From Roseburia sp. (GTDB taxonomy: Bacteria > Bacillota > Clostridia > Lachnospirales > Lachnospiraceae), in NCBI GenBank assembly GCA_023662875.1, contig JAMPIG010000024.1, positions 1-41,809 on the forward strand: a stretch of DNA of 41,809 bases, read 5' to 3'. The notes beneath the pieces are model-generated. The model saw only the letters and a program-made list of their open reading frames with translations, did not search any database and was not told the DNA's origin. This document shows, one piece after another, positions 1 through 41,809 of this stretch. The translations under genes and the position numbers were made by a program. Within the stretch, counting starts at the first letter, position 1, and each line of letters opens with the position of its first letter.

Positions 1-1515
1 CGGAAATTTATGTCGATAAGACAGGCTTGATCGCAGAGGTAAACAAGTGCGTCAACACGGAGCAGAAATATGTCTGTGTCAGCAGACCGCGGCGTTTTGG
101 AAAGTCCATGGCGCTGAAAATGCTGGCCGCTTACTATAGCCGGGGCTGTGATTCTGGAGAGCTGTTTATAAAGTATAAGATTGCAGAAAGCCCGTCCTAT
201 AAGGAGCATCTGAATCAATATGATGTGATATTCTTGAACATGCAGCAGTTTCTGATCCGGGCAAAGGACAGGGATATCACAGAATATCTGGAACAGGCTG
301 TATTGGAGGAGCTTCGGGAAGCCTATGGCAGTCTGTTCCCGGAACAGACGACGGCTTTGGCAACGGCGCTTGAAAAAATCTACGCAAAGACAGACAAGCA
401 GTTTGTTTTCCTGATAGATGAATGGGACTGTGTGATGCGGGAGCGGCAGGAATCGGAAGTCTTGCAGAAGCAATATCTGGATTTCCTGCGCGACCTGCTG
501 AAGGATCAGCCCTATGTGGCACTGGCCTATATGACAGGCATCCTTCCTGTAAAGAAATACGGGCAGCATTCGGCGCTGAATATGTTCCGGGAGTATTCCA
601 TGACGAACCAAAGAAATCTTGAAGAATATACCGGATTTACAGAGGACGAGGTGGGAGCGCTTTGCAAACGTTTTGACATGGATTTTGCGGAAGCCAGCAG
701 CTGGTATGACGGATACCGATTCAGGAGGTTCAGGCATATTTATAATCCGAGGTCTGTGGTGGATGCGATGAGCTGTCGGGATTATTCGAATTACTGGACG
801 GCAACGGAAACCTATGACGCTTTGAAAATCTATATCGACATGGATTTCGACGGGCTTCGGGCGGATATTGTGCAGATGCTCGGCGGAGGCCGCGTCAGGG
901 TCAATACGAGGAGCTTCCGGAACGATATGAAGAATTTCCGGACAAAGGACGATATCCTTACCCTTTTGATTCACCTGGGGTATCTCGCCTATGACGCCGC
1001 GAAGGAGGAGACGTTTATCCCCAATAAGGAGATCATCGGAGAGTTTGAGAATGCCATGAGCGTAGGCGGATGGCCGGAGGTCATGCGGATCTTAAAGGCA
1101 TCGGAAAAGCTTCTGGAGGATACCTTAAGGGGCGACAAGGAGAGCGTTGCCGAAGCCCTTGACCGTGCGCATACGGAAGCCGCTTCCATATTGACCTACA
1201 ACGATGAAAATTCGCTTGCCTGCGCGATCGGGCTTAGCTTTTACAGCGCCAGAAAGGATTACAAGCTTATCCGGGAGCTGCCGACAGGTCGTGGGTTTGC
1301 CGATATTGTGTTCCTGCCCCTGCCCTCCGTCAAGAAACCGGCGCTTGTAGTAGAGTTAAAATATGACAAAACGGCGGACGCGGCCATACAGCAGATCAAG
1401 GACAGGCGTTACACACAGGCATTGGAAGGGTACGGGGGCGAGGTGCTGCTTATGGGAATCAACTACGACAGGGACAACGTCAACAGGCCGCATAGCTGTG
1501 TGATAGAGACAGTGA
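1..1515 (+). repeat. Long direct repeat, left copy
   Basis: Bases 1-1515 match 6894-8408 with an offset of 6893 and no difference that I could find by eye. Homology breaks down just after base 1515. The left boundary lies outside the window, so the repeat is at least 1.5 kb. It brackets the restriction-modification cassette. Confidence 0.9.
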
Positions 1516-1544
1516 GAAAGAGAAACAAGCGGAGGAATACATGA
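1..1544 (+). CDS. AAA-ATPase-like / PD-(D/E)XK nuclease protein, copy 1 (5' end outside window)
   Basis: The frame is already open at base 1, so this is the truncated left end of a gene whose full version is copy 2 at 6842-8416. Missing are about 18 N-terminal residues. Visible motifs are a Walker-A-like RPRRFGKS, a Walker-B-like LIDEWD, and near the C-terminus FADIVFLP followed by VVELKYD, the D...ExK core of a PD-(D/E)XK nuclease. This is the architecture of the AAA-ATPase_like/DUF1703 family, which is common in Bacteroidetes and Lachnospiraceae and has no settled function. DNA is identical to copy 2 up to base 1515. After that the end differs: this copy has a longer tail (RKRNKRRNT) whose DNA contains the GGAGG (1531-1535) that serves the next gene, two bases downstream of the stop. 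It is probably co-transcribed with the restriction-modification genes. Confidence 0.85.
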   Translation, partial: EIYVDKTGLIAEVNKCVNTEQKYVCVSRPRRFGKSMALKMLAAYYSRGCDSGELFIKYKIAESPSYKEHLNQYDVIFLNMQQFLIRAKDRDITEYLEQAVLEELREAYGSLFPEQTTALATALEKIYAKTDKQFVFLIDEWDCVMRERQESEVLQKQYLDFLRDLLKDQPYVALAYMTGILPVKKYGQHSALNMFREYSMTNQRNLEEYTGFTEDEVGALCKRFDMDFAEASSWYDGYRFRRFRHIYNPRSVVDAMSCRDYSNYWTATETYDALKIYIDMDFDGLRADIVQMLGGGRVRVNTRSFRNDMKNFRTKDDILTLLIHLGYLAYDAAKEETFIPNKEIIGEFENAMSVGGWPEVMRILKASEKLLEDTLRGDKESVAEALDRAHTEAASILTYNDENSLACAIGLSFYSARKDYKLIRELPTGRGFADIVFLPLPSVKKPALVVELKYDKTADAAIQQIKDRRYTQALEGYGGEVLLMGINYDRDNVNRPHSCVIETVRKRNKRRNT

Positions 1545-1545
1545 T

Positions 1546-3741
1546 ATGCATTACGGGATTTATACGCGGGAAGGCATAGAAAAAAAACTGATTCACATTA
1601 CGGATGACGGAAGCAGTATTACCTATATTCATCATAATATAACCCGAAATTACAGAAATCCGGAAGAAAAAGTGCAGGCAGAAATTTTCTGTAAATTAAT
1701 TCTCTGGTACAATTATCCGGCTGAAAAAATCGGATTGTATGTTCCCGTTACGGATGGCTCAACAAAAAAGCAGGCAGATATTTTTGTCTATAACGATAAT
1801 GCGCACACATCACCGCTTGTTGTTATTGAATGCAAAAAGGAGGATGTATCCGAGCAGGAATTTATACAAGCCGTAAATCAGGCTTTTTCGTATGCTTACT
1901 TTACATCGGGAACAATTAAATATGTGTGGACTACATCAGGAATCAAAAATGCATATTTTAAATTCGACAAAGAAAGCAGTGTCAGAGAAACTGTTTCCGA
2001 CATTCCGCAGTATGGCGTCAAAAAGTTAAGCGCGTACAAATATGCATATAACGGAGGAACTACGGAAAGCGGCCAGCAGTTGTTCCCGCTTACGAAGGTT
2101 TCCGAAAGCGAATTGACGAATATATTCAAGCAGGCACATCAGGCGCTTTGGGGCGGCGGGGAATTAAATCCTTCGGAGGCTTTTGACGAGCTTGATAAGC
2201 TTATTTTCTGTAAAATATATGACGAAAAAAAGGATCGTGATATCGGTGAACCGTATGATTTTCAGGTAATACCTGTTGAACCGGAAAATAATACCGAAGC
2301 GGCAAAAGCAAAAGCAGAATCGGAAACCAACGCGCGGCTCTTAAAACGTTTGAATGCGCTCTATGAAGAAGGACGTCGAATCGGTGAGCGAAAAAACGAT
2401 CCCGAAATTTTTAAGGATAACATTAAATTAAATGCAGCAAAAGCCAGAACAGTAGTCAGTTATCTGGAAGGAATTGATCTTTTAAGTACGGATCTTGACA
2501 GTAAAGGCCGGGCTTTCGAAACCTTTATGGGATCTTTTTTCCGTGGAGATTTCGGTCAATATTTCACACCAAGAAATATCGTTTCTTTTATCGTAGACAG
2601 TCTTCCTATTACGAACAAGAGCAGAGTTTTGGATACCTCGTGCGGCAGCGGCGGTTTTTTGCTGCATGCATTGGATAAGGTGCGTAAAGCTGCGACACAA
2701 AGGTATCCCGATCACAAAACGGATGTGAAGCAACATGCAAGATGGTGGCCGTATTGGCATGACTTTGCGGAAAATAATCTTTTTGGCATAGAAATCAATG
2801 AACAAATTGCTCGTACTGCCAAAATGAATATGATTATTCATGATGACGGCCACACGAATGTTGTTGCATCCGACGGGTTGCTCCCTCCCGAAGATCTGCA
2901 GGAAAAGACTGGCAATCCGGGCTTTCGAAGTAATTCGTTCGAATTTATTATTACGAATCCGCCGTTCGGTTCGGTTATAAAGCAAACGGAAAAAGCTTAT
3001 CTGCATCAATACTCTCTGGCAACCAGGGACATAGATTGGCTGAATCCCGCGAGTAAAGCAGCGGATCGTCCGAGCCAAAGCAGCGAGGTGTTGTTCATTG
3101 AGCAGGCAGAGCAGTATCTGACGGATGGCGGTTATCTGGCAATTGTTTTACCGGACGGCATTTTAACCAATTCCAGTATGCAGTATGTGCGTGATTACAT
3201 CGGCGACACCTTTCGGATTGTGGCGGTTGTTTCCTTGCCTCAAACCGCATTTATGGCAACGGGTGCCGGCGTAAAAAGTTCCGTGCTATTCCTGAAAAAG
3301 TACAGTCGAACCGAAAAGGAAAAGCGACAGACGGTTCGGGCAGAGATTCAATCCTTTTTGTTATCAGAATCGGATAACGGTATGGAACTGTTTTCGCTGT
3401 TGGAGCAAAAGAAGAAAGAAATTGCAAAATATAATAAATTAATCAGAACCGCAGAAAGGGATTCTGATGCAGATTCTCAAAGAATAAAAGAGGTGCGGCA
3501 GTCTGTTCTTGACGACTTTGACGAAAAAATTGAAAAACTGAAAGAAGAGTTAATAGAATCCTATGAAGCGTATTACAAAACGTCATTAATCAATTATCCC
3601 ATATTCATGGCGATTGCAGAAGATATCGGTTTCGACGCCACGGGAAAAGAAACCGGCAATAACGAATTAATTTCGATAGCGAAAGAGTTAGGTAAATTCA
3701 TTGAAGCAATCGAAAACGGAAAAGACCGTTTTTTTCTCTAA
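1546..3741 (+). CDS. Restriction nuclease-N6-adenine DNA methyltransferase fusion (type I/IIB-like R-M subunit)
   Basis: A 731-residue protein combining cleavage and modification. The N-terminus resembles the type I HsdR N-terminal (HSDR_N_2) nuclease: ADIFVY (D78) and VVIECKK (E95, K97) form a PD-(D/E)XK site. The central and C-terminal part is an HsdM-type methyltransferase with the SAM motif DTSCGSGGF (about residue 363) and the catalytic NPPF (471-474), marking it as an adenine-N6 enzyme. A charged, probably coiled-coil segment lies near residues 615-670. Together with the separate specificity subunit downstream this recalls BcgI-type enzymes, where nuclease and methylase share one chain (family knowledge). 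The start ATG has GGAGG 10 bases upstream, inside the tail of the previous gene, so coupling to it is likely. The gene is visibly AT-richer than the core genes. It ends in a seven-T run before TAA (see findings). Confidence 0.9.
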   Translation: MHYGIYTREGIEKKLIHITDDGSSITYIHHNITRNYRNPEEKVQAEIFCKLILWYNYPAEKIGLYVPVTDGSTKKQADIFVYNDNAHTSPLVVIECKKEDVSEQEFIQAVNQAFSYAYFTSGTIKYVWTTSGIKNAYFKFDKESSVRETVSDIPQYGVKKLSAYKYAYNGGTTESGQQLFPLTKVSESELTNIFKQAHQALWGGGELNPSEAFDELDKLIFCKIYDEKKDRDIGEPYDFQVIPVEPENNTEAAKAKAESETNARLLKRLNALYEEGRRIGERKNDPEIFKDNIKLNAAKARTVVSYLEGIDLLSTDLDSKGRAFETFMGSFFRGDFGQYFTPRNIVSFIVDSLPITNKSRVLDTSCGSGGFLLHALDKVRKAATQRYPDHKTDVKQHARWWPYWHDFAENNLFGIEINEQIARTAKMNMIIHDDGHTNVVASDGLLPPEDLQEKTGNPGFRSNSFEFIITNPPFGSVIKQTEKAYLHQYSLATRDIDWLNPASKAADRPSQSSEVLFIEQAEQYLTDGGYLAIVLPDGILTNSSMQYVRDYIGDTFRIVAVVSLPQTAFMATGAGVKSSVLFLKKYSRTEKEKRQTVRAEIQSFLLSESDNGMELFSLLEQKKKEIAKYNKLIRTAERDSDADSQRIKEVRQSVLDDFDEKIEKLKEELIESYEAYYKTSLINYPIFMAIAEDIGFDATGKETGNNELISIAKELGKFIEAIENGKDRFFL

Positions 3742-3764
3742 GCCCCATTTTTGATGAGAATAAG

Positions 3765-5201
3765 TTGTTTCTAATAAATTGGGGCGAAATGGAGGGCAGG
3801 ATAGATCCGTTTTATTATAAATCGGACTATCGGCTTCTGGAAAAGGCTGTTCTGAAAAACACAAAGCATAAGCTGCGTGATTTTATCATTTATATGGCTG
3901 GCGGTGCAACGCCGAGTAAGGACGAAAAGGGAAAGTATTATACGGACGCTTCCGGTATTCCTTTCATCAGAGTCCAGAACCTGACACCGGAGGGGTTAAA
4001 TCTAAATGAATGTGTGTTTATTAATGAGTATACTCATAATAATATGCTTTCCCGCAGCAAGGTGAAGGGAAACGATCTTTTGGTTAAAATTACCGGCGTG
4101 GGCAGGATGGCGGTTTCTTCTGTTGCGCCGCAATCGTTTGACGGAAACATTAATCAGCATATAGTTGTTATTAAAACAAAAGATCGTCAGACAAGCGAAT
4201 GGATCGCAGCATATTTAAATTCTGATATCGGTGAGAAACTGGCATCCAGGAGATCAACTGGCGGAACACGCCCGGCTTTGGATTACGCCGCACTGCGTTC
4301 CATTCCTGTAATAATGAAGGAAGACATTGTTAAAATCATGGAATCTGCATATGAGCAGAAGCGGCAAAAGGAATGCCAGGTTCAAAAATTACTCGACGGT
4401 ATAAACAGTTATTTAATAGACGCGCTTGGTATTGCATTGCCGCCTGAAAACGCTGACAATTTATCCGGCCGCATGTTTTATGTACATGCCGTTGACTTAC
4501 TGGGCGGGAGATTTGACCCGCGCAAATACAGCAAAAAGTACAGGCAGATATTGAGCGCAATAGAGTCGGCATCGTGCGACAGGAAACCGCTAAAGGAAAT
4601 TATAAAGGAGGATACATCCGGAGACTGGGGAATGGATGATTCTGCAGAAGATCCTGATTTGATTTCCTGTCTTACGATCAGGGGTACAGAGTTTGACAAT
4701 AAATTCAATCTGAATTTAGATAACAGCAGAACTAAATTCAGGAAGTACCGTCCTGAATTATTCGATAAAATCAAGTTGACCGAAAAAGACATCTTGATTG
4801 AAAAGTCGGGCGGCAGCGAAGATCAGCCTGTTGGCCGCGTTGCGTTTATCGAGAAGACCAGGTTGGATTCCTGCCGGTTGGCTTTCAGCAATTTTATTCA
4901 TCGTATAAGAATCGACGAGGAAAAAGCTGTTCCTGAATATGTTTTTGAATATCTGCGCCTGATGCACAATATAAAAATCACGGAAGTTATGCAGACGCAG
5001 ACCAACGGTATCAGAAATCTGATTATGCGGGAATATTTCACGCAGATAATTCTTTTACCGGAACCTGATGAACAGCGGGAAATTGCAGTACATGCTGCCC
5101 GGATGAGAAAACAGGCATATGAGTTACAGATCGAAGCCAAAAAGATCGTTGAAGATGCAAAAAGAAGAGTTGAAAAAATACTTTTGGGAGAAAAAGAATG
5201 A
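3765..5201 (+). CDS. Restriction-modification specificity subunit (HsdS-like)
   Basis: About 478 residues forming two target-recognition halves (roughly 1-215 and 216-478), each closing with a helical segment as in HsdS proteins. The first half contains GGATPSKDEKGKYY followed by IPFIRVQNL; the second begins near CDRKPLKEI, and the protein ends in a long charged helix. It would give sequence specificity to the upstream nuclease-methylase. The start is uncertain: TTG 3765 has only a weak GATGAG upstream, and the next in-frame ATG is 3789. The frame remains open leftwards past the upstream stop, in the -1 frame relative to the methylase, so production as a frameshift fusion is possible. It overlaps the next gene by ATGA. 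Base composition is AT-rich, like its neighbours in the cassette. Confidence 0.85.
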   Translation: MFLINWGEMEGRIDPFYYKSDYRLLEKAVLKNTKHKLRDFIIYMAGGATPSKDEKGKYYTDASGIPFIRVQNLTPEGLNLNECVFINEYTHNNMLSRSKVKGNDLLVKITGVGRMAVSSVAPQSFDGNINQHIVVIKTKDRQTSEWIAAYLNSDIGEKLASRRSTGGTRPALDYAALRSIPVIMKEDIVKIMESAYEQKRQKECQVQKLLDGINSYLIDALGIALPPENADNLSGRMFYVHAVDLLGGRFDPRKYSKKYRQILSAIESASCDRKPLKEIIKEDTSGDWGMDDSAEDPDLISCLTIRGTEFDNKFNLNLDNSRTKFRKYRPELFDKIKLTEKDILIEKSGGSEDQPVGRVAFIEKTRLDSCRLAFSNFIHRIRIDEEKAVPEYVFEYLRLMHNIKITEVMQTQTNGIRNLIMREYFTQIILLPEPDEQREIAVHAARMRKQAYELQIEAKKIVEDAKRRVEKILLGEKE

Positions 5202-6670
5202 GATTAACGGGGATTGTTGATTATTCTATGGGAAATTTCCTTTGTATAAGAGGGTTTTGTCCGATGATTCAGTTGGCTGATATATCTGAGACGATTCCGG
5301 AAATTCAGCGTGACCTGTTATCTGATCATGCCGGTGAAATGGATAAGTTTTTATCGGGAGGAGAATTTACATTCTTCCCTGAAGTCATTTTGTGTTCTGA
5401 TTTGGCATCAAACGGAGCGAGACAGGACGCCATTGCATCCTTCCGGATGGCGGTACGGCAAAAGCAGAATTTTTACGGTCGGGTTGGCCCGTTTAAATTT
5501 GCTGTGAAAGGATATGAATTAAAGAGTAAGGAGGACTCCCGTAAAAAGGATAATGTGCAGACTGTTTATATGGATTTTGACGAGGCCCAAACAGCTAAAT
5601 TTCTGCGTATTGACGGCAATCACAGATTAAGCGCGGTCAACGAGGGCTCATCTTATAAGGATAAGGCCATTTCCTTTTGCCTCTTATTGTTCAGCGGGGT
5701 AAGCGAAACGGATAAGTTCTGTCGGGCGCTGTTCCACAATATCAATACAAAGCAGATTCCGCTGAAAGATGAAGAAAATTTAAATGTTATTATTGAAAGT
5801 ACTGCCGTGTTTTCTGATGAAGACCTGGCGGCTAACTTTGGAACACCGTACCTGTATACCCGAAAACTTTGCGGCAAAACAGATTTATCGCACTATCCGC
5901 TGATTCAAAAGTATATCGGGGATAGCAAGTATACTTATTTTGTCGGTATTTTCGAGCATTTGTTGAAGCAGAGGCTGATTGAAAACGAGCCGGAATGTGT
6001 TGATGTCATTATTCAAAAGCTGTCAGATATCAACACCGCGTTGAGAGAATCAGGTATTGCAAATGTGACGGAGAACATTGCTGTTTTGGGAGCAATGACA
6101 TTTTATAAGCTGCAGGGGAATGAAGGAAAATATAAAAGTTTTATACGCTGGGTGCAGAAAAATAACATTGGCATTGCTGATAAATTACATATTAACGATG
6201 TGATTTCAATTTATGATTCTGTATATGCACATATACCCAAACGGGTATTTTTAGCGCGCTGGTATCCGGACAGCGAGCCGCATTTAAGTAAAGCGAACGG
6301 AAGATTAGCTGTAATCAGGCGAATCGTAGAAGAGGATTTCAGGCTGCAGTTAATTGATTTGGGAACTCAAGGCGGCGGAACATACTCTATCAGAGATTTG
6401 ATGTATAGAGAAATCGGAGCATCCGATATTTTTATCGCAGACCTGACAGGTAACAGACATAATGTCATGGTCGAAGTAGGATATGCTATAAAGAATGTGG
6501 GATTGGAAAGAATGCTATTATATTCGGAATCAATGGAAGGCGCGGAAAAACCGCCGTTTGATCTTAACGGTTTTCGCTATGAGCCAATTGTTGATTCAAA
6601 TGATATAGAGCTTAAGGTGAAACCCAAGCTGAAAGATATCATAGCTGGAATTGCTTCGGGCGAATTATGA
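5198..6670 (+). CDS. DGQHR-type domain fused to nucleoside-deoxyribosyltransferase/TIR-like domain; R-M-associated
   Basis: A 490-residue protein starting at an ATGA overlap with the specificity gene, implying translational coupling. Residues about 24-270 resemble DGQHR/DndB-type proteins: FLRIDGNHRLSAV (D139-R143) is the hallmark, with a following segment rich in hydrophobic strands. Residues about 348-490 resemble the Rossmann-like nucleoside 2-deoxyribosyltransferase/TIR-like fold: VFLARWYP strand, then SDIFIADLTG (D415) and NVMVEVGYA, whose E426 sits where the catalytic Glu of these enzymes lies. Such domains cleave N-glycosidic bonds of nucleosides or NAD in known immune effectors (established for relatives, not shown here). 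I infer a sensor-effector accessory to the R-M module. An internal ATG at 5263 (MIQLAD) is an alternative start. Domain assignments are by motif reading only. Confidence 0.7.
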   Translation: MRLTGIVDYSMGNFLCIRGFCPMIQLADISETIPEIQRDLLSDHAGEMDKFLSGGEFTFFPEVILCSDLASNGARQDAIASFRMAVRQKQNFYGRVGPFKFAVKGYELKSKEDSRKKDNVQTVYMDFDEAQTAKFLRIDGNHRLSAVNEGSSYKDKAISFCLLLFSGVSETDKFCRALFHNINTKQIPLKDEENLNVIIESTAVFSDEDLAANFGTPYLYTRKLCGKTDLSHYPLIQKYIGDSKYTYFVGIFEHLLKQRLIENEPECVDVIIQKLSDINTALRESGIANVTENIAVLGAMTFYKLQGNEGKYKSFIRWVQKNNIGIADKLHINDVISIYDSVYAHIPKRVFLARWYPDSEPHLSKANGRLAVIRRIVEEDFRLQLIDLGTQGGGTYSIRDLMYREIGASDIFIADLTGNRHNVMVEVGYAIKNVGLERMLLYSESMEGAEKPPFDLNGFRYEPIVDSNDIELKVKPKLKDIIAGIASGEL

Positions 6671-6710
6671 GAGGGCAGTTTCTGATAGGTTTGTTTTGGG
6701 TAGGCCTTCA

Positions 6711-6752
6711 TTGCATTGATTCTGCATTTATGATAGAATGATGTCTGCAGAA
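6711..6752 (+). promoter_or_regulatory. Extended -10 promoter with overlapping dyad, for AAA/nuclease copy 2
   Basis: TTGCAT (6711-6716), a 17-base spacer and TAGAAT (6734-6739) preceded by TG (6731-6732) make a plausible extended -10 promoter. A 7-bp inverted repeat, TTCTGCA (6720-6726) and TGCAGAA (6746-6752), brackets the -10 and could be a repressor site. The -35 is poor. Confidence 0.4.
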
Positions 6753-6841
6753 GATAACCAGTGAGATTGATGTATACAGGTAAATTGTTTTAATGTTGAC
6801 GTCGGCAAAGCAGGATAACAGGCAGGAGGAATGTAAAGCGT

Positions 6842-8416
6842 ATGGGTATCTATCTGAATCCGGGAAATAAGGGCTTCTGGGAGTCTGTCCGCTCGGAAAT
6901 TTATGTCGATAAGACAGGCTTGATCGCAGAGGTAAACAAGTGCGTCAACACGGAGCAGAAATATGTCTGTGTCAGCAGACCGCGGCGTTTTGGAAAGTCC
7001 ATGGCGCTGAAAATGCTGGCCGCTTACTATAGCCGGGGCTGTGATTCTGGAGAGCTGTTTATAAAGTATAAGATTGCAGAAAGCCCGTCCTATAAGGAGC
7101 ATCTGAATCAATATGATGTGATATTCTTGAACATGCAGCAGTTTCTGATCCGGGCAAAGGACAGGGATATCACAGAATATCTGGAACAGGCTGTATTGGA
7201 GGAGCTTCGGGAAGCCTATGGCAGTCTGTTCCCGGAACAGACGACGGCTTTGGCAACGGCGCTTGAAAAAATCTACGCAAAGACAGACAAGCAGTTTGTT
7301 TTCCTGATAGATGAATGGGACTGTGTGATGCGGGAGCGGCAGGAATCGGAAGTCTTGCAGAAGCAATATCTGGATTTCCTGCGCGACCTGCTGAAGGATC
7401 AGCCCTATGTGGCACTGGCCTATATGACAGGCATCCTTCCTGTAAAGAAATACGGGCAGCATTCGGCGCTGAATATGTTCCGGGAGTATTCCATGACGAA
7501 CCAAAGAAATCTTGAAGAATATACCGGATTTACAGAGGACGAGGTGGGAGCGCTTTGCAAACGTTTTGACATGGATTTTGCGGAAGCCAGCAGCTGGTAT
7601 GACGGATACCGATTCAGGAGGTTCAGGCATATTTATAATCCGAGGTCTGTGGTGGATGCGATGAGCTGTCGGGATTATTCGAATTACTGGACGGCAACGG
7701 AAACCTATGACGCTTTGAAAATCTATATCGACATGGATTTCGACGGGCTTCGGGCGGATATTGTGCAGATGCTCGGCGGAGGCCGCGTCAGGGTCAATAC
7801 GAGGAGCTTCCGGAACGATATGAAGAATTTCCGGACAAAGGACGATATCCTTACCCTTTTGATTCACCTGGGGTATCTCGCCTATGACGCCGCGAAGGAG
7901 GAGACGTTTATCCCCAATAAGGAGATCATCGGAGAGTTTGAGAATGCCATGAGCGTAGGCGGATGGCCGGAGGTCATGCGGATCTTAAAGGCATCGGAAA
8001 AGCTTCTGGAGGATACCTTAAGGGGCGACAAGGAGAGCGTTGCCGAAGCCCTTGACCGTGCGCATACGGAAGCCGCTTCCATATTGACCTACAACGATGA
8101 AAATTCGCTTGCCTGCGCGATCGGGCTTAGCTTTTACAGCGCCAGAAAGGATTACAAGCTTATCCGGGAGCTGCCGACAGGTCGTGGGTTTGCCGATATT
8201 GTGTTCCTGCCCCTGCCCTCCGTCAAGAAACCGGCGCTTGTAGTAGAGTTAAAATATGACAAAACGGCGGACGCGGCCATACAGCAGATCAAGGACAGGC
8301 GTTACACACAGGCATTGGAAGGGTACGGGGGCGAGGTGCTGCTTATGGGAATCAACTACGACAGGGACAACGTCAACAGGCCGCATAGCTGTGTGATAGA
8401 GACAGTGAAAAAGTAA
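6842..8416 (+). CDS. AAA-ATPase-like / PD-(D/E)XK nuclease protein, copy 2 (complete)
   Basis: Complete 524-residue version of the gene at the window's left edge. The N-terminal segment (MGIYLNPGNK...) leads into a Walker-A-like RPRRFGKS (46-53), Walker-B-like LIDEWD (155-160), and a C-terminal PD-(D/E)XK core with D452, E469 and K471. The start ATG is supported by AGGAGGA at 6824-6830, with a slightly long spacing of 11. It has its own candidate promoter, unlike the R-M genes. The family (AAA-ATPase_like with DUF1703) is widespread in gut Firmicutes, often in several copies per genome. Whether it acts in defence or is a selfish element is unsettled. The stop comes just after the end of the direct repeat, giving ETVKK in place of the longer tail of copy 1. 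Confidence 0.9.
   Translation: MGIYLNPGNKGFWESVRSEIYVDKTGLIAEVNKCVNTEQKYVCVSRPRRFGKSMALKMLAAYYSRGCDSGELFIKYKIAESPSYKEHLNQYDVIFLNMQQFLIRAKDRDITEYLEQAVLEELREAYGSLFPEQTTALATALEKIYAKTDKQFVFLIDEWDCVMRERQESEVLQKQYLDFLRDLLKDQPYVALAYMTGILPVKKYGQHSALNMFREYSMTNQRNLEEYTGFTEDEVGALCKRFDMDFAEASSWYDGYRFRRFRHIYNPRSVVDAMSCRDYSNYWTATETYDALKIYIDMDFDGLRADIVQMLGGGRVRVNTRSFRNDMKNFRTKDDILTLLIHLGYLAYDAAKEETFIPNKEIIGEFENAMSVGGWPEVMRILKASEKLLEDTLRGDKESVAEALDRAHTEAASILTYNDENSLACAIGLSFYSARKDYKLIRELPTGRGFADIVFLPLPSVKKPALVVELKYDKTADAAIQQIKDRRYTQALEGYGGEVLLMGINYDRDNVNRPHSCVIETVKK
6894..8408 (+). repeat. Long direct repeat, right copy
   Basis: Matches bases 1-1515 without a difference that I could see. It covers all but the first 52 bases and the last few bases of the complete AAA/nuclease gene. 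Recombination with the left copy would release a 6893-bp circle carrying the R-M cassette and leave one intact gene. Confidence 0.9.
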
Positions 8417-8525
8417 AACGAAAAAACAGGCAGGTATCTGTCGGCAAAATCCGACGGACGGGCGCGGCGGCGCCGCCTACCTGGAAAGTAGATCGTATAA
8501 TCTAAACTACCAGGAGGACAACACT

Positions 8526-9365
8526 GTGATCACAATGGAAAACGTATGCAAGACCTATCGGATTGCAAAAAGAAACGCAGGCCTGGCCGAGGCCTGCAGG
8601 GCGTTCTTTCACAGGGAATATGAGGTGATACACGCCTTGGAGGACGTTACCTTTACCATCGGCGACGGCGAGATGGTCGGCTACATCGGCCCCAACGGAG
8701 CGGGGAAAAGCTCCACGATCAAAATCTTAAGCGGAATATTGACGCCGGACAGCGGATATGTGGCGGTGGACGGGAGACCCCTATGGAACGCGGGAAAGGG
8801 CGCGCCCTTAACCAGGCGGGAGCGTTACAGCCGGATCGAGCATGTGCGCAGGATCGGAGTGGTCTTCGGCCAGCGTTCTCAGCTTTGGTGGGATGTTCCG
8901 GTGATCGATTCTTTTGAACTTCTGAAGGATATCTACTCCATTCGGGACAGCGTTTACCAAAACAATCTTCAGGAATTAACGGAAGCCTTAAGCCTGGGCG
9001 AGCTGTTGAAGACGCCTGCCAGACAGCTTTCTCTGGGACAGCGGATGCGCTGCGAGATTGCGGCTTCCCTGCTGCACGATCCGGATATTTTGTTTCTGGA
9101 CGAGCCTACCATCGGGCTGGACGCCGTGTCGAAGCTGGCGGTTCGGGACTTTGTAAAGCAGCGGAATCAGAGCCGCGGCACTACGGTAATCCTGACGACC
9201 CACGACATGCAGGACATCGAGGCCATAGCCAGTCGGATCCTTCTGATCGGGAAGGGCCGGATCCTCATGGACGGCGGTTTGGACGATATCAGGCGGGGCG
9301 GCGAGAGCATGGACGAGACGCTGGCGGAGCTGTACCGAACCTACGAGATTCAGGAGGGCGCATGA
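8526..9365 (+). CDS. ABC-2 type exporter, ATP-binding subunit
   Basis: A 279-residue ATPase with Walker A GPNGAGKS (55-62), signature LSLGQRMR, Walker B ILFLDEPTIGLD and an H-loop in LTTHDM. The N-terminal stretch before the Walker A site carries an insert (AGLAEACRAFFHREYEVIHA) typical of the ATPases paired with ABC2_membrane_6 permeases. It begins with GTG, 8 bases after AGGAGG (8512-8517); an ATG nine bases further in is the alternative. A perfect TATAAT (8496-8501) lies upstream but has no convincing -35. It overlaps the first permease gene by ATGA, so the three genes form one operon exporting an unknown substrate. Confidence 0.93.
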   Translation: MITMENVCKTYRIAKRNAGLAEACRAFFHREYEVIHALEDVTFTIGDGEMVGYIGPNGAGKSSTIKILSGILTPDSGYVAVDGRPLWNAGKGAPLTRRERYSRIEHVRRIGVVFGQRSQLWWDVPVIDSFELLKDIYSIRDSVYQNNLQELTEALSLGELLKTPARQLSLGQRMRCEIAASLLHDPDILFLDEPTIGLDAVSKLAVRDFVKQRNQSRGTTVILTTHDMQDIEAIASRILLIGKGRILMDGGLDDIRRGGESMDETLAELYRTYEIQEGA

Positions 9366-10165
9366 GAAAATATTATTCTTTTTTTCGGCTGCGTCTGATG
9401 ACCGGACTGCAGTATCGGTCGGCGGCCCTGGCGGGGATGGTCACACAGTTTTTCTGGGGACTGATGAGTCTTTCGGTGCTTCACGCCTTTTATCGGGCGG
9501 ATCCGTCAGCCTATCCCATGACGTTGGAGGCCACGGCGTCCTATATCTGGCTGCAGCAGGCTCTGCTGGCGCTTTTTCAGGCCTGGCTGTTTGACGGGGA
9601 AATCTTTGAGGTGATAAACAGCGGGAATCTTGCCTATGAGCTGTGCAGGCCGATTCACGTCTATGATATGTGGTTTGCCAGAGGGCTGGCGAGGCGGCTG
9701 TCTATGGCGGCGCTTCGGTGCGCGCCGATTCTTTTGGCGGCGTCTTTTCTGCCGAAGGGGTATGGCTTAAGCGGCCCCGCTTCCGTGTCCGCATTTCTCC
9801 TGTTTCTCTGTAGTCTGGCGCTGGGGCTTCTGGTGATGGTAGCGCTAAATATGCTGATCTACGGGACGGCGCTCTTTACGCTTTCCGCGGACGGGCTCAG
9901 GGTGCTGTTTGCCTCTGTGGCGGAAATCCTGGCGGGGCAGGTGATTCCCCTCCCCTTTTTCCCGGACAGGGTGCGGCGGATCCTGGAGCGGAATCCCTTT
10001 GCGGCTATGGGGAACGTGGCGTTTCGAATTTACAGCGGCGATCTGGCGGGGCAGGAGATGAGAACCGCAATTTTATTGCAGATTTTCTGGCTTGCGGCGC
10101 TTACGGCGGCGGGAAGGCTGCTCTGTGCGCTGGGCGAGAAAAAAGCGGTGGTACAGGGAGGATAG
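9362..10165 (+). CDS. ABC-2 type exporter permease (ABC2_membrane_6-like), first subunit
   Basis: A 267-residue integral membrane protein with about six hydrophobic segments, starting at the ATGA overlap with the ATPase gene. Length, topology and position as the first of two similar permeases behind an ABC ATPase match the ABC2_membrane_6 (formerly DUF990) family. The permease pair should form the transmembrane channel of the exporter. The substrate cannot be read from sequence. Confidence 0.85.
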   Translation: MRKYYSFFRLRLMTGLQYRSAALAGMVTQFFWGLMSLSVLHAFYRADPSAYPMTLEATASYIWLQQALLALFQAWLFDGEIFEVINSGNLAYELCRPIHVYDMWFARGLARRLSMAALRCAPILLAASFLPKGYGLSGPASVSAFLLFLCSLALGLLVMVALNMLIYGTALFTLSADGLRVLFASVAEILAGQVIPLPFFPDRVRRILERNPFAAMGNVAFRIYSGDLAGQEMRTAILLQIFWLAALTAAGRLLCALGEKKAVVQGG

Positions 10166-10166
10166 T

Positions 10167-10973
10167 GTGAGAATGAGAGAAAAAAAGGTGGGCGGATTCC
10201 GGCTTTATCTGCATTATCTGTCGGTGATCGCAAAGAGCGCCATGCAGTACAAGGCTTCCTTTTGGATGATGGCGGTGGGGCACTTTTTCGTGTCCTTTAA
10301 TGTGCTGGCGGCGGTATACTTTCTGTTTCAACGGTTTTCCAATGTGGGAGGTTATGTCTACAGCGAGGTGCTTTTGTGCTTTGCTGTTACGTTGATGGAG
10401 TTTTCGATTGCCGAGATCTGGGCCAGGGGCTTTGACACCTTTCCCTCCATGATTCGACAGGGAACCTTCGACAGGGTTCTGCTTCGTCCCAGAAACGAAA
10501 TTTTACAGGTGCTGGGAAGCAAGTTTGAGCTGGTGAGAATCGGCAGGGTGCTCACGGCGGCTGTCGTATTCGGGTACGGGGTGGCTCAGGCTGGACTTCG
10601 CTGGACGGCGGGGAAGGTGCTCGCCCTGCTCTTTATGCTGGCGGGCGGCGTGGCTCTTTTCAGCGCGCTTTTTCTGATTTACGCGGCCTTGAGCTTTTTT
10701 ACCCTGGAGGGGCTGGAGTTTATGAACGTCTTTACAAACGGCGCAATGGAATACGGAAAGTATCCTTTTGGCGTCTACGGAAGGAAAATGCTGTGGATCA
10801 CTACCTTTGTGATTCCTTATGCGCTGGTGCAGCATTATCCCTTGCAGTATCTGCTGGACCGGGAGGACAATCCGGTTCTTATATTTCTGCCGCTTGCGGC
10901 GATGTGGTTTTTGGTTCCGGCCTTCTGCCTGTGGCGCTTTGGCGTGAGGAAATATAAGTCCAGCGGCTCCTGA
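10167..10973 (+). CDS. ABC-2 type exporter permease, second subunit
   Basis: About 268 residues and six hydrophobic segments, related to the preceding permease in size and layout. Two starts are plausible: GTG 10167, five bases after GGAGG (10157-10161), or ATG 10173 at a spacing of 11. I chose the GTG for spacing. A longer in-frame extension into the previous gene has no ribosome binding site. The motif FDRVLLRPRNE between the early membrane segments resembles cytoplasmic loops of this permease family. It is the last gene of the exporter operon. Confidence 0.85.
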   Translation: MRMREKKVGGFRLYLHYLSVIAKSAMQYKASFWMMAVGHFFVSFNVLAAVYFLFQRFSNVGGYVYSEVLLCFAVTLMEFSIAEIWARGFDTFPSMIRQGTFDRVLLRPRNEILQVLGSKFELVRIGRVLTAAVVFGYGVAQAGLRWTAGKVLALLFMLAGGVALFSALFLIYAALSFFTLEGLEFMNVFTNGAMEYGKYPFGVYGRKMLWITTFVIPYALVQHYPLQYLLDREDNPVLIFLPLAAMWFLVPAFCLWRFGVRKYKSSGS

Positions 10974-11093
10974 CGGGAAAGGGTGCGGCACTTTTGCTAC
11001 GGTGGGATGACTTTAAAAGGCCGTTCCGGATATCGTATAAAAGCAAATGATAAGGGGAGAAATGAAGCTTCATCATTCTCAAGGAGGGAAAAA

Positions 11094-12611
11094 ATGATCA
11101 AAAATTACACAACGCAAATTGAAAGATGGGGACTTTTTGAACTTTCAGTCACCGGAAAAACAGGGGGAAATCCATTTGTTGACGATTCTGTCGTCGCACA
11201 TTTTGAAAGTCTGTCGGAAGACAAGATCGTTAGCGGTTTTTATGATGGCGGTGGAATATACAAGATAAGATTTATGCCTTCTTTTGAAGAAACATATCGT
11301 TTCACCGTTCACGGAAGTTTTTTCGATGACGAGATCAGCGGAGAATTTACCGTTCTGCCGCCCGCCGAAAATAATCACGGTCCCGTAAGGGTAAGCGGTA
11401 AATTTCACTTTGAATATGCAGACGGTATTCCTTATTATCCGATCGGCACGACTTGTTATGTCTGGAATCTCCAGCGGGATGAGCTTATCGAAAAAACGCT
11501 TGAAAGCCTGAAACGGTCTCCGTTCAATAAAATACGGTTTTGTATCTTTCCGAAGCATTATGATTATAATTACGGCGAACCCCGTTCTTATCCGTATGAA
11601 GGTACTCCGATGGACAGCGGCGCAATTACGGAAGACAATTTCTGGAGCTTTGGAGCCGATTCGAAGGGGAATAATTGGGATTTTGAACGTTTTTGCCCAG
11701 AACATTTCCGGCATATTGAATATTGTATTTTGGAGCTGCAAAAGCTGGGCATTGAAGCTGACATCATATTGTTTCATCCTTATGATCGCTGGGGATTCTC
11801 GGCAATGACTCCCGGGCAAAACGATTTGTACTTAAGGTATACCATGGCAAGATTATCCGCATACAGAAACGTATGGTGGTCTTTTGCCAACGAATATGAT
11901 CTGATAAAAAGCAAAACGGTTGAGGACTGGGAACAATATGCAAAGACAGTAACGGAAAACGATCCGTATAATCATTTGCGATCCATACATAACTGCGCGG
12001 AATTTTACGACCATTCAAGGCCCTGGATAACGCACTGCAGCATTCAGCGCTCTCCCGAGGGAGCCGATGATTGGAGAAAACAGTACGGGAAGCCTGTTGT
12101 TATTGACGAAATGGCATACGAAGGCAATCTCCAGTACGGTTGGGGAAATTTCTCGGCACAGGAGATAGTACGACGTTTCTGGGAGGCGGCGTGTCGGGGC
12201 GGGTACGGAGGTCACGGCGAAACTTATCTTGATCGGGACGCCATATGGTGGTCTCATGGCGGCGTACTCAAGGGAGAAAGTCCATCGAGGATAGCATTTT
12301 TGAAAAAAATAATCGAAGAAGCTCCTTCGGGAGGACTTCGCTATAAGCCGATGTCGTGGGATGAAACGTGCGCGGTTCCCGAAGAGGAAGTCAGGGCGGA
12401 AGAAACAGGTTATCATCTTTTTTATTTTGGCATCATGCGTCCGTCGTTTCATACTTTTCATTTTGATGATGAATACACATACCGTGTTGACGTTATCGAC
12501 ACCTGGAATATGACGGTAGAAAACAGAGGAGAATTTAAGGGAAGGTTTAAAATACTTCTTCCTGCCAGAGAGTATATGGCGGTAAGGGTGACAAAATCGC
12601 AGAAAGTATGA
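11094..12611 (+). CDS. Glycoside hydrolase-like protein (DUF5060/DUF4038/DUF5605 type)
   Basis: A 505-residue protein with no signal peptide, hence probably cytoplasmic. Residues 1-90 look like a beta-sandwich DUF5060 domain. Residues about 100-400 look like a clan-A (beta/alpha)8 barrel: FANEYD (E267) fits the acid/base position and VVIDEM (E339) the nucleophile. A C-terminal beta domain (DUF5605-like) follows. Relatives act on plant or host-derived oligosaccharides; the substrate here is unknown. The start ATG follows AAGGAGGG (11081-11088) at 5 bases. Codon use is clearly AT-richer than in the genes on either side, suggesting horizontal acquisition. No sugar transporter or other carbohydrate gene is adjacent. 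Confidence 0.75.
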   Translation: MIKNYTTQIERWGLFELSVTGKTGGNPFVDDSVVAHFESLSEDKIVSGFYDGGGIYKIRFMPSFEETYRFTVHGSFFDDEISGEFTVLPPAENNHGPVRVSGKFHFEYADGIPYYPIGTTCYVWNLQRDELIEKTLESLKRSPFNKIRFCIFPKHYDYNYGEPRSYPYEGTPMDSGAITEDNFWSFGADSKGNNWDFERFCPEHFRHIEYCILELQKLGIEADIILFHPYDRWGFSAMTPGQNDLYLRYTMARLSAYRNVWWSFANEYDLIKSKTVEDWEQYAKTVTENDPYNHLRSIHNCAEFYDHSRPWITHCSIQRSPEGADDWRKQYGKPVVIDEMAYEGNLQYGWGNFSAQEIVRRFWEAACRGGYGGHGETYLDRDAIWWSHGGVLKGESPSRIAFLKKIIEEAPSGGLRYKPMSWDETCAVPEEEVRAEETGYHLFYFGIMRPSFHTFHFDDEYTYRVDVIDTWNMTVENRGEFKGRFKILLPAREYMAVRVTKSQKV

Positions 12612-12640
12612 GTCAGTATGAGTGAGTCTCAGAAAGCATA

Positions 12641-12685
12641 GTTGACAACGCAACGATTCTGTAGTAAGATAGTTGCGTTGTCAAC
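12641..12685 (+). promoter_or_regulatory. MarR-type operator overlapping the promoter of the marR-ABC operon
   Basis: A perfect 14-bp inverted repeat, GTTGACAACGCAAC (12641-12654) and GTTGCGTTGTCAAC (12672-12685), with a 17-base spacer. The left arm contains the -35 TTGACA (12642-12647); TAAGAT (12665-12670) is the -10 at exact 17-base spacing and abuts the right arm. Binding here would block RNA polymerase, so autorepression by the MarR protein just downstream is the natural reading. Confidence 0.8.
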
Positions 12686-12714
12686 TGTTGCAGAAACAAC
12701 AAAAGGAGCCTTCT

Positions 12715-13158
12715 ATGCCAAAGACGATGAAAACCTTAAACAACATCAGCCGCTGTCAGGCCATGTATCGAAAGAAAACCATAGCGGCGGAAGATCTCTG
12801 TCCCAATCATTACGTGTTTGTGCTGGCGATCTGCCGCGAGCCAGGGCGCTCGCAGGATGAGCTGGCCGCTTCCATCTGCCTCGACAAGAGTACCGTGGCC
12901 CGGACGCTGGCCCATCTGGAAAAGTGCGGCTATATTACCCGCGTTCCCAACGAGAAGGATCGGAGGCAGTATCTGGTCTATCCCACGGAAAAGATGCAGG
13001 ACATTCTTCCTAAGGTGCTGCAGGCGAACCGGGAGTGGAACGCGCGTCTGACGGAGAGTATCCCGGAGGAGGAGCTGGAGGTGTTCCACAGGGTGCTGGC
13101 CGCCATGGAGCGGAATGCGAAAAGAATTACGGAAGAGTTGGAGGTAACGGTAAGTTGA
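12715..13158 (+). CDS. MarR-family transcriptional regulator
   Basis: A 147-residue winged-helix protein. The recognition region DKSTVARTLAHLEKCGYI and the wing NEKDRRQY (near residues 70-95) are typical of MarR. The start ATG lies 6 bases after AAGGAG (12703-12708), directly downstream of a promoter embedded in a perfect inverted repeat. Its stop overlaps the TTG start of the exporter gene. MarR proteins of this arrangement normally repress their own operon and release DNA on binding a small ligand, often a compound the exporter removes. The ligand is unknown here. Confidence 0.93.
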   Translation: MPKTMKTLNNISRCQAMYRKKTIAAEDLCPNHYVFVLAICREPGRSQDELAASICLDKSTVARTLAHLEKCGYITRVPNEKDRRQYLVYPTEKMQDILPKVLQANREWNARLTESIPEEELEVFHRVLAAMERNAKRITEELEVTVS

Positions 13159-14873
13159 AGCGAATCTTTTCTTATCTTGCGCCCTATAAAAAAAGAATGG
13201 CGCTGGGAGTCACGATTAAAATTCTGGGCACGGTTTCAGAGCTTATGATCCCTTTTCTCCTGACCTATATTCTGGAAAATGTCATTGTCACTTTGGAGAT
13301 CCCCCGGATCTTACTGTACGGCGGAGTGATGGTGGTCTGCTCGGTGGGAGCCTGCGTGGGGAATGTGACCGCAAACCGGATGGCGGCGAGGGTTACCGCC
13401 GATTTTTCCGTCGTCATGCGCCGGGAGCTGTTCGCAAGGACGTTGTATCTTTCCGCCCGGGACACGGACAACTTTACGGTTCCCTCCCTGGAATCCCGTA
13501 TTACGTCGGACACCTATAACGTACAGAATTTTATCGGAATGATGCAGCGTATGGGGATCCGTGCGCCGATTCTGCTGCTGGGAGGCGTGACGATCACGCT
13601 GTTCATGGACGGCGCGCTGGCATTGGTGATGATCGCCACTATGCCGATCATCTTTATTACCGTCTACAGTGTGGCCCGCCGGAGCGTCCCGCTGTACACG
13701 AAGGTGCAGAAGTCCACCGACGATATGATCCGGGTGGTGCGGGAGGATGTGCTGGGCGTGCGCGTCATCAAGGCGCTCTCGAAAAACGAGTATGAAAACC
13801 GCCGCTATGACACCTACAACCGTGCGCTGACCAGACAGGAGTGTCATGCCGGCGTTATCATGAACGCGGTAAACCCCATCATGACCCTGCTGATGAATCT
13901 GGGGATAGCGGGAGTCATCGCCGTGGCGGCCTACCGTGTGACAAACGGCACCTCCTCCGCCGCTACGGTGATCGCCTTTATGCAGTACTTTACCCTGATT
14001 TCCATGGCGCTGATGTCTCTTTCCCGCATGTTTATCATGTATACGAAATGCGCCGCCTCGGCGCGCCGGATCAGCGCGGTTCTGGATACGCCGGACGCCT
14101 TCCCGCAGGAGTCGGATGACGGAAGAGGAGATACGGACGTAAAGATTTCTCTGGAGCATGTGACCTTTTCCTATCTGGGGAAAAAGCCCAATCTGGAGGA
14201 TATCAGCTTAAGCGTCCCAAAGGGCGGGACGCTGGGTATCATCGGCGCTACCGGAAGCGGGAAATCCACCTTTGTCAAGCTGCTGCTTCGGTTTTATGAC
14301 CCGGATTCCGGCGTGATCCGCATCGACGGGAAAAAGATCTCCTCCTATTCCCGGGAGGAGCTCACCTCCCTGTTCGGCGTTGCGTTGCAGAACGATTTCC
14401 TTTATGCGGATACCGTAGAGGAGAACATACGCTTCGGGCGGGATATTCCGGACGAGGAAATCCGCCGGGCGGCGAAGATCGCCCAGGCGCACGATTTTAT
14501 CTCCGCCATGCCGGAGGGGTATCGCCATAAGATTTCCTCCAAGGGGACAAACCTTTCCGGCGGCCAGAGGCAGCGGATCCTGATCGCCCGGGCGATCGCG
14601 GCGCGCCCCGAAATCCTGATTCTGGACGATTCCTCCTCGGCGCTGGATTATAAGACCGACGCGAGCTTACGTCAGGCGCTGAAGGAATCCATGTCCGATT
14701 CCACGGTCATCACTGTGGCCCAGCGGGTCAGCTCCGTGAAAAACTGCGATCTGATCCTTGTGCTCGATCAGGGCAGAATCATCGGCCGCGGCAGACACGA
14801 GGAGCTGATGGAAAACTGTGCGGAATACCGCCAGATCAGCGATTCTCAGATGGGAGGTGCTTTCCTTGACTGA
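13155..14873 (+). CDS. Heterodimeric ABC exporter subunit with degenerate ATPase site
   Basis: A 572-residue fused membrane/ATPase half-transporter: six membrane helices (about residues 15-300), then the nucleotide-binding domain with Walker A GATGSGKST (364-372) and canonical signature LSGGQRQR. Walker B reads ILILDDSSSALD, with Asp in place of the catalytic Glu, and the H-loop reads VAQRVSS, with Gln for His. These are the marks of the non-hydrolysing site of asymmetric exporters such as BmrCD or TM287/288 (family knowledge). The start is TTG 13155, overlapping the marR stop, 9 bases after GGAGGT (13140-13145). The first residues MKRIFSYLAPYKKR fit the usual start of this family. It works with the next gene. 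Confidence 0.93.
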   Translation: MKRIFSYLAPYKKRMALGVTIKILGTVSELMIPFLLTYILENVIVTLEIPRILLYGGVMVVCSVGACVGNVTANRMAARVTADFSVVMRRELFARTLYLSARDTDNFTVPSLESRITSDTYNVQNFIGMMQRMGIRAPILLLGGVTITLFMDGALALVMIATMPIIFITVYSVARRSVPLYTKVQKSTDDMIRVVREDVLGVRVIKALSKNEYENRRYDTYNRALTRQECHAGVIMNAVNPIMTLLMNLGIAGVIAVAAYRVTNGTSSAATVIAFMQYFTLISMALMSLSRMFIMYTKCAASARRISAVLDTPDAFPQESDDGRGDTDVKISLEHVTFSYLGKKPNLEDISLSVPKGGTLGIIGATGSGKSTFVKLLLRFYDPDSGVIRIDGKKISSYSREELTSLFGVALQNDFLYADTVEENIRFGRDIPDEEIRRAAKIAQAHDFISAMPEGYRHKISSKGTNLSGGQRQRILIARAIAARPEILILDDSSSALDYKTDASLRQALKESMSDSTVITVAQRVSSVKNCDLILVLDQGRIIGRGRHEELMENCAEYRQISDSQMGGAFLD

Positions 14874-16659
14874 AAAAAATTCTGTGCGGAAACGTGACAA
14901 TCGCGGAATCATGATCCGGCTCGGCGGTTATATCCTGAAGCAGTGGCCGCTGTTTCTTTTGGCCGTGGCGCTGACGCTGGTCTCCAACCAGATGTCCCTT
15001 TTGGGTCCGCGGTATTCCGGCGCGGCCATCGACGCCATCGGTCTGTCCTCGGGGGTGGATTTTGATGCGGTCTGGGACAGCGTGATCAAGATGATCGTCT
15101 GTTACGCGGGTTCCGCCCTCATCGCCTATTTCCTGTCGGTGATCATGGTGAATCTCAGCCAGCGGATCGTATATACCATGCGGAAACAGATTTTTGAGAA
15201 GCTGAACACGCTGCCGGTAAATTACTTCGATACCAATGCCACAGGCGACATCATCAGCCGGATCTCCTATGACGTGGATACCGTGAACACCTCCCTGTCC
15301 AACGATCTGGTTCAGGTTATGACGAGCATCTATACCGTGGTGGGATCGCTGGTGTTCATGTGGAAGATTTCCCGGCCCATGATTCTGATCTTCGTCCTCA
15401 CCGTGCCGGTATCCGTCCTGTTTACCCGGTATCGCTCCAAAAAGGTGCGGCCTCTGTTCAGCGCGCGCTCCCGCAAGTACGGGGAGCTGAACGGGTACGC
15501 CGAGGAGATGCTTTCCGGCTCCGCCAGCATAAGGGCCTACGGGCGGCAGGATGTGATCTCGGGCCGATTCAATATCCACAATGACGAGGCAATGGACGCT
15601 TATTACAAGGCGGAGTACAATGCGTCCCTGCTGTTTCCCACGATCAACCTGATCAACAATGTGTCCCTTTCCATGGTGGCGATTTTCGGCGGGATCCTGT
15701 ATATGTATTCTCAGAGCGGCCTGATCCGGGCGGGCTCCGCGCTGTTTATCACGCTGGGCGGAGTGGCGCAGTTTGTTCAGTATTCCCGGAAATTTGCCGG
15801 GCCTATCAATGAGTTTTCCAATATCCTCCACGAGTTCCAGTCCGCCTTTTCGGCCGCGGAGCGGGTTTTCCGGGTGTTGGATGAGAATCCGGAACCGGCG
15901 GACGCGGACGACGCGAAGGGGATGAAGCAGGTAGAAGGGCAGGTTGAGCTGGACGACATTACCTTCGGCTATAAAAAGGACACGGTGATCCTGCACAATG
16001 TATCCCTGACGGCGAAGCCGGGACAGATGATCGCGATCGTAGGCCCTACCGGCGCGGGCAAGACCACCATCATCAATCTGCTGATGCGGTTTTACGATCC
16101 CGTGAGCGGCGAAATCCGCGTGGACGGCGTACCGGCCTTAAAAGTAACGCGGGAGGATCTGCGGCTGGCCTATACCATGGTGCTCCAGGATACCTGGCTC
16201 TTTCACGGCACCATCTTTGAAAATATCGTCTACGGCAGGGAAAACGCCACCCTGGAGGAAGTCCGGGCGGCGGCGAAATCCGCGAAGATCGACGGGTATA
16301 TTGAAAGTCTTCCCGACGGGTACGATACCGTGCTTTCCGACGACGGCGTGAATATCTCCAAAGGGCAGCGGCAGCTGATCACCATCGCCCGGGCGTTTTT
16401 GGCGGACGCGCCGATGCTGATTCTGGACGAGGCTACCTCCAACGTGGATTCCCGGACGGAGATCCAGATTCAGGAGGCCATGAACGGACTGATGAAGGGC
16501 CGCACCAGCTTTGTGATCGCCCACCGGCTCTCCACCATCCAAAACGCGGACAAGATTCTGGTCGTCCGGGGCGGCGAGATCACCGAGCAGGGGACGCACC
16601 AGGAGCTGCTGAAGCAGGGCGGATTTTACAGCACGCTGTACAATTCGCAGTTTGTGTAA
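14866..16659 (+). CDS. Heterodimeric ABC exporter subunit with catalytic ATPase site
   Basis: A 597-residue half-transporter. Six membrane helices are followed by Walker A GPTGAGKTT, Walker B MLILDEATSNVD with the catalytic Glu, and a normal H-loop IAHRLST. Its signature is ISKGQRQL rather than LSGGQ. This complements the previous subunit: paired, they form one full site (this Walker B with the partner's LSGGQ) and one degenerate site. The TTG start overlaps the partner's stop by 8 bases and follows GGGAGGTG (14852-14859) at about 7 bases. It is the last gene of the MarR-controlled operon; a strong terminator follows. Confidence 0.93.
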   Translation: MTEKNSVRKRDNRGIMIRLGGYILKQWPLFLLAVALTLVSNQMSLLGPRYSGAAIDAIGLSSGVDFDAVWDSVIKMIVCYAGSALIAYFLSVIMVNLSQRIVYTMRKQIFEKLNTLPVNYFDTNATGDIISRISYDVDTVNTSLSNDLVQVMTSIYTVVGSLVFMWKISRPMILIFVLTVPVSVLFTRYRSKKVRPLFSARSRKYGELNGYAEEMLSGSASIRAYGRQDVISGRFNIHNDEAMDAYYKAEYNASLLFPTINLINNVSLSMVAIFGGILYMYSQSGLIRAGSALFITLGGVAQFVQYSRKFAGPINEFSNILHEFQSAFSAAERVFRVLDENPEPADADDAKGMKQVEGQVELDDITFGYKKDTVILHNVSLTAKPGQMIAIVGPTGAGKTTIINLLMRFYDPVSGEIRVDGVPALKVTREDLRLAYTMVLQDTWLFHGTIFENIVYGRENATLEEVRAAAKSAKIDGYIESLPDGYDTVLSDDGVNISKGQRQLITIARAFLADAPMLILDEATSNVDSRTEIQIQEAMNGLMKGRTSFVIAHRLSTIQNADKILVVRGGEITEQGTHQELLKQGGFYSTLYNSQFV

Positions 16660-16670
16660 AATTTTAGATT

Positions 16671-16717
16671 GGCCGTTCCCCTTTCCAGGTTGGATTCGAC
16701 AGAAGAGGGGAACGGTC
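16671..16717 (+). terminator. Intrinsic terminator of the marR-ABC exporter operon
   Basis: GGCCGTTCCCCT (16671-16682) pairs with AGGGGAACGGTC (16706-16717), 12 pairs including one G-U, around a 23-base loop. A T-rich stretch (ATTTCTTTG) follows. The hairpin starts 12 bases after the exporter stop codon. Confidence 0.7.
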
Positions 16718-16744
16718 ATTTCTTTGTCTGGAAGGCGTATTAGA

Positions 16745-16773
16745 TTGAACATTTTCTCAGCGTATGATAAAAT
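16745..16773 (+). promoter_or_regulatory. Extended -10 promoter of the glucosyltransferase gene
   Basis: TTGAAC (16745-16750), a 17-base spacer and TAAAAT (16768-16773) preceded by TGA form a good extended -10 promoter 33 bases ahead of the next start codon, just after the upstream terminator. Confidence 0.65.
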
Positions 16774-16805
16774 AGGGAAAATCAAAGAAAAAGAGGAATA
16801 AGAGC

Positions 16806-18488
16806 ATGGAAAAGACCACCGCCGTAAAAAGCGAAATCCTTTCAGATACCAAAAAGTACTTCTTTCAGATCAGATGGGCGATCGTCCTGATTGCCGCCGC
16901 TGTCTTTGCGGCGCACGGTTCCGTTTTGTTTTCTCAGCGGTTTGGGATTGACACGGACGCTGTAATGCTTGGAATGCATTCCTTTCTGGATAACGGGAGA
17001 CAGGGGTTATATTGGCTCGCGGAGCTGATCGGGCTGGATTTAAGCTGGTTTAACCTGTATTATGCCCAGATTCTGACGCTTTTGTTTCTGATTCTGTCCC
17101 CGGTGGCCTTTGGCTGGCTTTATCATCTGGCGCAGGGAAGAGGGGAGAAAAGAGGGGGAGAGCTCCTTGCGCTTCTGGCGCTCGGCGTTTCCTTTGCAGT
17201 GTCCCCCTTCTGGACGGCGCAGATTTATTTTCTGAATCAGAGCGCCCAGGTGCTGCTGGCCTTTGCGCTGACGCCGGTGGCGATCGCCCTGGCGGAGGAG
17301 GCCAGAAGGGATCTTAGGCGGAAGTGGTATCTGCTGCCGGGAGCTTTTTTGCTGATGCAGATAACGTTTTCCAGCTATCAGGTGCTGGTCGTGGCTTATG
17401 TCGTGGGGACTGCGGTTTACTTCCTGCTTTTTTCCCTGCGAGAGCGGCAGACCTTGAGACAGTCCCTGTCCTGGATTCTTTTCCACGGTGTGGTATTTGC
17501 GCTGAATTTGATGCTTTACCTGGGGATCAGCAAGCTGTTCTTTATGGGCGAGGAGAGCTACCTGAAGGATCAGATCCTCTGGACGCAGCTTGGTTTTGCG
17601 GATGGGTTGAAGAATTGTATCAGCGCGGTCTGGCATACGCTTCTGGCGCAGCCGCCTTATTATACAGGATGCTATGGCATTTTCGTATTGTTCTTTCTGG
17701 CGCTGCTGATTCGCAGGATTTGGAAGGAGCCGGAAAGGACGAGGGGCAGTCGCGTCCTCATGCTGCTTTCGGCGCTTTTTGTGGCCGGTTCTCCGTATCT
17801 GTTTATGATTTTATTCGGCGGATTCCTCGTAGACCGGATGCAGCTGATTCAGCCCTTCAGTCAGGGCAGTATGCTGTATCTGACGATTTTGCTTCTCTGC
17901 GAGGAAAAGCCGGACAGGCGGGCCGTCCGGACAGGCGTCCGGTTGGTCGAAGCAGTCCTTGTGATTGCGCTGTGCCGGGACGGTCTGACGAATTTAAATT
18001 ATTGCAGCCGCCTGTATTATACGGACGAATTTGTCTTTCAGTATTCCGTCCGGGTTGCGGCGGATGTGTACCGGGACGTTAAGGCGATGCAGCAATCCGA
18101 GGAGATAGCGGAGAAGTTCCGATATGAGGCACGGGATAATATTGTGATACTGGGCTATCCGGAAATCCCCTATAATACAACCTGTGTGCAGGGCAGTACG
18201 ATCGGCCAGTCGATTTTCGAGTTTGAGGCCATTGTGGGAAATTCCCTTGACAGATACCGAAGCCGTTACTTTATGCAGAATCTGGGTTACCCGCTGTCCC
18301 TTGATTTTACAGAGGGAGAGGCGTTGGCGTTCCGCTATTATTTTGACGAGTATTTTGGGGCGGAGGTTGACGCGATGCCTTCTTACCCGGTTCCGGGCTA
18401 TGTGAAATGTGTTCTGGATGAAGAGACGGGAATGCAGTATCTCGTGGTGAAATTAGGGGAGGACTGGAGAACCTATTACTGGGAGTAA
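16806..18488 (+). CDS. Membrane glucosyltransferase (GtrII/Glucos_trans_II family)
   Basis: A 560-residue membrane protein with about ten hydrophobic segments and a soluble C-terminal part (from about residue 400). The N-terminal loop after the first helix holds the acidic FGIDTDAV, in the place where GtrII-type enzymes have catalytic acidic residues. The Glucos_trans_II family transfers glucose from a lipid-linked donor onto cell-surface polysaccharide outside the membrane (known for phage GtrII; inferred here). It is a single-gene unit with a terminator before it and its own promoter. The start ATG has a weak GAGG-type site. Confidence 0.75.
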   Translation: MEKTTAVKSEILSDTKKYFFQIRWAIVLIAAAVFAAHGSVLFSQRFGIDTDAVMLGMHSFLDNGRQGLYWLAELIGLDLSWFNLYYAQILTLLFLILSPVAFGWLYHLAQGRGEKRGGELLALLALGVSFAVSPFWTAQIYFLNQSAQVLLAFALTPVAIALAEEARRDLRRKWYLLPGAFLLMQITFSSYQVLVVAYVVGTAVYFLLFSLRERQTLRQSLSWILFHGVVFALNLMLYLGISKLFFMGEESYLKDQILWTQLGFADGLKNCISAVWHTLLAQPPYYTGCYGIFVLFFLALLIRRIWKEPERTRGSRVLMLLSALFVAGSPYLFMILFGGFLVDRMQLIQPFSQGSMLYLTILLLCEEKPDRRAVRTGVRLVEAVLVIALCRDGLTNLNYCSRLYYTDEFVFQYSVRVAADVYRDVKAMQQSEEIAEKFRYEARDNIVILGYPEIPYNTTCVQGSTIGQSIFEFEAIVGNSLDRYRSRYFMQNLGYPLSLDFTEGEALAFRYYFDEYFGAEVDAMPSYPVPGYVKCVLDEETGMQYLVVKLGEDWRTYYWE

Positions 18489-18694
18489 TGGGAACGGGAT
18501 AGGATTCCAATGTAGAAGAAAAATTTGCGAGATTTTCGGTACGGCAGGAAAACGTGATACAAGTTGGATACAACGGCAAGGCATACTAGTGCGAGAAGTA
18601 AGTCTCGCACGGAAGAAGTTCCAGCTGGCTCTGGTGATCAGCTGTTTCATGGGAGCTTCCGAGACTTGGACAAAATCAATCGGAGAGAGATGCT
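18489..18694 (+). other. Intergenic double-hairpin element upstream of the two-component genes
   Basis: A 206-base gap. GTGCGAGA (18589-18596) and TCTCGCAC (18603-18610) form a perfect 8-bp hairpin with a 6-base loop. A second, imperfect fold follows at once, opening GGAAGAA (18611) and closing CTTCC (18656-18660). The direct repeat GATACAA occurs twice near 18556-18571. The same layout (hairpin ending in CAC, then GGAAGAA...CTTCC) occurs at 23722-23830. I see no ORF here. Confidence 0.45.
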
Positions 18695-19351
18695 ATGCTG
18701 AGAATTTTGATCGCGGAAGATGAAGAACCTATCGCCAATCTGATAAAAATGAATCTGCGCAGGGCGGGCTATGACTGTGTCTGGGCACCGGACGGAGAAA
18801 AGGCGGCGGATCGGATGGATCAGGAGCATTTCGATCTGGTGCTGCTGGATATCATGCTTCCGGGAATCGACGGCTATGAGCTCATGGAATACGCCAAAAG
18901 TCTGGAGATCCCGGTGATTTTCCTGACCGCCCTGGGCAGCACGGAGAATAAAGTGAAGGGGTTGAAGATGGGAGCGGACGACTATCTTCCCAAGCCCTTT
19001 GAGATAGTGGAGCTGTTGGCCCGGGTGGAGGCGGTTCTTCGGAGGTATCATAAGACGGAGACGGTGCTGGAGGTGTTCGACGTGGTGATCGATACGGCGT
19101 CGAGAACCGTCTGCAGGAACGGAGAGGAAATTGCCCTTACCATGAAGGAGTTCGATCTTTTGCTTCTGCTGGCGCGCAACCGGAATATCGCTCTGTACCG
19201 GGAGACCATCTACGAGACGGTCTGGGGCGGAGAATACATGGGGCAGAGCAGGACGGTGGATCTGCATATCCAGAGATTGAAGAAAAAGCTGGGCTGGGAT
19301 CGGGAGATATCGGCGGTTTATAAGGTGGGATATCGTTTGGAAGACGGTTGA
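18695..19351 (+). CDS. Response regulator, OmpR/PhoB family
   Basis: A 218-residue two-domain regulator. The receiver domain has the acidic pocket E8/D9, phospho-acceptor D52 in LVLLDIMLPG, T78 and K100 in DYLPKPF. A winged-helix DNA-binding domain (about 125-218) follows, with the recognition-helix region SRTVDLHIQRLKKKLG. ATG 18695 follows GGAGAG (18682-18687). It is paired with the sensor kinase 102 bases downstream. Targets are unknown; the unknown membrane protein and symporter further along may belong to its regulon. Confidence 0.95.
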   Translation: MLRILIAEDEEPIANLIKMNLRRAGYDCVWAPDGEKAADRMDQEHFDLVLLDIMLPGIDGYELMEYAKSLEIPVIFLTALGSTENKVKGLKMGADDYLPKPFEIVELLARVEAVLRRYHKTETVLEVFDVVIDTASRTVCRNGEEIALTMKEFDLLLLLARNRNIALYRETIYETVWGGEYMGQSRTVDLHIQRLKKKLGWDREISAVYKVGYRLEDG

Positions 19352-19453
19352 GGTACAAAAATAAGTCTCTGCCGTTGAAAACAATACCGATGCGTATTGG
19401 GCTGCATGTTCGGAAATGTGCAAGGTTGATGCAGGGGTGAAAAGAAGGACAGA

Positions 19454-20962
19454 ATGAAATTCGCGGATAAGCTTTTTCTGGCGACCACGGCGCTTTTGAC
19501 GGTGATTTTTACGGTTTTTGGCGTATGGATGCTTTCCTCTAATTTTTCCAGTCTTCTCGGGCGTGAGATCGAGAGGGGAAACAGCGAGAGCAGACTGTTC
19601 CGGTTTCTGTTTGAGACGGGGTATCGCTCCATGGAGGAGTACGGGGCGGACTATGCGGTCAGAAGAACCATGGATAGTATTGCGGACAGCGTGGAGCGGG
19701 ACGGCAGCCATTGTTTTGTGCTGTATAAAAATGTCTGGATGTACGGCATGGAGTATATGGAGGAGAGAGGCCTTTTAGAGGCGGCGGACGGTTTGACGCA
19801 GGCGGTGGGAGGGCAGAACTCTTACGGATATGTGATTCGGAAGACCGCCGAAGGATTTTTCCTGCTGACGGTCTCGCGGGCCGAGGGCTCCGACAATTAT
19901 CTGGGCCTGTGCAGGGAGTTGACGGACATTTACGGGATCCGGCAGGATCTGCTGGCGCAGTACCGTATCGCGCTGCTTTTTCTGCTGCTTTTGGGGGGCG
20001 CGGGTATTTATCTGCTTTCCCGGTATATCACTAGGCCGATCATCCGCCTGGGACGCACCGCAAAGAGGATTGCGGACGGTGACTTTGAACTGCGCAGCCG
20101 CAACCGCAGCCCGGATGAGATCGGACGTCTGGCAAGAGACTTTGACCGGATGGCGGACAGGCTTGTGGAGCAGATGGAGGCGAAGGCGCTGGAAGCAAAG
20201 CAGAAGGAAGACTTTACCGCCGCCTTCGCCCACGAGCTGAAGACGCCCCTGACTTCTATCATCGGCTATGCCGACATGATGAACACCATGAAGATGAGCG
20301 AGGCGGAAAGGTCGGAGGCCATCTATTATATCTACAGTCAGGGGAAGCGTCTGGAGAGTCTTTCCCACAAGCTTTTGGAGCTGGTGAGCATGGATAAGAG
20401 CCCGCTGACGGTCAGACCCGTCCCGGCGAAAAAACTGGAGGAGAATCTGCGCAGTACCATGCGCCCGATCTGGGAGATCAGGGAAATCCGGGGCAAGGTG
20501 GAGATGGATAAGGGCGTCATCTGCGGCGACGAGGAGCTTTTGCTCTCTCTGTTTTATAATCTGCTGGATAATGCGGTAAAGGCGACGGACAAGGGGGAGA
20601 AGAGCTTTGTCTTCCTGAAGGGCTCCGTCCGCCCGGACGGGAATTACGAGGTCAAGGTGGTGGATAACGGCAGGGGAATCCCGGAGGAGGAGATCAGCCG
20701 GATCACGGAGGCTTTCTATATGGTGGATAAGTCCCGTTCCCGCAGGGAAGGGGGCGCGGGGATCGGTATGGCTTTGTGCCATAAGATCATCAAGCTTCAC
20801 GGCGGCAGCCTGATGATCGACAGCAGGCTGGGGGAAGGGACCGTGATGAAGGTGATTTTTCCGGCAATGAAAAAGCAAGGGGCGACGGAATCGGGGAGAA
20901 GGAAAAAGGGCGGGAAGAGACAGGATGAGGCAAGAGAAAAAGGGCGGGAAGAGCCGGAATGA
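19454..20962 (+). CDS. Sensor histidine kinase with HAMP domain
   Basis: A 502-residue EnvZ-type kinase: first membrane helix about 8-27, extracytoplasmic sensor 30-168, second helix 170-190, HAMP 191-243, phospho-acceptor H260 in FAHELKTPLTS, then HATPase motifs NLLDNAVKA (N box), VVDNGRGIPEE (G1) and GGAGIGMALCHK (G2). It is partner of the preceding regulator. The extreme C-terminus, after the ATPase domain (from GATESGRRKKGGK on), is encoded by the start of a 34-bp tandem repeat and is low-complexity and highly charged. Its exact length therefore depends on repeat number. Confidence 0.95.
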   Translation: MKFADKLFLATTALLTVIFTVFGVWMLSSNFSSLLGREIERGNSESRLFRFLFETGYRSMEEYGADYAVRRTMDSIADSVERDGSHCFVLYKNVWMYGMEYMEERGLLEAADGLTQAVGGQNSYGYVIRKTAEGFFLLTVSRAEGSDNYLGLCRELTDIYGIRQDLLAQYRIALLFLLLLGGAGIYLLSRYITRPIIRLGRTAKRIADGDFELRSRNRSPDEIGRLARDFDRMADRLVEQMEAKALEAKQKEDFTAAFAHELKTPLTSIIGYADMMNTMKMSEAERSEAIYYIYSQGKRLESLSHKLLELVSMDKSPLTVRPVPAKKLEENLRSTMRPIWEIREIRGKVEMDKGVICGDEELLLSLFYNLLDNAVKATDKGEKSFVFLKGSVRPDGNYEVKVVDNGRGIPEEEISRITEAFYMVDKSRSRREGGAGIGMALCHKIIKLHGGSLMIDSRLGEGTVMKVIFPAMKKQGATESGRRKKGGKRQDEAREKGREEPE

Positions 20963-21080
20963 AGCAAGAGGGAAAGGTCGGGAAGAGCCGGGATGAAGCA
21001 AGAGGAAAAAGGCGGGAAGAGCCGGGATGAAGCAAGAGGAAAAGACGGGAAGAGACAGAATGAAGCAAGAGGGAAAAAAG
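20911..21080 (+). repeat. 34-bp tandem repeat across the kinase stop and the next start
   Basis: Five imperfect units start with CGGGAAGAG at 20911, 20945, 20979, 21013 and 21046 (periods 34, 34, 34, 33). Each holds an ATG in the form ATGAAGCAAGAGG or close to it, at 20925, 20959, 20993, 21027 and 21060. The array encodes the end of the kinase and the first residues of the next protein. Confidence 0.85.
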
Positions 21081-22184
21081 CGGAAGCCCGATAGGCTTAA
21101 AATACTGCCGGTTTATGCCCTGGGATTTCTCGTGTCGGTTCTGTTGATCGGGAGCGCCTTTCTGGCTCCGCAGGCGGTTTTCGGCGTCCAGGACAATATC
21201 CGCTGCGGGAAGGTGGAGATGGGAGAGCTGGAGAGCATGGATATCGCTTCCTTCAACACCGGGTATGAGACCGACCTGTACAGGCGTCTCGAACGGTTTG
21301 CGGAGGGATTGAGCAAGGGTCGGCAGTATTATGTGGCGGATCAGGAAATGAGGCCGGACGCGGATTTCGTGAACTTTTGGACCTCCGAACAGGGAGCGTA
21401 CCAGGAGCAGATGCTGATGTGGTTTGAGGAAGGAACCATTCCCTTCGAGGTAACGGAGTATGATCTGCAAAGGTGGAAGCAGTATGTGATCTACGGCGAC
21501 GATTTTTCCGCGGGGGTCAACTTTATCCTGTGGTATGTCGAGCTGGCCAATCCGGGCACGCCGACGCTGAAGCTCCTGCTGGACGGCGAGACGGGGGAAA
21601 TTTACGGGCTCAGCATCGTGCAGACGGAGGAGACCTTAGGGGAGGACGAGTATGTCAGCAGATTCTACGCCACACCCTGGATTGAACTCGCTGAAATGCA
21701 GGGGAGAAACTCCATGGAGTACCTGTGGTATATGATGGCCTACGAGTATGGCGGTGTGATCGACGAAGCTCTTTTTAAAATAATGGAAGGGTACGGTTTC
21801 TTTTTCGAGGACATGGATCTGGATATCCTCCGCGTGGAGCTTGAAATATTGGTACAGGAACAAATCGAGTCGGGATGGAATGTGTCTGTCGATGGAGAGG
21901 CGGAAAGCAATTTGTGGAACGATGAGGAGGCGCTGCGCCTTCTGAATGATATCAAGTGGGAGTGCAGCGAGGACAAAACCACGGCGTTTTTTTCTTTTCC
22001 TTACGGGAAGGAAGGGGAGGACGGGCGGTATGAGCTGGTATTCTGCTGGCGGATGAGTCAGATCATGTATATCGTGAGCAAACGGGGTTCCGGCGAATGT
22101 CCGGTGGAGTTTGTCCTGGGCTTTCCCGAGATTTACGGGCTGATCCCCGAATTTGCGGACTCTGTGTATCTGCCGGAGGGATAG
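21027..22184 (+). CDS. Membrane-anchored extracytoplasmic protein of unknown function
   Basis: I do not recognise this family. The 385-residue product has a very basic N-terminus (about 25 residues), one hydrophobic segment LPVYALGFLVSVLLIGSAFLA (about 29-50) and a soluble, acidic, tryptophan- and tyrosine-rich remainder, so it is probably anchored in the membrane facing outwards. Two in-frame starts, ATG 21027 and ATG 21060, lie in successive units of the 34-bp repeat; the second gives 374 residues. Neither has a strong ribosome binding site. Its position directly behind the sensor kinase suggests an accessory or output protein of that system (inference). Confidence 0.7.
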   Translation: MKQEEKTGRDRMKQEGKKRKPDRLKILPVYALGFLVSVLLIGSAFLAPQAVFGVQDNIRCGKVEMGELESMDIASFNTGYETDLYRRLERFAEGLSKGRQYYVADQEMRPDADFVNFWTSEQGAYQEQMLMWFEEGTIPFEVTEYDLQRWKQYVIYGDDFSAGVNFILWYVELANPGTPTLKLLLDGETGEIYGLSIVQTEETLGEDEYVSRFYATPWIELAEMQGRNSMEYLWYMMAYEYGGVIDEALFKIMEGYGFFFEDMDLDILRVELEILVQEQIESGWNVSVDGEAESNLWNDEEALRLLNDIKWECSEDKTTAFFSFPYGKEGEDGRYELVFCWRMSQIMYIVSKRGSGECPVEFVLGFPEIYGLIPEFADSVYLPEG

Positions 22185-22282
22185 GCGGGGAAGTGTGCAA
22201 AGATTCCCTGCCTGCGAATTTTGGAATAGTTTTTCCCCCGGATCGATATATTGTACAAAGCAGTCCGGGAGGATTTGCGACT

Positions 22283-23671
22283 GTGGGAGAGTGGATCCGG
22301 AAAGCGGATAATCTGATCTGGGGGCCGTGGCTTCTGGTTCTTTTGCTGGGGACGGGGCTCTATCTGAATCTGAGGCTGGGATTTCTTCCCCTGCGCCGAC
22401 TGAAGGCGGCTCTGGGGCTCGCGCTCGGCGGCGGGGCGCGGAATCGGAAGAAGGAAAAAGACGGGGAGAAAAAGGGGAGGGTTTCTTCCTTTTCCGCCCT
22501 GATGACGGAGCTGGCCGTGACCATCGGCACGGGAAACATCGTAGGAGTGTCTACGGCCATGGTGCTGGGCGGGCCCGGCGCGCTGTTCTGGATGGTGGTC
22601 ACCAGCTTTGTGGGGATGGCGACCAAGCTGGCGGAGAGCACGCTGTCGGTAAAATACCGGGGCAGGAACGAAAAAGGGCAGGCGGCGGGAGGTCCCATGT
22701 ATGTCATGGAGAAGGCGTTCCCTCATCGGAAGGCGGGCCATGTCCTGGCGGTCTGCTTTGCTTTTTTTGCGGTCTGCGCCTCCTTTGGCATGGGAAACAT
22801 GACCCAGGCAAATTCCATCGCGGACGCTTTGCGGGTGACCTTCGGCGTCCCGAAGGCCCAAAGCGGCCTGATCTTTACGGTGCTGACGATTCTGGTGGTA
22901 TTGGGCGGGATTAAAAGCATCGGAAAGGTGACGCAGTTCATGGTGCCGGCCATGGGAATCGCCTATCTGCTGGGAACCTTTGCCGTGATTCTAATCAACT
23001 GGAGAAACCTTCCCCTGGCGGTCGGCGGAATCCTGACGGCGGCTTTTTCTCCAAAAGCCGTGGCGGGAGGTCTGTTCGGACAGGTGACGGTATCCGCCTT
23101 CGGCTCCCTGCGCTGGGGCGTTTCCCGGGGGATTTTTTCCAACGAGGCGGGGCTTGGGGCCGCGGGAATTTCCGCGGCGGCCGCGGATACCGAGGACTAT
23201 ATAAAACAGGGCTATATCAGCATGACGGGAGTGTTTCTGGATACGGCGGTGATCTGTACCGCTACGGGACTTGCGCTGGCGTCCTCCGGTGTTCTGGGAG
23301 CCGTAGACGGAGCGGGGAACCCGCTGACGGGAACCGCTCTTGCTTTGGCGGCCTTCCGCGCCGCGCTGGGAAGCTTCGGCGAACGGTTTATCGGCGTCTG
23401 CATCGTTCTCTTTGCCTTTGCGACCATCATCGGCTGGGCTTATCAGGGGGAGAGGGCCTTTGAGTTTCTGATGCGCGGCAGGGTAAAATATAACCTGTTG
23501 TACCGCTTTGTCTATGGCTTTGTGACCTTCGCGGGCTGTATCTGTCCGCTGCAGATTGTCTGGGATCTGTCCGATCTTTGCAACGGCCTGATGGCGGCAC
23601 CGAACCTGATCTGCGTGCTGGCGCTGTCGGGGCAGATCTGTAAGGAGATCAGAGAGTATGACGCATTTTGA
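22283..23671 (+). CDS. Alanine/glycine:sodium symporter (AGCS family)
   Basis: A 462-residue transporter with about ten or eleven membrane helices. Family hallmarks are IGTGNIVGVSTAMVLGGPGA, GGPMYVMEKAF and GIFSNEAGLGAAGISAAA. AGCS proteins import alanine or glycine with sodium. I chose GTG 22283, ten bases after GGGAGG (22267-22272), because translation then gives VGEWIRKADNLIWGPWLLVL, the usual short lead before the first helix. The frame stays open upstream, and GTG 22193 is a less likely alternative. The gene follows the unknown membrane protein by about 100 bases. Confidence 0.9.
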   Translation: MGEWIRKADNLIWGPWLLVLLLGTGLYLNLRLGFLPLRRLKAALGLALGGGARNRKKEKDGEKKGRVSSFSALMTELAVTIGTGNIVGVSTAMVLGGPGALFWMVVTSFVGMATKLAESTLSVKYRGRNEKGQAAGGPMYVMEKAFPHRKAGHVLAVCFAFFAVCASFGMGNMTQANSIADALRVTFGVPKAQSGLIFTVLTILVVLGGIKSIGKVTQFMVPAMGIAYLLGTFAVILINWRNLPLAVGGILTAAFSPKAVAGGLFGQVTVSAFGSLRWGVSRGIFSNEAGLGAAGISAAAADTEDYIKQGYISMTGVFLDTAVICTATGLALASSGVLGAVDGAGNPLTGTALALAAFRAALGSFGERFIGVCIVLFAFATIIGWAYQGERAFEFLMRGRVKYNLLYRFVYGFVTFAGCICPLQIVWDLSDLCNGLMAAPNLICVLALSGQICKEIREYDAF

Positions 23672-23688
23672 GCCGCGGGCTCCATTCG

Positions 23689-23717
23689 TTGACTTTTACG
23701 GCGATACATGGTAAGGT
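23689..23717 (+). promoter_or_regulatory. Candidate promoter ahead of the structured leader
   Basis: TTGACT (23689-23694), a 17-base spacer and TAAGGT (23712-23717). The -35 is good and the -10 weak. Transcription from here would include the hairpins at 23722-23865 as a leader of about 215 bases before the Dabb gene. Confidence 0.4.
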
Positions 23718-23721
23718 AAAA

Positions 23722-23865
23722 GTGTGCAAAGATTTTCTAAGCGGTCAAAGTACGCCCGCTAAGAAAATCTAAGTTGCACACGGAAGAATGCCCAAGAGAG
23801 GGCGTTGCCCACCTCTTTGGGCATTCTTCCCGGAAACGATAGATTCCGTGGAACCGAATGGTTCC
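23722..23865 (+). other. Strongly folded intergenic element (two long hairpins plus a short one)
   Basis: Hairpin 1 (23722-23781): GTGTGCAA and AGATTTTCT and AGCGG pair with their complements on the far side, broken by a 3-base bulge and one mismatch, 22 pairs in all. Hairpin 2 (23782-23830): GGAAGAATGCCCAA pairs perfectly with TTGGGCATTCTTCC and is extended by AGAGG/CCTCT after a one-base bulge. Hairpin 3: GGAACC-GAAT-GGTTCC (23850-23865). There is no T tract, so these are not ordinary terminators. No ORF is seen in the 267-base gap. Confidence 0.65.
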
Positions 23866-23938
23866 GTGAGATTGGTTTATGTCCGCCGGAGCGGGCAAGG
23901 GGTATAGCTATAAAAAATTCAGGAAAGGGAGAAGCGCT

Positions 23939-24229
23939 ATGATCAGACATATCTGCATGTTTACCTTAAAGGAAGAGAACCGGGAGGCGAATCTTGCCGA
24001 GTTCAAAAAGCGGGCGGAGGAATTGCGGAAGCTGGAAATGATTCGGGCCTCTGAGGTAGTGGAAAACGCGGAAGGAACGCCGGATACGAATTACGACGTG
24101 GCCCTGATTTTTGATTTTGATACGGTAGAAGAGCTGGAGGAATACCAAAAGTCCCCGCAGCATTTGCAGTTCGGAGAATTTGTGTTTTTGGTGCGGGAGA
24201 AAAGAGCCTGCATCGACTATGAATTTTAA
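23939..24229 (+). CDS. Dabb-family (stress-responsive alpha/beta barrel) protein
   Basis: A 96-residue protein beginning MIRHICMFTLKEE, a typical Dabb opening, followed by a long helix and the strand YDVALIFDFDTVEELEEYQ. Dabb proteins are small dimeric ferredoxin-like barrels of mostly unknown role. The ATG follows AAGGGAG. An in-frame extension from 23879 lacks a ribosome binding site and was rejected. The next gene starts inside the end of this one, so they are co-transcribed. Confidence 0.85.
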   Translation: MIRHICMFTLKEENREANLAEFKKRAEELRKLEMIRASEVVENAEGTPDTNYDVALIFDFDTVEELEEYQKSPQHLQFGEFVFLVREKRACIDYEF

Positions 24230-24533
24230 GAGAATGACTGCCTGCGGCGAATGCTGCGATGCCTGCCCGAAGAAAGAAAGGGGAATTTGCAAAGGCTGCC
24301 TGGAGGCGGACGGTTATGTCCCGGAATGGGCGGAATCCGGCAGATGTAAAATACACGAATGTACAAGGCGGCATGACGCTGCCTTTTGCGGTATTTGCGG
24401 CGAGTTTCCCTGCGAGCGGCTGACCTCCGTCATACACTGGAATCCCAATATTGTGGAACATATGAAACAGCTTGCGGAGGAGTACACGGCAACGGTTTCC
24501 CGGGCGGCAGGAATGTCAGCAAATGATCGTTAA
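24219..24533 (+). CDS. DUF3795 protein (cysteine-rich, intact)
   Basis: A 104-residue protein with the paired-cysteine pattern of DUF3795: CGECCDACP, GICKGC, CKIHEC and FCGICGEFPC. The cysteines suggest metal or Fe-S binding (inference); no function is established for the family. ATG 24219 overlaps the Dabb stop by 11 bases. A second, broken DUF3795 gene lies at 25170-25547. Confidence 0.8.
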   Translation: MNFKRMTACGECCDACPKKERGICKGCLEADGYVPEWAESGRCKIHECTRRHDAAFCGICGEFPCERLTSVIHWNPNIVEHMKQLAEEYTATVSRAAGMSANDR

Positions 24534-24549
24534 GGTGTTACCGCTGAAA

Positions 24550-24577
24550 TTGAGTTTTATCGAAAGCGCGTTAAGAT
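24550..24577 (+). promoter_or_regulatory. Candidate promoter of the acetyltransferase gene
   Basis: TTGAGT (24550-24555), a 16-base spacer and TAAGAT (24572-24577), 67 bases ahead of the start codon and just after the DUF3795 stop. Consensus match is moderate. Confidence 0.35.
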
Positions 24578-24644
24578 AGATGAGATGAAGCAGTGTCCGG
24601 CGCGAAAGCGACGGACGGAACGGATAAGGGAGGCGAGGCGGAGG

Positions 24645-25085
24645 ATGGAGACAATCAGACCGGCGGGGAAGGAAGATGCGGAAATCGCTGCCAGCCTGGC
24701 AGTGCAGATGTGGAAGGAGCATTCCGTACAGGAGCTGGCGGATGAATTTGCGGAGCTGCTGGGAAAAGAAGACGCTGTGATTTTCCTTTTGCAGGAGCAG
24801 GACAAGCCCGTCGGATTTGCGCAGTGCCAGCTGCGGCATGACTATGTGGAGGGAACGGATTCCTCGCCTGTGGGATACCTGGAGGGGATCTTTGTCCTGG
24901 AGGAGGCGCGGCGCAAAGGCTTTGCCCGGAAGCTGCTGGCGGCATGTGAAAACTGGGCAAGGGAAAAGGGATGCACGGAGTTTGCCAGCGACTGCGAGCT
25001 TATCAATGAGGACAGCCGGAAATTCCATATGGCTGTGGCCTTTGAGGAGGCGAATCGGATTATCTGTTTTACGAAAAAATTATAA
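24645..25085 (+). CDS. GNAT acetyltransferase resembling aminoglycoside 6'-N-acetyltransferase, AAC(6')
   Basis: A 146-residue GNAT protein. The acetyl-CoA motif is YLEGIFV...RRKGFARKLL, followed by GCTEFASDCEL, NEDSRKFHM and EEANRIICF. This order (YLEGIFV, EFASD, N..S..H, E...I.CF) is characteristic of the AAC(6')-Ih/Iy/Iz branch of aminoglycoside acetyltransferases. Whether it acts on aminoglycosides or another amine cannot be told from sequence. ATG 24645 lies 11 bases after GGGAGG (24628-24633). It is a single gene between two DUF3795 genes. Confidence 0.8.
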   Translation: METIRPAGKEDAEIAASLAVQMWKEHSVQELADEFAELLGKEDAVIFLLQEQDKPVGFAQCQLRHDYVEGTDSSPVGYLEGIFVLEEARRKGFARKLLAACENWAREKGCTEFASDCELINEDSRKFHMAVAFEEANRIICFTKKL

Positions 25086-25169
25086 GTACTCGTTAAAAAC
25101 AGGTCATATTTTCTCATCAAATTGGGAGTTGCAGGAATGAATGGGCATTAATTCATCCAGAGAAAAATT

Positions 25170-25547
25170 ATGGAAGAAAAAATCACTTTATGCGGGGATA
25201 ACTGTATAGAATGTCCCCGTTACAACGCGCACAGTGAACAGGAATTAAATGCTGCGGCCAAATTATGGTATCGGGTTGGTTGGCGTGATAGCATTCTCAC
25301 TAACGAAGAAATTCAATGTACAGGCTGCTCTTCTCATAAAGAATGTACATATCAGCTGGTTGAATGTACAAAATCACATAATGTAGAAAAATGTAATTAG
25401 TGCAATTTGTTTCCTTGTGATAAAATTTCTGATATGCTAAAGCGATCCAGGGCAGATCAGAAAAAATGTAAAGAAATATGCTCGCCGGAAGAATATACGA
25501 TGTTGGAGAAGGCCTTTTTTCATAAAGAAAGCAATTTAAAGAAATAA
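25170..25547 (+). pseudogene. DUF3795 gene interrupted by an in-frame TAG
   Basis: The first part (MEEKITLCGDNCIECPRY...) gives 76 residues and ends at TAG 25398-25400. Reading straight on in the same frame gives CNLFPCDKISDMLKRS and continues to a natural TAA at 25545-25547. KCN-stop-CNLFPCDKI is exactly the C-terminal cysteine motif of DUF3795 with one codon replaced by a stop, most simply CAG to TAG. The whole gene would encode 125 residues. It is AT-richer than the flanking genes. It may be a recent pseudogene, or a shortened but still expressed protein. Confidence 0.75.
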
Positions 25548-25645
25548 CGGCGAATCACTGTTTGTGGAGTAGTTAGCTTGCGGCGGGAAATAAACTTGAA
25601 AAAAGAAAAAGCGCGCAAAAGCAGGCGCAGAAATGAGGGAGAAAG

Positions 25646-26884
25646 ATGTCAAAGACCATCGAGAAATTTTTACGTTACGCGAAAATCGATACGCAGTCCG
25701 ACGAGACGACAGGAACTACGCCCAGCACGGCGAAGCAGCACGAGCTGGCGAGGCTTCTTGTGGAGGAGCTGGAGCAGATGGGAGCGCAGGAGATCACCTA
25801 TGACAGGGAGCACTGCTATGTCTATGCGTCGGTGCCTGCTTCGGAGAGCTGCGAGGAGGCTCCCGTGCTGGGCTTTATCGCTCATATGGATACTTCCCCG
25901 GCGGTGACGGATACGGATGTGAAGCCCCGCATCGTAGAGCGTTACGACGGAGAAGATATTGTGCTGAACCGGGAGGAGAATATCGTCCTGAGGACGGAGG
26001 ACTTCCCGGAGATCAAAAAACTTGCGGGGAAAGATCTGATCGTGACGGACGGCAAAACCCTGCTGGGAGCTGACGATAAAGCGGGAATTGCGGAGATCAT
26101 GGCGATGGCGGAGCATCTGCTGACGCATCCGGAAATCCGCCACGGAAAAATCCGGGTGGGATTCACGCCGGACGAGGAGATCGGCGAGGGGGCGGATCAC
26201 TTTGACGTGGCGCTTTTCGGCGCGGATTTTGCCTACACCGTGGACGGCGGAGAGCTTGGCGGGCTGGAGGACGAGACCTTTAACGCGGCGGCAGGCAGGG
26301 TGACGGTGTACGGACGCAGCGTTCATCCCGGCGGTGCCAAGGGTAAAATGATCAATTCCATTCTGGTGGCCCAGGAATTTCAAAGTCTGCTCCCCGTGTT
26401 CCAGAATCCCATGTACACGGAGGGGTATGAAGGCTTTTTCCACCTGGACGGCATCAGCGGCAATGTGGAAAAGACTGTGGCGGACTATATCATCCGGGAT
26501 CATGATAAGAATCTGTTCGAACAGAAGAAGCAGATGTTCCTGCAGTGCGCGGATTTCCTGAACCGAAAGTACGGGGAGGGAACCGTAGAGGCACAGGTCA
26601 GGGATTCCTATTACAACATGAAGGAGGTTTTGAAGCCTCACGCCCACCTGATGGAGAACGCCTGCCAGGCGCTGCGCGAGCTGGGGGTGGAGCCTGTGAT
26701 CACGCCGGTGCGGGGAGGAACGGACGGCGCAAGGCTCTCCTACATGGGGCTGCCCTGTCCGAATCTGTGTACCGGAGGGGCCAACTATCACAGCCGCTTC
26801 GAATATGCCTGCGTGCAGTCCATGGAGACAGTGACCGAGCTTCTGGTGAAGCTGGCGGAGCGGTACGGAGAGGCGCATTTATGA
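25646..26884 (+). CDS. pepT: Peptidase T (tripeptide aminopeptidase)
   Basis: A 412-residue M20B dizinc peptidase that removes the N-terminal residue from tripeptides in the cytoplasm. Metal and catalytic residues are visible: H80 and D82 in AHMDTSP, D143 in GADDKAG, E177/E178 in PDEEIGEG, D200 in TVDGGELGG, and a C-terminal His in ANYHSRFEY. Length matches the family. The ATG follows GAGGGAG (25635-25641). It overlaps the next gene by ATGA. Confidence 0.95.
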   Translation: MSKTIEKFLRYAKIDTQSDETTGTTPSTAKQHELARLLVEELEQMGAQEITYDREHCYVYASVPASESCEEAPVLGFIAHMDTSPAVTDTDVKPRIVERYDGEDIVLNREENIVLRTEDFPEIKKLAGKDLIVTDGKTLLGADDKAGIAEIMAMAEHLLTHPEIRHGKIRVGFTPDEEIGEGADHFDVALFGADFAYTVDGGELGGLEDETFNAAAGRVTVYGRSVHPGGAKGKMINSILVAQEFQSLLPVFQNPMYTEGYEGFFHLDGISGNVEKTVADYIIRDHDKNLFEQKKQMFLQCADFLNRKYGEGTVEAQVRDSYYNMKEVLKPHAHLMENACQALRELGVEPVITPVRGGTDGARLSYMGLPCPNLCTGGANYHSRFEYACVQSMETVTELLVKLAERYGEAHL

Positions 26885-27426
26885 ATTTCAACTGGATCAA
26901 TGGGGGCAACGCGGCGGCTGTGGCCTGTCTGATCGCAATCAACCTGATCGCCGCCGGAAAGGGAGTGGCTGAGGATTTTCGCAGTAAACATACGGTTATC
27001 AACCTTTTTGAGCAGATTGGAAGATACGGATGTATGATTTTCATGATCTTCCCGGTTTTTGTAAAGGGCTGGGAATTTGGCTTCCGATCTGTCGCGGAAA
27101 TGCTGATTTGGGTGTGTGCTTCTGTTTTGCTTTTGGCTGTTTACGGGCTTTTGTGGATAAAATGGCAAGATTCGCTCGCTTCGAAAAATGTTTCGCATTC
27201 TTCTCTGGCTACTGCAAAGTTTCGTGATAGAACAAAAAAGTCCGTCGGCAGCGTCGGTATCCTCTACGGACTGGCGACTGTTCCGGTTCTTCTGTTTTTG
27301 CTGAACGGTATTCTGCTTCGGCATTTTGCGCTGGTTGCCGCCGTGCTGGTTTTTGGGGGGTTCCATTTGGCGGTGGTCAGGGAAAATATCAGAAAGGCTG
27401 GTAAGGATAATGAGGGAAGAATATGA
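26881..27426 (+). CDS. Small integral membrane protein, unknown function
   Basis: A 181-residue protein starting at the ATGA overlap with pepT and containing about five hydrophobic segments, with a polar loop near residues 97-120. I do not recognise the family. Coupling to pepT suggests co-expression. Its last 17 bases overlap the start of the next gene, whose first 200 bases look foreign. Confidence 0.75.
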   Translation: MNFNWINGGNAAAVACLIAINLIAAGKGVAEDFRSKHTVINLFEQIGRYGCMIFMIFPVFVKGWEFGFRSVAEMLIWVCASVLLLAVYGLLWIKWQDSLASKNVSHSSLATAKFRDRTKKSVGSVGILYGLATVPVLLFLLNGILLRHFALVAAVLVFGGFHLAVVRENIRKAGKDNEGRI

Positions 27427-28387
27427 TATCGAGAAGCTAAATCCAGGAAAAAATCCTTACTCCAATAGAGTAAAAAAACAGATTACCATCCATATTGACG
27501 GAGAAATCATAGACTATTTCAAAAGTCAATCAGAAAATCTGGGAATACCTTATCAGACATTGATTAATTTATATTTATCTGATTGCGTGGCATCCCAAAG
27601 AAAGAAAGCGCCGGTCTATGAGACGTTGTACAGGAATCATTTTCCCCTCCGTCCCGAGGATTATGATGCTCCGACTCGGCTTGTAAGACGTGAAATGGAG
27701 CTGCAGGGGATCGATTTCGATGAAATGAGAAAGGCTTTCCCAAAGAGAATATACCTCCTTGCAGACAGTCTGTACGACACCATGCTTGCCCAAAAGGCCG
27801 GGACGCTTACCTGGCATGTGGGCGGCGAGGTATATGTTATGGATCATGACAACGCGGTGGGATTTGTAAAGGGAGAGATGTGCTCGCCGGGAATCGCGAC
27901 GCAGGCGGAGGATCTGATCGCCGCAGGCGCGAAGGAGCTGATTCATGTAGGGTTTGCCGGGGGATATCCGGGAACAGAGATCGGCGATGTAGTGATTACG
28001 GACGGAGCCTATCACAATACGGCGGTTGCAGGCTTGTACGGCTGTGACGGAGAGATCGTCCGGGCTTCGAGGGAGCTCACGGATTTACTCTGCGGGGAGA
28101 TGGGGGCAAAGGGGATTGTATATCGCAGGGGCTGCCATCTGACTACCGATGCGGGGTATGTTCAGCCGGACTGGAGTACAAAATATTATGAGAAGAAGGG
28201 CGTGCTGTGCGTTGAGATGGAGGGAGCGGGCCTGTTTTCCGTGGCGAGCTTTCGTTCCCGCCGTGCAGCCGGAATTTATGTCATATCCGATTCCGGTTCC
28301 GGAGAGGATTGGGAGCTGGGCTGGGGCGGACAGGCTTTGGAAGAAAGTATCAACAGAGTGATAGAGGCGATTGCGGATAAAGAATAG
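27410..28387 (+). CDS. Fusion of a CopG/BrnA-like antitoxin domain with a nucleoside phosphorylase
   Basis: 325 residues in two unlike parts. Residues 1-67 read as a ribbon-helix-helix antitoxin of BrnA/CopG type: MREEYDIEKLNPGKNPYSNR, KKQITIHIDGEIIDYFK and GIPYQTLINLYLSDCV. Residues about 68-325 resemble the PNP/UDP phosphorylase superfamily, which splits nucleosides with phosphate: VGFAGGYPGTEIGDVVI and CVEMEGAGLFSVASF (the ribose-binding MEGAG-type Glu). The DNA of the first 200 bases is visibly AT-rich and the rest is GC-rich like the host, so the antitoxin part seems grafted on. No toxin gene lies next to it. The phosphorylase could have started independently before the graft. Confidence 0.7.
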   Translation: MREEYDIEKLNPGKNPYSNRVKKQITIHIDGEIIDYFKSQSENLGIPYQTLINLYLSDCVASQRKKAPVYETLYRNHFPLRPEDYDAPTRLVRREMELQGIDFDEMRKAFPKRIYLLADSLYDTMLAQKAGTLTWHVGGEVYVMDHDNAVGFVKGEMCSPGIATQAEDLIAAGAKELIHVGFAGGYPGTEIGDVVITDGAYHNTAVAGLYGCDGEIVRASRELTDLLCGEMGAKGIVYRRGCHLTTDAGYVQPDWSTKYYEKKGVLCVEMEGAGLFSVASFRSRRAAGIYVISDSGSGEDWELGWGGQALEESINRVIEAIADKE

Positions 28388-28424
28388 CGGATAACCGTAG
28401 CAACGTTCGAGGGGAGACATTGAG

Positions 28425-28922
28425 ATGTACATCATGGGAAAATACTGGGACAACTATATTGGCGGCACGGACGACAGCTTAACCCTGTTAGACTATCTGG
28501 CCAGCAAGCGGAAAGAAGAACTCTCTTTAACGGAAATTTTTTCCGACACAGGGCTGGATAAGCTGTGTTGGAAATTCCGAAAGACTGATTGTGTGCTGGA
28601 ATACAGAGACGAGAGAGGCAGGGAATATCCGTTTTACTATGCCATTGATCTGATTACCGACTTGTCCGCGCTGATGCTTGAGTGTAAGCATTGCGGCCGG
28701 ATAAATCTGCGCGAATTATGCGGGGGCAGTTATAAGGGTGAGGTTTCGGGCGTCTGTATTATCGCGACGGAAGAGGAACAAAAGCAAATGTACGCGGCTC
28801 TGACGGATTTTACAGCGGATCCGCTTGCTTACGATTTATCCGAAATGTGTTCTGAGGAAGAGATGCGGGAGATGGCGGAGCTTTGCGGGGAACTGCGAAA
28901 GGAACTGTATGAAGAAGGGTAA
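28425..28922 (+). CDS. Hypothetical protein, 165 residues
   Basis: Not recognised. It is soluble and acidic, with one CxxC-like pair (LECKHCGRINLRELC) and a highly charged C-terminal helix (EEEMREMAELCGELRKELYEE). The start ATG lies 8 bases after GGGGAG (28411-28416). Its last codons contain AGAAGGG, which is also the copied miaB ribosome binding site for the next gene. An immunity-like role is conceivable given the domain type of the next gene, but there is no direct evidence. Confidence 0.65.
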   Translation: MYIMGKYWDNYIGGTDDSLTLLDYLASKRKEELSLTEIFSDTGLDKLCWKFRKTDCVLEYRDERGREYPFYYAIDLITDLSALMLECKHCGRINLRELCGGSYKGEVSGVCIIATEEEQKQMYAALTDFTADPLAYDLSEMCSEEEMREMAELCGELRKELYEEG

Positions 28923-28998
28923 GAAATGTATAGCAAAAACTTCATGGCGAAATGCCGGGAGTGGGTGCAAGGCTTTGAGCGGGAGAACGGGCGCAGGC
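28913..28998 (+). repeat. Partial, diverged duplicate of the miaB 5' end
   Basis: AGAAGGG, then AGAAATGTATA-CAAAA (28922-28938), then a 58-base block (28941-28998) match the miaB leader and 5' coding region at 29579-29738. The 58-base blocks (second copy 29681-29738) agree at 49 positions. A spacer and about 65 bases of coding sequence are missing from this copy. Confidence 0.8.
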
Positions 28999-29534
28999 AA
29001 AGGAGGACTATGGAAAGAAACATAAGCGTTATTAAAGATGTCAATGGGAATCAGATAGTAATGATAAATGATATACGATTTAAGGGCAGACAGAACATTG
29101 AATGGGATGAGGTTGAGCAATATTTAAAGCAATATGTTGGAGAATTTGTAGAAATTGCTGAAAATAAAGAAATCATATACATAGGCAATGATTTTCCTGA
29201 TGAGTATACAGGATCCAATTATACAGCAAAGTTGAAAGGTGCTCTTGCAAAAGCAAAAGCGAATGCCGCACAAGGAATACCAGAAATCATTGAAATTGCA
29301 GAAAATAAGAGATTTCGGGATAATCTGGCAAAAAAGCACAATAAAAATGCAAAATTTGGATGGTATCGGTACGATTCCCGATTTGCTCTTCCAATTTTTG
29401 ATGACTATGGAGAGGTTTTGCGTTATAATGTATTCCATGTGGAGCTTATTATAAGGCACGCAGAAGATAATAAATTATATCTGTATGACGTTATAAACAT
29501 AAAAAAAGAAACAAGTACCCCGCTTGAGCCATAA
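28926..29534 (+). CDS. LPD3-like (phage/mobile polyvalent-protein) domain protein with a miaB-derived N-terminus
   Basis: 202 residues. The first 27 (MYSKNFMAKCREWVQGFERE...) are a diverged copy of the MiaB N-terminus. The rest (from about 29) is AT-rich. Its C-terminal half, with YTAKLKGALAKAKANAAQGI, FGWYRYDSRFALPIFDD and LYLYDVINIKKETSTPL, resembles LPD3-type domains of large phage and conjugative-element polyvalent proteins (from memory; to be verified). ATG 28926 has AAGGG 6 bases upstream, inherited from the miaB leader. The alternative ATG 29010 has a strong AAGGAGG (29000-29006) at only 3 bases and would give the 174-residue domain alone. Confidence 0.65.
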   Translation: MYSKNFMAKCREWVQGFERENGRRQRRTMERNISVIKDVNGNQIVMINDIRFKGRQNIEWDEVEQYLKQYVGEFVEIAENKEIIYIGNDFPDEYTGSNYTAKLKGALAKAKANAAQGIPEIIEIAENKRFRDNLAKKHNKNAKFGWYRYDSRFALPIFDDYGEVLRYNVFHVELIIRHAEDNKLYLYDVINIKKETSTPLEP

Positions 29535-29602
29535 GGCCGTACGGTTAAAAACTCATTTCTTTTATGTAATTATATGATAGAAGGGAAAAAAAGTCAATAG
29601 AA

Positions 29603-31078
29603 ATGTATAACAAAATTGATTTTGAGCAAATAGATTTAAACGCACAGCCGCCAACAGAGGAGCCTGCCCGTCAATACTATTTCATGGCAAAACTTCGGGA
29701 GTGGGTGCAGCAGTTTGAACGGGAGAACGGGCGCAGGCCCACCTTTTTCATCCAGACCTTCGGCTGTCAGATGAACGCCAGGGATTCCGAGAAGCTGGCG
29801 GGAATCCTGAAGGGGGCCGGGTATGAGCAGGCGGGAAATGAAAAGGCGGATTTTGTAGCCTTCAATACCTGTACGGTGCGGGATAACGCCAATCAGAGGG
29901 TGTACGGGAGGCTGGGGGAGCTGAACGGGTACAAAAAGAGGAATTCGAAGATGAAGATTGCTCTCTGCGGGTGCATGATGCAGGAGCCTGCCGTCATTGA
30001 AAAGATCAAAAAGAGCTACGGTTTTGTAAATCTGTTGTTTGGCACCCATAATCTTTTCAAATTTGCGGAGCTTTTGTATACCGCCAACGTGACGGACGGC
30101 ACGGTGATCGATATCTGGGAGGATACGGACAGAATCGTGGAGGATCTGCCCTCGGAGAGAAAGTATCCCTATAAATCCGGCGTCAATATTATGTACGGCT
30201 GCAACAATTTCTGCAGCTATTGTATCGTCCCTTATGTCAGGGGACGGGAGCGCAGCAGAGAGCCGGAGGAAATCCTGAAGGAGATCAGAACCCTTGTGGC
30301 GGACGGCGTGTCGGAGGTCATGCTGTTGGGGCAGAACGTCAATTCCTACGGCAAAAATCTGAGAGAACCCATGACTTTTTCGCAGCTTCTTCGGGAGGTG
30401 GAAAAAATCGAGGGGCTGAAAAGGATCCGGTTCATGACCTCTCACCCGAAGGATTTGTCCGATGAGCTGATTCAGGTCATGAAGGAGTCAGAAAAGATCT
30501 GCCGTCATCTGCATCTGCCGCTGCAGTCCGGCTCCACCCGGATTTTGGAGCGGATGAACCGCCGTTATACGAAGGAGCAGTATCTGGAGCTGGCGTTAAA
30601 GATTCGGCGGGAAATCCCGGATATCGCCATCACCACGGATATCATCGTAGGCTTCCCGGGGGAGACGCCGGAGGACTTAGAGGAGACCATCGACGTGGTG
30701 AGAAGGGTACGGTTCGAGAACGCCTTTACCTTTCTTTATTCAAAGCGTACCGGAACGCCTGCCGCCGCCATGGAGGATCCGATTCCGCCGGAGCAGGTAA
30801 AGGCAGGGTTCGACCGGCTGTTAAAAGTGGTACAGGAGACGGCCAGAGAGCAGGCGGCCGGACATCAGGGAAAGGTGATGGAGGCGCTGATCGAGGAGGT
30901 AAACGAGAGCGACTCGTCCATGGTCACCGGGCGTCTTTCCAACAATATGCTGGTACATCTGCCGGGGGACGCTTCGCTGATCGGGGAAATCGTGTCGGTG
31001 GCGCTGGAGGAATGTCACGGGTTCTATTATATAGGGCGCGCAGCGGAGGATATTTCTTCTTCCTTTTCGAGGAAGTAA
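29603..31078 (+). CDS. miaB: tRNA-2-methylthio-N6-isopentenyladenosine synthase MiaB
   Basis: A 491-residue radical-SAM methylthiotransferase that adds a methylthio group to i6A37 of tRNA. The N-terminal domain carries cluster cysteines C55 (TFGCQMN), C90 (FNTCTVR) and C124 (CGCMMQ). The radical-SAM motif is C200, C204, C207 in CNNFCSYC, and a C-terminal TRAM domain follows. The N-terminal extension of about 45 residues before the first motif includes the stretch duplicated upstream. The start ATG has AGAAGGG (29579-29585) but at a long spacing. MiaA, which makes its substrate, is encoded at 37412. Confidence 0.96.
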   Translation: MYNKIDFEQIDLNAQPPTEEPARQYYFMAKLREWVQQFERENGRRPTFFIQTFGCQMNARDSEKLAGILKGAGYEQAGNEKADFVAFNTCTVRDNANQRVYGRLGELNGYKKRNSKMKIALCGCMMQEPAVIEKIKKSYGFVNLLFGTHNLFKFAELLYTANVTDGTVIDIWEDTDRIVEDLPSERKYPYKSGVNIMYGCNNFCSYCIVPYVRGRERSREPEEILKEIRTLVADGVSEVMLLGQNVNSYGKNLREPMTFSQLLREVEKIEGLKRIRFMTSHPKDLSDELIQVMKESEKICRHLHLPLQSGSTRILERMNRRYTKEQYLELALKIRREIPDIAITTDIIVGFPGETPEDLEETIDVVRRVRFENAFTFLYSKRTGTPAAAMEDPIPPEQVKAGFDRLLKVVQETAREQAAGHQGKVMEALIEEVNESDSSMVTGRLSNNMLVHLPGDASLIGEIVSVALEECHGFYYIGRAAEDISSSFSRK

Positions 31079-31264
31079 AACAGTATATCAGATGAAAGCT
31101 GCGCCATATGGTTCTCGTCGGTTGGTTCTTGCTGATAAATTTGAAATTCGTTAGGGAATTATGACTGAGCAGACAAAACGGTAAATTTCGGCTTGCAGAG
31201 TTGTAAAGAAAGCCAGAAGATGGATGAACCAGGAAATACAGGGAGAAAAGGACAACAAAAGAAC

Positions 31265-32479
31265 ATGGAAAAAATTCTCAGGACAAGCATAGAAAAGATT
31301 CCGGCAGCCCCAGGCCAGCGGATTCTTGTGATCAGCGATATCCACGGGCATGTAAACCGGCTGGTACAGCTGTTGAAAAAGCTGGAGTACGGCGGAAACG
31401 ATATTCTGGTCATCGTGGGGGATCTGATCGACAAGGGACCGGAGAGTCTGCGGGTGGTGCGGTATGTGATGGAGCTTTGCAGGCAGCGTCCGGTCTATGT
31501 GTCTATGGGGAACGTGGATTTGGGAAGATTACAGCAGATTTGGGATGACACGCCGGAATCGGACGAGGACTTTGCGGGATTTTTGAGGTGGTCCCAAGAG
31601 ACCTGGGGGAGTTGTCTTGTCCTGGAGATGCTGAAGGAGCTGGGAATCGACGTCAGCCAGGTGGACGGCGGGAACGCTGGAGAAGCAAAAAAGCGGATCC
31701 GGGAAGCGTTTCGGGAGGAGCTGGACTTTCTGTGGAGCCGACCGACCGTCCTGACGGCGGGAGATTATCTCTTCGTGCACGGCGGAGTCCCCACAGACGA
31801 TCTGGAGGTTCTCGCAAAGGAGGAACCTTTTTCTCTTTTGAAAAACGACGATTTCCTGAATAAGGGCCTTTGTTTTGAACGGTATACGGTGGTGACGGGT
31901 CATTGGCCGACCTGCCTTTACCGGCGGGATCAGGAGGACGTCAGTCCCCTGATCGAGCGAAAGAGAAGGATTGTCTGCATCGACGGCGGTTGCGGGCTGA
32001 AGTCTTCCGGACAGCTCAACGGGCTGATCCTGCCGGACTGCAGGGCGGGGCTTGACCGGATCCGTTGGACGTCCTATGATGACTTTCCGGTGGCGAGGGC
32101 GCTGGAGAACCAGGAGCCGACGCCATCCGCCATCCATATTCAGTATTTTGACAGCAGGGTCGAGCTTTTGGAGGAGAAGGACGGGCTTGCGAGAGTACGG
32201 CATCTGTCCTCCGGAGGAGTCTTAACCGTTCCGAAAAGCTGGACTTATCACGGCAGTCACGGCAGTCTGCACTGCAGCGACTGGTGCGACGGGAAGCTTT
32301 CGGTGGCTGCGGGGGAGGAGCTTTCGATTATCTTTGAGGCGGACGGCGGCTTTTATGCAAAAAAGGCGGGACGCATCGGGCGTTACGAGGGCCGGATCGA
32401 GTGGGTGACGTCGCAGGGACGTAAGATTCATGCAGATTATGAAAAGGCCTGCTTTGCGGAAAACCTTTCCTCCCATTGA
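31265..32479 (+). CDS. Calcineurin-type metallophosphoesterase
   Basis: A 404-residue phosphoesterase: ISDIHGH and VGDLIDKGP supply the metal-binding Asp/His, then LFVHGGV and VVTGHWP, and the middle motif reads MGNVD in place of the usual GNHE/GNHD, with Val at the catalytic His position. About 130 residues after the domain (from FDSRVELLEE on) are beta-rich and unassigned. ATG 31265 puts the first metal motif at about residue 21. ATG 31220 is an alternative. The 186-base gap before it shows no clear promoter. A terminator follows the stop. Confidence 0.8.
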   Translation: MEKILRTSIEKIPAAPGQRILVISDIHGHVNRLVQLLKKLEYGGNDILVIVGDLIDKGPESLRVVRYVMELCRQRPVYVSMGNVDLGRLQQIWDDTPESDEDFAGFLRWSQETWGSCLVLEMLKELGIDVSQVDGGNAGEAKKRIREAFREELDFLWSRPTVLTAGDYLFVHGGVPTDDLEVLAKEEPFSLLKNDDFLNKGLCFERYTVVTGHWPTCLYRRDQEDVSPLIERKRRIVCIDGGCGLKSSGQLNGLILPDCRAGLDRIRWTSYDDFPVARALENQEPTPSAIHIQYFDSRVELLEEKDGLARVRHLSSGGVLTVPKSWTYHGSHGSLHCSDWCDGKLSVAAGEELSIIFEADGGFYAKKAGRIGRYEGRIEWVTSQGRKIHADYEKACFAENLSSH

Positions 32480-32508
32480 TTTACAAATACAATATTTTGT
32501 GGTAAAAT
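32480..32508 (+). promoter_or_regulatory. Promoter of the mutS-mutL(-miaA) operon
   Basis: TTTACA (32480-32485), an exact 17-base spacer and TAAAAT (32503-32508) preceded by TGG form a strong extended -10 promoter that begins one base after the phosphoesterase stop. Confidence 0.7.
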
Positions 32509-32510
32509 AG

Positions 32511-32547
32511 GAGCAAATGCGCAATTCGTTGTGCGTCTGCTCTTTTT
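32511..32547 (+). terminator. UUCG-tetraloop terminator-like hairpin at the start of the mutS transcript
   Basis: GAGCAAATGCGCAA (32511-32524) pairs with TTGTGCGTCTGCTC (32529-32542) around TTCG, with one A-C mismatch, followed by TTTTT (32543-32547). It is a good intrinsic terminator for the upstream gene. Yet it lies immediately after the mutS -10, so it would also be the 5' end of the mutS RNA. Confidence 0.6.
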
Positions 32548-32586
32548 GATGAACAGAGGAATGTGAAGAACAGGAGAGTGCAAAAG

Positions 32587-35268
32587 ATGCCGGAACAACA
32601 GATTCCAGTGGAAGATCTGACCCCGATGATGCAGCAGTATATGGAGACGAAAAAACAATATCCGGACTGTATTCTTTTTTACCGTCTGGGGGATTTTTAT
32701 GAGATGTTTTTTGAGGACGCCCATATTGTGTCAAGGGAACTGGAGCTTACCCTGACCGGAAAGGCCTGCGGGCTGGAGGAGCGCGCTCCCATGTGCGGCG
32801 TCCCCTATCATGCGGTGGAAGGGTACTTGACCAAATTGGTCAACAAGGGCTACAAGGTGGCGATCTGCGAGCAGATGGAGGATCCGAAGCTGGCGAAGGG
32901 ACTGGTGAAGCGGGATGTGACCCGGATCGTTACTCCGGGTACGAATCTGAACGTACAGGCGCTGGAAGAGTCCCAGAATAATTTCCTGATGTGCATCGCC
33001 TATACGCCTACCAAAATCGGAATCTCCGCGGCGGATGTGACGACCGGGGACTACTATCTGACGGAGGTGGAGGATTTAAGGAAGCTGAACGATGAGCTGA
33101 TGAAATATGCGCCCTCCGAGATTATCTGTAACGAGGCTTTTCTGGTAAGCGGGTTTAACGTGGAGGAAATCAGGGGGCGGTATCGCGTCCCGGTAAACGC
33201 GCTGGAGGCGCATCTCTTCGACGACGACGGCTGCCGGGGGATTCTGCTGCGTCATTTTAAGGTAAATACGCTGACCGGCCTGGGAATCGAGGAATTCCCC
33301 ATGGGAATGATTGCCGCGGGGGCACTTCTGCAGTATCTATACGAAACCCAGAAGACGGAGCTGGCGCATTTTACCCATATTTCTCCTTACCTTACCAGCA
33401 AGTACATGCTGTTAGACAGCGCTACCAGGCGGAATCTGGAGCTGACGGAAACCCTGCGGGAAAAGCAGAAGAGGGGCTCTCTTCTCTGGGTATTGGATAA
33501 GACGAAGACGGCGATGGGCGGCAGGCTGCTGCGCAGTATGCTGGAGCAGCCGCTGATTGAAAAAAAGGAGATGGAGAAGCGTCTGGACGCGATTGAGGAG
33601 CTGAACGGAGACAGTGTGTCCCGGGACGAGCTGCGCGAGTACCTGAATCCGGTCTATGATCTGGAGCGCCTGCTGAGTAAGGTCACCTATAAGACGGCCA
33701 ATCCACGGGATTTTATCGCGTTCCGCAATTCTCTGGAAATGCTGCCGGCCATCAAAAAGGTGATGAAGGACTTCGGAAAGGAGGAGCTTTGCTCTATCGA
33801 GCAGGAGCTGGACGCGCTGGATGATGTTTATCAGCTGATATCAGCTTCGATCCAGGAGGATCCGCCGATCACGATCCGGGAAGGCGGCATGATCCGGGAC
33901 GGCTTCGACGAGACGATCGATATGCTGCGCAGCGCCAAGCGGGACGGCAAGCAGTGGCTGACTCAGCTGGAGGAGCAGGATCGGGAGCGGACAGGGATCA
34001 AAAATCTCCGCATCAAATACAACAAGGTCTTCGGCTATTATTTTGAAGTGACCAATTCCTTTAAAAATCTCGTTCCGGAGGATTATATCCGAAAGCAGAC
34101 GCTGACCAACGCGGAGCGCTATACGACGCCCCGGCTCAAGGAGCTGGAGGACACGATTCTGAACGCGGAGGATAAGCTGACCTCCCTGGAATACGATATT
34201 TTCTGCCGGGTGAGGGAGTCAATTGCCCAGGAGCTGGAGAGGATCCAGCGGACGGCCAAGGCGATCGCCAGGCTGGATGTCTATGCCTCCCTGTCCCTGG
34301 TGGCGGAGAGAAACCGTTATGTCCGCCCGAAGCTGAACGAGAAGGGACTGATCAATATCCAGGACGGCAGGCATCCTGTGGTGGAGCAGGTGATCACCAA
34401 CGATCTCTTCATCGCCAACGATACCTATCTTGACAACGGAAATCACTGCATCAGCGTTATCACCGGCCCCAACATGGCCGGAAAATCCACCTATATGCGG
34501 CAGACGGCGCTGATTGTTCTGATGGCGCAGGTGGGCTGTTTTGTACCGGCGAGGAGCGCCGATATCGGGATCGTAGACCGGATCTTTACCCGGGTGGGGG
34601 CTTCTGACGATTTGGCCAGCGGCCAGTCTACCTTTATGGTGGAGATGAACGAGGTGGCCAATATCCTGCGGAACGCCACCTCGAAGAGCCTGTTGATTCT
34701 GGATGAAATCGGGCGCGGCACTTCTACCTTCGACGGACTGAGCATCGCCTGGGCTGTGATCGAGCATATCAGCAACCGGAAGCTTCTGGGGGCCAAGACC
34801 CTGTTCGCCACGCACTATCACGAGCTGACCGAGCTGGAAGGGAAGATGAGCAACGTAAACAATTACTGCATTGCCGTAAAGGAGTGCGGGGACGATATCG
34901 TTTTCCTCCGCAAGATTATCAAGGGCGGCGCGGACAAGAGCTACGGGATCCAGGTGGCAAAGCTGGCCGGAGTGCCGGATATGGTCATCGACCGGGCAAA
35001 GGAAATCGTAGAGCAGCTGACAGACAACGATATTACGGAAAAGATCCAAAGCATTACGGTAGACGTCAAAGGGGACGGGAAGACGAAAAAGCAGCCGCAC
35101 CTGGACGAGGTGGATCTGGCGCAGATTTCTCTCTTTGACACGGTGACGGATGAGGATGTGCTGAAGGAGCTGATGGAGGTGGAGGTCAATACCATGTCTC
35201 CGCTGGACGCGCTGAATACCCTGTACCGGCTGCAGAATAAGCTGAAGAACCGGTGGCAAAGTGTGTAA
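32587..35268 (+). CDS. mutS: DNA mismatch repair protein MutS
   Basis: An 893-residue mismatch-recognition ATPase. The N-terminal mismatch-binding domain has FYRLGDFYEMFF, with the Phe-x-Glu that contacts mismatched bases. The C-terminal ATPase has Walker A GPNMAGKSTYMRQ (about residue 626) and DEIGRGTSTFDG, with ATHYHELTELE. ATG 32587 lies 8 bases after AGGAGAG (32572-32578); GTG 32563 is a possible longer start. mutL follows after 11 bases. Confidence 0.97.
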   Translation: MPEQQIPVEDLTPMMQQYMETKKQYPDCILFYRLGDFYEMFFEDAHIVSRELELTLTGKACGLEERAPMCGVPYHAVEGYLTKLVNKGYKVAICEQMEDPKLAKGLVKRDVTRIVTPGTNLNVQALEESQNNFLMCIAYTPTKIGISAADVTTGDYYLTEVEDLRKLNDELMKYAPSEIICNEAFLVSGFNVEEIRGRYRVPVNALEAHLFDDDGCRGILLRHFKVNTLTGLGIEEFPMGMIAAGALLQYLYETQKTELAHFTHISPYLTSKYMLLDSATRRNLELTETLREKQKRGSLLWVLDKTKTAMGGRLLRSMLEQPLIEKKEMEKRLDAIEELNGDSVSRDELREYLNPVYDLERLLSKVTYKTANPRDFIAFRNSLEMLPAIKKVMKDFGKEELCSIEQELDALDDVYQLISASIQEDPPITIREGGMIRDGFDETIDMLRSAKRDGKQWLTQLEEQDRERTGIKNLRIKYNKVFGYYFEVTNSFKNLVPEDYIRKQTLTNAERYTTPRLKELEDTILNAEDKLTSLEYDIFCRVRESIAQELERIQRTAKAIARLDVYASLSLVAERNRYVRPKLNEKGLINIQDGRHPVVEQVITNDLFIANDTYLDNGNHCISVITGPNMAGKSTYMRQTALIVLMAQVGCFVPARSADIGIVDRIFTRVGASDDLASGQSTFMVEMNEVANILRNATSKSLLILDEIGRGTSTFDGLSIAWAVIEHISNRKLLGAKTLFATHYHELTELEGKMSNVNNYCIAVKECGDDIVFLRKIIKGGADKSYGIQVAKLAGVPDMVIDRAKEIVEQLTDNDITEKIQSITVDVKGDGKTKKQPHLDEVDLAQISLFDTVTDEDVLKELMEVEVNTMSPLDALNTLYRLQNKLKNRWQSV

Positions 35269-35279
35269 AGGAGAGAAAG

Positions 35280-37256
35280 ATGGCGCAGATACATATTCTG
35301 GATTCGGAGACAGTGGATATGATCGCCGCGGGAGAGGTTGTGGAGCGGCCCTCCAGCGTGGTAAAGGAGCTTGTGGAGAACGCCATCGACGCGGGTGCCA
35401 CTGCGGTCACGGTCGAGGTGCGGGACGGCGGCATCGAGTTCATAAGAGTTACGGACAACGGATGCGGTATGGCGGGGGAACAGCTGCGGACGGCCTTCCT
35501 TCGGCACGCTACCAGCAAGATCGAGAACGCGGGGGATCTGACACGGATTTCCAGTCTGGGATTTCGGGGGGAGGCTTTATCCAGTATCGCCGCCGTGGCG
35601 AAGGTGGAGGTGATCACCAAGACGGCGGACAGCATTACGGGAAGCCGAATCCTGCTGGAGGGCGGCAGGGAGATCGGCCTGGACGAGGTCGGCGCGCCGG
35701 ACGGCACAACCTTTCTGGTAAGAAATCTTTTTTTCAATACGCCGGTAAGGCGTAAATTCCTGCGCCAGCCCGCTACGGAGGGCGGTTATATTGTAGATCT
35801 CATGGAGCATCTCGCTCTTTCCCGGCCGGACATTTCCTTTAGGCTTATGGTGGGGAACCAGATGAAGTTTCACACCTCCGGAAACGGCGATCTGCGGGAG
35901 GTCATTTACCGGATATACGGGAGAAATACCGCCGGCGCGCTGGCTCCCATTCAGGCGGAGCAGGACGGAATCCGGATCGAGGGTTATCTCGGAACGCCGG
36001 TACAGGTGCGCTCCAACCGAAACCATGAGATTTATTTTATCAACGGGCGGTATATCCGCAGCAATATCATTGCGAGAGCGCTGGAGGAGGGCTATAAGGA
36101 ATACCTGATGCAGCATAAGTTTCCTTTCTGCGTACTGCATATTTCCATGGATACGGAAGAGGTAGACGTAAACGTGCACCCCACCAAGATGGACGTACGC
36201 TTTCACAACGCCATGGGCTTCAGCGCTTTTCTGTGCGGCGCGGTAAAATACACGCTGCTGCATAAGGAGATGATCCCCGAGGCGGTTCTGGAGACCCGTC
36301 GGGAGCAGCTGGCAGCCCAGCGGGAGGAAAGGAGACAGCGGGAGAGCGAGAGGACTCCGGAGCCCTTCGAGCAGCGGCGCAGCGGAGCCTATCAGGTGAG
36401 GGAGGAGACGAAATACCGGGCCGAGCATCCTGAAATGAAGGAATTCATTCAGAATCCCCTCTGGGGGAAGGAAAAAGAGGCGGTAAAACCGATAAAAATG
36501 ACGGATAAAACGTCAAACGGCAGTGAAAAGTCGCTGTCGGAGGTTTTTTTTACGGAGACCAACGAGGAGCCGGATAAGGAGCCAGCAGGCGTTTCGCGCT
36601 CCGGGATGCTGCAGGACTCCGGGACGCCTGTTCAACTGAACCTCTTTGAAGAGCGGATTCTCTCCGCGGAGAGCCGGAGAAAGTATCGTCTGATCGGCCA
36701 GGTGTTCGAGACCTACTGGCTGATCGAGTATGAGGATCGTATGCTGATGATCGACCAGCACGCGGCCCATGAAAAGGTAAACTACGAACGGCTGATGAAG
36801 CAGTATCGGGAGAAAAACGTAGTATCCCAGACGCTGATGCCCCCGGTGATTGTCAGCCTTTCCGGACAGGAGGAGGTCTCCCTGCGGGAAAACGCGGCGG
36901 TTTTCGCGTCGCTTGGCTTCGAGATAGAGTCTTTCGGGGGAAGCGAATATGCCCTGCGGGGCGTACCGGCGGATCTGTACGGCTGCGACGAACGGGGACT
37001 GTTTCTGGAGGTATTGGATCAGCTGGCGGAGGGAAAGAATTTTGGCGGAATCCGCGTGGTGGAGGAAAAGATCGCCTCCATGTCCTGCAAGGCGGCGGTC
37101 AAGGGAAACAATTTGCTGCATCCGGCGGAAGCGGAAGCTCTGATCGACGAGCTGCTGACTCTGGAGAATCCCTATAACTGCCCCCACGGGCGTCCGACCG
37201 TAATCGTTATGACGAAGGCGGAGATGGATCGAAAGTTCAAGCGGATTGTGGAGTAA
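35280..37256 (+). CDS. mutL: DNA mismatch repair protein MutL
   Basis: 658 residues. The GHKL ATPase motifs are ELVENAIDAGAT, VTDNGCGM and SLGFRGEALSSIA. The C-terminal domain has DQHAAHEKVNYE and CPHGRP, the motifs of the nicking endonuclease present in MutL of organisms lacking MutH. A charged variable linker occupies about residues 340-460. The ATG follows AAGGAG (35268-35273) right after the mutS stop, so the two genes are one operon. Confidence 0.97.
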   Translation: MAQIHILDSETVDMIAAGEVVERPSSVVKELVENAIDAGATAVTVEVRDGGIEFIRVTDNGCGMAGEQLRTAFLRHATSKIENAGDLTRISSLGFRGEALSSIAAVAKVEVITKTADSITGSRILLEGGREIGLDEVGAPDGTTFLVRNLFFNTPVRRKFLRQPATEGGYIVDLMEHLALSRPDISFRLMVGNQMKFHTSGNGDLREVIYRIYGRNTAGALAPIQAEQDGIRIEGYLGTPVQVRSNRNHEIYFINGRYIRSNIIARALEEGYKEYLMQHKFPFCVLHISMDTEEVDVNVHPTKMDVRFHNAMGFSAFLCGAVKYTLLHKEMIPEAVLETRREQLAAQREERRQRESERTPEPFEQRRSGAYQVREETKYRAEHPEMKEFIQNPLWGKEKEAVKPIKMTDKTSNGSEKSLSEVFFTETNEEPDKEPAGVSRSGMLQDSGTPVQLNLFEERILSAESRRKYRLIGQVFETYWLIEYEDRMLMIDQHAAHEKVNYERLMKQYREKNVVSQTLMPPVIVSLSGQEEVSLRENAAVFASLGFEIESFGGSEYALRGVPADLYGCDERGLFLEVLDQLAEGKNFGGIRVVEEKIASMSCKAAVKGNNLLHPAEAEALIDELLTLENPYNCPHGRPTVIVMTKAEMDRKFKRIVE

Positions 37257-37399
37257 GGCGGAACGGAGCGGAATACAGACGCACTGCGAAAAAGGGCGGA
37301 ACGGGCGGAAATAAAGACGTACTGCAAAAAGGCTGGAAACGGGACAAGCTCAGGCGTTTTACAAAAAGGCCGTTTCAGATGCTTTGCGAAAAAGATAGG
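37257..37399 (+). repeat. Decaying ~37-bp tandem repeat between mutL and miaA
   Basis: Four degenerate units begin at about 37257, 37295, 37331 and 37368, each starting GGC and ending in TGC/TAC-(G)-AAAAA. Units 1 and 2 are clearly alike (GGCGGAACGG... then ACTGC-AAAAA); 3 and 4 are weaker. The last unit runs into the miaA ribosome binding site. Confidence 0.6.
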
Positions 37400-37411
37400 A
37401 GGTGACGGAAG

Positions 37412-38467
37412 GTGGAGAAGGGAGGAAGCGCGCCGCTTCCCATGATCGTGCTCACAGGGCCTACCGCGGTGGGAAAGACGAGACTTTCCATCGCCCTGGC
37501 CAAGGCGGTAGGCGGGGAGATCCTGTCGGCGGATTCCATGCAGGTCTATCGACACATGGATATCGGCTCGGCTAAGGCGACCTGGGAGGAGATGCAGGGA
37601 GTGCCGCATCATATGATCGACATTCTGGAGCCATGGGAGCCCTTCAGCGCAGCCCTGTTTCAGGAATACGGGAAGAGGATTGCCGGGGAAATCCACAGCC
37701 GGGGACATATCCCCATCGTCACCGGGGGAACCGGCTTTTATATTCAGGCGCTGCTGCGGGATATCGACTTTTCCGGAGGTCAGGCAGGGTCGGAAGGGGA
37801 GAAAAAAGAGCAGGCGGAAAAGTCAGGTGATGGGAAAGAAACGATAAGGGAAGAAGGTCTCGAACAAGAGAAGGAGACGGTTCGGGAGAGGCTGGAGAGG
37901 CTGGCCCGGGAAAAGGGCCCCCTGTACCTGCACGAGCTGCTGCGGCAGGCGGATCCGGCCTCCGCGGAGGCCATCCACGCAAACAATATCAAGCGTACCA
38001 TCCGCGCTCTGGTGTTTTATGAGCAGACGGGACAGCGGATCTCGGAGCATAACGAGCGGGAAAAACAGAAGGAAAGCGCCTATCGCTCCTGTTATTTCGT
38101 GCTGAACGAGGAGCGGGACAGGCTCTACGCCCGCATTGAGCGGCGGGTGGACGAGATGCTGGCGGCGGGACTGGTCGACGAGGTGCGGGCGCTCCGCGGG
38201 ATGGGCTGCGACAGAAGCATGATCTCCATGCAGGGGCTGGGGTATAAGGAGATTCTGGCCTGGCTGGAGGGGGAGTACTCTTACGAGGAGGCCGTGGAAA
38301 TTCTGAAGCGGGATACCCGGCGCTTTGCCAAGCGCCAACTGACCTGGTTTCGGCGGGAGAGGGATGTGATCTGGGTCAACAAGAGCGAGTTTGACTATGA
38401 CGAGGGGAAAATGTTGGATTTTATGCTCGACCGGCTGCGGGAGCGGGGCGTCGTCCCGCCTGCGTGA
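37412..38467 (+). CDS. miaA: tRNA dimethylallyltransferase MiaA
   Basis: A 351-residue enzyme that prenylates A37 of tRNA, giving the substrate of MiaB. The P-loop is GPTAVGKT (16-23), followed by SADSMQVYRHMDIGSAK (D41, R47) and the later TGGTGFYIQALL. An insertion rich in Glu, Lys and Gly (about residues 129-165) expands the DFSGG region. GTG 37412 is supported by a nearly perfect AGGAGGTGA (37397-37405) at 6 bases. mutS-mutL-miaA is a common order in Clostridia. Confidence 0.96.
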   Translation: MEKGGSAPLPMIVLTGPTAVGKTRLSIALAKAVGGEILSADSMQVYRHMDIGSAKATWEEMQGVPHHMIDILEPWEPFSAALFQEYGKRIAGEIHSRGHIPIVTGGTGFYIQALLRDIDFSGGQAGSEGEKKEQAEKSGDGKETIREEGLEQEKETVRERLERLAREKGPLYLHELLRQADPASAEAIHANNIKRTIRALVFYEQTGQRISEHNEREKQKESAYRSCYFVLNEERDRLYARIERRVDEMLAAGLVDEVRALRGMGCDRSMISMQGLGYKEILAWLEGEYSYEEAVEILKRDTRRFAKRQLTWFRRERDVIWVNKSEFDYDEGKMLDFMLDRLRERGVVPPA

Positions 38468-38511
38468 AGCGGACATCAAGCGTCACCCATCCCGCCTGCG
38501 TGAAAGGGGAC
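38455..38511 (+). repeat. 36-bp period direct repeat at the end of miaA
   Basis: CCCGCCTGCGTGAA occurs at 38455-38468, covering the miaA stop, and again at 38491-38504, followed in each case by a similar GGGGAC/GCGGAC stretch. It is a short duplication at a gene boundary. Confidence 0.7.
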
Positions 38512-38601
38512 GTACACAGGCGCCGTTTCTGGCTGCCGGAAAGAGTCGGACAACCTTTCCAAGGGAAGGGTAAGACAAAAACGGGAAGGAGCATTCCGAA
38601 T

Positions 38602-39174
38602 ATGAGGCCATCGATTTATTTGTTTTCCGGGCCATGCGGCTGCGGGAAGACCAGCCTGACAGGGGCTTACGCGAAAAAACTGGTGAATGAGGGAAAGAGG
38701 AAGCAGATTTATGTCATTCACGGCGACGATTTTCACGCGGGCTTCGTGGAGACGGACGAGAAAGGCCCCTTTTTTGAGAACGGACAGGCTTCCAACGCTT
38801 TCGTCTGGGAGGAAATTCTGCGGTTCAACTGGGAATGTATTTTAGATACCGCAGCCAGGGCGCTCTCGAGGGGGATTGACGTGGCGGTGGACTATGTGGT
38901 GGAGGAGGAGCTGCCGCTGATGCAAAATCTGGCGCAGAGATACCGGGCCGATCTGTATTACGTTGTGCTGACTGCTTCCGAGGAGGCTATCCGACAGCGG
39001 ATCGCGGCCAGAGGAGATGTGGAGATGACGGAGCGCGCCCTGTTTTTGAAGAACAAGCTGGATCACATGCCGGAGAATCAGGGGCATCTCTTTGACAACA
39101 CGGAAAAAAACCTGGAGCAGGAGCTGGAAGCGCTGGAGATGGAGAGGTTTCTATGCGGACGGAGGTTGAAATGA
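38602..39174 (+). CDS. P-loop kinase-like NTPase (AAA_33/zeta-like)
   Basis: A 190-residue protein with P-loop GPCGCGKTS (10-18), a substrate-side motif VIHGDDFHAGF and an arginine-rich lid VVLTASEEAIRQRIAARGD. The fold resembles small-molecule kinases such as the AAA_33, gluconate kinase or chloramphenicol phosphotransferase groups. The substrate is unknown. ATG 38602 lies 10 bases after AAGGAG (38586-38591). It overlaps the next gene by ATGA. A toxin role (zeta family) is possible but nothing nearby looks like an antitoxin. Confidence 0.75.
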   Translation: MRPSIYLFSGPCGCGKTSLTGAYAKKLVNEGKRKQIYVIHGDDFHAGFVETDEKGPFFENGQASNAFVWEEILRFNWECILDTAARALSRGIDVAVDYVVEEELPLMQNLAQRYRADLYYVVLTASEEAIRQRIAARGDVEMTERALFLKNKLDHMPENQGHLFDNTEKNLEQELEALEMERFLCGRRLK

Positions 39175-40475
39175 TCGAAAAGGAACGGAAGGAAATGTAC
39201 GCCCGGATGGGCGTGGGAGAGGCCGTCTATGAATACGGGGAGAAAATTCTGGAAAAACTGAATCAGCGGTTTCAGGAGATCGACGAGGTGGCCGAGTACA
39301 ATCAGCTGAAGGTAATTCAGGCCATGCAGGAGAGCCGGGTCAGCGAGGCCTGTCTGACCGGTACGACCGGGTACGGCTATAATGACCTGGGCCGGGAGAC
39401 ACTGGAGCAGGTTTACGCGAAGGTGTTCCATGCGGAGGACGCGCTGGTGCGGCCCCAGATCACCTGCGGGACACACGCCCTGGCGCTGGCCCTGATGAGC
39501 AATCTGCGGCCCGGGGACGAGCTTCTCTCCTCGGTGGGAAAGCCTTATGACACGCTGGAGGAGGTTATCGGAATCCGGCCGTCCCGAGGGTCGCTTGCGG
39601 AATACGGCGTCGCTTACCGCCAGGTAGATCTGCTGGAGGACGGAAGCTTTGACTATGAGGGGATCCGAAGGGCGATCGGCGGGAGAACCCGGCTGGTGAC
39701 GATCCAGCGCTCCAAGGGCTATCAGACCCGACCCACCCTGTCCGTGGAGCGGATCGGGGAGTTGATCGCCTTTGTCAAGGGAATAAAGCCGGACGTAATC
39801 TGCATGGTGGATAACTGCTACGGGGAGTTTGTGGAGACGATGGAGCCGTCGGATGTGGGGGCGGATATGACGGTGGGCTCCCTGATTAAGAATCCCGGCG
39901 GGGGGTTAGCCCCCATCGGAGGCTATATCGCCGGGCGGAGGGACTGCGTCGAAAACGCCGCCTTCCGGCTGACCTCGCCGGGTCTCGGCCGGGAAGTGGG
40001 CGCGTCGCTGGGCGTCCTGAAGGATTTTTATCAGGGACTGTTCCTGGCACCGACGGTTACGGCAGCCGCGCTGAAGGGGGCGGTCTTTGCCGCAAATCTG
40101 TACGAGCCTCTTGGGTATGGAGTGACGCCGGACAGCCGGGAGAGTCGGCATGATATTATCCAGGCGGTCACCTTCGGCAGCCCGGAGGGAGTCGTCGCTT
40201 TCTGTCAGGGAATTCAGTCGGCCTCGCCGGTAGACAGCCATGTGACGCCGGAGCCCTGGGATATGCCGGGGTACGATTCTCCGGTCATCATGGCGGCGGG
40301 AGCCTTTGTGTCCGGCTCCTCGATTGAGCTGTCGGCGGACGGCCCGATCAAGCCTCCTTACGCGGTTTATTTCCAGGGCGGCCTGACCTGGCCGCACGCC
40401 CGCTTCGGTATCCTGAAATCGCTTCAGGCGCTGGTAGACGGGGGGCTTGTGGCGGCGGAAAAACTGCGGGTGTAG
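39171..40475 (+). CDS. Methionine gamma-lyase family protein (PLP-dependent; 'aluminium resistance' family)
   Basis: A 434-residue fold-type I PLP enzyme of the Met_gamma_lyase family (Pfam), formerly named aluminium resistance protein. The PLP lysine is probably K240 in GSLIKNPGGGLAP, with the conserved MVDNCYGEFVE just before it. The N-terminal TGTTGYGYNDLGRE and QITCGTHALALA are also family features. The physiological reaction is not established. ATG 39171 forms an ATGA overlap with the kinase stop and follows GGAGG (39161-39165) at 5 bases; ATG 39153 is an alternative. Confidence 0.9.
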   Translation: MIEKERKEMYARMGVGEAVYEYGEKILEKLNQRFQEIDEVAEYNQLKVIQAMQESRVSEACLTGTTGYGYNDLGRETLEQVYAKVFHAEDALVRPQITCGTHALALALMSNLRPGDELLSSVGKPYDTLEEVIGIRPSRGSLAEYGVAYRQVDLLEDGSFDYEGIRRAIGGRTRLVTIQRSKGYQTRPTLSVERIGELIAFVKGIKPDVICMVDNCYGEFVETMEPSDVGADMTVGSLIKNPGGGLAPIGGYIAGRRDCVENAAFRLTSPGLGREVGASLGVLKDFYQGLFLAPTVTAAALKGAVFAANLYEPLGYGVTPDSRESRHDIIQAVTFGSPEGVVAFCQGIQSASPVDSHVTPEPWDMPGYDSPVIMAAGAFVSGSSIELSADGPIKPPYAVYFQGGLTWPHARFGILKSLQALVDGGLVAAEKLRV

Positions 40476-40619
40476 CTTGCCGTCGAAAAAGATAAAAATA
40501 AAATCTTTGATTTTTGTGTACAGCTCGTCCTTTTTGTGGTACTATAAAAAGACGTATGGAACGTATTTTGCGTGGGCGGCAAAGTATCCTGCAATACAAA
40601 AGAAAGATGAGGGATTGTT

Positions 40620-40859
40620 TTGAAAAAAGGGAATTGGCTGCCGGTGCTCCTGGTTCTGGTGGGATTTGTAATCGGCGGTTTTATCGGTTCTTATTTTGAC
40701 GGAAGCTTCCTGAATTATGGGAGATCCTTCGGGCTGAGTTCCCCGATCGTCCTGGATATGGGCTTTTTTATCCTGACCTTCGGACTGTCGATCAATATTA
40801 CCATCGCCAGTGTGATCGGCGTGCTCATCTCACTTGTGGTATACCGTTTCATCCGTTGA
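40620..40859 (+). CDS. DUF4321 small membrane protein
   Basis: A 79-residue protein with two hydrophobic helices (about 7-27 and 47-77) and a short loop holding GSYFDGSFL, as in DUF4321. It starts with TTG 40620 about 6 bases after GAGGG. The 144-base gap before it holds a TATAAA (40543-40548) without a convincing -35, and a weak AT-rich hairpin (40488-40508) with a short T tract. DUF4321-radC-mreB is a recurrent order in Clostridia. Confidence 0.85.
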   Translation: MKKGNWLPVLLVLVGFVIGGFIGSYFDGSFLNYGRSFGLSSPIVLDMGFFILTFGLSINITIASVIGVLISLVVYRFIR

Positions 40860-40896
40860 GGATATTCGATGTGTCGGAGAAGGTAGAAGGAGACAC

Positions 40897-41592
40897 ATGG
40901 CGGAAAACCAAAAAAGGAATCAGCAGGAGCTGCCTTATGAGCGGTTTCTGCGCTTTGGGCCGGAAAGCCTGACGGAAGCGGAGCTTCTGGCCATCATTAT
41001 CCGAACCGGGACGAAGGAAAAGAACGCGCTGCAGCTGGCGGAGGAGGTTCTCCAGCTGGCCCGTTATCCCCGGGAGGGACTGCTGGGACTTTACGAGATC
41101 AAGCTGGAGGAGCTGGAAAACATCAAGGGGATCGGCGAGGTCAAGGCGGTAAAGCTGAAATGTCTGGCGGAGCTCTCCATGCGGATGAGCTCGGCCACGG
41201 CGAAGACCGGAATACGGATTAAAAACGCCGCGCAGGCGGCCTCCCTGTTTATGGAGCGGCTGCGCCACCGGGACACGGAATGTGTGTTTCTGCTGAGCCT
41301 TGACGCGAAATGCCGGGTGCTGCGCGAGAAGAAGCTGTCCGAGGGAAGCGTGAGAAGCTCGCTGATCTCGCCCCGGGAAATTTTCCTGGAGGCGCTGGAC
41401 GCGAAGGCCGTCAATATCATGCTGCTCCACAATCATCCCAGCGGGGATCCTGCGCCCAGCGGCGCGGATCGGGAGATTACCGCCCATCTGAAAGAGATGG
41501 GCGGCAAGATGGATATTCCGCTTCTGGATCACATTATCATCGGCGATAATCAGTATTACAGCTTTAAAGAGTCGTCCTGGCTCGGAGAGTAG
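40897..41592 (+). CDS. radC: RadC-family JAB/MPN domain protein
   Basis: A 231-residue protein with an N-terminal helix-hairpin-helix region (ENIKGIGEVKAVKLK, 74-88) and a C-terminal JAMM metal site LLHNHPSGDPAPSGAD (H178, H180, D191). The old DNA-repair assignment of RadC is doubtful; the biochemical role is unknown. ATG 40897 follows AAGGAG (40887-40892). The stop is followed closely by the mreB-like gene. Confidence 0.93.
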   Translation: MAENQKRNQQELPYERFLRFGPESLTEAELLAIIIRTGTKEKNALQLAEEVLQLARYPREGLLGLYEIKLEELENIKGIGEVKAVKLKCLAELSMRMSSATAKTGIRIKNAAQAASLFMERLRHRDTECVFLLSLDAKCRVLREKKLSEGSVRSSLISPREIFLEALDAKAVNIMLLHNHPSGDPAPSGADREITAHLKEMGGKMDIPLLDHIIIGDNQYYSFKESSWLGE

Positions 41593-41628
41593 GATTCTAT
41601 TGTATACGTTCAGAAAGGGGTTGTCGTT

Positions 41629-41809
41629 TTGGCAAACAATGCATTTGGTATCGACCTCGGTACAAACAACATCAAGATCTACAACAGGAGCGATGACAGC
41701 GTTCTGGTGGAAAAGAACATGATCGCCATCGAGAACAAGAACACCCTGTTCGCGTATGGGAACTCTGCATTTGAAATGTATGAGAAGGCACCCGGAAATA
41801 TTCATATTT
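41629..41809 (+). CDS. mreB: MreB-like actin homologue, 5' part only
   Basis: The first 60 codons, cut by the window's right edge. MANNAFGIDLGTNNIKIYNR contains the phosphate-1 motif DLGTNNIKIY of the MreB/Mbl/FtsA actin fold; the rod-shape protein MreB is the best fit after radC. It starts with TTG 41629, 8 bases after AAAGGGG (41614-41620). Later motifs are out of view, so the MreB, Mbl or MreBH type cannot be decided. Confidence 0.85.
   Translation, partial: MANNAFGIDLGTNNIKIYNRSDDSVLVEKNMIAIENKNTLFAYGNSAFEMYEKAPGNIHI

Follow-up and report, generated by a model that had tools for sequence, protein, structure and literature searches.

What does a gene do that is locked to the end of a compact restriction-modification (R-M) system? 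The question is raised by a locus in the window, i.e., the whole 41,809-nucleotide stretch of Roseburia sp. DNA that was analysed, and the anatomy of the cassette is plain: a nuclease-methylase fusion gene (RM), then hsdS, then a gene for a 490-aa protein follow one another on the + strand (Table 1). The ATG of the third gene (5198-5200) shares bases with the TGA stop codon of hsdS (5199-5201), and this ATGA overlap makes translational coupling of the two genes probable. The initial annotation had drawn the third gene as a fusion ORF coupled in this way behind nuclease-methylase and specificity genes, and the coordinates, the overlap and the Pfam matches agree with it.

Table 1. Features of the three-gene cassette and its flanks in the window.
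Feature	Position	Strand	Basis or remark
RM subunit, 731 aa	1546..3741	+	Pfam HSDR_N_2 2.5e-16 and N6_Mtase 2.8e-35
HsdS-type specificity subunit, 478 aa, TTG start	3765..5201	+	two Methylase_S stretches, 8.6e-10
Third gene, DGNHR-TIR fusion, 490 aa	5198..6670	+	ORF, motifs, alignment of relatives
hsdS/third-gene ATGA start-stop overlap	5198..5201	+	DNA reads ...gaATGAgatt...
Third-gene N-terminal half, aa 1-339	5198..6214	+	putative divergent DGQHR/DndB-type domain
Third-gene C-terminal domain, aa 340-490	6215..6667	+	putative Cap12/PycTIR-like TIR, NDT-related
Left AAA-ATPase_like/PDDEXK_9 copy, cut by contig start	1..1544	+	flank, outside the mechanism
Right AAA-ATPase_like/PDDEXK_9 copy, complete, 524 aa	6842..8416	+	flank

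The RM protein carries an N-terminal nuclease domain (HSDR_N_2, residues 39-154) with D78, E95 and K97 in the pattern AD...ECK, followed by an N6 adenine methyltransferase part (residues 318-594) with NPPF at 471. The nuclease D and ExK are kept in all eight aligned RM proteins, and the same alignment gives no clear counterpart of the first catalytic Glu of BsaXI (E73). The closest solved structure is RM.BsaXI (1.7e-39), with phmmer similarity to BsaXI confined to the methyltransferase part (residues 183-593), and the S subunit matches a DNA-recognition subunit (PDB 7vru_C, 2.5e-7). A nuclease-methyltransferase fusion with a separate S subunit defines type IIB enzymes in PMC3874165, and the window cassette has this architecture. 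Type IIB-like (BsaXI/BcgI) is a better description of the R-M pair than type I; a plain type I system was rejected because the cassette holds no hsdR and carries nuclease and methylase in one protein. The best NCBIfam matches are MAD2 for RM (1.6e-89) and MAD5 for S (3.9e-23), and membership in MADS was rejected since both scores fall far under the equivalog cut-offs (300.9 of 720 bits and 82 of 400 bits).

The third protein is more than a chance ORF, because the protein as a whole has relatives, at identities of 85% (L002), 58% (L003), 45% (L052), 28% (L015), 27% (L006, 352 aligned positions) and 25% (L023). Comparison with the 85% relative gives a dN of 0.080 at saturated dS, and for the C-terminal domain alone dN 0.060 and dS 1.40; dS is saturated for hsdS as well as for the third gene, so no ratio is given for these two. 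The alignment of all seven proteins has 27 identical columns, including R137-R143, F179, N183, D415-T417, N422, V423, E426 and G428, so that neither DGNHR nor the putative catalytic Glu426 varies, even in relatives of about 25% identity. Q37 was left out of these columns, as L006 is without the region and its match there is an alignment artefact. The window's own genome also gave a weak match (E 0.04, C58).

The N-terminal half has a QR pair (37-38), DGNHR at 139-143 (nt 5612-5626) within RIDGNHRL from residue 137, and FxxxN at 179-183, i.e., the QR, DG-x-HR and FxxxN motifs defined in PMC4619093. F179 and N183 occur in 7/7 proteins and Q37-R38 in all six that have the region. TIGR03187 matches the window protein at 8.5e-6 with 25.7 bits against a cut-off of 58.85, and L015, L003 and L023 at 7.8e-9 to 1.4e-5, the relatives scoring 17.7-35.7 bits, likewise under the cut-off. 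The pentapeptide is DGNHR, with Asn, in 7/7, and not the near-invariant DGQHR of the DGQHR/DndB families (TIGR03187, PF14072). Neither the whole third protein nor the N-terminal profile has a PDB match, which leaves the DGNHR half without a solved template. On its motifs, this half is related to DGQHR/DndB domains, though divergent, and it is probably of the ParB/Srx type and nucleotide-binding. The "DndB-like" label of the initial annotation is sub-threshold by the TIGR03187 score. A link to phosphorothioate (Dnd) modification finds no support and this reading was rejected, there being no dnd gene in the cassette and a DGNHR domain with family scores under the cut-off.

When the N-terminal profile alone was run against 196 genomes of the order, it found three matches, namely the window's own protein, one in G676 and a weak one in G800 (7.7e-4). 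The last is a DGQHR (Gln) protein without a TIR match, whose locus (L073) has a gene that looks adenine-methylase-like by eye; a DGNHR half without TIR was not seen among those 196 genomes. DndB is described as limiting modification in PMC10853773, and, together with the coupling to hsdS, this would suit a third protein that is a DndB-like regulator or accessory, tuning or stabilising the R-M enzyme (e.g., by limiting methylation or cleavage) with a TIR-like domain that merely binds nucleotide. We consider such a role decidedly unlikely, as Glu426 and the motif around it are the same in 7/7, which is expected for a catalytic site, and most R-M relatives examined are without the third gene.

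The C-terminal domain contains ADLTG from residue 414 (D415, nt 6440-6442) and NVMVEVG from residue 422 with the putative catalytic E426 (nt 6473-6475); D415 and E426, as well as D139-R143 for DGNHR, had been given in the initial annotation and were all recovered. The PADLOC CBASS TIR effector model PDLC00733, for which the library gives no cut-off, matches the window protein at 2.5e-9 and the C-termini of the window protein, L003, L015 and L052 at 1e-12 to 1.2e-8; L023 had no PADLOC match at E 0.1, and for L006 the scan comprised the best 25 matches only. PF10137 matches at 0.0064, with 16.9 bits for the whole protein and 19.2 bits for the domain alone against a cut-off of 24.7. Both PF10137 and PF05014 match 4/6 members, the latter with 13.9 bits in the window protein and 22.7 in L052 against a cut-off of 28.8. 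The PDB profile search ranks PycTIR (0.02) before Cap12 (0.099) and Rcl/DNPH1 (0.35-0.67), and the Cap12/PycTIR-type NVxxExG, whose Glu (E426 here) we take to be catalytic in those TIR domains, is kept as N422, V423, E426 and G428 in 7/7. By these profiles the domain most resembles Cap12/PycTIR-type TIR effectors, and nucleotide N-hydrolases come a close second. The proposal of an NDT/TIR-like C-terminus is in line with the sequence profiles, at PF10137 and PF05014 scores under the curated cut-offs, and scores for the DGQHR/DndB and the TIR/NDT families alike lie under such cut-offs wherever they exist.

The proximity of the N-hydrolases suggests a different chemistry, in which the DGNHR half would detect modifications in phage DNA or nucleotides and a C-terminal deoxynucleoside N-hydrolase (Rcl/DNPH1/NDT-like) would strip the bases, countering hypermodified phages that escape R-M. 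Such an enzyme would account for the PF05014 matches in 4/6 members (best 0.00017; 0.00011 in L052), for Rcl/DNPH1 among the PDB profile matches, and for the C-termini of L006 and L023, which read FVSMQF and FVAMPF and resemble stand-alone genes in L054 and L055. However, NV-x-x-E-x-G and the better scores point to Cap12/PycTIR and to CBASS TIR effectors, and the catalytic Asp of rat Rcl, presumably numbered Asp69, aligns with M402 when the profile alignment is read by eye. DGQHR and GmrS-type domains are found in modification-linked systems, according to PMC4619093, which also speaks for base removal; on balance we regard it as unlikely.

All seven distinct DGNHR-TIR loci, the window included, adjoin a methylase and/or S gene. 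Five are intact cassettes (window, L002, L003, L015 and L052) and two are partial, with a methylase only, fused (L006), or an S-like gene only (L023). Homologues unlinked to R-M genes, which the initial annotation had named as evidence against its proposal, were not encountered in this neighbourhood survey. In all six loci with an S part, the third gene either overlaps hsdS or starts no more than 6 bases behind it: L002 and L003 have a 4-base overlap, L052 a 1-base overlap, L015 a 1-base gap and L023 a 6-base gap. Among TIR-only relatives, 12/14 have no R-M gene in the stretch fetched (only 3.8-8 kb for four of the 12, and judged with a small R-M reference set). In some loci defence-type genes follow the third gene (PDC-S57/T5orf172 in L002, PDC-S02/Mrr in L023), as they would if it were a defence gene of its own, carried along in a defence island with no functional link to the R-M pair. 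This is very unlikely, since the same gene order with contact or overlap recurs in deeply diverged cassettes and R-M linkage stands at 7/7 vs 2/14 for the TIR-only relatives.

Seen from the R-M side, the third gene is dispensable for the RM platform, because only 1/16 methylase loci found with RM queries carries it (the record of L040 cuts off the downstream side, which is visible in L078, from another plasmid of that species). Behind hsdS, the remaining methylase loci are empty or carry either an OLD/PtuA-like ATPase (L039, where it also gives a weak TOPRIM match) or kinase genes (L041, L042 and L080). The RM search at a cut-off of 1e-40 gave at least 6/398, the RM gene of G116 (8.8e-31) being missed. 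In the methylase tree the third gene sits on two separate lineages, with two changes forced by well-supported branches, and the pairing has therefore recurred or been kept selectively. Stand-alone TIR-like genes are also embedded in two classical type I operons, between hsdM and hsdS in L053 and between hsdS and hsdR in L074, the latter slot being, we assume, the position of PrrC in its operon.

We propose that the cassette is a two-tier anti-phage system with a PrrC-like guard, in which R-M acts first and, if it fails, a TIR domain is set free to cleave NAD (or another nucleotide); we put this at slightly under even odds (about 0.47) and infer both the trigger and the chemistry. The initial annotation had likewise supposed two tiers, with failed or altered modification as the would-be trigger of a base- or NAD-cleaving effector, and the fusion, the three-gene cassette and the R-M linkage bear out part of that proposal. 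Going by the families, the type IIB-like RM and S subunits would methylate host sites and cut unmodified DNA without a translocase subunit. The third protein would sit on or watch the R-M enzyme through its DGNHR half, which would hold the TIR domain silent, and coupling to hsdS could keep its level in step with the complex. Should a phage inactivate the R-M enzyme or titrate it away, or should restriction encounter DNA that is modified or replicating, the N-terminal half may change state and render the TIR domain active, with E426 as the catalytic glutamate, whereupon cleavage of NAD+ (less likely of another nucleotide) would stop the infected cell. The analogy is with EcoprrI and PrrC, the TIR domain replacing the anticodon nuclease and the DGQHR-type domain the ABC ATPase.

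The cassette looks mobile, with long identical flanking repeats (bases 1-1526 repeat 6894-8419 at 99.8%) and its relatives come from Bacillota bins, an alphaproteobacterial plasmid and a viral contig. The phage records searched gave no match, further viral-contig scans returned only the locus already known, and plasmid DNA searched with the whole cassette gave no match. A clean empty site for the cassette was not found, and where relatives match the ABC operon, the matches listed begin beyond the ATPase gene. Mobility would also befit an addiction element, i.e., a toxin restrained by the R-M complex that punishes loss of the cassette and serves the cassette rather than phage defence. To this we assign an outside chance, and it is compatible with a guard released by R-M failure rather than exclusive of it.

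Taken together, the loci hint at a broader scheme, possible if rather doubtful, in which R-M enzymes of the type IIB/MAD2-MAD5 kind would all serve as the sensor platform and the position behind hsdS would take interchangeable effectors. That position would be filled by a DGNHR-TIR NADase in the window, by an OLD/PtuA-like ATPase-TOPRIM in Flammeovirga and by kinases in MADS-like loci; the enzyme itself, and not only the DNA cut, would be guarded, phage anti-restriction would lead to suicide by NAD+ loss, and L053 and L074, with their TIR-like genes inside classical type I operons, would follow the same logic. Among R-M systems with a suicide enzyme as guard, PrrC-EcoprrI is the textbook example. 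If the guard proposed for the window cassette is real, the principle reaches TIR effectors and compact type IIB-like enzymes, the DGQHR-type domain gains a role outside phosphorothioate and deazaguanine modification, and a small three-gene cassette becomes available for asking directly whether the loss of restriction is itself sensed. Our literature search, which covered few subscription papers and no bioRxiv preprints, found no published description of a DGNHR-TIR fusion.

Compared with known systems, the cassette shares the QR pair, the DG-x-HR pentapeptide and FxxxN with DGQHR/DndB/DpdB and GmrS (DUF262) proteins, and differs from DGQHR/DndB/DpdB in the Asn of DGNHR and in having no Dnd or Dpd genes. 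The likeness to CBASS Cap12 and Pycsar PycTIR lies in the C-terminal domain; the TIR here is fused to a DGNHR domain and not to a cyclic-nucleotide sensor; a nucleotide cyclase gene is absent from the runs of all five intact loci, which hold RM, S and the third gene alone. MADS, whose composition (methylase MAD2, S subunit MAD5, ATPase-like mad3, kinase-like mad6) we take from model names and matches, supplies the best NCBIfam matches of RM and S, whereas the window's three-gene run includes no kinase or mad3-like gene. BcgI and BsaXI have the same RM fusion with a separate S, the D...ExK nuclease residues and an N6-adenine methyltransferase, to which the window cassette adds a third gene. PrrC, as portrayed in PMC3710099 and PMC3874165, is a latent anticodon nuclease encoded as an effector in the R-M operon of EcoprrI, and it pairs a regulatory N-terminal domain of nucleotide type with a toxic C-terminal one. 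The Pfam, NCBIfam and PADLOC scans gave no family match to a HEPN anticodon nuclease fused to an ABC ATPase; the domains here are TIR-like rather than HEPN RNase and DGQHR/ParB-type rather than ABC ATPase, and the platform is type IIB-like without HsdR, whereas EcoprrI is a type IC system. What the window cassette has in common with PrrC-EcoprrI is a putative effector gene embedded in an R-M operon.

In the window, contig C68 of a 3.7-Mb assembly in 151 contigs, the restriction-modification (R-M) cassette forms a run of a nuclease-methylase fusion (RM), an HsdS-type specificity subunit (S) and a third gene, whose start codon and the hsdS stop overlap as ATGA. This gene run, its coupling and the positions of the third-protein motifs (D139-R143, D415 and E426) agree with the initial annotation. 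The constant linkage to R-M genes, for which it proposed a survey, was also recovered, in a small sample: the fused DGNHR-TIR protein is R-M-linked at 7/7 distinct loci, since five carry the intact RM-S-third run, L006 has a methylase devoid of the nuclease part and fused directly to the third gene, and L023 has a sigma-factor-like protein with an HsdS-like end just upstream of it. S and the third gene overlap by 4 bases in the window, L002 and L003 and by 1 base in L052, and they are separated by 1 base in L015 and by 6 bases in L023.

Features of the window and of comparison loci
Locus	Position	Strand	Length	Feature
Window	1-1526; 6894-8419			Direct repeats, AAA-ATPase_like/PDDEXK_9 gene
Window	1546-6670	+		Three-gene run: RM, S, third gene
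Window		+	731 aa	RM fusion; HSDR_N_2 nuclease domain 39-154, N6 methyltransferase 318-594
Window		+	478 aa	HsdS-type specificity subunit, middle gene of the run
Window	5198-6670	+	490 aa	Third gene, DGNHR-TIR fusion
L002	10483-11550			T5orf172 gene (PDC-S57)
L023	7033-8982			Sigma-70 regions N-terminal, HsdS-type part C-terminal
L023	10508-11584			Mrr-family gene (PDC-S02)
L039	10656-12362			OLD/PtuA/mad3-like ATPase, weak TOPRIM match
L053	5765-6439			Stand-alone TIR/NDT-like gene overlapping hsdM and hsdS, classical type I R-M operon
L073	6087-7241		384 aa	DGQHR (Gln) protein without TIR match
L074	5471-6424		317 aa	Protein with TIR/NDT-like C-terminal part, between hsdS and hsdR

L002 and L003 come from 17 candidate stretches with three confirmed, the third being L001, which is window DNA in another bin (6036/6036 bases identical) and was not counted separately. 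L015 derives from the phylum sample (9/398 genomes matched, two at full length, own included), L052 from the order sample (5/196, likewise two with our own), L006 from a Leisingera plasmid (1 of 72,556 records) and L023 from a viral contig (one confirmed of 31 stretches); in the class sample, 5/291 genomes matched, and the own gene alone did so over its full length. The T5orf172 and Mrr-family genes immediately follow the DGNHR-TIR gene in L002 and L023, respectively, and the sigma-70 protein of L023 is itself an odd fusion. The DGQHR protein of L073, from another genus, shares its locus with an adenine-methylase-like gene, as judged by eye.

The DndB-like N-terminus initially annotated was upheld in part. 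The three motifs marking DGQHR domains according to excerpts of PMC4619093 (QR pair, DGQHR and FxxxN) were all found, the QR pair in 6/6 proteins because L006 lacks that region, but Asn replaces Gln in the pentapeptide in 7/7, and matches to TIGR03187 (DGQHR) fell below cut-off in the window (8.5e-6), L015 (7.8e-9), L003 (1.2e-6) and L023 (1.4e-5). A profile from five N-termini had no PDB match with an E-value of 1 or less. Excerpts of PMC4619093 also predict that the related GmrS domain adopts a ParB/sulfiredoxin fold, and those of PMC10853773 consider NTPase, nuclease and regulator as possible roles of DndB and mention TIR NADase activity.

The C-terminal domain has invariant motifs and is under purifying selection. 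It matched the PADLOC CBASS TIR effector PDLC00733 in the window (2.5e-9), L003 (1e-12), L015 (1.2e-8) and L052 (4.5e-9), L023 giving no PADLOC match at 0.1, while PF10137 and PF05014 were each weakly matched by 4/6 C-termini. A profile of six C-termini retrieved six sequences from the PDB with E no higher than 1: PycTIR (0.02), Cap12 (0.099) and, at 0.35-0.67, four entries for Rcl/DNPH1 N-hydrolases, each a weak match. That all six are TIR or related N-hydrolases supports the assignment previously given as NDT/TIR-like, with TIR favoured over NDT. TIR domains that have a Glu like the putative catalytic E426 are NADases.

The R-M pair itself is, by homology, type IIB-like, since the closest solved relative of RM is the type IIB enzyme RM.BsaXI (1.7e-39, residues 183-593), the nuclease D and E-x-K are kept, and the best NCBIfam names, MAD2/MAD5 of MADS for RM/S, are both far under cut-off. 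According to excerpts of PMC11997821, BsaXI needs E73, D90, E105 and K107; the window RM has D78, E95 and K97 at the nuclease motif, and the D and E-x-K are conserved in 8/8 aligned RM proteins, the first BsaXI Glu having no settled counterpart in the alignment. Type IIB-like activity of the pair would be carried over from established families.

The cassette is flanked by 99.8% identical ATPase gene copies, the left stop lying one base from the RM start. Two real copies fit the observation that the L001 contig begins 55 bases within the repeat. The arrangement is similar to that left by R-M insertion with long target duplication. The ATPase-cassette-ATPase block seems to have been inserted before the ABC-transporter region (window 8526 onward), because the relatives' matches to that region, among those listed, start beyond the ATPase gene; recombination between the repeats could lead to cassette loss. 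The own genome contains 17 places that match this ATPase family, both window copies included.

Searches with RM proteins found at least 6/398 genomes (own included), a lower bound because G116 was missed at the cut-off used, and 7+7 plasmid records, 11 distinct. Besides the window, 16 loci were inspected (L006, L036-L047 and L078-L080, with L040 and L078 being plasmids from a single species), and only L006 has DGNHR-TIR. The others include RM with S alone, RM-S fusions and RM for which no separate S was recognised; a protein kinase gene lies behind hsdS in L041, L042 and L080, a gene without family assignment in L043, and on the Flammeovirga plasmid L039 the ATPase overlaps hsdS in a related RM-S pair. 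A tree built from 18 RM proteins places the third gene on two lineages, one comprising the window, L002, L003, L006 and L052 and the other L015, and branches with support require its presence to have changed twice; L039 and L040 group with L015, and the gene is absent from L039 and from L078, close kin of L040. Exchange of the third gene between cassettes is suggested by L006, which is nearer the window than L052 in the methylase (57% vs 46% identity) and farther in the third protein (27% vs 45%). L006 looks decayed, and simple drift may account for this instead.

Of 14 TIR-only relatives obtained in the profile searches that gave the DGNHR-TIR loci, 2 lie inside R-M operons; the other 12 had no reference-related R-M gene in the stretches fetched, four of them just 3.8-8 kb. 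In L053 the order is hsdM, TIR-like, hsdS, hsdR, and the TIR-like gene overlaps each of its two neighbours by 4 bases. Before hsdR this locus also has a 191-aa gene that contains RNNLMH and looks HEPN-like by eye; it matched neither Pfam nor PADLOC. L074 reads hsdM, hsdS, TIR-like, hsdR, which places the TIR-like gene where prrC lies in its operon.

No published description of the DGNHR-TIR cassette was found in searches of an open-access library. Assignment of the third protein or cassette to DndB, PF10137, PF05014, MADS or PrrC was rejected by each system's own criteria. Our reading draws on seven loci and weak profile matches. Excerpts of PMC3710099 and PMC3874165 describe PrrC as an effector held by an R-M complex and freed upon phage infection. 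We hypothesize that the DGNHR half would respond to the R-M complex or to its DNA and gate the TIR domain; by analogy, the cassette is most likely an R-M system with an embedded effector that works like PrrC.
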